This document shows positions 1-42,895 of a stretch of DNA of 42,895 nucleotides, in pieces. The first letter of the stretch is position 1. Each line of letters opens with the position of its first letter. Source of the DNA: Geobacteraceae bacterium (lineage in GTDB: Bacteria; Desulfobacterota; Desulfuromonadia; Geobacterales; DSM-12255); assembly GCA_013377075.1 (NCBI GenBank), contig JACABD010000025.1, forward strand, positions 10,000 to 52,894, written 5' to 3'. A model generated the notes under the pieces. The model was given only the letters and a program-made list of their open reading frames with translations, was not told the origin of the DNA and did not search any database. The translations under genes and the position numbers were made by a program.

Positions 1-60
1 CGCGATATCGACATGGCGGTCAATAGCCCGACCTGGAAACTGGTGGAATCGCCTTTTTAA
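1..60 (+). CDS. nifD: NifD C-terminus (partial, left edge)
   Basis: This is the last 19 codons and the stop of the nitrogenase molybdenum-iron protein alpha chain; the rest lies left of the window. The readable end contains DMAVNSPTWKLVESPF, which matches the usual NifD tail in which a conserved N-x-P-x-W-K-L stretch closes the protein. The complete nifK gene 180 bases downstream on the same strand supports the call. NifD and NifK form the alpha2-beta2 dinitrogenase that holds FeMo-co and the P-clusters. Confidence 0.9.
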   Translation, partial: RDIDMAVNSPTWKLVESPF

Positions 61-175
61 CGACGCCGGCCTTCGGGCCAGCTCGGCAGTACCCTTCGGC
101 TCGTCCTTGTGCGGGGTAGCGCTGCTACCCCTCCGCGGCTCGCCTCGGGAGCTACCGATCTGACCTCGAAATCCG
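61..175. repeat. Palindromic intergenic repeat, copy 1 (nifD-nifK gap)
   Basis: A hairpin core at 107-136 has stem halves GCGG+GGTAGC and GCTACC+CCGC, a GCT loop and an unpaired CCT bulge on the 3' side. The flanks are similar to those of copy 2 at 1708-1817. In copy 2 the inner stem is CGTAGC/GCTACG, so the first base pair of the stem has changed on both sides while pairing is kept. It lies inside the nifDK transcription unit and could affect mRNA processing or the relative dosage of NifD and NifK, but that role is inferred. Confidence 0.7.
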
Positions 176-239
176 ACGCCGGAAGGTAACTAAAAAAAAT
201 CTACCGTGATACGGATTTGTATCCGGAGAGGAGTCTACT

Positions 240-1703
240 ATGAGCGCAGAAGCCGCTGTCAAATATGTAACTGAAACTACCGACGCTGAAAAAGAGCGGG
301 TTGCCGAATGGATCAATACCGAAGAGTACAAGGAGCTTAACTTCAAGCGTGAAGCGCTGGTTATTGCCCCGCCCCACGCCTGTCAGCCGCTGGGGGCAGA
401 GCTGGTGGCCCATGCTTTTGAAGGATCACTTCCCTTTGTGCACGGTTCCCAGGGGTGCGCATCCTACTACCGCTCCACCCTGAACCGCCACTTCCGCGAG
501 CCGGCACCTGCCGTGTCCGACTCCATGACCGAGGATGGTGCGGTGTTTGGTGGGCAGAACAATCTCCACGAAGGTCTGGAGAACTGTATTGCCATCTACA
601 AACCGAAGATGGTCTCCATCTTTACCTCCTGCATGCCGGAGATCATCGGTGACGACCTGGTCGCTTTCCTCAAGAATGCCCGCAACAAGGGGATCATCCC
701 GGAGGGGATGCCGGTGCCGTTTGCCAATACGCCAAGCTTCAACGGCTCCCACATCCACGGCTATGATGCCATGCTCAATGCCATTCTCCATACCCTGACC
801 GAAGGGAAGAAGGTGGAGGGGCGTTGCACCGGCAAGATCAACCTGATCCCGGGCTTTGATGCCAATACCGGCAACTTCCGTGAATACAAGCGGCTCTTTG
901 CCGAGTTCGGCGTGCCGCTTACCATCCTCGGTGACATCTCCGATGTCTTTGATGCGCCGTGCGACGGCACTTACCACACCTATCCGGGCGGCACCAAGCT
1001 TGATGATGCTGCGGATTCCATCAATGGCAAGGCGACCCTCAGTCTTGGCCCCTATTCAGCTACCAAGACCTTTGCCTGGCTGAAGGACAACTACTCCGGC
1101 AAGCACTCGGCTATCCCGATGCCGCTGGGGATTGCCAAGACCGACGAGCTTATCAAGAAGATCTCCGACCTCTCCGGCAAGCCGGTGCCTGAAAGCATCA
1201 AGAACGAGCGGGGCAGGGCAGTGGACGCCATGACCGACTCCCACCAGTACATGCATGGCAAGAAGTTCGCTCTCTACGGCGATCCGGATCAGCTGATCGG
1301 TTACGTCTCTTTCCTTCTGGAGATGGGCGCCATGCCCTGGCACATCCTCTGCAGCAAGGGGAGTAAAAAGGTCGAAAAAGAGATTCAGGCGCTGCTTGAC
1401 GGCTCAATGTACGGCAAAGGGTGCAAAATCTATATGGGCAAGGACCTCTGGCACATGCGCAGCCTCGTCATGACCGATCCTGTTGATGCCATGATCGGCG
1501 ATACTCACGGCAAGTTTGCCTGCCGCGATGCCGGAATCCCCCTGTTCCGTTTCGGCTTCCCGATTTTCGACCGGGTTAACAAGCACCGCTACCCGATCAT
1601 CGGCTATCAAGGGGTGATCAATATGGTCACCGAGATCTGCAACAAGTTTATCGATATCAAGGATGAGACGTGTGAAGAGCGCTTCTTCGAGATGATGAGA
1701 TAG
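240..1703 (+). CDS. nifK: Nitrogenase MoFe protein beta chain NifK
   Basis: Beta subunit of dinitrogenase, cytoplasmic, sharing the P-cluster with NifD. The 487-residue protein shows the three P-cluster cysteines: Cys48 (PPHACQPLGA), Cys73 (HGSQGCASYY) and Cys131 (FTSCMPEIIGDD). Their spacing of 25 and 58 residues equals that of Azotobacter NifK (70, 95, 153). The shorter N-terminus is typical of the compact NifK type. The ATG at 240 follows a strong GGAGAGGAG ribosome-binding site at 225-233. It follows nifD and is followed by a repeat and a terminator at 1886-1931, so it is probably the last gene of the nif structural operon. Confidence 0.97.
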   Translation: MSAEAAVKYVTETTDAEKERVAEWINTEEYKELNFKREALVIAPPHACQPLGAELVAHAFEGSLPFVHGSQGCASYYRSTLNRHFREPAPAVSDSMTEDGAVFGGQNNLHEGLENCIAIYKPKMVSIFTSCMPEIIGDDLVAFLKNARNKGIIPEGMPVPFANTPSFNGSHIHGYDAMLNAILHTLTEGKKVEGRCTGKINLIPGFDANTGNFREYKRLFAEFGVPLTILGDISDVFDAPCDGTYHTYPGGTKLDDAADSINGKATLSLGPYSATKTFAWLKDNYSGKHSAIPMPLGIAKTDELIKKISDLSGKPVPESIKNERGRAVDAMTDSHQYMHGKKFALYGDPDQLIGYVSFLLEMGAMPWHILCSKGSKKVEKEIQALLDGSMYGKGCKIYMGKDLWHMRSLVMTDPVDAMIGDTHGKFACRDAGIPLFRFGFPIFDRVNKHRYPIIGYQGVINMVTEICNKFIDIKDETCEERFFEMMR

Positions 1704-1707
1704 GAGG

Positions 1708-1817
1708 ATCGCGGCTTTTTCGCCCTGGCTGCGTAAGTCTTCGGGTATGTTTGTGCGGCGTAGCTGTGCTACGCCTCCGCACAGACCCTCGACAGCCTTG
1801 CCAGGACAAAAAATCCA
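1708..1817. repeat. Palindromic intergenic repeat, copy 2 (after nifK)
   Basis: The core at 1751-1783 folds as TGTGCGG+CGTAGC, loop TGT, GCTACG, CCT bulge, CCGCACA. The architecture, including the CCT bulge, is the same as in copy 1 at 61-175. The outer arms also pair imperfectly (TCGCCCTGGC near 1720 against GCCAGGACA near 1799), giving a palindrome of about 100 bases. It lies between the nifK stop and the terminator. Confidence 0.7.
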
Positions 1818-1885
1818 TGCTCCTGGATAAAAGCAGGCTGCCTTGATCTGACGCAAAAATCTCACTGTCAGGTGGATTTTAAAAA

Positions 1886-1931
1886 GTAAAAAACGGCCAC
1901 TTCCGAATAAACGGGAGTGGCCGTTTTTTAC
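1886..1931 (+). terminator. Intrinsic terminator after nifK
   Basis: Near-perfect hairpin: GTAAAAAACGGCCACTTCCG at 1886-1905 pairs with CGGGAGTGGCCGTTTTTTAC at 1912-1931 around a six-base loop, with one G-U pair. The right arm ends in TTTTTT, so it can terminate the nif structural operon. The left arm carries a matching A-run, so it may work in both directions. Confidence 0.85.
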
Positions 1932-1995
1932 TTGCAACTAATTGTAAATTAATAATTCAGATGTAACATTATGTAGTCTGGGAACGATATGTTTT

Positions 1996-4284
1996 TTGAG
2001 CGGGAATCCAATGAACTTACTACCGGGAAGCAGACGTCATAAAAATTATACCTATCGGTTACTTCTCTACTGGACGGTTGTCATTCTTGTCCTGTTGACA
2101 CTCATGCTCATTCAGCACCGGCATTACGTGGTCAATCTGGCGGAGAACGAGGCTCGTGACTATTCCCGGCTTAACCTTGACTATCGCGCCTGGGCAGCCA
2201 GGATGGGGGGTGTTTATGTGCCGATTGACAAGGCTGCACCCAATCCGCACCTTGTAGTTCAGGGAAGGGATGTTACTACCACGGACGGCAGGCACCTGAC
2301 CCTGATCAATCCTGCCTACATGACAAGAATGGTATTTGAGGATATGCGGACATCCTCCCAAAGGGGGATCCTCAGTAAACTGACCAGCCTGAAACCGCTC
2401 AACCCGGTTAATGCACCGGATGAATGGGAACGCGCCGCCCTTGACGCCTTTGAACAGGAAGGAATTGTTGAACGCTCACAGATCACCGCTATTGAGGGGA
2501 AGCCTTACATGCGGCTCATTTCCCGGTTCGTGACGGAAAAACCGTGTCTTAAGTGCCATGAACACCAGGGGTATAAGGAGGGGGATGTGCGGGGCGGGAT
2601 TACCATCTCCATACCGCTGAGCGAATACTATTCGAGTGAAGTCCGGGAACGCGGCTTTATGATCGGCGGCTTTATGCTGCTCTGGGCATTGGTGAGCTGG
2701 GGCATCCTGTCTGCATCGCGCAAATATGCAGAGTATGAGAACAGACTTCTGCAGAGCGAAGAGCGCTTCCGTACCGTCTGTGATTGGACCCAGGACTGGG
2801 AGTACTGGGTCAACCCGTCAGGCAATCTGGAATACATTTCCCCCTCGTGCGAGAAGTTCACCGGCTATTCTGTGGCGGATTTTTCCATCACTCCGTCACT
2901 ATTGATGGACGTCGTTCATGCGGATGATCGACATCTGTATGCTGCTCATCGCTGCTCCGCTATCCGAGAGATCTCGGGCAGTGATGAGCTTAAATTCAGG
3001 ATTATCAGGAAGGATGGCGAAATCCGCTGGATCCAGCATTTGTGCAGGAGTGTGGTCAGGGATAACGTGAACCTGGGACGGAGGGTTTCAAATCGTGATA
3101 TTACCGATTTGGTTCATGCTGCTCAAGAACGCCAGAAAATCGAACTTCAGCTGCTGCAAAGTCAGAAACTGGAGAGCCTGGGGATCCTTGCCGGGGGAAT
3201 TGCCCATGACTTCAACAATATCCTTATGGCCATTATCGGCAATGCCGAACTGGCGCGGATGAGGGTTAGTCCCGACTCTCCTGCCATCGGCAATCTGCAA
3301 CAGATCGATCAGGCAGCTTGCCGGGCAGCAGATCTTGCCAAACAGATGTTGGCCTACTCCGGTAAAGGCAATTTCCTGATCGAGACTCTGGATCTGAATC
3401 TCCTTCTGGAAGAGATGCTCCCTATGCTGGAAGTGTCTATCTCCAAAAAGGCGTTACTGCGGCTCAATCAGGCTCCACAGCTTCCTGCTGTCGATGCCGA
3501 CGCTACTCAGTTGCGTCAAATCATCATGAATATGGTAATAAATGCCTCGGAAGCCATTGGTGATGATAATGGCGAAATCGCCATTACTACGGGTTTTATG
3601 GAGTGTGACAAGGCCTACTTGAAAGATTTCTGGCTGGATGAAGGGCTTGCAGAAGGGATGTACGTGTTTCTGGTGGTGACCGATAGCGGCTGCGGTATGG
3701 ACAAGGATACCATGTCGAAGCTTTTCGATCCCTTTTTTACCACCAAGTTCACCGGGCGTGGTCTGGGGATGGCCGCGGTGCAGGGTATCGTCCGTGGGCA
3801 TAAGGGAGGTATAAAAGTTTACAGCAATCCTGGACAGGGCTCGACCTTCCAGGTGCTGCTGCCTGTCAGCAGCACTCCAGCCGAGATCGCCATAGATCCT
3901 ACTCCAAATGACGTCTGGACGGGGAGTGGTACCGTACTGCTGGTAGACGATGAGCCCTCGGTCAGGAATGTTGGTGCCGAAATGCTCCTGGAACTCGGAT
4001 TCAAAGCCATCACCGCCTCTAACGGCCGTGAAGCTTTGGAGATATACAAGAACACTCCGGGCATTTTTTGTGTGATTCTTGACCTGACTATGCCGCAAAT
4101 GGGCGGAGTTGAGTGTTTCCGTGAACTGCAGAAATTAGATCCAGGTGTTAATGTGGTCATGACGAGTGGCTATAGTGAACAGGAAGTTACCGAAAGGTTC
4201 GTCAATATTGGTGTGACAGGTTTTATCCAGAAACCGTATAATTCCCTCGGTCTAAAAAACGTGCTGAAGAGGGTTCTTTCTTAA
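1996..4284 (+). CDS. Hybrid histidine kinase with periplasmic c-heme DUF3365 sensor
   Basis: Membrane sensor kinase of 762 residues. The order is TM helix (about 22-42), periplasmic DUF3365/Tll0287-like domain with a CLKCH c-heme motif at 184-188, TM helix (about 220-240), PAS (about 253-375), HisKA with phosphoacceptor His404 in GGIAHDFNNIL, HATPase with GRGLGMAAVQG, and a receiver domain with VLLVDDE and Asp in ILDLTMP. A covalently bound heme suggests redox, oxygen or NO sensing. No DNA-binding output is present, so it must signal through a partner. The start is uncertain: TTG at 1996 or ATG at 2011, neither with a strong ribosome-binding site. Its kinase half closely resembles that of the next gene. 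In G. sulfurreducens, kinases near nif (GnfK/GnfL) control nif expression; equivalence here is inference. Confidence 0.85.
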   Translation: MSGNPMNLLPGSRRHKNYTYRLLLYWTVVILVLLTLMLIQHRHYVVNLAENEARDYSRLNLDYRAWAARMGGVYVPIDKAAPNPHLVVQGRDVTTTDGRHLTLINPAYMTRMVFEDMRTSSQRGILSKLTSLKPLNPVNAPDEWERAALDAFEQEGIVERSQITAIEGKPYMRLISRFVTEKPCLKCHEHQGYKEGDVRGGITISIPLSEYYSSEVRERGFMIGGFMLLWALVSWGILSASRKYAEYENRLLQSEERFRTVCDWTQDWEYWVNPSGNLEYISPSCEKFTGYSVADFSITPSLLMDVVHADDRHLYAAHRCSAIREISGSDELKFRIIRKDGEIRWIQHLCRSVVRDNVNLGRRVSNRDITDLVHAAQERQKIELQLLQSQKLESLGILAGGIAHDFNNILMAIIGNAELARMRVSPDSPAIGNLQQIDQAACRAADLAKQMLAYSGKGNFLIETLDLNLLLEEMLPMLEVSISKKALLRLNQAPQLPAVDADATQLRQIIMNMVINASEAIGDDNGEIAITTGFMECDKAYLKDFWLDEGLAEGMYVFLVVTDSGCGMDKDTMSKLFDPFFTTKFTGRGLGMAAVQGIVRGHKGGIKVYSNPGQGSTFQVLLPVSSTPAEIAIDPTPNDVWTGSGTVLLVDDEPSVRNVGAEMLLELGFKAITASNGREALEIYKNTPGIFCVILDLTMPQMGGVECFRELQKLDPGVNVVMTSGYSEQEVTERFVNIGVTGFIQKPYNSLGLKNVLKRVLS

Positions 4285-4333
4285 CGATACGGTAAGATAA
4301 CCGCAAACAGATAAACGTTTATAATGCCAGCAT

Positions 4334-4371
4334 GAAAGGGGCTCTCCGCATTACGGAGTGCCCTTTTCTTT
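4334..4371 (+). terminator. Intrinsic terminator after first hybrid kinase
   Basis: AAAGGGG-CTCTCCG pairs with CGGAG-TGCCCTTTT around CATTA and is followed by a T-rich stretch (CTTTT, CTTT). It separates the two paralogous kinase genes into separate units, consistent with a promoter at 4401-4428. Confidence 0.7.
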
Positions 4372-4400
4372 ATGCCCCCACCATTGTTTTTGACACAAAC

Positions 4401-4428
4401 TTGTAATTAGTTAATTGTAATCTATAAT
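4401..4428 (+). promoter_or_regulatory. Sigma-70-type promoter for second hybrid kinase
   Basis: A perfect TATAAT -10 box at 4423-4428 lies 16 bases after a TTGTAA -35-like box at 4401-4406. The start codon is 24 bases further on. The upstream region of the first kinase (1935-1975) has similar words (TAATTGTAA and ATTATGTAGTCT against TTAATTGTAA and ATAATGTAGGTCT), which suggests the two paralogues were duplicated with their promoters. Confidence 0.55.
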
Positions 4429-4451
4429 GTAGGTCTACCAAGAGGTTCTTG

Positions 4452-7091
4452 ATGCCAATAGTATTTACATATCAACGCAAGCTGACACTACTGGCTTTGA
4501 TCCAGGCGATCATCCTCCTGATGGTAACGAACGTCTATGCTCTCGAAAAAGCCACCATCCAACTGAAATGGCTGCATCATTACCAGTTTGCCGGCTACTA
4601 CATGGCGCTTGAAAAGGGCTTTTACCGGGAAGAAGGACTTGATGTAACCATCAGGGAGGGTGGACCGACCGCCGAGGTTGAAAAGGATGTCGCTGCCGGT
4701 CGCGCAGATTTCGGCACTGGCACATCGGCACTCCTGGTTGATCGTGCCAGAGGGGCGGATTTCGTTGTTGTCGGTCAGGTTTTCCAGCACTCACCCGCCA
4801 TCTTCATGACACCGCGCAAGTCAGGTATCCGTTCGGTCAGGGATATGGCAGGTAAACGGTTCATGTACGCCAACCAGCATGGCGATATGCAGGCTCTGCT
4901 CAAAAAACACCTGATAGACGAGAAGCAGATAATTAAAGTTCCCCATAGGGGTGACCCCCGTGATCTGATTGAAGGCAAGGCAGACGTAATGCTCGCCTAC
5001 AGCTTCAATGAGCCTTACATCATGGAGCTTGCTGGAGAACCATATTTCACCTTCTCGCCAATGTCGTTCGGCATCGACTTTTACGGAGACAATTTTTTCA
5101 CCACCGGTAAAAACGTTACAGAAAGACCCGGTTTCGTCAGTGCTTTCCGAAAAGCCACTCTGCGAGGCTGGCAGTATGCCTTGCAGAACAGGGAGGAGAC
5201 GGCAGAGGTTATCCTGGCAAAATATCCGCGTGGACTGAGCCGCGAACACCTGCTCTTTGAAGCTGATCAGATGGATACGCTGATCCAGCCCCTCATGATA
5301 GAGCTGGGATATCAGAGCCCGACACGCTGGCAGCGGATCAGCGAAACCTATGCGGAGCTGGGGATGATCCCAAAGGGATTCGACCCGACGCCGATCATCT
5401 ATACTCCCACGAACGGTCAAAACCACCGACCGCTGATCCTCGCTCTGCTGTTTTCATCGATTATCATTGGGTTTCTTGCCTGGTTGCTTTTTACCTTCCG
5501 TCGGCTGAACGTCAGATTGAATAGACATATCGAAGAGCGGCACCAGGTTGAGGAAAACCTGAAAAAAAGCGAGCAGGAGTTACGTGAACTGGCCGAAGCC
5601 ATGCCGCAGATTGTCTGGATCACCAATCCGGACGGGCGGTTCATATATTTCAACCATCAATGGATGGATTACACCGGAATGGCACTAGAGGAAAGTATCG
5701 GCTATGGCTGGGATAAACCGTGCCACCCGGATGATCGACAAAAAGCCTGGCAAGCGTGGGAACAAGCCTCAGCAAGCCTTGACACTTATTCACTGGAATG
5801 CCGTCTGCGCCGGGCAGACGGAGTCTACAAGTGGTGGCTGGTTCGCGGAGTGCCGGTTTTTGATCAACAGGGGGTAGTCAAAAAGTGGTTCGGAACCTGT
5901 ACCGATATCGACGATCTGAAGAACGGTGCTGAAGAAAAACTGTTTTTGGAGCGTCAGCTGCTCCATGCTCAGAAGCTGGAGAGCATCGGCGTGCTGGCAG
6001 GTGGCATAGCCCACGACTTCAATAACATCCTCACTGCCATCATCGGCAATGTGGAAATTAACCGGATGAAACTGGAGCCTGAATCTCCGCTGTTACAGGG
6101 GCTGATTAATATTGAGAATGCAGCTAACCGGGCCGCTGAACTTGCAAGACAGATGCTGGCCTACTCAGGTAAAGGTAAGTTTCTGATTGAAAATATAGAC
6201 CTGCACGCTCTGCTACAGGAGATGCTTCAAATGATGGAAGTTTCAATCTCCAAAAAGGTGGAACTGCGGCTCAATCTGACCCCCGACACTCCTCACGTGG
6301 AGGCGGATGCCACCCAGATCCGTCAGGTCATTATGAACCTCGTGATCAATGCCTCGGAAGCAATCGGAGACACCCCCGGAGTCATTTCAATTACCACCGG
6401 CACTGTCTATTGTAATGAGAAACTGCTGCAGGAGGTCTGGCATAGCGGTGACCTGCGCGAAGGTGAGTACGTTTACTTCGAAATCTGTGATACCGGCTGC
6501 GGTATGGACAGTGAGACACTGGCAAAACTCTATGACCCGTTCTTCTCAACCAAGTTCACCGGCCGCGGCCTGGGGATGGCGGCTGTGCAGGGGATAGTCC
6601 GGAGCCACAATGGTGCCATTTACGCCAGGAGCGAGCCTGGCAACGGCACCTGCTTCAAGGTGCTGCTGCCTGCCAAGGGGAGTCCGACAAAGAGAAACAG
6701 CACTCTGGTGGTTAATGACAGATGGCAGGGGCACGGCAACATCCTTCTGGTGGATGACGAGGAAGCGATCAGGGAGATTGGTAGCGAACTGTTAACTGGG
6801 TTGGGTTTCACCGTTCTAACAGCCAGCGAAGGCCTTGAGGCGATAGAGATTTACACTGCCGGAAACGACATTGACCTGGTGATCCTCGATCTGACCATGC
6901 CTAAGATGAACGGCATCGACTGCTATTGCGAACTTAAGAAAATCAATCCGGATGTAAAGGTGATTATCTCCAGCGGTTACAGTGAAGAGGATGTTATCCA
7001 GCAGTTCAGCGGCCAGGAAATTGCCGGTTTCATCCAGAAACCTTACAAACTGTCGTTGCTGAAAGAGGTGTTGCAAAAAGTTGTTCAGTAA
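4452..7091 (+). CDS. Hybrid histidine kinase with NMT1/THI5-like binding-protein sensor
   Basis: An exported N-terminus (hydrophobic segment about 11-31) leads into a periplasmic NMT1/THI5/SsuA-like solute-binding domain (about 32-315; IQLKWLHHYQFAGYYMA is a typical opening). TM helix about 328-350, PAS about 375-490, HisKA with His522 (GGIAHDFNNIL), HATPase and a C-terminal receiver (ILLVDDE, Asp in ILDLTMP) follow. Residue numbers count from a TTG at 4449; the ATG at 4452 is preferred because AGAGG lies six bases upstream. Known NMT1-family ligands include thiamine pyrimidine precursors, taurine and related small molecules; the ligand here cannot be read from sequence. The kinase core shares long identical runs with the previous gene. 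It sits directly upstream of nifEN. Confidence 0.85.
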   Translation: MPIVFTYQRKLTLLALIQAIILLMVTNVYALEKATIQLKWLHHYQFAGYYMALEKGFYREEGLDVTIREGGPTAEVEKDVAAGRADFGTGTSALLVDRARGADFVVVGQVFQHSPAIFMTPRKSGIRSVRDMAGKRFMYANQHGDMQALLKKHLIDEKQIIKVPHRGDPRDLIEGKADVMLAYSFNEPYIMELAGEPYFTFSPMSFGIDFYGDNFFTTGKNVTERPGFVSAFRKATLRGWQYALQNREETAEVILAKYPRGLSREHLLFEADQMDTLIQPLMIELGYQSPTRWQRISETYAELGMIPKGFDPTPIIYTPTNGQNHRPLILALLFSSIIIGFLAWLLFTFRRLNVRLNRHIEERHQVEENLKKSEQELRELAEAMPQIVWITNPDGRFIYFNHQWMDYTGMALEESIGYGWDKPCHPDDRQKAWQAWEQASASLDTYSLECRLRRADGVYKWWLVRGVPVFDQQGVVKKWFGTCTDIDDLKNGAEEKLFLERQLLHAQKLESIGVLAGGIAHDFNNILTAIIGNVEINRMKLEPESPLLQGLINIENAANRAAELARQMLAYSGKGKFLIENIDLHALLQEMLQMMEVSISKKVELRLNLTPDTPHVEADATQIRQVIMNLVINASEAIGDTPGVISITTGTVYCNEKLLQEVWHSGDLREGEYVYFEICDTGCGMDSETLAKLYDPFFSTKFTGRGLGMAAVQGIVRSHNGAIYARSEPGNGTCFKVLLPAKGSPTKRNSTLVVNDRWQGHGNILLVDDEEAIREIGSELLTGLGFTVLTASEGLEAIEIYTAGNDIDLVILDLTMPKMNGIDCYCELKKINPDVKVIISSGYSEEDVIQQFSGQEIAGFIQKPYKLSLLKEVLQKVVQ

Positions 7092-7252
7092 AAACCCTCG
7101 TATACTTATCTTCCTGCCGGGCCGCTCCGAACTGCTCTGGTGTTGCCCAGTTTCCACATCTTATGCCTAAATGAGAGGCGTATTAGCTTCACATAATCAC
7201 TCCTGTAGATCTTCCGTAATTTAAATCGCAACAAATTCAGCATTATAGCGTT

Positions 7253-7268
7253 TGGCACGCCATCTGCA
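7253..7268 (+). promoter_or_regulatory. Sigma-54 promoter of nifEN
   Basis: TGGCACGCCATCTGCA has the invariant GG (-24) and GC (-12) separated by exactly ten bases and matches the consensus TGGCAC-N5-TTGC closely. The expected start is near 7278, leaving a leader of about 27 bases with no terminator, unlike the nifX and nifB leaders. An inverted repeat at 7162-7182 (TATGCCT-N7-AGGCGTA) about 100 bases upstream of that start is a possible activator site; no TGT-N10-ACA NifA site was found. Confidence 0.9.
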
Positions 7269-7304
7269 ATTCCAGTTGCATCAACCGGAAAGGCGGAAAA
7301 CAGT

Positions 7305-10064
7305 ATGGCCAGACCAGACTATTACGACGCACCTGAGTGCGATATAGACCAGGCGAAAGGTGCCCCCAAGTTCTGCAAGAAGTCGGAGCCGGGTGAGGGG
7401 ACGGAGCGCTCCTGCGCCTATGACGGCGCACGGGTGGTTTTAATGCCGATTACCGACGTTATCCATCTGGTGCATGGACCCATTGCCTGCGCCGGTAACT
7501 CATGGGATAACCGCGGTGCGCGCTCTTCAGACTCGCAGCTTTACCGGCGCGGCTTTACCACCGAGATGATGCAGAATGATGTCATCTTCGGCGGCGAGAA
7601 GAAGCTCTATAAAGCAATTCAGGAGCTTGCCGGCCGCTATCCGGAGGCAAAGGCAATTTTTGTCTATGCCACCTGCGTTACCGCCATGACCGGGGATGAT
7701 GTGGAAGCAGTCTGCAAGGCTGCTGCTGAGAAGGTCTCAATCCCGGTGATTCCGGTGAACACCCCCGGTTTTATCGGTGACAAGAACATCGGCAATCGCC
7801 TTGCCGGAGAGATCCTCTTCAAGTACGTCATTGGCACGGCTGAACCGGAAATGCTGGGTGAATACCCGATCAATCTTATCGGCGAATACAACATCGCCGG
7901 TGACCTCTGGGGGATGCTGCCGCTCTTCGACCGCCTGGGGATTCAGGTGCTATCCTGCATCAGCGGCGATGCGAAGTTTGAGGATCTCCGTTATGCCCAC
8001 CGGGCAAAACTGAATGTCATCATCTGCTCCAAGAGTCTGACCAATCTTGCCAAGAAGATGCAGAAGACATACGGTATGCCCTACATCGAGGAGTCATTTT
8101 ACGGCATGACCGATACGGCCAAGGCACTGCGTGACATTGCCCGTGAGCTGGACGATGCAATTAATGGTCTGGAAAAGCGAACCATGACTGAAAGGGTAGA
8201 GGCATTAATTGCCGAGGAAGAGGAGAAGTGCCGGGCTGCCATTGCTCCGTACCGGGAAAAACTGACCGGCAAAAGATCGGTTCTTTTTACCGGCGGAGTC
8301 AAGACCTGGTCCATGGTCAATGCCCTGCGGGAGCTGGGGGTAGAGATTCTGGCTGCCGGAACCCAGAACTCAACCCTGGAAGATTTCTACCGGATGAAAG
8401 CACTGATGCATCAGGATGCAAAGATTATCGAGGATACCAGCACCGCCGGGCTGTTGTCGGTCATGTACGAGAAGATGCCTGACTTGATTGTTGCCGGGGG
8501 CAAGACCAAGTTTCTTGCCCTGAAAACAAAGACCCCGTTCCTCGACATCAACCATGGCCGCTCCCACCCATACGCCGGTTATGAGGGGATGGTGGCCTTC
8601 TCCCGGCAGCTTGATCTGACGGTAAATAATCCGATTTGGAAGACGCTTAACGCTAAAGCGCCATGGGAGAAGGATGCCGGTGAGACGGCTGCTGATCTTG
8701 CACTTGTGAAGGCCCATGCAGAGCGGCTTGAAGCAGAGTCGATGAAGGATTCCCGGGTTAAAGTGCCGACCAAGAATGCCACTGTAAATCCCCAGAAGAA
8801 CTCGCCTGCTCTCGGCGCCACACTGGCCTATCTGGGGATCGATCAGATGCTGGGACTGCTCCATGGTGCTCAGGGGTGCTCGACTTTCATCAGGCTACAG
8901 TTGTCGCGGCATTTCAAGGAGTCCATCGCCCTCAACTCTACCAGTATGAGCGAAGACACCGCCATTTTCGGCGGCTGGGAGAACCTGAAGAAAGGTCTTG
9001 GCCGGGTGATGGAGAAGTTTCAGCCCGGAGTTGTCGGCGTCATGACCTCCGGCCTCACCGAAACCATGGGTGATGATGTGCAGAGTGCCATTGTCCATTT
9101 CCGCCAGGAAAACCCCCAGTATGCCGATACGCCTGTTGTCTGGGCGTCAACCCCTGACTACTGCGGCTCCATGCAGGAGGGGTATGCAGCAACGGTGAAG
9201 GCGATTGTTGCTACTATTGCTGAGGGTGGCGAGAGATCTGAGAATCAGGTGAACCTCCTCCCCGGCAGCCAGCTGACCCCGGCGGAAGTGGAGGAGTTGA
9301 AAGAGATCTGCGAATCATTCGGCCTCGATCCGTTGGTGATTCCGGATATCTCCTGCGCCCTGGACGGTCATATCGATGAGACTGTGTCAGCACTCTCTGT
9401 CGGCGGAATTTCGGTGGAGCGGATAAGGCTTGCCGGACGCAGCATTGCAACAATTTACGTAGGAGATTCCCTGGCCGATAGCGCAACTTTTTTGCAGGGA
9501 AAGTTCGGCATACCGGCATTCGGCTTTACCGCGCTGACCGGCCTTGCAGAGGTGGATCTGCTTATGGAAACCCTGTCAGAGCTCTCTGGCAGGGCTGTGC
9601 CCGAAAAATTCCGTCGCTGGCGCAGCCGTCTCATGGATGCCATGGTGGACAGCCATTACCAGTTCGGCCTGAAGAAAGTCGCACTGGCCCTGGAGGCAGA
9701 TCACCTCAAAGGGATGACAACCTTCCTTGCATCAATGGGGTGCGAGATCCAGACTGCTATTTCTGCCACCCGTACAAAGGGGCTTGACGGGCTGCCATGC
9801 GATAATCTCTTTGTCGGCGATCTGGAAGATCTGGAGAGTGCAGCTGTTGGGGCAGATCTTTTGGTGGCCAACTCCAATGGTCGTCAGGCAGCAGCAAAGT
9901 TGAAGATCGGGGCGCATTTGCGCACAGGTCTGCCGGTGTTCGACCGTCTCGGCGCTCACCAGAAAATCTGGATCGGCTATCAGGGGACGCTGAATCTGGT
10001 TTTCGAGGTGGCTAACCTGTTTCAGGCCAATGCAAAGGAAGCGCAGAAGTTGGCCCATAACTAA
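7305..10064 (+). CDS. nifEN: NifEN fusion, FeMo-cofactor assembly scaffold
   Basis: A single 919-residue chain holds NifE (about 1-480) and NifN (about 490-919), the two halves of the scaffold on which the NifB product matures to FeMo-co. The NifE half keeps Cys37, Cys62 and Cys124 (GTERSCAYDG, GPIACAGNSW, YATCVTAMTG), the same numbers as in Azotobacter NifE. The NifN half keeps its ligand cysteine at residue 525 (HGAQGCSTF). The join is a hydrophilic stretch after APWEKDAGE. Fused nifEN is known in Geobacter. The ATG at 7305 follows GGAAAGGCGGA; transcription starts from the sigma-54 promoter at 7253. The 3' end faces a convergent GGDEF gene only 25 bases away. Confidence 0.96.
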   Translation: MARPDYYDAPECDIDQAKGAPKFCKKSEPGEGTERSCAYDGARVVLMPITDVIHLVHGPIACAGNSWDNRGARSSDSQLYRRGFTTEMMQNDVIFGGEKKLYKAIQELAGRYPEAKAIFVYATCVTAMTGDDVEAVCKAAAEKVSIPVIPVNTPGFIGDKNIGNRLAGEILFKYVIGTAEPEMLGEYPINLIGEYNIAGDLWGMLPLFDRLGIQVLSCISGDAKFEDLRYAHRAKLNVIICSKSLTNLAKKMQKTYGMPYIEESFYGMTDTAKALRDIARELDDAINGLEKRTMTERVEALIAEEEEKCRAAIAPYREKLTGKRSVLFTGGVKTWSMVNALRELGVEILAAGTQNSTLEDFYRMKALMHQDAKIIEDTSTAGLLSVMYEKMPDLIVAGGKTKFLALKTKTPFLDINHGRSHPYAGYEGMVAFSRQLDLTVNNPIWKTLNAKAPWEKDAGETAADLALVKAHAERLEAESMKDSRVKVPTKNATVNPQKNSPALGATLAYLGIDQMLGLLHGAQGCSTFIRLQLSRHFKESIALNSTSMSEDTAIFGGWENLKKGLGRVMEKFQPGVVGVMTSGLTETMGDDVQSAIVHFRQENPQYADTPVVWASTPDYCGSMQEGYAATVKAIVATIAEGGERSENQVNLLPGSQLTPAEVEELKEICESFGLDPLVIPDISCALDGHIDETVSALSVGGISVERIRLAGRSIATIYVGDSLADSATFLQGKFGIPAFGFTALTGLAEVDLLMETLSELSGRAVPEKFRRWRSRLMDAMVDSHYQFGLKKVALALEADHLKGMTTFLASMGCEIQTAISATRTKGLDGLPCDNLFVGDLEDLESAAVGADLLVANSNGRQAAAKLKIGAHLRTGLPVFDRLGAHQKIWIGYQGTLNLVFEVANLFQANAKEAQKLAHN

Positions 10065-10089
10065 GATAGGAAGCTGGAAGAGAATGGAA

Positions 10090-10995
10090 TCAGCGGTCGC
10101 AGCTGACGCAGTTGCGACCGGCCAGCTTGCTGCGGTACATCAGGCCGTCGACCCGCTTGATGAGTGTTTCGGCGGTATCATCTGTTTTTGCTTCGGTAGC
10201 TCCTACAGAGACGGTCATCTGCAGCCGGCTCCCGCTGACGTTCAGTGTCGATTGCTCAATGACCTTGCGGAACCGCTCGGCAGTGATGCGGATATCCTCC
10301 TTGTCGACGTTCATGATGATGGCAACGAACTCCTCTCCACCCCAGCGACCGACCAGGTCGAAGACCCTGCAGCAGCCTGACATGGATTTGGCCACCATCT
10401 TTAGTGCTTCGTCGCCGGTTTCGTGGCCGAAGGAATCGTTGACCTCCTTGAAGTGGTCGATATCAATGAATAGAACCCCGAATCCCCAATCGAAACGCAC
10501 CAGCTCTTCCAGCCTGGAGCGCAGCGTCACCTCAAGATAGCGGCGATTGGCGAGTGAGGTCAGGGGGTCGAGGAAGACCAGATGCTGCAGCTCTTCGATC
10601 TTCTCCTGATCGGAGCTCCGCCGGCTGTTGTCGCTGAAGATCTCCACCGCACCAATGATCTTATCGTGCTGATCGCGAATCGGCGAAACTCTGACTTGTA
10701 CCGGAACCCTGTGGCCGTTCCGATGCTGCAGATAGACTTCGGCCTGCCGCTCTTCACCGTCCTTAAGTGTGGCTGCCAATGGACAGCCATCAAGGCAGAG
10801 CAGTTTTCCCGCAGCATCCACATGACAGAGGATGTTGTCCTTGCAGCAGCTGCCGATGACTTCATCGGCAGTGAATCCGCTCATCCGCTCCGCCCCTTTG
10901 TTCCAGTAGGTTATGATCCTGTTATGGTCAACAAAGTAGACGCCGTCATAGAGGTTGTCGAGAAGGCTGCGAAAAAAATTCTGATTACTCCACAT
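10090..10995 (-). CDS. PAS-GGDEF diguanylate cyclase
   Basis: Soluble 301-residue protein without membrane helices. The N-terminal PAS domain (about 5-130) contains a cysteine-rich insert, GSCCKDNILCHVDAAGKLLC followed by a further Cys-Pro, possibly a metal or redox site. The GGDEF domain (about 135-301) has an intact RWGGEEF active site and an RVFD inhibitory site five residues before it, so it should make cyclic di-GMP and be product-inhibited. AAGGAGG precedes the ATG. It lies convergent to nifEN and divergent from the nifX operon; nothing in the sequence connects it directly to nitrogen fixation. Confidence 0.88.
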   Translation of the reverse strand: MWSNQNFFRSLLDNLYDGVYFVDHNRIITYWNKGAERMSGFTADEVIGSCCKDNILCHVDAAGKLLCLDGCPLAATLKDGEERQAEVYLQHRNGHRVPVQVRVSPIRDQHDKIIGAVEIFSDNSRRSSDQEKIEELQHLVFLDPLTSLANRRYLEVTLRSRLEELVRFDWGFGVLFIDIDHFKEVNDSFGHETGDEALKMVAKSMSGCCRVFDLVGRWGGEEFVAIIMNVDKEDIRITAERFRKVIEQSTLNVSGSRLQMTVSVGATEAKTDDTAETLIKRVDGLMYRSKLAGRNCVSCDR

Positions 10996-11233
10996 GGCCC
11001 CCTCCTTTTTTAATTAATTCTAGCGTGTTCCATTAGTTTTTTAAACCAGATAATACGAACAACTATTGCCCTTCAAAATCGACAACTCTATTCTCGTTCA
11101 GCCAGGTTTTACCTGGTCTTTCCAAGCCCGTCAGACTCCTGATTGCCACTTTATGAAGCAGCCTGTCTAATCACTTCTCATAACTAATGATGCTTAAGAT
11201 CGACTATGTAACAAAATCAGCTGGTTACCCAGT
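10996..11233. other. Divergent gap between GGDEF gene and nifX promoter
   Basis: No plausible coding sequence. It must hold the GGDEF promoter (minus strand) and any enhancer sites for the sigma-54 promoter that follows. A GTAAC-N11-GTTAC inverted repeat near 11208-11228 abuts the -24 element and is a weak candidate regulatory site. Confidence 0.4.
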
Positions 11234-11249
11234 TGGCACGTCAAGTGCT
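11234..11249 (+). promoter_or_regulatory. Sigma-54 promoter of the nifX operon
   Basis: TGGCACGTCAAGTGCT carries GG and GC separated by ten bases, the -24/-12 layout. The expected start is near 11260. The leader down to the nifX ATG at 11339 is about 80 bases and contains the attenuator described at 11280-11321. Confidence 0.88.
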
Positions 11250-11279
11250 ATCTGTTTTAAAGCAGTACACAAACAGTGA

Positions 11280-11321
11280 TGGCAATGGCGCCACGATCTG
11301 AAAAGGTCGTGGCGTTTTTTT
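11280..11321 (+). promoter_or_regulatory. Antitermination leader of nifX: A1/G4 hexaloop hairpin plus terminator
   Basis: TGGC (11280-11283) and GCCA (11290-11293) form a short stem around the six-base loop AATGGC, with A at loop position 1 and G at 4, as in ANTAR-protein RNA targets. Its 3' arm overlaps the 5' arm of an intrinsic terminator: CGCCACGA (11289-11296) pairs with TCGTGGCG (11307-11314), then seven T. The two structures exclude each other, so a protein holding the hexaloop hairpin would allow read-through. The same design occurs before nifB. No convincing first hexaloop hairpin (P1) was found. GnfR, an ANTAR response regulator, acts on nif genes in G. sulfurreducens. Confidence 0.8.
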
Positions 11322-11338
11322 GACGAGGAGGAGATACC

Positions 11339-11725
11339 ATGAAAGTCGCATTTACCAGCAGCAGCGGCGAAATGATCGACCAGCATTTCGGCCAGTGTCA
11401 GAATTTTTATGTCTGGGAGATAGGAGTTGACGAGGCTTCGCAGGTGGCAGTCATCAGCGGCATATCGGCAGACGGTGATGAAGAGGATCGCATTACTGCC
11501 CGTGGCAATGCGTTGGCAGACTGCGCCATTGTCTACACCATGCAGATCGGCGGTCCGGCCGCAGCCAAGCTGGTGGCAAGGAAGATTCATCCAATGAAGA
11601 CCACTGAAGAGGTTTCTGTAGCCGATATTGTTGCCAAACTGCAAGCGGTTTTGCAGGAGAATCCGCCACCGTGGCTCAAAAAAGCACTCAACAAGGATAC
11701 TAATGCGTCATTTCTTGACGACTAA
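11339..11725 (+). CDS. nifX: NifX, FeMo-cofactor precursor carrier
   Basis: 128 residues of the dinitrogenase Fe-Mo cofactor-binding (NifX/NifY) fold. Family marks include the MKVAFTSS start, IDQHFG, ADGDEEDRI, QIGGPAAAKLVARKIHP and NPPPWLKKAL near the end, all typical of NifX proper. NifX binds NifB-co or its mature form and passes it between NifB, NifEN and dinitrogenase in the cytoplasm. GAGGAGGA precedes the ATG. It is first in an operon with a nif ferredoxin and a second NifX-like protein, expressed from the sigma-54 promoter and attenuated leader upstream. Confidence 0.92.
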   Translation: MKVAFTSSSGEMIDQHFGQCQNFYVWEIGVDEASQVAVISGISADGDEEDRITARGNALADCAIVYTMQIGGPAAAKLVARKIHPMKTTEEVSVADIVAKLQAVLQENPPPWLKKALNKDTNASFLDD

Positions 11726-11754
11726 CCGAAGTAGTTATACGAAAGGAGATCATC

Positions 11755-12018
11755 ATGGCTTACATCACTGGATTAAGAAGAAACAAGAGCGAGTACACCC
11801 CGCATTTTATCAAGTCACTTGACGAGGAGACCTGCATCGGCTGCGGACGCTGTTACAAAGTCTGTGTCCATGACGTGCTGGCATTCGAGGAGCTGGATGA
11901 GGATGATTCAGCGAAGATGTTCATGAAAGTGGAGAACCCGGGCAACTGCATCGGCTGCCAGGCGTGCGGCAGAACCTGTTCGAAAAAGTGTTTCGAGTTT
12001 GAACCGGTTGTTTTGTGA
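11755..12018 (+). CDS. fdxB: Nif-specific ferredoxin III (FdxB type)
   Basis: An 87-residue 2[4Fe-4S]-type ferredoxin. The motifs CIGCGRCYKVC (residues about 24-34) and CIGCQACGRTC (about 68-78) fit the nif-associated ferredoxin III family, which follows nifX in many diazotrophs. It is thought to supply electrons for cofactor assembly. AAAGGAGAT lies seven bases before the ATG, and nifX ends 30 bases upstream, so the two are co-transcribed. The acidic stretch between the two cluster motifs (EELDEDD) is a family trait. Confidence 0.92.
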   Translation: MAYITGLRRNKSEYTPHFIKSLDEETCIGCGRCYKVCVHDVLAFEELDEDDSAKMFMKVENPGNCIGCQACGRTCSKKCFEFEPVVL

Positions 12019-12044
12019 AAGGTGAAAGGTTTCCGGAGGTTAAC

Positions 12045-12449
12045 ATGTTGATGGCGGTCACAACATCTGACGGTATTCATGTCGATACACATTTTGGCAG
12101 GGCAGAGCGGTTCCTTCTGTTCGAGCTCTCTGGCGAAGCGCCCAGATTGGTTGGAGAGGTTGCTGCCGATCCCTATTGCAACTGGAGTAGTACCTTGCAG
12201 GATCTGGCTCCTGAGCAGTTTGCTGAAACGGTCAAAGCCATGCAGGAGTGCGCCGATGACAGGCCCGCCCATAGTATGATGCCGGAAAAACTGGCGTCTA
12301 TTGCAAAGGCACTGGGGGGTTGCCGGGTAATAGTAACTGCAATGATCGGAGAATCGCCAGAAGCGGAACTGGAGAGGCTGGGGATAGCGGTCTACTCAGC
12401 AAGCGGCCCTATCAGCACCCTGCTGCCAGAGGTGGCAAAGATTCTTTAA
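12045..12449 (+). CDS. Second NifX/NifB-C-terminal-like cofactor-binding protein
   Basis: About 134 residues from the ATG at 12045, chosen because GGAGG sits at the right distance; a GTG at 12015 overlapping the fdxB stop is possible but less likely. MLMAVTTSDGIHVDTHFGRA and the ending GCRVIVTAMIGESPEAELERLGI mark the Fe-Mo cofactor-binding fold that includes NifX, NafY and the NifB C-terminus. The NifB of this window lacks that C-terminal domain, so this free protein may act in its place; that is inference. It is the third gene of the nifX operon. Confidence 0.85.
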   Translation: MLMAVTTSDGIHVDTHFGRAERFLLFELSGEAPRLVGEVAADPYCNWSSTLQDLAPEQFAETVKAMQECADDRPAHSMMPEKLASIAKALGGCRVIVTAMIGESPEAELERLGIAVYSASGPISTLLPEVAKIL

Positions 12450-12450
12450 A

Positions 12451-12533
12451 GAAGGCTGAAGGTGGAAGGCTGAAGGACTATAACCAAACCTGGGGGTAAT
12501 GGCGGTACATTTTACCTTCAGCCTTCAGCCTTT
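12451..12533. repeat. GGCTGAAGG direct and inverted repeats before draT
   Basis: AAGGCTGAAGG occurs twice on the left side (12452-12476, separated by a TGG step) and its complement CCTTCAGCCTTCAGCC at 12515-12530 on the right, so a long imperfect hairpin can form around about 38 bases. It has no T-run and lies between the second nifX-like gene and draT. It looks like a dispersed repeat rather than a terminator. Confidence 0.65.
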
Positions 12534-12557
12534 AACCTTTCGTTAAGGTGATGATCC

Positions 12558-13352
12558 ATGTCAGGTTCCGGTTTCAATCTCTGCAATCTCCCTCCATGGG
12601 TCATCGCCTCCCGCCATTTTAATGAGCATCCGCAGCCTCTGGAAGTACAGGGGGTGCGGCTTGCCAACCGCAACTTTTTCCAGAAGTTGGATTCGATTGA
12701 TAACGTAGAAGAGCGCGCCAAGGTATTCAATGACTACATGTCGGTGAAGTACCAGCTCCATCAGCTCCAGACTCAGACGGACATTGCCAGAAAGAGCCTC
12801 AAAAACAGCTACCTCCGTTTTCTGCGCGGCTGGATGATGGATTCCAACTCAGTTGAAGGGGCGGTGCTCAAGGGGTGGGTCGAGAGTCGCATGGGGATTG
12901 GGCCAACCTTTCATAAACTTCCCATTTCCGGCATTCATGGAGAAGACTACATGGTTTATGCCATGGATCGCACCAGGGGGAGCGCCCGCACAAACGCCAT
13001 AAATGCCCAGCTTGACCTTCTTTACGAATACTGTCAGTACGAATTGTTGCGAAGAGGTTTTGCTGAAAAACAGATGATACTTTACCGCGGAACCAATGAT
13101 TCCGCTGAGTACGAACTCGTCGAGACTGTCAGCAAGCGGGAGCTGATTGTCAGGCTGAACAATCTTGTCTCGTTTACCAGTGACGAGGAGCGGGCCTGGG
13201 AGTTCGGAGACACTGTATGGGAGATCCGTGCCCCGTTTTCAAAGATCTTCTTTTTTGACGGATTGCTGCCGAACAGCATCGTGAAAGGGGAAGGGGAGTA
13301 TCTGGTGATCGGCGGCGAGTACCTTGTCAGGCGGATTATGTGTACAGTCTGA
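12558..13352 (+). CDS. draT: NAD+-dinitrogen-reductase ADP-ribosyltransferase DraT
   Basis: DraT switches nitrogenase off by ADP-ribosylating an arginine of NifH when ammonium appears or energy fails. The 264-residue protein starts with the family signature FNLCNLPPWVIASRHFN. The R-S-E pattern of arginine-specific ADP-ribosyltransferases is visible: Arg177 in ILYRGTND, a VSFTS motif around Ser205, and GEGEY around Glu245-Glu247. The start ATG follows AAGGTGAT. It points away from draG, which lies about 1 kb downstream on the other strand with lexA between them, so the opposing pair is not co-transcribed here. Confidence 0.93.
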   Translation: MSGSGFNLCNLPPWVIASRHFNEHPQPLEVQGVRLANRNFFQKLDSIDNVEERAKVFNDYMSVKYQLHQLQTQTDIARKSLKNSYLRFLRGWMMDSNSVEGAVLKGWVESRMGIGPTFHKLPISGIHGEDYMVYAMDRTRGSARTNAINAQLDLLYEYCQYELLRRGFAEKQMILYRGTNDSAEYELVETVSKRELIVRLNNLVSFTSDEERAWEFGDTVWEIRAPFSKIFFFDGLLPNSIVKGEGEYLVIGGEYLVRRIMCTV

Positions 13353-13544
13353 TCAGGCGATTTTCTGATAACGTGGCAGACTGGCCAGGCAGGTCGGCAG
13401 GCAAGTCATGTAGTCATGCTGCCTGTCAGTCCTGCTTGCCAACCTGCTGTTACGGGTCATTTTGCCAACAGCCTTCACTGCCAGTTCAAACTCCTCCCAT
13501 AAAGCAAATAAGACAACTGCCAGGCCGCATAGTGAAAGTTCCAT
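13353..13544 (-). CDS. Small hydrophobic-start hypothetical protein downstream of lexA
   Basis: 63 codons whose ATG is preceded by GAGGAG at a good distance. It sits 45 bases after the lexA-like stop on the same strand, as if in an operon. Residues 1-16 (MELSLCGLAVVLFALW) could be a short membrane helix; the rest is basic and low in complexity. The last third is encoded by DNA with inverted repeats (GGCAGGTCGGCAGGCAAG-like against CTTGCCAACCTGC, about 13387-13446), so the true end may be shorter or the ORF chance. No family recognised. Confidence 0.4.
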   Translation of the reverse strand: MELSLCGLAVVLFALWEEFELAVKAVGKMTRNSRLASRTDRQHDYMTCLPTCLASLPRYQKIA

Positions 13545-13589
13545 GGTGAGATCTCCTCTTCAAGTCTGATTTTAATAATCAACTGATTG

Positions 13590-14216
13590 CTACAACTGCC
13601 GGTAAACACCGGTCACTTTCCCGATTATGGACAGTTCTCCATCCTTTGGATAGATGAGGATCGGCTCCATGTCCGGGTTTCCAGGTTGCAGACGGATGTG
13701 ATCGCTTTCGCGGTAAAACCACTTCACGGTCGCCTCACCATCCAGCATGGCGACGACTATATCTTTCTTCTCTGCAGTAGCCTGGGGACGGACCAACGCC
13801 AGATCGCCATCCAGAATCCCGGCGGTAATCATTGAGTTGCCGCTGATCCTCAGGAAAAAACATCCCGCTCCATTTACTGCCAAATGATCGACTGAAAAAT
13901 ACCCCTGAATATCTTCAATGGCTGTGGAGAGCTGACCGGCACGGACAGTGCCGACAATCGGCAGGGAGGTCGAGCGGCTGTTTGGTGTTGTCAGGGTGAT
14001 TCCCCGGTTCATGCTCCCCCGTTTGAGATACCCCTTACGCTCCAGCGCATCAAGATGCTTCATTACCGGCAGGGTTCCGGACACTTTCAGATGTCCGGCA
14101 ATCTCCCGCTGGCTGGGGGGGTAGCCGTTGCTGTCAGCAAAAGCGGTAACGAACGACAACACCTGCCGTTGCCGCTGGGTAAGCTCATTTGCCGATTTTG
14201 AATGATAGGTAGTCAT
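13590..14216 (-). CDS. lexA: LexA-family SOS repressor
   Basis: 208 residues. An N-terminal winged-helix domain (LTQRQRQVLSFV, PPSQREIAGHL) is followed by a self-cleavage site at Ala-Gly in GTVRAGQL and a serine peptidase domain with the catalytic Ser in ISGNSMITAGILDGD and Lys in GEATVKWFY. All catalytic elements are present, so it should be a working LexA. A perfect palindrome overlaps its start codon (14208-14225), implying autoregulation. G. sulfurreducens is known to have two autoregulated lexA genes. The position between draT and draG is unusual; whether it controls anything there is unknown. Confidence 0.92.
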   Translation of the reverse strand: MTTYHSKSANELTQRQRQVLSFVTAFADSNGYPPSQREIAGHLKVSGTLPVMKHLDALERKGYLKRGSMNRGITLTTPNSRSTSLPIVGTVRAGQLSTAIEDIQGYFSVDHLAVNGAGCFFLRISGNSMITAGILDGDLALVRPQATAEKKDIVVAMLDGEATVKWFYRESDHIRLQPGNPDMEPILIYPKDGELSIIGKVTGVYRQL

Positions 14217-14225
14217 ATGACTACC
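14208..14225. promoter_or_regulatory. LexA operator over the lexA start codon
   Basis: GGTAGTCATATGACTACC is an 18-base perfect palindrome whose centre is the lexA ATG (14214-14216, minus strand). It fits the published Geobacter LexA motif GGTT-N2-C-N4-G-N3-ACC at every fixed position except the fourth (A instead of T). Bound repressor would block translation-start DNA and probably transcription. Confidence 0.85.
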
Positions 14226-14270
14226 ATAGTGAATTTGCCCGGAGCTGTCAATAAAAAATCCAGCCTGAAA

Positions 14271-14309
14271 TAAAAAACGGCGACCCCGATATTTTCCGGA
14301 GTCGCCGTT
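14271..14309 (-). terminator. Intrinsic terminator after draG
   Basis: Read on the minus strand, AACGGCGACTCCGG pairs with a CGGGGTCGCCGTT arm around an AAAATAT-type loop and is followed by TTTTTTA. It closes the draG operon before the lexA promoter region. Confidence 0.8.
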
Positions 14310-14341
14310 TAACTGGCACTGTATCTGTTTGCGGTGTTATG

Positions 14342-15241
14342 TCATGCTGAAATGCACTGATTGGCGGAGAGGCGCAGAAGCTTTCCGGCCAGATCAGCTA
14401 ATTCGTTGAAATACTTCTTTTCCAGCTTTCTGAGCCATCTCTGCGGTACTTCTTCCAGCCCGTAATATGCTCCTGCAAGACCTCCGGCTATTGCTGCGGT
14501 TGTGTCGGCATCGCCACCCTGATTGGCTGTGGCGATGATGCACTCTTCAAAAGAGCGGCTGCGGAAAAAGTAGTGGAAGACTGTCTGCATGGTGTCGACG
14601 ACATAGCCGGTTGCAAGGCCAGGGTAGGGGTCGAACCTGAAGGTCGGGTAGTCTGCGACAAGCCGGTCGGCCTCGCGGCGCAGGCGACTCTTTTCAGCGC
14701 CTTTAAGCGCCAGATGGATCATCCTGCCATAAGTGATGCAGGCGGCATCGGAGAGGGGGTGGTTGTGGGTCAGGTGTCCCTGCTCAATGGCGTATTTTTG
14801 CAGCAGTTCATTATTGCCAAAAGTGTAGAGAGCAACCGGTGTCATCCGCATCAGTGCCCCGTTTCCGGCGTCCCACTGGTTCGGTGGCGATTCAAGCTGC
14901 CCCTTGAGCATGAAGTTGCGTATGCCGCGGCGACAGGTGTCACCTACATCGACAGGTTTCGATTTGAGCCAATTTGAAAACTCCATGGCAATGGCCCGGA
15001 GGCCCCAGCATCCTGAAGTTGTGACCGCCCGGGCTACACAGAGGGTCATCTCGGTATCGTCGGTAACCTGCCCCGGTTTGAGCCGCAGCCAGCCACCGCC
15101 GACCATCTCGGTCAGCCGGCCATATTTCGAGGCAATTTCACCAGGGGTCATGAACTCAACCGGCGCACCGAGGGCGTCGCCGACTGCAAAGCCAAGTAGC
15201 ACGGCCTTGTAGCGATTTAACAGCTCATCATCTGCTGTCAC
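14342..15241 (-). CDS. draG: ADP-ribosyl-dinitrogen reductase glycohydrolase DraG
   Basis: DraG removes ADP-ribose from NifH and re-activates nitrogenase. The 299-residue protein has the dinuclear manganese-site motifs of the family: GFAVGDALGAPVEF near residue 20, VTDDTEM (Asp61-Asp62) and NQGGDADTTAAIAGGLAGA near residue 245. A GTG start at 15241 overlaps the TGA stop of the upstream gene by four bases (GTGA), showing translational coupling. It is third in a minus-strand operon with a small HTH protein and a 98-residue protein of unknown role. DraG family members also act on other ADP-ribosylated targets, but draT close by makes the nif role likely. Confidence 0.93.
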   Translation of the reverse strand: MTADDELLNRYKAVLLGFAVGDALGAPVEFMTPGEIASKYGRLTEMVGGGWLRLKPGQVTDDTEMTLCVARAVTTSGCWGLRAIAMEFSNWLKSKPVDVGDTCRRGIRNFMLKGQLESPPNQWDAGNGALMRMTPVALYTFGNNELLQKYAIEQGHLTHNHPLSDAACITYGRMIHLALKGAEKSRLRREADRLVADYPTFRFDPYPGLATGYVVDTMQTVFHYFFRSRSFEECIIATANQGGDADTTAAIAGGLAGAYYGLEEVPQRWLRKLEKKYFNELADLAGKLLRLSANQCISA

Positions 15242-15534
15242 GCTCTCCCCAGTTTTTCATTTGTGCAGGCTACAAGGAAATCGAACACATCTTCCCGGCT
15301 TTCAATGAACCGTGGCAGTTCACGAATCATGATCTCTTCGGCAGTCTGAAGGGTCCGTTGCTCGTCGCTTTCGAGTCTGTCCATGACTGCTCCAAGCATC
15401 GGCAATACATCATAGAGGTCGTCGCGGTTGAAAAAGCACCTGTCAGGTTTACCGCAGAACTTTGCTTCCTGTCGTTTCCTGGTGTCTTTCGGGTAGCGAT
15501 AATACAGGTCTGAAGCTTTTACGGTTATGCCCAT
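15238..15534 (-). CDS. Conserved-looking protein coupled to draG, function unknown
   Basis: 98 residues, not recognised. The N-terminal part is basic (YYRYPKDTRKRQEAK) and holds a Cys-X5-Cys pair (FCGKPDRCFFN). The remainder is acidic and predicted helical, with a third cysteine near the C-terminus (VACTNEK). AGGAGGAAAG-type sequence precedes the ATG. Its stop overlaps the draG start by four bases and the HTH gene ends just upstream, so the three are one operon. A role in DraG control or in NifH modification is suggested by linkage only. Confidence 0.75.
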   Translation of the reverse strand: MGITVKASDLYYRYPKDTRKRQEAKFCGKPDRCFFNRDDLYDVLPMLGAVMDRLESDEQRTLQTAEEIMIRELPRFIESREDVFDFLVACTNEKLGRA

Positions 15535-15549
15535 GGTCTTTCCTCCTGC

Positions 15550-15774
15550 TTACTTGCAGCCGCAGCCGCCGGAATTGCAGTAACTTGCGCAGCCGGAAGT
15601 CACTTTCATATCAACTCCGTGGGATTTGCAGCAGGCCAGAGAGTCTGCATCAACAAACCAGGTGCCGTCAGTCTCAACCCCTTTCAAATTCCCCTGCTTC
15701 AGCAACATCAGTATTTTTGTCTGTGTTGTTGAAAGATATAGAGCCGACTCTTCTACTGTGAGCGTTGATGCCAT
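15550..15774 (-). CDS. Small excisionase/MerR-like HTH protein with cysteine-rich tail
   Basis: 74 residues. Residues 1-50 read like a HTH_17 (excisionase/MerR-type) winged helix: TVEESALYLSTTQTKILMLLKQGNL then the WFVDADSL strand. The tail has six cysteines in CCKSHGVDMKVTSGCASYC and CGCK, a likely metal or Fe-S ligand set. It is first in the draG operon, so it could be a redox- or metal-responsive regulator of its own operon. GGGAGAAG precedes the ATG. The coupling of this HTH with a cysteine tail is not one I can name. Confidence 0.75.
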   Translation of the reverse strand: MASTLTVEESALYLSTTQTKILMLLKQGNLKGVETDGTWFVDADSLACCKSHGVDMKVTSGCASYCNSGGCGCK

Positions 15775-16017
15775 GTTCTTCTCCCTTTTAATTGCAGCCG
15801 GTGGTAGTCAGATGTTTCAATAACTGAAATTGAAAACTTCACTTAGCATGCCAGAAGGTGAAAGCCCGTAGATAGGCTGTTAACAGATTTTGTGCCTTAT
15901 GATCGGGATCAAATCTGCTTAATGAGTAAACAGCACTGCCGCAGCTGTGACCATAATGTATTGCGTATACATAACAGCTGATTGCTAACCGGCTATGATT
16001 CAAGGGTTTTAGCTTTT
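15775..16017. promoter_or_regulatory. Divergent control region between draG operon and nifB
   Basis: No coding sequence seen. It holds the draG-operon promoter on the minus strand and the enhancer region of nifB on the plus strand. ATGTAT-TGCGT-ATACAT at 15956-15972 is an inverted repeat about 80 bases before the predicted nifB start, the right distance for a sigma-54 activator site. The same word was not found before nifX or nifEN. Confidence 0.45.
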
Positions 16018-16033
16018 TGGCACAGTTAAGGCA
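16018..16033 (+). promoter_or_regulatory. Sigma-54 promoter of nifB
   Basis: TGGCACAGTTAAGGCA has GG and GC ten bases apart. The predicted start is near 16044, giving a leader of about 80 bases that includes the attenuator at 16063-16103. Confidence 0.88.
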
Positions 16034-16062
16034 AAGTGTAGGCCATAGACCATCTATGTATC

Positions 16063-16103
16063 GGGCAATGGAGCCCTGTAGAGTTTTCTCTGCAGGGCTT
16101 TTT
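16063..16103 (+). promoter_or_regulatory. Antitermination leader of nifB: A1/G4 hexaloop hairpin plus terminator
   Basis: GGGC (16063-16066) and GCCC (16073-16076) enclose the six-base loop AATGGA, with A at loop position 1 and G at 4. The GCCC arm is shared with a strong terminator: AGCCCTGTAGAG (16072-16083), loop TTTT, CTCTGCAGGGCT (16088-16099), then a T-run to 16103. The hexaloop hairpin and the terminator are mutually exclusive. Layout and loop word (AATGG) repeat those of the nifX leader, although the two terminator stems differ in sequence. A further small hairpin, CATAGA-CCA-TCTATG at 16044-16058, lies just before but does not have a hexaloop. Confidence 0.82.
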
Positions 16104-16122
16104 CCATTTAAGGGGGGAAATC

Positions 16123-16986
16123 ATGGGAAATGCATGCAGCGGCAGGAAAAATATTCAGGGGCATCCATGTTTCGGCGGCAATCACCACAAAAACGGCAGA
16201 ATGCACCTTGCCGTAGCGCCGAAATGCAATATCAAGTGCGGCTACTGCAGCCGCCGTCACGACTGTGCCAACGAGTCCCGTCCGGGAGTTACCAGTCGCA
16301 TCCTCACACCTCTCGAAGCGATGGAGAAGGTTCGTGAAGTCATGGCGAGTGAGTTGCTTGGCGACCTCATCAAGGTGATCGGCATTGCCGGACCTGGCGA
16401 TCCGCTGGCAAACGAAGAAACTTTTGAAACCTTTCGTTTGATCGGTGCAGAGTTTCCGCACCTGATTAAATGCATGAGCACAAACGGTCTCTTGCTGCCG
16501 GAACGGATTGACGACCTTGAAGAGCTGGATCTCCACAGCCTGACAGTTACCATCAATGCCCTTGATCCGGTTGTCGGAGCGAAAATATACAGCCATATCA
16601 ATTATCATGGACATCGTTTTACGGGCGTGGAAGCTGCCTCGATCCTGATTGCCAATCAGCTTAGTGGTCTGAAGAGCGCCGCTGACTACGGCATGACGAT
16701 CAAGGTTAATACCGTCCTCATCCCCGGGGTGAATGAAGCACAGATACCGCTGATTGCTGAAAAGGTGAAATCAATGGGTGCCTTTGTCATGAACGTCATG
16801 CCGATAATTCCCCAGGCCGATTTTGCCGGAATCACGCCGCCGACAGCCGAGGAGATCTCTCTGGTTCAGGCAGAAAATGAAAAGATCATCGGCCAGTTCA
16901 AGCACTGCAAACAGTGTCGTGCTGACGCAGTGGGCCTGATCGGCCAGGATATGCAGTTTGCAAAAGCGTCATGTTCGGGAACCTGA
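16123..16986 (+). CDS. nifB: NifB, radical SAM FeMo-cofactor precursor synthase (short form)
   Basis: NifB fuses two [4Fe-4S] clusters and inserts carbon to make NifB-co. The 287-residue protein has the radical SAM motif CNIKCGYC (Cys35, Cys39, Cys42), the NifB-specific HPCFGGNHHKNGRMHLAVAP start, the SAM-binding IAGPGDPLAN and the C-terminal CKQCRADAVGL cluster-ligand motif. The NifX-like C-terminal domain found in longer NifBs is missing; a free protein of that fold is encoded at 12045. AAGGGGGGA precedes the ATG. It is followed three bases later by a GNAT gene. Confidence 0.96.
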   Translation: MGNACSGRKNIQGHPCFGGNHHKNGRMHLAVAPKCNIKCGYCSRRHDCANESRPGVTSRILTPLEAMEKVREVMASELLGDLIKVIGIAGPGDPLANEETFETFRLIGAEFPHLIKCMSTNGLLLPERIDDLEELDLHSLTVTINALDPVVGAKIYSHINYHGHRFTGVEAASILIANQLSGLKSAADYGMTIKVNTVLIPGVNEAQIPLIAEKVKSMGAFVMNVMPIIPQADFAGITPPTAEEISLVQAENEKIIGQFKHCKQCRADAVGLIGQDMQFAKASCSGT

Positions 16987-16989
16987 AAA

Positions 16990-17796
16990 GTGGAGATTGT
17001 GCCATTTGACAGGGGGCATATCGCAGATTTTCTTCGGCATGCAGCCCATGAAGGGTGGATTACCACGCGGAGCGAAATAGAGTTCCTTCTGAAAAGCTAT
17101 CCAGGCGGCTGCCTGGTCTGCCTCAAAAAAGGGCTGGCCGCTGGTTTCATAACTTCGATCAGGTATAAAAGATCGGCCTGGATCGGCAACCTTTTGGTCA
17201 GGCCAGCCTTTAGAGGACAGGGTATCGGCAGATTTTTGATGGAAAGTGTGTTGAAATGTCTTGATTCTGCTGGCTGCGAAACAGTCTGGTTGACAGCCTC
17301 GGCCGATGGTGAGCGTCTTTACCTGATGCTAGGCTTTCGTCAAATCGATGTTGTGCAGCGCTGGAAAGGTGCAGGCGGTCAGTTCCTATCACCAGGCAGG
17401 ATAGAATACTGCGAAAATATCCGCACAATAGATTCAGCCGGTTGGGGTGACGAAAGACCGCATATCCTTGATGCGCTGGCTGGTGGTTACAGCTTCTTTA
17501 AGGCTGGAAATGGCTTTATAGTCAGTTCATTAACTGCCGGTATGCAGCATATCGGCCCTTGGGGCGCGGCTTGCGAAAGTGCTGCGGCTGAAATGTTCGA
17601 TAAAATCAGATCAGATAGCTATAAACCGAGTGAAGCCGTTCTTGATGTCCCGGCAAAAAACCTCTCAGCTGGCGAAATGCTTTTGTCCAGAGGTTTCACC
17701 ATTTCAGGCAGTACTCTGCTTATGTACAGAGGCAAAACACCGGACTACAACCCGCAGTACATCTACTCTTTTGCGAGCATGGGAAGTTACGGCTAA
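16990..17796 (+). CDS. GNAT-family acetyltransferase co-transcribed with nifB
   Basis: 268 residues starting at GTG, three bases after the nifB stop. The N-terminal half (about 1-135) is a GNAT domain with the acetyl-CoA-binding NLLVRPAFRGQGIGRFLMES motif and a following LYLMLGFR strand. The C-terminal half looks like a second, degenerate GNAT-like domain. No ribosome-binding site is clear, so translation is probably coupled to nifB. Its substrate is unknown; the sigma-54 and attenuator control of nifB would place its expression under nitrogen-fixing conditions. Confidence 0.8.
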   Translation: MEIVPFDRGHIADFLRHAAHEGWITTRSEIEFLLKSYPGGCLVCLKKGLAAGFITSIRYKRSAWIGNLLVRPAFRGQGIGRFLMESVLKCLDSAGCETVWLTASADGERLYLMLGFRQIDVVQRWKGAGGQFLSPGRIEYCENIRTIDSAGWGDERPHILDALAGGYSFFKAGNGFIVSSLTAGMQHIGPWGAACESAAAEMFDKIRSDSYKPSEAVLDVPAKNLSAGEMLLSRGFTISGSTLLMYRGKTPDYNPQYIYSFASMGSYG

Positions 17797-17888
17797 AATT
17801 TCTGTTGCCATTTAAAAAAAGCCGTTCTATTATCCTACTGACCATTTACGCTAAGGTAAACAAAATTCAGCCAGAATAAAAAATCAGT

Positions 17889-17940
17889 ATTGTGAAAAGT
17901 GGCAGCCAAGCTCAGTCTGCTATTCTGTTGTCTTCACAAT
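17889..17940. promoter_or_regulatory. Inverted repeat upstream of etfB
   Basis: ATTGTGAA (17889-17896) and TTCACAAT (17933-17940) are exact complements separated by 36 bases and end 46 bases before the etfB ATG. Each half resembles a TGTGA half site of CRP/FNR-type regulators. It may be an operator or chance. Confidence 0.3.
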
Positions 17941-17986
17941 GTTAATACATTATCATACATGATCAGCTAATCAAAAGAGGTTATCC

Positions 17987-18799
17987 ATGCAGATAGTTGC
18001 CTGTATAAAACAGGTTCCTGATACAACTCAGGTACAGATTGATCCGGTTACCAACACCCTTGTACGCGAGGGGATTCCCTTTATCGTCAATCCTTACGAT
18101 ACCCATGCACTCGAAGAGTCACTAAGGCTTCGTGATAAATTCGGATTTAATGTAACCGCTATTTCCATGGGGCCACCCAATGCCGAGGCCACTCTGAGAA
18201 AGGCGCTTGCGCTTGGGGTTGACAGGGCAGTTCTTCTTACTGACCGTGTCTTTGGCGGCGCTGACACCCTTGCCACCAGTAATGTTCTCACAGAAGCGAT
18301 CCGTAAGCTGGGCGAAACCGACGAGGTCGGCATCATCTTCTGCGGCAAACAGACCATTGATGGCGACACTGCCCAGGTCGGCCCCGGCATAGCCACGCGC
18401 CTTGGCTGTACCCAGCTCACCCTTGTAGACAAGATACTAGAACTTGATCCGATAAAAAAGCGAATAAAGGTAAGCCGCAAACTGGAAGGGCGTCACGAGA
18501 TCGTCGAAGCGCCACTGCCGGTGATGATTACGGTTGTCAGGGAGCTTAACCGTCCCCGCTACCCGACAGTGCCGGGGCGTCTCGAATCCATGGAGCGGGA
18601 AGTGGAGTTCTGGAACAACCAGACACTGAAACTTGATGAGCAGAGCATAGGTCTGAAAGGCTCACCCACCTGGGTCAGCAAGATTTTCTCCCCCCAGCGG
18701 GACAAGGGTGAGATGATCGGTGACGGTGTGCACGACCCGGTCGGCACGGCTAATCTGCTGATTGATAAACTTTTAAGTAAAGATCTACTTTCTATCTAA
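17987..18799 (+). CDS. etfB: Electron transfer flavoprotein beta subunit EtfB (FixA-like)
   Basis: 270 residues with the EtfB start MQIVACIKQVPDTTQVQIDP, NPYDTHALEESLRL, the SMGPPNAEATLRKALALGVD strand-loop and the family motif CGKQTIDGDTAQVGPGIA that lines the flavin or AMP site. EtfB pairs with EtfA (next gene) to carry electrons from dehydrogenases. AGAGG precedes the ATG. An operon with etfA and a membrane oxidoreductase points to quinone-linked electron transfer. The longer EtfB type is common in the Fix/bifurcating group, but a bifurcating reaction cannot be concluded from sequence alone. Confidence 0.93.
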   Translation: MQIVACIKQVPDTTQVQIDPVTNTLVREGIPFIVNPYDTHALEESLRLRDKFGFNVTAISMGPPNAEATLRKALALGVDRAVLLTDRVFGGADTLATSNVLTEAIRKLGETDEVGIIFCGKQTIDGDTAQVGPGIATRLGCTQLTLVDKILELDPIKKRIKVSRKLEGRHEIVEAPLPVMITVVRELNRPRYPTVPGRLESMEREVEFWNNQTLKLDEQSIGLKGSPTWVSKIFSPQRDKGEMIGDGVHDPVGTANLLIDKLLSKDLLSI

Positions 18800-18815
18800 A
18801 AATTCTAAATCTGTT

Positions 18816-18916
18816 GAACCGCAAAGACGCAAAGGACGCAAGGAAAGCGCAAAGAAAACCAAAACTTTTTAGTTTTTCTTTGCGTATCTTGCGGATTCCT
18901 GGTGGTCTTTGCGTTA
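18816..18916. repeat. GACGCAAAG-type dispersed inverted repeat inside the etf operon
   Basis: GAACCGCAAAGACGCAAAG and GACGCAAGGAAAGCGCAAAG on the left pair imperfectly with TTTCTTTGCGTATCTTGCGG and GGTCTTTGCGTT on the right. The result is a 100-base palindromic element filling the etfB-etfA gap. Short ACGCAAAG runs of this kind occur as dispersed repeats in several deltaproteobacterial genomes. It ends just before the etfA ribosome-binding site. Confidence 0.75.
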
Positions 18917-18940
18917 AAGAAAGGTTTAAGAGGGTATTTT

Positions 18941-20263
18941 ATGACTGAAGCAAAAAAGCCAATCAAAAAACCCCGCGGCAGGGCATCCCTGATCGAGGGA
19001 AAGTGTATCGCCTGCGGAGCCAGGTGCGAAAGCTCATGTCCTGTTAACTGCGTCTCCATGAACGATGCCGGTGAGCCTATTATCGATCAGCCGAAATGTA
19101 TCGGCTGTCTCAAGTGCGTCAAGGTCTGCCCGGCCCAGGCGCTGGAGATGGTCTTCACCCCTGAGGAACAGAAGATCCTTGACGAGCTGGCCGGTGAGGC
19201 CGATGCCCCTGAAGAGATTGATGAAGAGGCTGCCGAGCTGGCAAAGAAACTCTCTGCCTACAAGGGTGTCTGGGTTTTTATCGAGCAGACCGAGGGAGAC
19301 GCTGCCAAAGTATCCTGGGAACTTCTGGGAAAAGGGCGAGAGCTTGCCGATACGCTCGCTGTGCCGCTTTCAGCGGTAGTTCTTGGCGAAGGTGTGGAGG
19401 GTCTCTGCACTGAAGCTTTTGCCTATGGCGCTGACAATGCCTATCTGGTGGATGCACCGGTATTTCGCCACTACCGTACCGAAAGCTATCTTAAAGCGCT
19501 CTGTCAGCTGATCGAAAAGTATAAGCCGGAGATCATTCTCATGGGGGCCACCGGCCTTGGCCGCGACCTTGCCGGAGCCGTGGCAACCGAGGTGAAGACC
19601 GGGCTCACAGCCGACTGTACCGGACTCTCCATCGACGACAAGCGCAACCTGATGCAGACCCGTCCGGCTTTCGGCGGTAACATCATGGCAACCATCATGT
19701 GCGACAAATTCCGCCCCCAGATGGCAACGGTCCGCCCCCAGGTCATGCAGATGGCTGAAAAAGTTCTTTCCAGAAGCGGTGCAATTATCCGTGAAACCTG
19801 CGCTGTCAGGGAAGAAGATATTCTGGTCAAAGTCCTTGAGATCATCAGCGACAAAAAGAAGGACAACGTCGATGTCGCCGGTGCAGAGTTCATCGTCTCA
19901 GGTGGTCGCGGCATGATGGGTAAAGAGAACTTTGCCATGCTTAAAGAGCTGGCTGATGAGATCGGCGGCGTTGTCGGAGCGTCAAGAAGTGCTGTAGATG
20001 CAGGCTGGATGCCTCAGGACAGGCAGGTTGGCCAGACCGGCAAGACCGTTCGCCCGAAGATCTACATCGCCTGCGGCATCTCCGGTGCCATCCAGCACCT
20101 GGTCGGCATGCAGGATTCTGATGTTGTCATAGCCATTAACCGCGACAAGGATGCACCCATATTCGAAGTTGCTACCTACGGTATTGTCGGCGATCTTTTT
20201 CAGGTCATTCCGGCAATCACCAACAGACTGCGTGAAATCAAGGCTGCAAGAGGTCTCAAATGA
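18941..20263 (+). CDS. etfA: Electron transfer flavoprotein alpha subunit with N-terminal 2[4Fe-4S] ferredoxin domain
   Basis: 440 residues from the ATG at 18941, which follows AGAGGG; an upstream in-frame start at 18902 would add 13 residues encoded in the repeat and is unlikely. A ferredoxin domain (about 15-70) has CIACGARCESSCPVNC and CIGCLKCVKVCPAQAL. The ETF-alpha domain follows, with the FAD-binding C-terminus: SGGRGMMG, GASRSAVDAGWMPQDRQVG and IACGISGAIQHLVGM. This fused form is found in flavin-based bifurcating or Fe-S-linked ETFs such as CarE. Its stop overlaps the next start (ATGA). Confidence 0.94.
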   Translation: MTEAKKPIKKPRGRASLIEGKCIACGARCESSCPVNCVSMNDAGEPIIDQPKCIGCLKCVKVCPAQALEMVFTPEEQKILDELAGEADAPEEIDEEAAELAKKLSAYKGVWVFIEQTEGDAAKVSWELLGKGRELADTLAVPLSAVVLGEGVEGLCTEAFAYGADNAYLVDAPVFRHYRTESYLKALCQLIEKYKPEIILMGATGLGRDLAGAVATEVKTGLTADCTGLSIDDKRNLMQTRPAFGGNIMATIMCDKFRPQMATVRPQVMQMAEKVLSRSGAIIRETCAVREEDILVKVLEIISDKKKDNVDVAGAEFIVSGGRGMMGKENFAMLKELADEIGGVVGASRSAVDAGWMPQDRQVGQTGKTVRPKIYIACGISGAIQHLVGMQDSDVVIAINRDKDAPIFEVATYGIVGDLFQVIPAITNRLREIKAARGLK

Positions 20264-22263
20264 ATCCCATATTCACCGCTCTTTTCATCATTGCAACCGT
20301 CATATTCGCCACTCTTGCCTGGAAAAGGTTTTCACTGATCCGTCTCGGTAAAGAAGAGAACCGCTTCGACAATATCCCGGCGCGGATAGTCGAGATGCTT
20401 CTTTTTGCCTTCGGCCAGAAAAAGGTCCTGGCCAGACCGTTCGGCATCAATCACTCCATTCTCTTCTGGGCGTTCCTGGTGCTGCTGCTTGCCAATGGCG
20501 AGTTCCTGCTCAATGGCATCTTCCCGGCAATCTCGCTGCGCCTGCTGATAACACCCATCAGCGGCCCACTGGTCTTCCTTTTTGACATAGTCTCCATGCT
20601 GGCGCTGATCTCCATTCTGGTCGCCTTTGCCAGAAGGATATTTTTCAAGCCCGATTATCTCGATTCGAAATATGTCAAGGGGCGCAGCTTCGAAGGCTTT
20701 TTGATTCTCTCCTTCATTGCTACCCTGATGATTGCCTATTTCGGTTACCATGCTGCCGAGATCGCCCTGCGCGGTGAGCGCCTTGCAGCCTGGATGCCTG
20801 TATCGACCCTTGCAGCAGGGCTCTACGGTGGAGGATGCGGCAGCAGCGGCGGCTGTAATAATTGCGGTGTAGTTCCCTGGTTGATCTTCTGGTGGTGGAC
20901 CCATGCCGCAGTGCTGCTTGCTTTCATGGTATTCCTCCCTATTTCCAAGCATATGCATATCCTCACCGCAATCCCGAACTGCTTCTTCGGTTCCCTGGAA
21001 AAGGTCAACACCCAACCCCGGGAAGAGTTTGCCATCGGCAACAGCTATGGCGTTGAAAAGGTGACAGATTTCAGCTGGAAGGATCTGCTCGACTCATTTT
21101 CCTGCACAGAATGCGGTAGATGCCAGGATTCATGCCCGGCAAACGCCACCCACAAGCCCCTGAATCCACGGCAGATAATTCACACCATCAAAACCAACCT
21201 TATGGCTAATGCCGCAGAGCTGCAAAGCGGATCACCTGTAAAGACCCCTCTGGTAGGGGCTGAAGGGGAGGGGACCAACACCGAGGAGGCCATCTGGTCG
21301 TGCACTACCTGTGGCGCCTGTATCGAAGCCTGTCCGGTGCTGATCGAGCAGATGCCGAAGATCATCAAGATGCGTCGCCATCTGGTACAGATGAAGAGCC
21401 AGTTCCCGGAAGAGCTGCTCAATCTCTTTGAAAACATGGAGCAGCGCTCCAATCCGTGGGGTATTGCACCGACCGAGCGGACGAAGTGGTCGTCAATCAT
21501 GGATGTGAAGAGTTTTGACGAAAAAGAAACTGAATACCTTTTCTACATCGGCTGCGCCGGTACGTTTGACTCAAGGCAGAAACATGTCACCGTGTCCCTG
21601 GCAACCATCCTCAACGCGGCAAAAATCAGCTGGGGCGTGCTTGGTAAAGATGAAAAGTGCTGTGGCGACAGTGCCAGAAGGCTCGGCAACGAATTCCTCT
21701 TCGATAAGCTGGCAAAGGAGAATGTGGAGCTGTTCAAGGCAAGGGGTGTGAAGAAGATCATCACCCAGTGTCCACACTGCTTCAGCACCCTGAAAAACGA
21801 CTATCGCCAGTACGGTCTGGAGATAGAGGTGATCCACCACGCCGAGCTGCTGCAAAGGCTGTTGGCAGAAGGGAAGATCAAGCCGAACAGGGAAGTCAAG
21901 GAGCTTGGCAGCATTATTTACCACGACTCCTGCTATCTTGGGCGCCATAATGACATCTACGAGCAGCCGAGGGATGTCATCACAAAAGTCACCGGAGAAG
22001 AGCCGAAAGAGTTTGGCAAAAACCGCGAAAACGCCTTCTGCTGCGGCGCCGGCGGTGGCAGGATGTGGATGGAAGAGCACGAAGGTGAGCGGATCAATGT
22101 CACCAGAGTGAAAGAGGCGCTGGAAAGCAGCCCCGATACCATCTGCGTCGCCTGTCCGTACTGCATGACCATGTTTGAGGACGGCGTCAAGGATGTAAAT
22201 TCCGGAAATGTCAGGATCAGGGATATTGCCGAGGTGGTGGCGGAGGGGTTGAGGCCGGTTTAG
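20260..22263 (+). CDS. Membrane ETF:menaquinone oxidoreductase (EMO type, NarI-HdrD-like)
   Basis: 667 residues. Several membrane helices in the first 240 residues form a NarI-like, probably heme-b domain with a glycine/cysteine-rich loop (GGGCGSSGGCNNCG). A ferredoxin-like section has CTECGRCQDSCP and CTTCGACIEACP. Two CCG (HdrD/GlpC-type) domains follow, with EKCCGDSARR, CPHCFSTLK, HDSCYLGRHNDIY and FCCGAGGGRMW. This order is that of EMO enzymes, which pass ETF electrons to methylmenaquinone in Geobacter and syntrophs. The start codon overlaps the etfA stop by four bases. A terminator follows at 22373. Confidence 0.9.
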   Translation: MNPIFTALFIIATVIFATLAWKRFSLIRLGKEENRFDNIPARIVEMLLFAFGQKKVLARPFGINHSILFWAFLVLLLANGEFLLNGIFPAISLRLLITPISGPLVFLFDIVSMLALISILVAFARRIFFKPDYLDSKYVKGRSFEGFLILSFIATLMIAYFGYHAAEIALRGERLAAWMPVSTLAAGLYGGGCGSSGGCNNCGVVPWLIFWWWTHAAVLLAFMVFLPISKHMHILTAIPNCFFGSLEKVNTQPREEFAIGNSYGVEKVTDFSWKDLLDSFSCTECGRCQDSCPANATHKPLNPRQIIHTIKTNLMANAAELQSGSPVKTPLVGAEGEGTNTEEAIWSCTTCGACIEACPVLIEQMPKIIKMRRHLVQMKSQFPEELLNLFENMEQRSNPWGIAPTERTKWSSIMDVKSFDEKETEYLFYIGCAGTFDSRQKHVTVSLATILNAAKISWGVLGKDEKCCGDSARRLGNEFLFDKLAKENVELFKARGVKKIITQCPHCFSTLKNDYRQYGLEIEVIHHAELLQRLLAEGKIKPNREVKELGSIIYHDSCYLGRHNDIYEQPRDVITKVTGEEPKEFGKNRENAFCCGAGGGRMWMEEHEGERINVTRVKEALESSPDTICVACPYCMTMFEDGVKDVNSGNVRIRDIAEVVAEGLRPV

Positions 22264-22372
22264 TTAAATCCGGTTGACTTTAATCAGTCTTGAATGTATT
22301 AAAAACCTGCAACTATTTTGATCTTGATCTGTTGGAGATGTGATGGAGATGGTTGAGGGTAAAGATTAGACA

Positions 22373-22416
22373 AGAAGCCGCGCCACCGTGGAATACTCGG
22401 TGGCGCGGCTTCTTTT
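22373..22416 (+). terminator. Strong intrinsic terminator after the etf-EMO operon
   Basis: AGAAGCCGCGCCACCG (22373-22388) and CGGTGGCGCGGCTTCT (22397-22412) are perfect complements around an eight-base loop, followed by TTTTT. Confidence 0.93.
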
Positions 22417-22495
22417 TGTTTGCGGGGTAGATTGGTGGCGTGAAGCCATAGTTGAAAGTCACCTATATGAAAACTGTGAGTGTCTAGGAGTTTAG

Positions 22496-22666
22496 TGGTG
22501 GCGATTCAGACTTCGTATAGGAGTCGTTGGCGGTTGCGCGGCAATATGCGGTTGGGTAGTTGCGGTATATGCTTCCCAACCTGTCGGTTTCATGCTTGTT
22601 GCAACTGGCATTGGAATAGGCTTTGTAGGTATGGGAATCCACTACGTGAACATGTTCCGTAAGTGA
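22496..22666 (+). pseudogene. Start-less ORF of a small membrane protein before the attC-like site
   Basis: An open frame reads GVVGGCAAICGWVVAVYASQ followed by PVGFMLVATGIGIGFVGMGI and HYVNMFRK. It has protein-like composition with two possible membrane segments, but there is no ATG, GTG or TTG between the preceding TAG (22493-22495) and the conserved-looking part; the first ATG is internal. It is either a 5'-truncated or frameshifted remnant, or starts at a rare ATA at 22517. Its stop touches the attC-like site, as cassette genes do. Confidence 0.45.
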
Positions 22667-22737
22667 AACAACGCACAACCAGCGGCGACAGTGGTCCCCG
22701 CTGACGCTCCGCCGCTGGCGCCTTGAGACGTTGGATT
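22667..22737. other. attC-like recombination site (orphan)
   Basis: The left side reads AACAACGCACAACCAGCGGCG and the right end complements it (CGCCGCTGG-CGCC, then CTTGAGACGTTGGAT). The inner arms CCAGCGGCG and CGCCGCTGG are exact complements, and the outer CAACG/CGTTG also pair. The right end GTTGGAT fits the R' box consensus GTTRRRY. The left box does not fully fit RYYYAAC. It lies directly after a stop codon and 21 bases before the next start, the position of attC sites in integron cassettes. No integrase gene is in the window. Confidence 0.45.
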
Positions 22738-22757
22738 GAAATAAATGGAGGGTCGCA

Positions 22758-23231
22758 ATGTCCTCGTTTCTTGAGAGTATCTTTGGATATTCGCCTCAGA
22801 TGATACTTTCTGAATCACCAGACAGAATAAGTCTTCGCAGCAAAAGCCGATCAAAATTCATTGTGTTTCTGATGCTGCTTCTCTTGCAGCTATTGGTCTT
22901 GCCACTTTTCATTCCAATCGAACAAGTTGTGATTTTAATGTGCGTTCCCATTATAGGCGGATTGACATATTCAAAGGCTTTTATATTTGATCGTGCAACA
23001 TTCAACGTGATGGTTAGGCGGAAGATGTTCGGAATAGGTCTAAATAAAGAAATTAAATTTGACGAGATAGCTTGCGTAAAAGCTGAGTCAAACCCATTGC
23101 GTAAAGGCACTTACCTGTTTTTGAAACTTAAGAATCACAAGAAACTGCTGCTCGATATGACAACTGACAAAGGTTATATCGATACAGTAATTGACGCTAT
23201 CAACAAAGTGCGAAATCCAACATGCCATTAG
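22758..23231 (+). CDS. Cassette-like membrane protein, function unknown
   Basis: 157 residues with two adjacent membrane helices at about 34-70 (FIVFLMLLLLQLLVLPLFIP and VVILMCVPIIGGLTYSKAF) and soluble flanks. The C-terminal 80 residues alternate short strands (IKFDEIACVKAE, TYLFLKLKNHKKLLLDM), like the small PH-like bacterial membrane proteins, but no family is certain. GGAGG precedes the ATG. Base composition is more AT-rich than the nif genes, and it begins right after the attC-like site, so it is probably an acquired cassette. Confidence 0.75.
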   Translation: MSSFLESIFGYSPQMILSESPDRISLRSKSRSKFIVFLMLLLLQLLVLPLFIPIEQVVILMCVPIIGGLTYSKAFIFDRATFNVMVRRKMFGIGLNKEIKFDEIACVKAESNPLRKGTYLFLKLKNHKKLLLDMTTDKGYIDTVIDAINKVRNPTCH

Positions 23232-23278
23232 ACCGGTCTTCGCCGGTCACTGGCTAAGCCGTTCATGAAGGAAAGAGA

Positions 23279-23331
23279 AGGGGACAGGCTACTTTTTGAT
23301 CCTTTCCAGATATAGTTGCTTGTCCACTTTA
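23279..23331. repeat. GGGACAGGCT repeat, copy A
   Basis: GGGGACAGGCTACTTTTT is followed about 27 bases later by a GCTTGTCC complement-like end. It aligns over its whole length with the element at 28639-28691. It lies 66 bases before a lipoprotein gene, and a reversed half copy lies right after that gene's stop. Confidence 0.7.
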
Positions 23332-23396
23332 GCCCATTATTCAGATGGCAGCAAAAAACGCCTGACGCACCGTTGAAAAAATTGTATTGAGGAAAA

Positions 23397-23819
23397 ATGA
23401 TCAGACACTTTACAACTGCCATAATCGCCGGAATTTCCTGCCTGCTCTTAACCAGCTGTTTATACAGAGGGGACGGGGCTTTCAAGCAGATCGGCAATTC
23501 CGATTTTAAATTGAAACTGAACTTTATGAATTTCTTTGTGGCTGCTGACGGTTATCCGACTTGCGTAAGCGGGGCTGTCCTGCGTGAAGACAGTATTACG
23601 CCTTTGAAGAATGTGCTGGTCATCTTGAAAAAGAAGAATCAGCAGGCTGTCGTTTCAAAGGCACAGACTGACCATGTCGGCAGTTTTACAATGTCAGGCA
23701 TATTGACAAATGACTTGTATGTCATAGAACTCGATTCAGCTGAATATTCGGGGCGCAAGGAGATCATAGTAGAGCCCAACAGAAGAAACTGTCATGAAAT
23801 TATTGCGCAGAGAAGATAA
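23397..23819 (+). CDS. Small lipoprotein with carboxypeptidase-regulatory-like fold
   Basis: 140 residues. A signal peptide ends in the lipobox LLTSC (Cys21), so it should be a lipid-anchored envelope protein. The mature part, about 65-140, resembles a CarboxypepD_reg/Ig-like beta domain: VSGAVLREDSITPLKNVLVIL, QTDHVGSFTMSGI, YVIELDSAEYSGRKEIIVE. Its role is unknown. GAGGAAAA precedes the ATG. It is bracketed by inverted GGGGACRGGCT repeats. Confidence 0.72.
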   Translation: MIRHFTTAIIAGISCLLLTSCLYRGDGAFKQIGNSDFKLKLNFMNFFVAADGYPTCVSGAVLREDSITPLKNVLVILKKKNQQAVVSKAQTDHVGSFTMSGILTNDLYVIELDSAEYSGRKEIIVEPNRRNCHEIIAQRR

Positions 23820-23837
23820 GGCAGCCCGTCCCCTTTA
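23819..23837 (-). repeat. GGGACGGGCT half repeat, copy D (inverted)
   Basis: GGCAGCCCGTCCCCTTT read on the minus strand gives AAAGGGGACGGGCTGCC, matching the start of copy A (AAGGGGACAGGCTAC) with few changes. It begins on the stop of the lipoprotein gene. Confidence 0.55.
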
Positions 23838-23928
23838 AGCAAACGCTTCCGTCACAAATAGTGAGAACGGGGGAGTAAATGTTGAAATTGACAGCGTATA
23901 ACCTGCATCGCAGAGGAGTAGTAGTGAG

Positions 23929-24525
23929 ATGTTTTATAAAGAGCTTTTGAGTGCCGTTGCTATTGCTCTCACCTTCATCGCGTTTTTCCCTTATATCCGC
24001 TCAATAATCAAGGGCGCAATCAAGCCCCATGTATTTTCCTGGGTCATCTGGGGGACGACAACATTTGTCGTATTTCTTGCGCAGGTAGAAGGCAAAGGCG
24101 GCGCCGGAGCCTGGCCAATAGGTGTTTCAGGGGCCATTACGATATTTATTGCCATTTTGGCTTATCTGAAGCGGGCGGATATTACCATCACCAAAATTGA
24201 CTGGCTCTTTTTTATTGCAGCGCTGTCTTCATTGCCGTTTTGGTATTTTTCCTCCGACCCGGCATGGGCGGTTGTTATTCTCACGACAGTCGATGTTCTC
24301 GGCTTTGGGCCGACGGTCAGAAAAGCCTATGATTTTCCCCATTCAGAATCATTGCTCTTTTTTGCTCTCTTTACGATACGTAATCTCATCGTCATTATGG
24401 CGCTGGAAAACTATTCCATCACAACGGTATTATTCCCTGCGGTCATTGCTGCCATATGCGCGATGCTCATGGCAATGGTAATGTATCGACGGTGCAAGTT
24501 GGCAATGAGCTTTCCGGAGAAATAG
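23929..24525 (+). CDS. Multi-pass membrane protein, function unknown
   Basis: 198 residues, mostly hydrophobic with about seven predicted membrane helices and conserved-looking FFPYIRSIIKGAIKPHVFSW and GFGPTVRKAYDFPHSESLLF repeats in the two halves. The paired P-x-x-R/K motifs in internally repeated halves recall small SemiSWEET/PQ-loop transporters, but this is not firm. The ATG at 23929 has a weak GAGGAG-type site about 18 bases upstream. Its stop lies two bases before the YbaK-like start, so they are probably co-transcribed. Confidence 0.7.
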   Translation: MFYKELLSAVAIALTFIAFFPYIRSIIKGAIKPHVFSWVIWGTTTFVVFLAQVEGKGGAGAWPIGVSGAITIFIAILAYLKRADITITKIDWLFFIAALSSLPFWYFSSDPAWAVVILTTVDVLGFGPTVRKAYDFPHSESLLFFALFTIRNLIVIMALENYSITTVLFPAVIAAICAMLMAMVMYRRCKLAMSFPEK

Positions 24526-24527
24526 CA

Positions 24528-25007
24528 ATGTCGGACTCCATCTCTGATCGTTTGCTGGAAATGCTCCGACATAGTGATCTTCCTTACGTCCTCCATGCCC
24601 ACGCAGCGATTCTAACTATGGCAGACGCAGAACAGCAGCTGCCATTCGACGTGGCGCGAATTTCCAAGACCATAGCTTTTCGCAGGAAGGACGGCGGGCT
24701 TATTCTCGCACTGCTCCGGGGTACAGCAAGGGTCGATTACCCCCGGCTTGCGGAACTTGTAGGGGTAAACCGCCGTGATCTTGTGCCGCTTTCGCCGGAT
24801 GAAGTACGGGAGCTGCTCGGAGTCAATCCGGGCAGCGTATCGCCGCTGATGCTCCGGGATGATCTGACGGTTTATATTGAAGATGATGTTTTGACAATCC
24901 TGCCGACTCTCTTTTGCGGCATCGGTCGTCCTGACCGGACACTGGAGATATCAGCCACTGATCTGGTGAGGCTGACCGGCGGAAGCGTCGGTGGGTTTTC
25001 ACGGTAG
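24528..25007 (+). CDS. YbaK/ProX-domain aminoacyl-tRNA deacylase
   Basis: 159 residues from the ATG at 24528, preceded by CGGAGA. The YbaK/EbsC fold is recognised from the SKTIAFRRKDGGLILALLRG strand with its conserved Lys, the ARVDYPRLAELVG segment and the LFCGIGRPDRTLEISATDLVRLTGG ending. Such proteins hydrolyse mischarged aminoacyl-tRNAs, most often Cys- or Ala-tRNAPro. It is free-standing, not fused to ProRS. Confidence 0.82.
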   Translation: MSDSISDRLLEMLRHSDLPYVLHAHAAILTMADAEQQLPFDVARISKTIAFRRKDGGLILALLRGTARVDYPRLAELVGVNRRDLVPLSPDEVRELLGVNPGSVSPLMLRDDLTVYIEDDVLTILPTLFCGIGRPDRTLEISATDLVRLTGGSVGGFSR

Positions 25008-25037
25008 TGTTTTTGCGATTTAATAAAAGGGCTCGAA

Positions 25038-25502
25038 ATGAAGCAAGATATCAATGTAGTCATACGTGAAGCGAGAGGCACTGATGCAGCTGCAATTGCA
25101 GCTCTGTATCGATCTTTCGTGACAAATCCCAATATCAATGTTCGAGAAGATCGCCTCGAAGCAATCGCCGCTGATTCAAACAATTTCGTATTTGTCTGCG
25201 AAGTTGAAGGCGTAGTTTGCGGCACTGCTTTTCTCACACTCTGCCTTGACGCCATGTTCGGGGCTCAGCCATATGGTGTCCTGGAAAATGTGGTTGTTGA
25301 TGGAGCTTTGCGTGGCCAAGGGATCGGCAGGCGACTTTTTGAGCATGCGGAAGAGATGTGCCGAACTCGCGACTGTTCAAAAATAATGCTGCTGAGTACG
25401 GCAACTCGCGAATCAGCACATAGGTTTTTTGAACAGCAAGGATATTCATCGGTAAACAAGCTGGGGTTTGTAAAGTATCGTCGCCAATTCCGGGGTCATT
25501 AG
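25038..25502 (+). CDS. GNAT-family N-acetyltransferase
   Basis: 154 residues covering one GNAT domain. Beta-4 and the acetyl-CoA loop are clear: YGVLENVVVDGALRGQGIGR followed by RLFEHAEEMCR, then KIMLLSTATRESAHRFFEQQ and GYS. The substrate is not evident. It sits 30 bases after the YbaK gene and 16 before the methyltransferase gene, so the three read like one unit. Confidence 0.85.
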   Translation: MKQDINVVIREARGTDAAAIAALYRSFVTNPNINVREDRLEAIAADSNNFVFVCEVEGVVCGTAFLTLCLDAMFGAQPYGVLENVVVDGALRGQGIGRRLFEHAEEMCRTRDCSKIMLLSTATRESAHRFFEQQGYSSVNKLGFVKYRRQFRGH

Positions 25503-25518
25503 CAAATGGGGGACTAAA

Positions 25519-26319
25519 ATGAGCACCGATTTTTCGGGTATTTCCGCTCGTTACGAGCATGATTCATTGATCCAGAAGTCCGCAGCGGAAAAGCTGTTCG
25601 GGCTGCTGGCTATTAACAAAGCTGATGATGTTCTGGATCTTGGCTGCGGCACGGGGAATCTGACGCGCAAACTGCGGGGGATGACCGAAGGGCGGGTGGT
25701 AGGCGTCGATCCCAGTGAGGGGATGATTCGCGAGGCAGCTAGCCAAGCAGGAAATGATATCTCCCATATGGTGATCGGGGCGGAGGATCTTGCTTTCGAC
25801 GACGAATTCGACGTCATCCTCTGCAACTCTGCTTTCCAGTGGTTCGGGAAGCCGCAAAAAGCACTGGCTAACTGTTGCAATGCCCTGCGTAAAGGGGGCA
25901 GGATGGGTATTCAGGCCCCTGCCAGGATGAACTACTGCCCAAATTTTATCAGCGCCATTGAAGCAGTTGCCTGCGCTACAGGAACAAAGGAGATTTTTGC
26001 TGGGTTTAGGCCGCCTTGGTTCTTTCTGGAGACAGCGGACGAATACGGGGCGATATTTAAGGAAGCAGGTTTCTCTGTCCCTTTTGCCCGGATCGAGGAA
26101 TTGACGACTCTTCACAGTGCGGCGGAGGTTATGACCATCTTCGAGTCGGGAGCTGCTGCCGGTTATCTGAATCAGGAATTCTACGAAATCCGGCTTGACG
26201 CAGCATACTGCGATGAATTCCGCAGGATCGTAAAGGATACCTTTACCGGGCAGGGTGCTGAAAACGGCAAGGTGGAGCTTCTGTTCAACAGGATCTATCT
26301 GGTGGCGGTGAAGGGCTGA
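25519..26319 (+). CDS. Class I SAM-dependent methyltransferase
   Basis: 266 residues. The SAM-binding motif I is DDVLDLGCGTGNLTRKL, followed by VVGVDPSEGMI and FDVILCNSAFQWF, a pattern of BioC/trans-aconitate-type methyltransferases (FQWF/NSAxQW). The C-terminal half is a helical cap. The substrate is uncertain. GGGGGACT precedes the ATG. Confidence 0.85.
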   Translation: MSTDFSGISARYEHDSLIQKSAAEKLFGLLAINKADDVLDLGCGTGNLTRKLRGMTEGRVVGVDPSEGMIREAASQAGNDISHMVIGAEDLAFDDEFDVILCNSAFQWFGKPQKALANCCNALRKGGRMGIQAPARMNYCPNFISAIEAVACATGTKEIFAGFRPPWFFLETADEYGAIFKEAGFSVPFARIEELTTLHSAAEVMTIFESGAAAGYLNQEFYEIRLDAAYCDEFRRIVKDTFTGQGAENGKVELLFNRIYLVAVKG

Positions 26320-26549
26320 TTCCGAACTGCCTGGGGAGAACAATAACTACGAATGATCAAAGGTCTGACCGCCCCTGCAATAGTTTTCGAGTTTGCCTAT
26401 TGATTTCAGGTTGAAGCCTTTGGGCTATAGATATCAAGACTGTAACAGAGCTAAATTCAGGTATTTTTGAACGCAATAATCGCAAGTTCAGAACAGCGCG
26501 CTTTTTAAATTGCTGCTACGGTGCTTATATTCGGCAAGGAGGAATCAAA

Positions 26550-27410
26550 GTGCGCGCCAGTACCACCACCAGCTACAAGGAACGTATGAACCGGGTTCTG
26601 ATCCACATTTACCAAAATCTGGATGAATCGCTCACCATCAACCGGCTGGCCGCGGTAGCCTGCCTTTCCCCTTTTCATTTTCACCGCATTTTTAGTGCTC
26701 ATGTGGGGGAAACAGTAACCAGCCATGTGCGCCGCTTGCGCCTGGAGAGGGCTGCTACGAGAATCGCCTTCACCGGTGTCAGCATCATGGATACGGCTTT
26801 GGCGGTGGGGTACGAGACACCGGCGGCGTTTGCCCGCGCCTTTCGCGAGCGCTTCGGTATGAGCCCCAGCGAGTTTCGTAGTCAACAGCGCATAACTATT
26901 CCCCCCTTTACCGGAAATTCGACTATGAGGGAGATAATTGTCATGAAACCGGAAATTAGGGAGTGTAGCGAAACCAAGGTGCTGTTTGTAAGGAAAACTG
27001 GAGCATATAACGAGGCCGCTTCACCAGCCTGGGAGGCGCTTCTTTGCTTTGCCTGTAAAAACTGCCTGATGAGCGATGGTACGGAGATGATAGGCATCGG
27101 CCACGATGATCCTGACATCACGGCAGAAGAGAAAATCCGCTATGATGCCTGCATTACATTCTCCGGGGAGGTAAAGCCGGAAGGGGAAGTGGGAGTACAG
27201 ACCATTGGAGGCGGCCGCTATGCCGTGTTCCTACACAAGGGGGCATACGCCGGGCTGAAAGAGGCCTATTGTGACATTTTCGCAGGGTGGCTGCCAGCCA
27301 GCGGTTGCACACTTGGCGAGCGCCCTGTTTTTGAGAAGTATCTGAACCGCGACGCAGGCAATACCAAACCGGAGAATCTGCGCACCGAAATATGGATTCC
27401 GGTCTCGTAA
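26550..27410 (+). CDS. AraC-family regulator with GyrI-like effector domain
   Basis: 286 residues from GTG at 26550, chosen because AAGGAGG lies seven bases upstream. Two HTH motifs (LTINRLAAVACLSPFHFHRI and SIMDTALAVGYETPAAFARA, then FRERFGMSPSEFR) form the AraC DNA-binding domain at the N-terminus. The C-terminal half is a GyrI-like small-molecule-binding domain (ETKVLFVRKTGAYNEA, GGGRYAVFLHKGAYAGL). This order is that of Rob/MarA-like drug or metabolite sensors. A second, free GyrI-like protein follows. Confidence 0.88.
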   Translation: MRASTTTSYKERMNRVLIHIYQNLDESLTINRLAAVACLSPFHFHRIFSAHVGETVTSHVRRLRLERAATRIAFTGVSIMDTALAVGYETPAAFARAFRERFGMSPSEFRSQQRITIPPFTGNSTMREIIVMKPEIRECSETKVLFVRKTGAYNEAASPAWEALLCFACKNCLMSDGTEMIGIGHDDPDITAEEKIRYDACITFSGEVKPEGEVGVQTIGGGRYAVFLHKGAYAGLKEAYCDIFAGWLPASGCTLGERPVFEKYLNRDAGNTKPENLRTEIWIPVS

Positions 27411-27465
27411 AGCCTTTTTGAAAGTGCAACCTTTCACGCAACTACCATCATCAGGAGGGTTTGTC

Positions 27466-28077
27466 ATGGGAAAGATCGACTTCAAGAAATCTTTGAAACA
27501 TTTGTATCAGCCTTCTGTAAAGGAAATTGTCAGCGTCGATGTCCCACAAATGAATTTCCTCATGGTTGACGGCGCAGGAGATCCCAACACCTCGCAATCA
27601 TTCAGTGACGCAATCGAAGCGCTCTATCCGGTTGCCTATACGCTGAAGTTCATGGTCAAAAAGGGGCCATTGGCAATTGACTATGGAGTAATGCCGCTTG
27701 AGGCCCTCTGGTGGTCCGATGACCCGTCCGCCTTCACTTTAGGAAAAAAGGACGACTGGCAATGGACCGTCATGATCATGCAACCGGAGTTCATTACGTG
27801 TGAAATGGTTGAAGACGCAGTGGCAGAAGTGGCAAAAAAGAAAAAACCTGTTTCCTTGCCGCTCGTAAGGTTTGAATCATTCAGTGAGGGAAAGTCCGCC
27901 CAAACACTTCATATTGGCCACTTCTCCGAGGAAGGGCCGACAATCGAGAAGGTGCATAAGTTCATAGAAAACAGTGGCAGCCAGTTGGTCGGTAAGCACC
28001 ACGAAATTTACTTAAGTGATTTGAGGCGGACGGCACCCGAAAAATGGAAAATTATTATCAGGCAACCGATGACGTAA
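27466..28077 (+). CDS. Free GyrI-like small-molecule-binding protein
   Basis: 203 residues from the ATG at 27466 with AGGAGGG before it; the longer frame from 27418 lacks a site. The protein belongs to the GyrI-like group (FLMVDGAGDPNTSQSFSDAI, LEALWWSDD, then WTVMIMQPEFIT). It follows the AraC-GyrI gene by 55 bases. Such proteins bind or hydrolyse small cyclopropanoid or cationic compounds in some bacteria; the ligand here is unknown. Its neighbour may regulate it. Confidence 0.8.
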   Translation: MGKIDFKKSLKHLYQPSVKEIVSVDVPQMNFLMVDGAGDPNTSQSFSDAIEALYPVAYTLKFMVKKGPLAIDYGVMPLEALWWSDDPSAFTLGKKDDWQWTVMIMQPEFITCEMVEDAVAEVAKKKKPVSLPLVRFESFSEGKSAQTLHIGHFSEEGPTIEKVHKFIENSGSQLVGKHHEIYLSDLRRTAPEKWKIIIRQPMT

Positions 28078-28084
28078 TCATGAG

Positions 28085-28160
28085 TGCATTTAAGGAGAGG
28101 GAAAAGTGGGAAGGTTAGTTTTAAGTCTATTTTAGAAAAAAGTTGCCCGTTCTCTTTAGC
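28085..28160 (-). repeat. GGGACAGGCT repeat, degenerate copy C (minus strand)
   Basis: On the minus strand the segment reads AAAGAGAACGGGCAACTTTTTT and ends with CCTTCCCACTTTTCCC. It follows the layout of copies A and B (GGGACAGGCTRCTTTTT, then a CC-rich end), but with many changes. It lies at the 3' end of the DMT-like gene, while copy B lies at its 5' end. Confidence 0.4.
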
Positions 28161-28176
28161 CATTCAAAGGCAGTCC

Positions 28177-28614
28177 CTATTTCCGAATGACCAGGCCGGC
28201 TCCGATGCAGAGTAATAGGATGCCAATTCCACGTACAGATGTTAACGGGATTTGTCGCAGGCCGAACGCACCATACTGATCGAGTAATGCGGCTGTTGTT
28301 AACTGCCCGGCGATGATGACGGACATGACGGCCAGGGTTCCCAGCCGTGGAACTGCGATGATGGTCATGGTAACAAAATATGCTCCCAGCAAGCCGCCAG
28401 TCAGCTCCCACCAGGAAGTATCAACAACATTACGAAGGTTGCCGCGTCCGGCGATCATCACCATAACAAACATTGCCAGCGTACCAACTGCAAAAGAGAT
28501 CAGTGAGCTTTCGTAGCTCCCGATCTTCTGTGCAAGCCGGGCATTTATGGATGGTTGTATGGCTACCGCCAATCCTCCACACGCCATCAGCAGAATTATA
28601 AGCATATTGTTCAT
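28177..28614 (-). CDS. DMT-superfamily membrane protein (YdcZ/DUF606 type)
   Basis: 145 residues with about five membrane helices. The family pattern of the short DMT proteins is clear: AIQPSINARLAQKIGSYESS, WWELTGGLLGAYFVTMTIIA, IIAGQLTTAALLDQYGAFGL and a C-terminal glycine-rich helix GIGILLLCIGAGLVIRK. Such half-size transporters act as dimers on small metabolites; the substrate is unknown. AAGGATA precedes the ATG. It is bracketed by GGGACAGGCT repeats. Confidence 0.83.
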   Translation of the reverse strand: MNNMLIILLMACGGLAVAIQPSINARLAQKIGSYESSLISFAVGTLAMFVMVMIAGRGNLRNVVDTSWWELTGGLLGAYFVTMTIIAVPRLGTLAVMSVIIAGQLTTAALLDQYGAFGLRQIPLTSVRGIGILLLCIGAGLVIRK

Positions 28615-28638
28615 GTCGTATCCTTTTAAGGGGAAAAT

Positions 28639-28691
28639 GGGACAGGCTGCTTTTTAAGAGCCTGCCGGATAAAGTGGCCCTGTCCCCATTA
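28639..28691. repeat. GGGACAGGCT repeat, copy B
   Basis: TGGGACAGGCTGCTTTTTAA and, about 20 bases on, GTGGCCCTGTCCCC. The ends GGGACAGG and CCTGTCCC pair, so the element is an imperfect 50-base palindrome. It aligns throughout with copy A at 23279. Confidence 0.75.
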
Positions 28692-28709
28692 GATGTCGCA
28701 CTCAGCCGA

Positions 28710-28964
28710 CTACTCTCTTTTGAACCTGTTATAAATAACCGGCAATAGCGCAAACAGGCCGATCACTCTGGGCGAGGCGATTCCGGAGAGTGAATCCATG
28801 GTAGCCAGGCTGGCACCGGCATTGACATAGACAAAACCACCGGGGATGATGCCGAGCATGGTGCCGAAGAAGAATGTCCTTAGCGGCATGCGGTTGGCCT
28901 GGATCGAAGTCAGCGTCAGAAAGCGTTGCAGGTCGAAGTAAAAGAAGACTGCAGCCATGGTCAC
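28710..28964 (-). pseudogene. Internally deleted VTT (TVP38/TMEM64-type) membrane protein
   Basis: 84 codons. Residues 1-20 (MTMAAVFFYFDLQRFLTLTS) match the N-terminal helix of TVP38-type proteins, and residues 25-84 match the C-terminal part (NRMPLRTFFFGTMLGIIPGG, FVYVNAGASLATMDSLSGIA). The 100 or more residues of the VTT core that should lie between them are missing, and the join is in frame. VTT proteins normally have about 200-250 residues. It is probably non-functional; a family member reduced to this size would be new. Confidence 0.75.
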
Positions 28965-29023
28965 CCAGTTGCACGCAGCGCTATCTTATGGGCTTTCATT
29001 TTCAAATCCTGTGACGCTGGATG

Positions 29024-29575
29024 TCACGGAGTTTTCACAAACTTCATGGCCGCCGAATTCATGCAGTAGCGCAGTCCGGTCGGTTTTGGCCCGTCATTAA
29101 AAACATGGCCAAGATGGGCGTCACAGCGGCTGCAGATGACTTCTGTCCGTGTTGAAAAGAAGCTTTTGTCAGTGCGGGTAGCGATGTTTTCCGGGGCGAT
29201 CGGCTGCCAGAAGCTTGGCCAGCCGGTTCCGGAATCGTACTTGTGCTCCGAGCGGTAGAGATCATTGCCACAGCAGACACATTGGTAAATACCGGCCTCT
29301 TTATTATTCCATGTTTCGCCGGTGAAAGCCTGCTCTGTCCCCTGCTTGCGGGTAACATTGAACTGCTCGGCAGTGAGCAGGGCGCGCCACTCTTCAGAGG
29401 TTTTAATAACCTTGTCGTTCATAATGTATCCTTTTGCAGCTGCTGAGTAGAGTTTTATCTTGCCACCATTTGTTGAAACAGTTGCCGCTGTATCAGGTGA
29501 TTTAGCCGTGCCGCCGGTACATGCCACCGCTGCTACAAGCAGTATCAGAACCAACATGCTTGCGTAAATTCTCAT
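29024..29575 (-). CDS. msrB: Exported methionine-R-sulfoxide reductase MsrB
   Basis: 183 residues. A signal sequence ends in a lipobox-like VAAVAC (Cys19), so the enzyme is probably a lipoprotein of the periplasm. The MsrB domain (about 48-180) keeps the structural zinc cysteines (CVCC and CSRC), the GTGWPSFW and RSEHKYDSG motifs, GHVFNDGP and the catalytic cysteine in RYCMNSAAM. It reduces R-methionine sulfoxide in proteins damaged by oxidants. TAAGGAGGAAGAG precedes the ATG. msrA ends 12 bases upstream, so the two form an exported repair pair. Confidence 0.92.
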   Translation of the reverse strand: MRIYASMLVLILLVAAVACTGGTAKSPDTAATVSTNGGKIKLYSAAAKGYIMNDKVIKTSEEWRALLTAEQFNVTRKQGTEQAFTGETWNNKEAGIYQCVCCGNDLYRSEHKYDSGTGWPSFWQPIAPENIATRTDKSFFSTRTEVICSRCDAHLGHVFNDGPKPTGLRYCMNSAAMKFVKTP

Positions 29576-29587
29576 CTCTCTTCCTCC

Positions 29588-30232
29588 TTAATGCCCTGCC
29601 TGGCTTCCCCAGAGCTCTTTGAGCCTGTTGTCACGTCCACAGCCATTACGATAGTATTTGTACCGTATCGGATTCTTTTTGTAATAGTGCTGGTGATACT
29701 CTTCAGCCGGGTAAAACAGACCGGCAGCAGTTATTTCGGTCACGATCGGTTCCCTGAAGGGCTTATTTTTTTCAAGGGCTCCCTTTGATTGCAGGGCAGT
29801 GCGGTGCTGAGCTTCGCTGGTGTAGAAGATGGCACTCCTGTATTGATCACCGCTATCACAGAACTGGCGGTCTGTTGCGGTTGGATCGATATTATGCCAG
29901 AAAACAGCCAGAAGCTTGTCATAACTGATCTTTGCAGGATCGTAAACAATCTGTACTGATTCGGCGTGACCGGTGCCGCCTGCGGAAACCTCCTTGTAGG
30001 TCGGATTCTTCTTCTGCCCGCCGCTATACCCCGGCGTTACCGAGAGTACGCCAGGAAGCTGGTCGAATGGCTGTTCCATGCACCAGAAACAGCCACCGGC
30101 AAAGATGGCTGTTTCTAAAGCAAGCTGAACAGGCTGCCTGGCTTTTGCATTCGGGGAAGATTGCGCCAGCGGGGCAAAGAGAGTGGTTGATATGGAGATG
30201 ACAGCGGTAAGCAGAATTGTCAGTAATCGCAT
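29588..30232 (-). CDS. msrA: Exported methionine-S-sulfoxide reductase MsrA
   Basis: 214 residues with a clear signal peptide (MRLLTILLTAVISISTTLFA then PLAQSSPNAKA). The MsrA domain has the catalytic motif AGGCFWCMEQPFDQLPGV, GYSGG, YKEVSAGGTGHAESVQI, FWHNIDPTATDRQFCDSGDQ and the YHQHYYKKNP ending. It repairs S-methionine sulfoxide in the periplasm and complements MsrB next door. AAGGAGGAAA precedes the ATG. It is first in a two-gene operon. Confidence 0.93.
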   Translation of the reverse strand: MRLLTILLTAVISISTTLFAPLAQSSPNAKARQPVQLALETAIFAGGCFWCMEQPFDQLPGVLSVTPGYSGGQKKNPTYKEVSAGGTGHAESVQIVYDPAKISYDKLLAVFWHNIDPTATDRQFCDSGDQYRSAIFYTSEAQHRTALQSKGALEKNKPFREPIVTEITAAGLFYPAEEYHQHYYKKNPIRYKYYRNGCGRDNRLKELWGSQAGH

Positions 30233-30347
30233 GGTTTTTCCTCCTTCAGTGGAGCTTGCATAATTATACCATGTGGCTGCCGAAAGGTGCAGCAGTTGTA
30301 CGAATTTACAATAATCCTCCTACAAGATGCATCGATTCCCGTGGAAC

Positions 30348-30383
30348 CCCCATTCCTGCCTTGGCTTCAGGGCAGGAATGGGG
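30348..30383. terminator. Strong hairpin between mocR and msrA
   Basis: CCCCATTCCTGCC (30348-30360) and GGCAGGAATGGGG (30371-30383) are perfect complements around a ten-base loop. It lies after mocR and before msrA on the minus strand, the place of a terminator, but lacks a T-run on either side. It may be an mRNA-stabilising element or Rho-assisted. Confidence 0.5.
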
Positions 30384-30439
30384 ATTAGTGTGAAGATCTC
30401 TGCCAGATTATCCATTTCCTCGCTCCTGAATCAAACCTG

Positions 30440-31891
30440 CTACAAGACCATGGCTTTTGCCAGCCCGCCCAGCGTCTCCAGCCCCTGTTCGATCTGTTCC
30501 GACCAGACAGCGGCATTCAGCCGCAAGCAGTTGTCATAATTGTTGCCAAGGGAGAATATCCGGCCAGGAGCAATGCTGATTCCCTCTTTCAGGGCGGTTT
30601 CGTAGAGCTTCATGGTGTTGATCTCTTCCGGCAGTTCGACCCAGAGGACAAATCCACCCTCCGGCCTGCTCACCCGTGTGCCCAGGGGAAAGTGACGCCC
30701 GACGGTATCGCGGAACTGGTCGACCTGCCGGGAGTAGGTGCGGCGCAGTTTTCTCAGGTGATGGTCATACCCGCCATTGGTGAGGAACTCGGCAATGGCG
30801 AGTTGATTCGGTGTTGCCGTGGCGATGTTGAAGAGCGCTTTGAGCTGGATGATCTGCGGGCGGAATCTACCCGGAACAATCCAGCCGACGCGATAGCCTG
30901 GAGCGAGGGTTTTCGAGAATGAAGAGCAGTAAAGCACCAGCCCTTTCTCATCATAAGTTTTCAGGGCTGTGGGGCGTACAGAACCAAATGCCAGATCTCC
31001 GTAGACATCATCCTCGATCAGGGGGATCTCGTGTCTGGCGAGGAGCCTGACCAGCTCCTGTTTCTTTTCGTCGGGCATGAGACTACCGGCCGGGTTGTCA
31101 AAGTTCGATATGGCCAGACAGGCATGTACCGGATTGTGCCTGATGGCATAACTCAAGACCTCAAGATTCATCCCCTCCTTGGGGGTTGAGGGAATTTCCA
31201 GGACTTTCAGCCCGAGCCAGCGGAGAAAATTGAGAAAGGTGTAGTAGACCGGCGAGCCTATGGCCACCGTGTCTCCGGGGCGGCAAATCGCCTGTAACGC
31301 CAGTGAAATGGCTTCGACGCATCCGGATGTTATCACCAGATCGTCGGCTGACTGGGAGCAGCCGAAGTTGATGGAACGCTTTGCTATCTGGGTACGGAGC
31401 CGCTTTGTCCCTTTTGTTGCGGCATAGGAGATGCTCTGAACAGGAAAACGTCGTGTTTCAGCTGCAAGGATTCTGTTGAGCCTGTCAGCCGGGAGCAGCT
31501 CGTAGTTGGGTATTGCTCCGCCAAGCTGGAGCAGGGTGGGGTTGGTGATATTGCGCATCACCTGAATGGTGACATTATTTTCGATGATCTGGCGCGGCTT
31601 GAGTTTTTCGGTTTCTAATTTTACTGTCGGCTTCAATGCCGGTTCCGGGATAGATGATCTGACATAGAACCCGGACTGGGGGCGAGCCTCAATCCGCCCG
31701 ATGTTCTCCAGATTTGCATAGGCCTCCATGACGGTGTTGGCGCTGACCCGCAGCTTCTGGCTCAAATCCCGGATGGAGGGGACCCTGTCTCCTGCCCGAA
31801 AGGTGCCATTGTCAATCATCCCGCCGATTTTTGCAGCAACCTCTTCATAAAGGAGTTTTCTGCCGTTTCCACTTTGCACGCAAGTTTCCAT
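30440..31891 (-). CDS. MocR-type transcription factor (GntR HTH + aminotransferase domain)
   Basis: 483 residues. The N-terminal GntR winged helix (LYEEVAAKIGGMIDNGTFRA and DRVPSIRDLSQKLRVSANTV) is followed by a fold-type I aminotransferase-like domain (about 110-480) with LVITSGCVEAISLALQAICR, ISNFDNPAGSLM, LIEDDVYGDL and the PLP-lysine region SSFSKTLAPGYRVGW. The lysine is present, so it should bind PLP. MocR proteins sense amino acids or vitamin B6 forms. It is divergent from an MBL-fold gene, with likely operators between them (31921-32003). Confidence 0.9.
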   Translation of the reverse strand: METCVQSGNGRKLLYEEVAAKIGGMIDNGTFRAGDRVPSIRDLSQKLRVSANTVMEAYANLENIGRIEARPQSGFYVRSSIPEPALKPTVKLETEKLKPRQIIENNVTIQVMRNITNPTLLQLGGAIPNYELLPADRLNRILAAETRRFPVQSISYAATKGTKRLRTQIAKRSINFGCSQSADDLVITSGCVEAISLALQAICRPGDTVAIGSPVYYTFLNFLRWLGLKVLEIPSTPKEGMNLEVLSYAIRHNPVHACLAISNFDNPAGSLMPDEKKQELVRLLARHEIPLIEDDVYGDLAFGSVRPTALKTYDEKGLVLYCSSFSKTLAPGYRVGWIVPGRFRPQIIQLKALFNIATATPNQLAIAEFLTNGGYDHHLRKLRRTYSRQVDQFRDTVGRHFPLGTRVSRPEGGFVLWVELPEEINTMKLYETALKEGISIAPGRIFSLGNNYDNCLRLNAAVWSEQIEQGLETLGGLAKAMVL

Positions 31892-31920
31892 GACCCCTCC
31901 ATTTTACAACTTTTCCTGAA

Positions 31921-32003
31921 GATACACCCCTGTCGGCAGTTTGATACAGATGCAATTATACACAATTAGAATGGTAGCAGTTTTAAAAAACAGTCAACTG
32001 CTA
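31921..32003. promoter_or_regulatory. Candidate MocR operators in the divergent region
   Basis: GATACA occurs twice at 31921-31926 and 31943-31948, 22 bases apart, that is about two helical turns, as in the direct-repeat sites of MocR regulators. A separate inverted repeat TAGCAGTT (31975-31982) and AACTGCTA (31996-32003) lies closer to the MBL gene. Either could be the autoregulatory site. Confidence 0.35.
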
Positions 32004-32093
32004 TCAATAACAATCTTGATTACTGAGTCTGTTATTCGAAAAGAATAAAAAATATAGTTGCAGCAACAAATTGGTATTTTTTCGAGGGAGATT

Positions 32094-32831
32094 ATGAAAC
32101 TTCAGTTTGTCGGCAGTGGTGATGCTTTTGGCCACGGAAATCGCTTCAATACCTGTTTTTATCTATCTACTTCGGGAGGCGGATCCCTGATTGATTGCGG
32201 AGCAACTTCGCTGATAGCCCTGAAGAAGCAGGAGATTGACCCGAGATCAATCGAAACGATTTTGATAACTCACTTTCATGCAGATCATTTTGGCGGCATC
32301 CCGTTTTTAATGCTAGATGCGCAATTTTCCAAGCGGGAGGCTCCGCTGACCATAGTCGGCCCCCCCGGTTTGAAAGATGCGTTTATTGCTGTCATGGAGA
32401 CAGCCTTTCCCGGTTCGTCATCGGTCAGGCAGAAATTTTCTCTGAACATTCTGGAGCTTGCCCCACGTGAACTGTTGGCAATCGGGAGACTACAGCTGAT
32501 CCCGTATCCTGTCAATCACGGCAGTCCAGATGGTCTGAATTTCTACGCCTACCGGATATCGGCTGAAAACCGGGTTGTGACCTATACCGGAGATACGGAA
32601 TGGACAGATGAGCTAATTGAAGCTGGGCGCGATGCTGACCTGCTGATTGCAGAGGCATATTTCTTCGAAAAAAAGATCAGAGGACATCTGGACCTGGCAA
32701 CGTTAATTGAACATCTGGGTTTGATTCAGCCAAAGCGGCTCATCCTTACCCATATGGGCAGAGACATGCTTGAACGGCTGCCGAACCTTTCCTTTGAGAC
32801 GGCATACGACGGCAAGGTTGTTGAAATCTGA
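32094..32831 (+). CDS. Metallo-beta-lactamase-fold hydrolase, ribonuclease-Z-like
   Basis: 245 residues from the ATG at 32094, preceded by GAGGGAG; the longer frame from 32058 has no site. Metal ligands are in THFHADHFGGIPF (HxHxDH), NHGSPDG, YTGDTEW (Asp) and LTHMG (His). The fold resembles RNase Z/ElaC and the small phosphodiesterase group (FVGSGDAFGHGNRFNTCFYL is typical), but the flexible RNase Z arm is not evident, so a role in tRNA processing is doubtful. Confidence 0.85.
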   Translation: MKLQFVGSGDAFGHGNRFNTCFYLSTSGGGSLIDCGATSLIALKKQEIDPRSIETILITHFHADHFGGIPFLMLDAQFSKREAPLTIVGPPGLKDAFIAVMETAFPGSSSVRQKFSLNILELAPRELLAIGRLQLIPYPVNHGSPDGLNFYAYRISAENRVVTYTGDTEWTDELIEAGRDADLLIAEAYFFEKKIRGHLDLATLIEHLGLIQPKRLILTHMGRDMLERLPNLSFETAYDGKVVEI

Positions 32832-32892
32832 TACCTGCGAGGGGAGAGCCGACAGGCTGTCAATTGCAACATTAACAGAAAAGGGGGATACC

Positions 32893-33273
32893 ATGTACAA
32901 GGCGTCAATCGAAAACAGAGGGGATACAAAATCCTACGTCACCACCCGACATTCGAGCTTCGTGCTTGATACGGGCGGCGACGGTGCTAACCCCATAGAC
33001 ACCTTTCTGGCAAGTCTTTGCGGCTGTCTTGGGCATTATGTGAGGGACTATCTGGTCGATCTGCATCTTGGCCAGAGCGGTTTTTCCATAGATGCCGAAG
33101 CTGCTATTGCCCCGGGGACGGCGAGTCTGGCTGAAATCAGAGTCCGGATCGATCTTGGCGAGCTGAAGCTGGATAGCTGGCAGAGAGCAGATCTGCTGAA
33201 GTTTGTCGAGAACTGCAAGATCCACAAGATTGTCAAAGATAATCCTGGGGTGAGTGTAACAATTGCCGTTTAA
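32893..33273 (+). CDS. OsmC/Ohr-family protein
   Basis: 126 residues from the ATG at 32893, which follows AAGGGGGA. OsmC features: DTGGDGANPIDTFLASLCGC and LGHYVRDYLVDLHL, with a Cys-Gly-Cys where the family's first reactive cysteine lies; the second cysteine in NCKIHKIVKDNPGVSV is typical. OsmC proteins reduce organic hydroperoxides or act as thiol carriers. It begins a row of same-strand genes (OsmC, MFS, DGC, split-barrel, CGGC) with a common cysteine or redox theme. Confidence 0.85.
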   Translation: MYKASIENRGDTKSYVTTRHSSFVLDTGGDGANPIDTFLASLCGCLGHYVRDYLVDLHLGQSGFSIDAEAAIAPGTASLAEIRVRIDLGELKLDSWQRADLLKFVENCKIHKIVKDNPGVSVTIAV

Positions 33274-33305
33274 AGAAGTTGCTTTTCCAAAAAATGGAGA
33301 AAAAC

Positions 33306-34580
33306 ATGCTAACAGAAAAACTGGCATATTACGGACGCCGCACCATCGGTGTCCTCTTCGCGACCCAGAGCCTCTATTCTGCCGGGTACGTCATCATCTT
33401 CACCATCAGTTCCATTCTAACTGTCCGCCTGAGCGGCAGCACTGCCTTGAGCGGGGTTCCCATAACCATCATCCTGGCCGGTGCTGCCCTTGGTGCCTGG
33501 CCCATAGGCCGGTTCATGGGGCGTCACGGTCGACGGCTCGGGCTGGCTCTCGGCCAGCTCTGCGGAATCATCGGCTCACTTATAGCAGGCGCAGCCATCT
33601 TCTCCGGAATGCTCTGGCTGTTTTTTGCCGGACTGTTTCTGCTTGGCATCTCCCGGGGGACTCTGGACATGGGGCGCTATGCCGCTGCCGATGCCAACCC
33701 TCCCCAACTGCGGGCCCGGGCCATCAGCCTTGTCGTCCTCGGCGGGACAGTCGGCGCTTTTATCGGACCGCCTCTTTTGAAGATACTTAACCGTTTTGAA
33801 GCTGCCCACAGTCTGCCGGACATGACGCTCCCCTGGTTTTTCATGGCCCTGTTGCTGCTGGTTTCGATGATGCTGGTGTTCGTCTTCCTGCGCCCCGATC
33901 CACTCGATATAGCCAGGCAGTATGCAAGTGGGCAGGACAGCTCTGCTGCAGCAGCTTCCGGCGGCAGGAGACTTGGCGAGATCGTCAGGGAAAAGCGGTT
34001 CATTCTGGCGGTTACGGCAATCACTTGCGCTCATCTGGCCATGTTCCTGATCATGACCGTGACTCCGGTCTTTATGAACCAGTGTCATCACTCCATAACA
34101 TCCATCACCTGGGTCATAGTCGCCCACATGTTCGGCATGTACGGGCTGTCGTTTTTTGTCGGTTGGCTCGTCGACCGTTTTGGCAGTAAAAAAATGATTA
34201 TCGCCGGCAGCATCATGCTGGTGGCAGCCTGCCTGATGACCCCCATGAACAGTAGCTTTGCCTGGCTCATGCTTGTGCTCTTTCTTGTCGGTCTGGGGTG
34301 GAACTGTTGCTTTGTGGCCGGTTCAAGCATGCTCAGCGAAATGCTCCAGCCGGTTGAGCGGGGACGCATTCAGGGGTTTGTCGATACGCTGATAAATACA
34401 GCCGCCGGTGTGGGTAGCCTCGGCAGCGGCTTTCTCTACGCATTCCTTGGATTCAACGCCATGGTTGTGGCGACGCTGATCGTTTCGGCCATCCCGTGCC
34501 TGCTCATCTGTAGTCCGTTTTTCAGAACTTTAGACCGTAATCCGCCACCAATACTCCTGACACAGCCGGATGAAACATGA
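33306..34580 (+). CDS. MFS transporter
   Basis: 424 residues from the ATG at 33306, preceded by GGAGA; upstream in-frame starts at 33279 and 33294 lack a site. Twelve membrane helices are expected, with the MFS motif RFMGRHGRRLGLALG after helix 2 and SFFVGWLVDRFGSKK in the second half. The substrate is unknown. The gene follows OsmC by 32 bases and precedes the DGC-protein gene by 40, so they may be one operon. Confidence 0.88.
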   Translation: MLTEKLAYYGRRTIGVLFATQSLYSAGYVIIFTISSILTVRLSGSTALSGVPITIILAGAALGAWPIGRFMGRHGRRLGLALGQLCGIIGSLIAGAAIFSGMLWLFFAGLFLLGISRGTLDMGRYAAADANPPQLRARAISLVVLGGTVGAFIGPPLLKILNRFEAAHSLPDMTLPWFFMALLLLVSMMLVFVFLRPDPLDIARQYASGQDSSAAAASGGRRLGEIVREKRFILAVTAITCAHLAMFLIMTVTPVFMNQCHHSITSITWVIVAHMFGMYGLSFFVGWLVDRFGSKKMIIAGSIMLVAACLMTPMNSSFAWLMLVLFLVGLGWNCCFVAGSSMLSEMLQPVERGRIQGFVDTLINTAAGVGSLGSGFLYAFLGFNAMVVATLIVSAIPCLLICSPFFRTLDRNPPPILLTQPDET

Positions 34581-34620
34581 GGAGAAAAAAATCTCGCGCA
34601 CTTTCAACTAAGGAGGAATT

Positions 34621-35124
34621 ATGAAAAAGACAACTTGTTGTGAACCCGCCATGATGTTTGAAGCAGATGCAGAGCATGAAATCATCATGATCGAAAAGGC
34701 AAAGGGGAGCTGCAAACTATGCGAGGATTACGCTGAGCGCCAGAGTGACAAGCCGGTGGCCGTCATCTGCTGTGAGGGGGCCTGTCTGCGGGGGGAGGTG
34801 GCTCGTCAGGCGGCCAACATCCTCTGCCATGAGCTGGCACCAGAAAAGACCGTCAGGATCTGCCTCGGAGGAGCCTTTACCAAGAACACCGGTCAGAGGG
34901 GGCTGGTGCGCGATGCCGGGAGGGTGCTTGCCCTGGAGGGGTGTCCGGTGTACTGTGCTTCGAGGATGATGGCCGGTACTATTCCGGGATTGCAGACGGA
35001 GGTCATCAATGTGAGCAAGCTTTATGAATTCGACCGGAGCCTTTTCGGGATCGAAGAGATGCCAGCTGACGAAATCCGTGCCCATGGGCGGAGTGTGGCT
35101 GAGAAGATGATTTCGCTGCTGTAA
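34621..35124 (+). CDS. DGC-domain putative zinc-binding protein
   Basis: 167 residues. The N-terminus is rich in cysteines (TTCCEPAMM and GSCKLCEDY), and the body has the DGC-family pattern AVICCEGACLRGEVARQAAN, CLGGAFTKNTGQRGLV and LEGCPVYCASRMM. The family is predicted to bind zinc or another soft metal. AAGGAGGAA precedes the ATG. Function unknown; neighbours suggest metal or thiol stress. Confidence 0.85.
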   Translation: MKKTTCCEPAMMFEADAEHEIIMIEKAKGSCKLCEDYAERQSDKPVAVICCEGACLRGEVARQAANILCHELAPEKTVRICLGGAFTKNTGQRGLVRDAGRVLALEGCPVYCASRMMAGTIPGLQTEVINVSKLYEFDRSLFGIEEMPADEIRAHGRSVAEKMISLL

Positions 35125-35138
35125 CAGGAGTGATACTT

Positions 35139-35627
35139 ATGGATATAAAAGTCGACTGGAACGACATACGAAAGCACTTTACCAGTTGTTTCCGCAGCAA
35201 CTACTTTGTTTCGATCGCTTCAGTGGATGAAGAAAACTGCCCGACTGTGACACCGGTCGGCTCCCTGTTCCTTGGCCACCATCAGGACGGATTCTACTTT
35301 GAAAAATATCTCTCCCGGTTGCCGCAGCATGCAAACCATAACAGAAAAATCTGCATACTGGCCGTCAACAGCAGCATCTGGTTCTGGCTGAAATCCCTGT
35401 TTCAGGGAATATTCAGGAGCAATCCTGCCATACGGCTCTACGGGGAGCTTGGCGAGAAAAGGGAGGCGACCGAAGCGGAGAAGTCGAGGTTCAGGGCGAG
35501 GATCAGGAGTACCAGGGGGCTTAAGGGGAACCATTATCTCTGGGACGATATGCAGTATGTCCGGGAGGTTACTTTCACGAGGGCGGAGAAGGTGAATCTT
35601 GGGGATATGACAAGGCATCTTAACTGA
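35139..35627 (+). CDS. Flavin-reductase/PNPOx-like split-barrel protein
   Basis: 162 residues from the ATG at 35139 with AGGAG eight bases before; the GTG at 35130 is less likely. NYFVSIASVDEENCPTVTPV and GSLFLGHHQDGFYFEKYLSR have the FMN-binding split-barrel pattern of pyridoxamine-phosphate-oxidase-like proteins. Its reaction is unknown. It starts 15 bases after the DGC gene. Confidence 0.78.
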   Translation: MDIKVDWNDIRKHFTSCFRSNYFVSIASVDEENCPTVTPVGSLFLGHHQDGFYFEKYLSRLPQHANHNRKICILAVNSSIWFWLKSLFQGIFRSNPAIRLYGELGEKREATEAEKSRFRARIRSTRGLKGNHYLWDDMQYVREVTFTRAEKVNLGDMTRHLN

Positions 35628-35664
35628 ATGATGGCAACATCATGTTTTTTATCTGGAGGGTGGT

Positions 35665-36102
35665 ATGGCTCGCATAGGTATTCTTAACTGTTCCAATTGC
35701 ACGCAGGATCTTGCCTGCTCGTCAGCAGGCTGTCTGGGGGATCTGCGCAAGCGGAGAGGCTGGTTTGAAGGTTATGGCAAAGACGATCCGCTTGATCTGG
35801 TCGGCATTATCAACTGCCCCGGATGCCCGACACTGGCCGGTTCGGACAAACTGCTCAACAGGGTAAGGTCACTGACTGAATTCAAGATTGATACTCTGCA
35901 TCTGTCATACTGCCTGAAGGCTCTTTGCCCTTTTACAGAGAGGTATGTCAAGGATATCGAGAGAAACTTTCCCCATCTGACCATTGTGAGGGGAACTCAT
36001 CAGGAGCATCTTACAGCAGATGAATTCCGGGATAGGGTCGGCTGCCTGTTCAATCAGCCGCGAAAGAATATGGTTGATATGATTCTGGGGCGGGACAGGT
36101 AG
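35665..36102 (+). CDS. CGGC-domain cysteine-rich protein
   Basis: 145 residues. The start MARIGILNCSNCTQDLACSS and the NCPGCPTLAG and YCLKALCPF motifs are those of the CGGC family (here CPGC), whose cysteines are predicted to bind a metal. It ends the OsmC-MFS-DGC-split-barrel row. TCTGGAGGG precedes the ATG. Confidence 0.85.
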   Translation: MARIGILNCSNCTQDLACSSAGCLGDLRKRRGWFEGYGKDDPLDLVGIINCPGCPTLAGSDKLLNRVRSLTEFKIDTLHLSYCLKALCPFTERYVKDIERNFPHLTIVRGTHQEHLTADEFRDRVGCLFNQPRKNMVDMILGRDR

Positions 36103-36228
36103 GGTCGGTTTCTGGCAATGAATGATAAAATGCTGGGAGAAAATGCAAAACAGGCTAAATTTAATCTATGGAACTGTCTGGAACGTTAGTAGAGATGACT
36201 AGTTAAACCAATTTAGTGGAGGTTTATT

Positions 36229-37128
36229 ATGAAAAAATTTATGTTTCTGTCCGTTGCTGTTGTCTCACTTCTGTTCACCCAAAGCGCCTTTGCCGAACTG
36301 ACCAGGTTGGCAGATAACGTTTACTCCTACGTCGGGGTCAAGGATGCTTCGCCAGCCAACAGCTTTGCAGCCAATGCCGGCATTGTCATCGGTACGGATG
36401 GCGTGCTGGTAATCGACACCCTCATCTCGGCCAAGGAGGGGGCAAGGTTTCTGGCCGATATCCGCAAGGTGACGACCAAGCCGATCAAGTACGTGGTCAA
36501 TACCCATACCCATCTCGATCATGCCCTCGGTAACTGCGTCTTTGCCAAACTTGGGGCCACCGTGATTTCCCATGATGCCGACCGGGCGTCTCTGGCGAAA
36601 AACGGAGCCGACATCCTCAAGTACGCCGGTAATTACGGTCTGAAAGCCGAGGATATGGTCGGCACGGAGATCACAGTCCCCTCAATGTCTTTCAGCGACA
36701 GGCTTAACATCGATATGGGCGGGGAAGAGGTGCAACTGATCCGCACAGCGCCATCCCATACCGAAGGGAGCCTGGTGGTCTACCTCCCTGCGAAGAAGCT
36801 GCTCTTTGCGGGGGATATTCTCTTTACCGATTTCCATCCCTATATGGCAGACGGAGACATTGCCGGCTGGGCCAAAACCATTGATACTCTGCTCGCCATG
36901 GATCTGGATAAGGTCGTTCCAGGTCACGGCCCCATCTCAGGCAAGAAGGATCTGCGGGAGATGAAGGCGTATCTGCTCCTCTTTGACAAAAAAGCCAGGG
37001 AGCTGGCCGCCGGTTCACAGGATGCCAATGCAATTGCTGCGCAGCTGAAGAAGATTCTGCCGGAGCGGTCACTGGCAGACTGGATGATCGCCTTTAACCT
37101 GAAGGCACGTTATCTGGGGAAGAAGTAA
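36229..37128 (+). CDS. Exported metallo-beta-lactamase-fold hydrolase
   Basis: 299 residues with a signal peptide (MKKFMFLSVAVVSLLFTQSA then FA). Metal ligands are VNTHTHLDHALGN (HxHxDH), SHTEGSLVVYLP (His), FAGDILF (Asp) and VPGHGP (His), the order of the glyoxalase II-like and SoxH-like MBL proteins. Location is periplasmic. The substrate is not clear; the group includes quinoprotein-relay and sulfur-oxidation-linked hydrolases. GGAGGTT precedes the ATG. Confidence 0.87.
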   Translation: MKKFMFLSVAVVSLLFTQSAFAELTRLADNVYSYVGVKDASPANSFAANAGIVIGTDGVLVIDTLISAKEGARFLADIRKVTTKPIKYVVNTHTHLDHALGNCVFAKLGATVISHDADRASLAKNGADILKYAGNYGLKAEDMVGTEITVPSMSFSDRLNIDMGGEEVQLIRTAPSHTEGSLVVYLPAKKLLFAGDILFTDFHPYMADGDIAGWAKTIDTLLAMDLDKVVPGHGPISGKKDLREMKAYLLLFDKKARELAAGSQDANAIAAQLKKILPERSLADWMIAFNLKARYLGKK

Positions 37129-37140
37129 TTCTGTATTGAA

Positions 37141-37167
37141 GTCTGCTGTTTGCAGAGCAGTCCTTTT
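37141..37167 (+). terminator. Possible terminator between convergent MBL and MFS genes
   Basis: TCTGC-TGTTT-GCAGA is a short perfect stem followed, after AGCAGTCC, by TTTTT. It lies between the MBL stop and the convergent transporter's 3' end. The stem is short. Confidence 0.35.
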
Positions 37168-37171
37168 TGCC

Positions 37172-38446
37172 CTAATCTTTCTTGCGTCCGGGCAAAAACA
37201 GGGTGAAGATGAGCCCAATCAGCAGGAGTCCGCATCCCATGGCAAAGCTGTAGGTGGATGCCCGCCCGGGGTAGAGAGCTTGTGGATAACTGTCCTTGAA
37301 AAATGCCACCAGCTGGGGCCCGACGATACCTGCTGCAGACCAGGCGGTGAGGATGGTTCCGTAGACCGTTGCCATGAGCTTGCTGCCGAAGCGGTCGAGC
37401 ACAAATGACGGCATGGTGCCGAAACCGCCGCCATAGCAGAGCAGAATGTAGCAGACCAGAAGCGCAAACAACCATGGGCTATTGGTATACATCAGAAGCA
37501 AAAAGGCGATCAGCTGGGAACCCAGCAGCAGCCTGAATGTTTCAGTGCGACCGATCCGGTCGGAAATCCCCCCCCACAAAAACCGGCCGATGCCGTTAAA
37601 GAGTGAGCTGACAGCAATCAATGTGGCGCCATGGCGTGCCAGAACCTCTTTGTCGAGCGATGGTTCGGCCTTGCTGTATATCTCCTGAAAAAGGGGGGAT
37701 TGGAAGCCTATGATGGCAATACCGGCGGCGATATTACAGAAGAAAATGACCCATAGCAGGGCGAACTCCCGTGAGAGGATGCAGTCAAGTGGAGTCCGCT
37801 CTTTTGAATCAGTGCCAGTAGCCTGGCTTGACGGCGGAGGGGTGTAGCAGGTCGGTAGCCAGCCGCTTGGCGGGTTTGTGATAAATGCTGCGGTGGGGAT
37901 AGTCAGCAGCAGGAAGAGAGCGCCTATGGAGGTAAAAACCTTGACCAGTTCGCCGTCAAAATGGGCCATCAAAACAGGAGCTACCAGCTTGGACATGAGC
38001 AAGGCACCGAAACCGAACCCCATGACCACCATGCCGGTGGCAAATCCTTTACGATCCGGAAACCATTTGGCTACTGTCGCCACCGGCGTGACATAGCAGA
38101 GACCGAGACCGGTGCCGCCGACCACGCCGTATCCGAGATAGAGCAGCGGCAGGGAGTGTAATCTTAGCGCCAGTGCTGCCAGCAGGTAACCGCTGCCGAA
38201 CAGCGCTCCGCCAAGCAAAACCAGTCGCCCCGGCCCGAATTTCGGCAGCATCATGCCACCTGCAGCCGCAGCCAGTCCGAGGAAACAGATGGCAAGGCTG
38301 AATACCCAGGCTACCTGGCTGTTTGTCCAGAGGTATGTCTCTACGATTGGTTTCTGGAAGAAGCTCCAGGCGTAGACAGTGCCGAGAGTTGCCATCAGCA
38401 ACGTACAGACAACTGCCACTTGCCAGCGGTTAAGTACTTTTCCCAC
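37172..38446 (-). CDS. OFA-family (oxalate/formate-type) MFS transporter
   Basis: 424 residues with twelve membrane helices. The OFA opening RWQVAVVCTLLMATLGTVYA followed by WSFF, GYGVVGGTGLGLCYVTPVAT and WFPDRKGFATGMVVMGFGFG are typical, as is the second-half loop FLWGGISDRIGRTETF. It exchanges or takes up small carboxylates; the exact substrate cannot be read. AAAGGAGAC precedes the ATG on the minus strand. Confidence 0.9.
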   Translation of the reverse strand: MGKVLNRWQVAVVCTLLMATLGTVYAWSFFQKPIVETYLWTNSQVAWVFSLAICFLGLAAAAGGMMLPKFGPGRLVLLGGALFGSGYLLAALALRLHSLPLLYLGYGVVGGTGLGLCYVTPVATVAKWFPDRKGFATGMVVMGFGFGALLMSKLVAPVLMAHFDGELVKVFTSIGALFLLLTIPTAAFITNPPSGWLPTCYTPPPSSQATGTDSKERTPLDCILSREFALLWVIFFCNIAAGIAIIGFQSPLFQEIYSKAEPSLDKEVLARHGATLIAVSSLFNGIGRFLWGGISDRIGRTETFRLLLGSQLIAFLLLMYTNSPWLFALLVCYILLCYGGGFGTMPSFVLDRFGSKLMATVYGTILTAWSAAGIVGPQLVAFFKDSYPQALYPGRASTYSFAMGCGLLLIGLIFTLFLPGRKKD

Positions 38447-38682
38447 GCAGTCTCCTTTTGACCTGCTGCTAAAAAAAAGAATAACACTCCCGTAACATCG
38501 CTACCATATAAGAGCTTACGGCTAATTCAAAGCAAATCATTTTCTGATATTAAAGTCAGCTGATCTTTCAAGATAGCCATTGAAGGTCAAACAGATTGGG
38601 AGTATTTTTAATAAACAGGTGGTTTTACTTTTGCCTTTAATGTCCTGATCCGTACTTTTTGGAGGATATAAAAGAAAGGCTT

Positions 38683-39147
38683 ATGAAAAGGGAAATCAAC
38701 AGATACGTTCTTGAGTTTGCCAGCAACAAAAAATATCAGGCTTCCATTCTGATAGTAATCATCATCACCATGGGGAGCCTTAACGCCATCGTAGACAGCC
38801 TGCTGCACCCCGATATTGCCCTGTTCGATTACGAACATATCATTGTCGGAGGGGTTACAGCTCTGGTAAGTACAGGCATCTATCTTCTGTCAATATTATA
38901 CATCCGGCGATTGAACGAAGCCAAATTAACAATCAACGCTCTTGAAAAGCTGCTGCCTATCTGCTCATACTGCAGAAAAATAAGAAAATCTGATGCTGAC
39001 CCCGAAGAAATGGCTTCATGGCAGACAATTGAGTCATATATCACAGAAAAGACTTCAAGCCACTTCTCCCACGGAATCTGTCCTGAATGCATGGTTGAGA
39101 ATTTCCCCGAAATTTTTGATCATAAAGCCAAAAAGCAGAGCCAATAG
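38683..39147 (+). CDS. Membrane protein with C-terminal cysteine-rich sensor-like tail
   Basis: 154 residues from the ATG at 38683 (AAAGG just before); the TTG at 38659 contains the only GGAGG. Two membrane helices (about 22-40 and 54-75) are followed by a coiled segment and ICSYCRKIRKSDADPEEMAS and FSHGICPECMVENF, a CxxC/CxxC tail found at the ends of many two-component sensor-type proteins in this group. No kinase domain is present; it could be a small redox or metal sensor. Confidence 0.72.
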   Translation: MKREINRYVLEFASNKKYQASILIVIIITMGSLNAIVDSLLHPDIALFDYEHIIVGGVTALVSTGIYLLSILYIRRLNEAKLTINALEKLLPICSYCRKIRKSDADPEEMASWQTIESYITEKTSSHFSHGICPECMVENFPEIFDHKAKKQSQ

Positions 39148-39201
39148 CAAAGGAGCGCAGTTGATCAACCGCCTCAGACTAATCAGGTTATCTGGAGCCG
39201 T

Positions 39202-40245
39202 ATGAAACAGATTGAAACATTGATCCGCGCCCTGCCGAAAACCGAGCTCCATCTCCATATCGAGGGGACCCTTGAGCCGGAAATGCTTTTTCAGCTGGCC
39301 CGGCGCAACAACATTACTCTCCCCTATGAAGATGTGGCAGCTGTCAGGGCTGCCTATGACTTCACCAACCTCCAGTCTTTCCTCGATATCTATTATGCCG
39401 GAGCCAGCGTCCTTGTCACCGAGGAGGATTTCTTTGAGCTGACCCTGGCTTATCTGGCAAAATGCGCCGCGGACAGGGTAGTTCACACGGAGCTGTTTTT
39501 CGATCCACAATCCCACACGTCAAGGGGCATCCCCTTTGCGACCGTGCTGAGCGGCATCCGCCGGGCTATGGCAGTTGGCAAGGAACGGTTCGGTATCAGC
39601 TCAAAGCTGATCATGTCCTTTCTTCGTCATCTGCCGGAAGAAGATGGCTTCAAAACCCTCGACGATGCCCGTCCGTTCCTTGCGCTGATTGATGGTGTCG
39701 GCCTTGACTCCAGCGAAATGGGGCATCCGCCAGCTGATTTTCAGCGACTCTTTGCGATGTGCAGGGCTCTCGGGCTGCGCCGAGTTGCCCATGCCGGTGA
39801 AGAAGGACCTGCTGCCTATATTTGTGAAGCTCTCGATATGCTCGATGTCTGCCGGATTGATCATGGTGTCCGTGCCATTGAGGATGACTCTTTGCTTGAG
39901 AGACTGGCTAAGGAGCGGCTGCCGCTGACAGTCTGCCCTTTCTCCAATGTCAGGCTCAAGGTCTTTGCCTCCCTGGCCGGCCATAACCTTCGCCGGCTGC
40001 TGCAGCGCGGCGTCTGCGTTACCGTGAATTCAGACGATCCAGCTTATTTCGGCGGCTATCTGCAGGATAATCTGCTGGGAGTGGCCAGGGAACTCGGCCT
40101 TTCAGCCGATGAGATTGTGACACTGGTAAAAAACGGCTTCGAGGCCAGCTGGCTTGATGAAGCTGAGAAGACACACTGGCTTGGGGTGTGCGACACCATT
40201 GCCGGGGAGGGGAACCATGGACGAATTCATGAGGGCCGCGGTTGA
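39202..40245 (+). CDS. Adenine deaminase of the adenosine-deaminase family
   Basis: 347 residues. Zinc ligands and catalytic residues: [16 protein letters not shown] (HxH), HAGEEGPA (His, Glu), DHGVRA and [15 protein letters not shown]. The [10 protein letters not shown] ending and [20 protein letters not shown] segment fit the adenine-deaminase branch rather than true adenosine deaminases (SDDP-LIFG). It converts adenine to hypoxanthine and ammonia. A TGGAG lies before the ATG. The next gene overlaps its 3' end. Confidence 0.88.
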
Positions 40246-40654
40246 TGAGGCGCAGCTCGGGCTGAAGGAAGGGGGAATCCCCATCGGTTCGGTACTGGTC
40301 CACAACGGCAGAATAATAGGCAGGGGGCATAACCGGCGGGTGCAAAAGGGGAGCGCCATACTTCACGGCGAAATGGACGCCCTGGAAAACGCCGGCCGGC
40401 TACCAGCGTCCATTTACAAACAGTCAGTTCTTTACACTACCCTCTCACCCTGCTCCATGTGCAGCGGCGCCATACTTCTCTATGGCATTCCAAGGGTAAT
40501 TATCGGTGAAAACAGAACCTTCATGGGAGAAGAGGAGTGGCTGAAGTCCCGGGGGGTGCAGCTGGAAGTGCTGGGTGATGAACTCTGCATTGCCATGATG
40601 AGAGGGTTTATTGCCGAAAAGCCGGAACTCTGGAATGAAGATATCGGAGTCTGA
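40217..40654 (+). CDS. Cytosine deaminase of the yeast Fcy1 type
   Basis: 145 residues from the ATG at 40217, preceded by GGGGAGGGGA and inside the last codons of the adenine-deaminase gene (29-base overlap), so translation is coupled. Zinc motif [16 protein letters not shown] (HxE) and [20 protein letters not shown] (CxxC), followed by GENRTFM and the ending [10 protein letters not shown], match yeast cytosine deaminase closely. It should deaminate cytosine to uracil. Together the pair frees ammonia from nucleobases. Confidence 0.9.
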
Positions 40655-40689
40655 AACACTGACTTCATCCCAGCTTTTCTTTGGCCTGC

Positions 40690-40989
40690 TTATGGCTCTG
40701 CCGGGCAGAAATCGTAGCTGCCGACCCCCTGAACCAGCAGGTATTTAGCTGCTCTGCATGTCTGGTTGATTACCCGGTGAATCTGGCCGGTTGGCACCTG
40801 AAACCGCTGCCCCGGCTCCAGTACGAAGGCGTTGTCAGGGGTCTTCGTCTCTACCCGCACAGCCCCTTCCAGGCAGACAAAATAGTCGTTAACCTGAGTG
40901 TGAAAGTGCCACCCGGTTGCCTCCCCGGTAGCCAGCTCCATCTCCCGTACCTGCACATTGTCAGTTCTGATGATATCCTTATTGGCCAT
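40690..40989 (-). CDS. Small cupin-domain protein
   Basis: 99 residues from the ATG at 40989 with AAAGGAGCC before it. A single cupin barrel with GWHFHTQVNDYFVCLEG (His-x-His, metal ligands) and PGQRFQVPTGQIHRV (Pro-G and His). The function is unknown; such proteins bind a metal and a small ligand. It is convergent with the cytosine-deaminase gene. Confidence 0.85.
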   Translation of the reverse strand: MANKDIIRTDNVQVREMELATGEATGWHFHTQVNDYFVCLEGAVRVETKTPDNAFVLEPGQRFQVPTGQIHRVINQTCRAAKYLLVQGVGSYDFCPAEP

Positions 40990-41051
40990 CAAATGGCTCC
41001 TTTCAAAAGTGCGGTGTTTGATCTGCCCAAGCAGTAGGGAACCTGATTGGC

Positions 41052-41762
41052 CTATAGCAGCGCCGCTTTCAGAAAGAGAATGTTGTTCTCCAGGTGAACA
41101 TGCTTATGGAGGTCATCTTCGAACTCATTGAGCTTCTGATAGGTGACCAAGTAGGTATTGCAGACACCTTCAGGGATGGCGTAGCCATTTGCGAGATGGC
41201 GAATTTCGTGGATTGCGTCGCCGATCTCTTCATGTTCGACATGGAGCTTGAGAAGGGACACACGGATCGTTTCCCGATCCTTTTCATCTGGCTCAGCACC
41301 TGATGCTCTGGCCGCATCGACTCTTTTAATGGCCGGGAAGAGCACCTCTTCTTCCTCCTTCAGATGCCCAACCATGTCGGTTGCGATTTTCTCGAAGATG
41401 GCCGCAATCCTGATCACCTCGGGATGGTGCTCTCCATGAACAGTGGCGATCTTCCGGGCATAGGCGGCGATCTGCTCGTCATTCTCCTTTAGATATGTGT
41501 GGTGGGTATTGACGATATAGTCGGCGAGAAAAGGGAGCGACCAGGATGAATAGTTCTGGCTCCGATCGACCGGTTCGGTCTGTACCGTTTCCAGTTCCCT
41601 TGTGATTGCAGCAAGATCGAGGCCTTTCTCAGCACAGGTTGCTGCAAGGGAAACCTTGCCGCCACAGCAGAAATCGATACCATGGTTTTCAAAAACTCTG
41701 GCAGTGCGGAAATCGGTGGCGACAATCTCGCCGACGGTTTTATTCTCTCTTGATTCTTGCAT
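41052..41762 (-). CDS. ric: RIC-type Fe-S cluster repair di-iron protein (ScdA/YtfE)
   Basis: 236 residues from the ATG at 41762, preceded by AAGGAGAG; a second ATG at 41780 lies further upstream. The ScdA N-terminal domain (TVGEIVATDFRTARVFENHG then IDFCCGG) comes first. The hemerythrin-like di-iron domain has histidines and glutamates in YIVNTHHTYLKEN, HGEHHPEV, HLKEEEEVLFP, HVEHEEIGDAI and the final DLHKHVHLENNILF. It repairs Fe-S clusters damaged by NO or oxidants. Two inverted repeats (41796-41832) lie upstream. Confidence 0.92.
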   Translation of the reverse strand: MQESRENKTVGEIVATDFRTARVFENHGIDFCCGGKVSLAATCAEKGLDLAAITRELETVQTEPVDRSQNYSSWSLPFLADYIVNTHHTYLKENDEQIAAYARKIATVHGEHHPEVIRIAAIFEKIATDMVGHLKEEEEVLFPAIKRVDAARASGAEPDEKDRETIRVSLLKLHVEHEEIGDAIHEIRHLANGYAIPEGVCNTYLVTYQKLNEFEDDLHKHVHLENNILFLKAALL

Positions 41763-41795
41763 GGCTCTCTCCTTGAACATATGTCAGATGATTTT

Positions 41796-41832
41796 CTTGT
41801 CATTGCTACAAGTTTTGTTGTCTGTGAACAAA
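41796..41832 (-). promoter_or_regulatory. Tandem dyads upstream of ric
   Basis: CTTGTCATTGCTACAAG (41796-41812) and TTTGTT-N7-AACAAA (41814-41832) are adjacent inverted repeats 34-70 bases before the ric start. Both have TTGT-type halves like CRP/FNR-group sites, which include NO-responsive regulators such as HcpR. No regulator gene is near. Confidence 0.35.
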
Positions 41833-41848
41833 TACCCCTTGAAAAGAT

Positions 41849-42895
41849 CTATTCCGCACCAAGCTCCGCAACAACCGGTGCTGTGAACAGTTCCTCTTCT
41901 TCTGATTCGCCATCAAACTCTTCCGCATCGGTGTACGGCTCTGCCCGGTGACCGAAGAGTGCAATCACTTTCCCGGAAACAAGCCCTGTAACTGCGGCAA
42001 GGGTCGCTGTCAGGGCAATCCCGGCCAATTGGGCACCGCTGTTGATGCCGGTGGCGACAAACAGGGCTGCCAGTCCGCCGAATATGCCGGGCAGGCCATG
42101 GAGATAGAGTACACCGCAGGTATCGACTTTCTTGACAAGATCGGTGAGTCTCCCCTGAATGATGGCAAAGCCGAAGGTCGAGATAACACCGGCCAGAATT
42201 CCGATGGTAAAGGCGATACCAGGAGTTGCCAGATCGCAGGTCGAGCCGATGGCCACGCCGCCTGCCAGGGTGGCATTGGCGATGTCTGCCGCCGATATCT
42301 TCCCGCGCAGTCTGACCGTGGCGAAGTAAGTGGCAAGGGTCGAACCGCACAGTGCCAGGATTACGTTGACCGCCGTCCCCGGCACATCCGCCGGTGCCAC
42401 CAGGGCAGCGCAGAAGCTTGGCCAGAAGACCCACAAAACCATGCTCCCCAAAAGCGAGTAGCGGTCGCTGGTATCGTCACACTCGATGGGGGCTGCATAC
42501 TCCTCCTGCGTGGTCATGGAGGCCGCCACTGCCAGACCGAAAATGGCGCCAAAAGCGTGAATGACGATGGAGCCCCCTGTATCCACGACTTTACCGGTGA
42601 TCAGCCCCAGTCCGCCATTCAGGACCAGCCACTCATTCAGGGCATAAAACGGCACGAAGAGGATTCCCAACAGCAGGTACTGGTTCATCTTAAGCCGCCC
42701 CAGGACGGCGCCGGCACAGATCAGGAGGCTTGCGGCGGCAAATTCGGCCAGGATGAGCTTGTCAATGACGGATTCGGCAACCAGCGGCGGGAAGAGGCTG
42801 TCCTTGATGAAATAGAGCGGGATGGCAACACTGGTCAGCAGGTACGTGGCCGTAATGGCCGACCGGCCGTACTTTTTCACAAAGACCATCAAAAA
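41849..42895 (-). CDS. Rh-family ammonium channel (partial, right edge)
   Basis: At least 348 residues; the frame runs to the edge of the window (FLMVFVKKYGRSAITATYLL), where Rh proteins have the end of their first helix, so the true start lies beyond 42895. About ten membrane helices follow. Rh marks are VIHAFGAIFGLAVAAS, GSMVLWVFWPSFCAAL, ANATLAGGVAIGSTCDLATP (His-free Rh version of the Amt pattern) and DTCGVLYLHGLPGIFGGLAAL. The cytoplasmic tail is acidic (DAEEFDGESEEEEL). Rh channels move ammonia or carbon dioxide and are rare in bacteria. It lies upstream of ric on the same strand. Confidence 0.88.
   Translation of the reverse strand, partial: FLMVFVKKYGRSAITATYLLTSVAIPLYFIKDSLFPPLVAESVIDKLILAEFAAASLLICAGAVLGRLKMNQYLLLGILFVPFYALNEWLVLNGGLGLITGKVVDTGGSIVIHAFGAIFGLAVAASMTTQEEYAAPIECDDTSDRYSLLGSMVLWVFWPSFCAALVAPADVPGTAVNVILALCGSTLATYFATVRLRGKISAADIANATLAGGVAIGSTCDLATPGIAFTIGILAGVISTFGFAIIQGRLTDLVKKVDTCGVLYLHGLPGIFGGLAALFVATGINSGAQLAGIALTATLAAVTGLVSGKVIALFGHRAEPYTDAEEFDGESEEEELFTAPVVAELGAE

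Follow-up and report, generated by a model that had tools for sequence, protein, structure and literature searches.

A single-hairpin antitermination switch, probably read by an ANTAR regulator, in the nifB and nifX leaders of a Geobacteraceae bacterium

Background

In front of the nifB gene of a Geobacteraceae bacterium, a short hairpin shares bases with an intrinsic terminator, and the same arrangement recurs in front of nifX. This locus raises the question of whether such leaders are genuine regulatory elements and, in that case, which factor reads them and how many hairpins it needs. According to the text available of PMC3369931 and PMC8934654, the known ANTAR targets are made of two hexaloop hairpins (P1 and P2), both of which are needed for antitermination by EutV, and positions A1 and G4 are diagnostic of their hexaloops.

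Results and discussion

Organisation of the nif region and of its two leaders

The window, i.e. the whole stretch of 42,895 nucleotides that was analysed, contains the following nif region:

240-1703, nifK.
1996-4284 and 4449-7091, two hybrid sensor kinases (hybrid histidine kinases), between nifK and nifEN.
7253-7267, forward strand, sigma-54 promoter of nifEN, without a P2/terminator leader (internal contrast).
7305-10064, nifEN.
11339-11725, forward strand, nifX (TIGR02663, 133.1 bits, cut-off 112).
Listed between nifX and nifB, a ferredoxin gene, a second NifX-like gene and draT.
Listed between draT and nifB, complement strand, a draG-like ADP-ribosylglycohydrolase gene.
16123-16986, forward strand, nifB, 287 aa (TIGR01290, 320.8 bits, E 1.2e-95, just under a cut-off of 343.65 that was set for a longer model).
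Listed after nifB, a GNAT acetyltransferase gene.

The two hybrid histidine kinases are large and are candidates for nitrogen-related sensing. The leaders of nifX and nifB are composed as follows:

11234-11248, forward strand, sigma-54 promoter of nifX, TGGCACGTCAAGTGC.
11280-11293, forward strand, P2 hairpin TGGC-AATGGC-GCCA of the nifX leader, whose loop AATGGC has A1 and G4; no P1 found.
11288-11320, forward strand, intrinsic terminator of the nifX leader with T-run (hairpin 11288-11315, -21.8 kcal/mol).
16018-16032, forward strand, sigma-54 (-24/-12) promoter of nifB, TGGCACAGTTAAGGC, position and spacing kept in relatives.
16044-16058, forward strand, CATAG-ACCAT-CTATG, a possible degenerate P1 (5-bp stem, 5-nt loop, no G4), not a canonical P1.
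16063-16076, forward strand, P2 antiterminator hairpin GGGC-AATGGA-GCCC, hexaloop with A1 and G4, kept across relatives.
16071-16103, forward strand, intrinsic terminator of the nifB leader (13-pair stem, TTTT loop, T-run), with covariation in 34 nifB leaders.

From its sigma-54 promoter, the nifB transcript is predicted to start at about 16044. The AATGGA hexaloop (16067-16072) carries A at position 1 and G at position 4, as ANTAR P2 hairpins do. The sequence-only reading had rightly placed GGGC-AATGGA-GCCC across a terminator before nifB; the stem of this terminator (16071-16083 with 16088-16100, T-run at 16099-16103) has 13 pairs, including an outer G-U, and not 12. P2 and the terminator share 16071-16076, the terminator 5' arm being formed by the last P2 loop bases and the P2 3' arm, and P2 both overlaps and excludes the terminator, which is a further property of ANTAR targets. 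In the nifB leader, P2 alone folds at -6.1 kcal/mol and the terminator at -23.9 (z -6.9), with none of 200 shuffles equally stable. Considering both leaders of the window, the short hairpin (-4 to -6 kcal/mol) is much weaker than the terminator (-22 to -24) and therefore cannot win unaided: it needs something holding it.

The nifX leader has the same layout as that of nifB (promoter, P2, overlapping terminator) and its loop begins with the same AATGG. Exact matches to GGCAAYGRNGCC within the window were restricted to these two sites, which, among the hairpin-terminator candidates of a first window scan, were also the only ones to follow a good sigma-54 promoter. The earlier proposal of one switch used at both genes is thus borne out, together with the remark that nifEN, despite its sigma-54 promoter at 7253, lacks this kind of leader. 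About 20 more weak candidates, obtained from a wider hairpin scan of the window, were rejected, having neither a promoter nor a good terminator.

Specificity and conservation of the element

A covariance model (R1) was trained on 43 leaders, taken from relatives and from the window. Across the window's genome, the only convincing sites were nifB (E 5.6e-7) and nifX (E 1.9e-3), with E-values biased in their favour because both belonged to the training set. Independent support therefore comes from conservation: most of the 80 nifB loci of relatives have the element, in the same place. Kept before nifB in relatives and accompanied by covariation in the terminator, the nifB element is real, as had been argued from its two occurrences in the window, and not due to chance. 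The other R1 matches inspected in this genome were ordinary terminators or coding sequence. The nifH, nifEN and porin-glnK units of the same genome have sigma-54 promoters and no such leader. Against Rfam, at gathering and relaxed thresholds, the window gave no gathering-level match and one chance trpB match (19.9 bits vs 59).

Sixty regions around further R1 matches were taken from the order and the class. Leaving aside a few with an unassigned downstream gene (L187, L195), matches linked to a sigma-54 promoter precede nifB, nifV, nifH or nifX; those lacking this promoter looked, on inspection, like ordinary terminators or coding sequence. No R1 match was found in front of glnK or amtB in the regions examined. 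Of the anticipated restriction of matches to nif, glnK and amtB-type genes, only the nif part was recovered. Similarly, the suggestion of an added checkpoint on cofactor steps agrees with nifB, nifX and nifV, all FeMo-cofactor genes, but the leader also precedes the structural gene nifH.

A second and different leader element, GCTGACCAGAYAACTGGAGGCC followed by a terminator, was observed in 15 of 28 relatives (1-7 copies per genome) and was not found in the window's genome. Its sites (L016:381, L017:8014 and 9932, L076:2193 and 9937, L079:354, L246-L256) lie before sulfur- or methionine-related genes, named here from translations and not by profile search (metK-like in L076, cysK-like in L252, corrinoid-type in L247, cbiM-like in L255, a Rrf2-type regulator in L017), and also before second nifB copies adjoining nitrogenase-like genes. 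Three loci tested gave no Rfam match for it.

Loop rule and terminator covariation

Among 34 nifB leaders, 96.2% of the cells of the terminator helix are paired and changes on both sides occur in 7 of 10 pairs; the score for covariation reaches 0.542 (shuffled 0.190, slid at most 0.137). The outermost pair counted joins P2 loop position 6 to the terminator 3' arm and is found as A-U, C-G, U-A, G-U and G-C; these five pair types are direct evidence that P2 and the terminator compete for the same bases. Drift is confined to the terminator stem, where it is compensated, and the P2 stem GGC/GCC is highly conserved. The former view of a selected loop with stems free to drift is therefore correct for the loop and the terminator, and incorrect for the P2 stem. 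As the alignments were selected with the GGCAAYGRNGCC pattern, invariance within them proves little; leaders off this pattern retain A1 and G4 while positions 2, 3, 5 and 6 vary, their loops being AAAGAA (L007), ACTGCA (L008, L010), AAAGGG (L018), ATTGAA (L020) and, after CGC, AATGAA (L019).

These data bear on another explanation, in which the terminator would be a plain attenuator or insulator lowering nifB and nifX, and the loop would be kept only as terminator bases, with no protein reader. The terminator does include the P2 3' arm and the sixth loop base, but bases 1 and 4 of the loop, like the P2 5' arm GGC, are nearly invariant although they lie outside its stem, ordinary terminators of the same genomes are devoid of the A1/G4/GGC features and P1, which is also outside the terminator, covaries in relatives (see below). 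We consider this explanation extremely unlikely.

A single ANTAR protein as candidate reader

The sequence-only reading had named neither a likely reader protein nor the missing second hairpin. The window's genome encodes exactly one ANTAR protein (PF03861, E 1.7e-20, 74.9 bits, cut-off 27.3):

L082:5861-6511 (contig C58), complement strand, ANTAR gene encoding a 216-aa receiver-ANTAR protein, near glnK.

A sigma-54-like box, TGGCTCGATTGATGC, is located upstream of this gene. The protein aligns with Rv1626 (E 1.9e-28) and with EutV (E 2.8e-16). Considering the RNA-contact residues of EutV that are named in PMC8934654, which were mapped by eye from a printed alignment, R142, K143, K149, E160, M172 and R175 are identical in the window protein, K147 and Y164 are replaced by R and F, and we regard most of the contacts as retained; R168, N173 and R177 correspond to Q, D and T, and differ in Rv1626 too.

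The receiver of the window genus does not show the full set of residues expected of a phosphorylated receiver (acidic pair, phospho-Asp, Thr and Lys). Indeed, CTATASE or CAASAAE stands in place of the acidic pocket CDDEP of relatives, the conserved Thr has disappeared, and the phospho-Asp position is occupied by Asp in L001 and L088 and by Glu in L091. A similar decay is present in Geomonas and Geomesophilobacter. The pocket has been lost in two lineages (the window genus, with L001/L082, L088 and L091, and Geomonas and relatives, with L094, L101 and L103), both of which are long branches on the ANTAR tree. This loss makes a classic phosphorelay unlikely in the window genus, and the sequences suggest that phosphorylation is probably not what controls the regulator, its amount or a partner being more likely. 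AmiR is controlled by amount or by partner.

The ANTAR gene is present in 49 of the 50 relatives with a nifB locus. Of the 141 genomes of the order, 129 encode an ANTAR protein and 128 give an R1 match; both ANTAR and nif are near-universal there, so that co-occurrence is weak evidence. Sampling across the class gave 8 genomes without ANTAR, 7 of which have no real nifB either. Strong leader matches (E up to 1e-5) were obtained there in 58/90 genomes with ANTAR versus 1/8 without (Fisher p 0.006); these matches were tallied by hand from tables, and nif presence obviously confounds the comparison. About 40 genomes of family f4 (tallied by hand) have their ANTAR gene on the strand of the nifB leader, about 1.3 kb upstream of it; at L069, a gene for a 680-aa sensor-like protein is followed by the ANTAR gene, then by the leader and nifB. 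A few relatives, namely G068, G072, G093, G143, G159 and G168, encode two or three ANTAR proteins.

Genus g4, from the family of the window (G061 and G062; nifB loci L215 and L214), has intact nif leaders in assemblies that are 99-100% complete. No ANTAR gene, diverged forms included, was found in this genus by profile search or by a protein search run without a positive control. Leaders with no detectable ANTAR gene, like the degenerate receiver of the window genus, would suit a hairpin read by a riboswitch mechanism or by another trans-acting factor (metabolite, PII-linked protein or small RNA) in place of ANTAR. However, the element falls short of any known riboswitch fold in size and matches no Rfam family, its A1/G4 hexaloop, its terminator overlap and the dual form seen in outgroups closely fit ANTAR targets, and the ANTAR gene adjoins the leader in many genomes. 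A reader other than ANTAR thus appears very unlikely to us.

One hairpin or two

Between the predicted start and P2, no hexaloop P1 with A1/G4 is present in the nifB and nifX leaders of the window. Clear P1 hairpins, such as GATAC-AACGAG-GTATC, exist in the nifB leaders of several Geobacterales genera, and the nifH, nifV and nifB leaders of outgroup families of the class contain the full P1+P2 ANTAR target. In 19 P1 sequences, changes on both sides affect 4 of 6 pairs (score 0.471 vs 0.203) and 94.7% of cells are paired, a percentage inflated by the choice of sequences having the hairpin. In about 33 nifB loci of relatives, the predicted start is 1-13 nt, mostly 4-8, before P2, so near that, with these predicted starts, the transcript cannot include a P1. 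For the single-hairpin leaders, a P1-like hairpin ahead of the promoter was considered and dismissed (2/33, close to the rate of about 3% in shuffles). In genomes whose nifB leader includes P1, this hairpin is often absent from the nifV leaders, with one single ANTAR protein for both. Leader classes are clustered on the ANTAR protein tree (4 label changes versus 14.4 in shuffles).

One refinement, which is compatible with an ANTAR switch, would keep the dual-hairpin rule intact by treating CATAG-ACCAT-CTATG as a non-canonical recruitment P1. This hairpin, with its 5-bp stem and 5-nt loop at 16044-16058, is inside the predicted transcript, and a similar 5-nt-loop hairpin, CAGAC-AAGGT-GTTTG, is found in the L005 nifV leader. 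Against this, the 16044-16058 hairpin has no G4, is not shared by L002 and L003 (the nearest relatives) and has no counterpart in the nifX leader, and family f4 has no room for any P1 before nifB; we hold this refinement to be rather unlikely.

The simplest reading, resting on predicted start sites, would be an ancestral dual target from which P1 was lost several times. We lean slightly towards the existence of natural single-hexaloop ANTAR attenuators, several Geobacterales lineages having lost P1 gene by gene (nifV in some lineages, nifB and nifX in the window genus, nifB in family f4) while retaining P2, the terminator and the sigma-54 promoter; ANTAR would then load directly on P2, only a few bases after the beginning of the transcript. 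In the window genus, the absence of P1 coincides with a regulator that no longer has its phosphorylation pocket. A stronger terminator as compensation for the missing P1 was rejected, the single-hairpin class being slightly weaker (median -19.9 vs -21.3 kcal/mol), a difference too small and too phylogenetically confounded to build on.

Proposed mechanism

We propose that the nifB (and nifX) leader is very probably an antitermination switch read by the single ANTAR response regulator of the genome. From the computed parts (promoter motif, P2, terminator, their overlap, conservation, target genes and the single ANTAR gene), we infer the start site, ANTAR binding, antitermination, the signal and function without P1. 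Briefly, (i) under nitrogen limitation, sigma-54 polymerase would start near 16044; (ii) by default, the RNA of 16071-16103 would fold as the terminator and transcription would stop before nifB; (iii) when the ANTAR protein is active, a dimer would bind the P2 hexaloop (16063-16076) as it emerges from the polymerase and, P2 using the same bases as the terminator 5' arm, the bound hairpin would block the terminator and nifB would be transcribed. In the window genus, the switch would dispense with P1, and the regulator, with its degenerate receiver pocket, would be governed by amount or partner and not by phosphorylation. The g4 leaders without an ANTAR gene, the missing canonical P1 and the lost receiver pocket count against this proposal.

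Relation to known systems

In Geobacter sulfurreducens, Ueki and Lovley reportedly described in 2010 a system, GnfK/GnfR, in which a response regulator lets transcription pass the leader terminators of some sigma-54-dependent nif genes, and which is said to be a His-Asp phosphorelay. The ANTAR protein of the window's genome is probably an orthologue of GnfR; unlike in such a phosphorelay, the receiver of the window genus has no acidic pocket.

The dual-hexaloop targets of ANTAR proteins (EutV/eutP, NasR/nasF, AmiR/amiE; Ramesh et al. 2012, PMC3369931) resemble, in the text available, the window leaders by their A1/G4 P2, their exclusive overlapping terminator, their genome-encoded ANTAR protein and the presence of nitrogen genes among the targets. 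In contrast, the window leaders have no canonical P1 and are driven by a sigma-54 promoter, and the predicted start of the f4 relatives is mostly 4-8 nt before P2. In Pelobacter carbinolicus, from the same broad group, ANTAR targets precede three nitrogenase-related units, within a general link to nitrogen genes (PMC3369931, Figure 9B); this regulon was found with a dual-hairpin model, and the text available makes no mention of single-hairpin leaders. Walshe et al. 2022 (PMC8934654) redefined the minimal ANTAR binding unit as one hexaloop, both hairpins of EutV still being needed for antitermination; unlike EutV, the natural terminator-overlapping leaders described here appear to have dispensed with P1. 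The same authors ask how far single hexaloop motifs function, and expect them mainly where the transcribing polymerase imposes no time limit.

The window element is a fresh instance of a known system, ANTAR control of nitrogenase genes having been published for Pelobacter carbinolicus in 2012. It departs from the known switch type by its P1-less leaders and the decayed receiver; the missing P1 and the starts leaving no room for it are not reported in the text available of PMC3369931 and PMC8934654.

Conclusions

The nif leaders of widespread soil and sediment diazotrophs are tied here to one probable antiterminator, with nifB, nifX, nifV and nifH as its target set. This bears on the question raised in PMC8934654 of why there are two hairpins if the dimer binds one, since one seems here to be enough during transcription. 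Genomes having both leader forms under one ANTAR protein offer a clean comparison.
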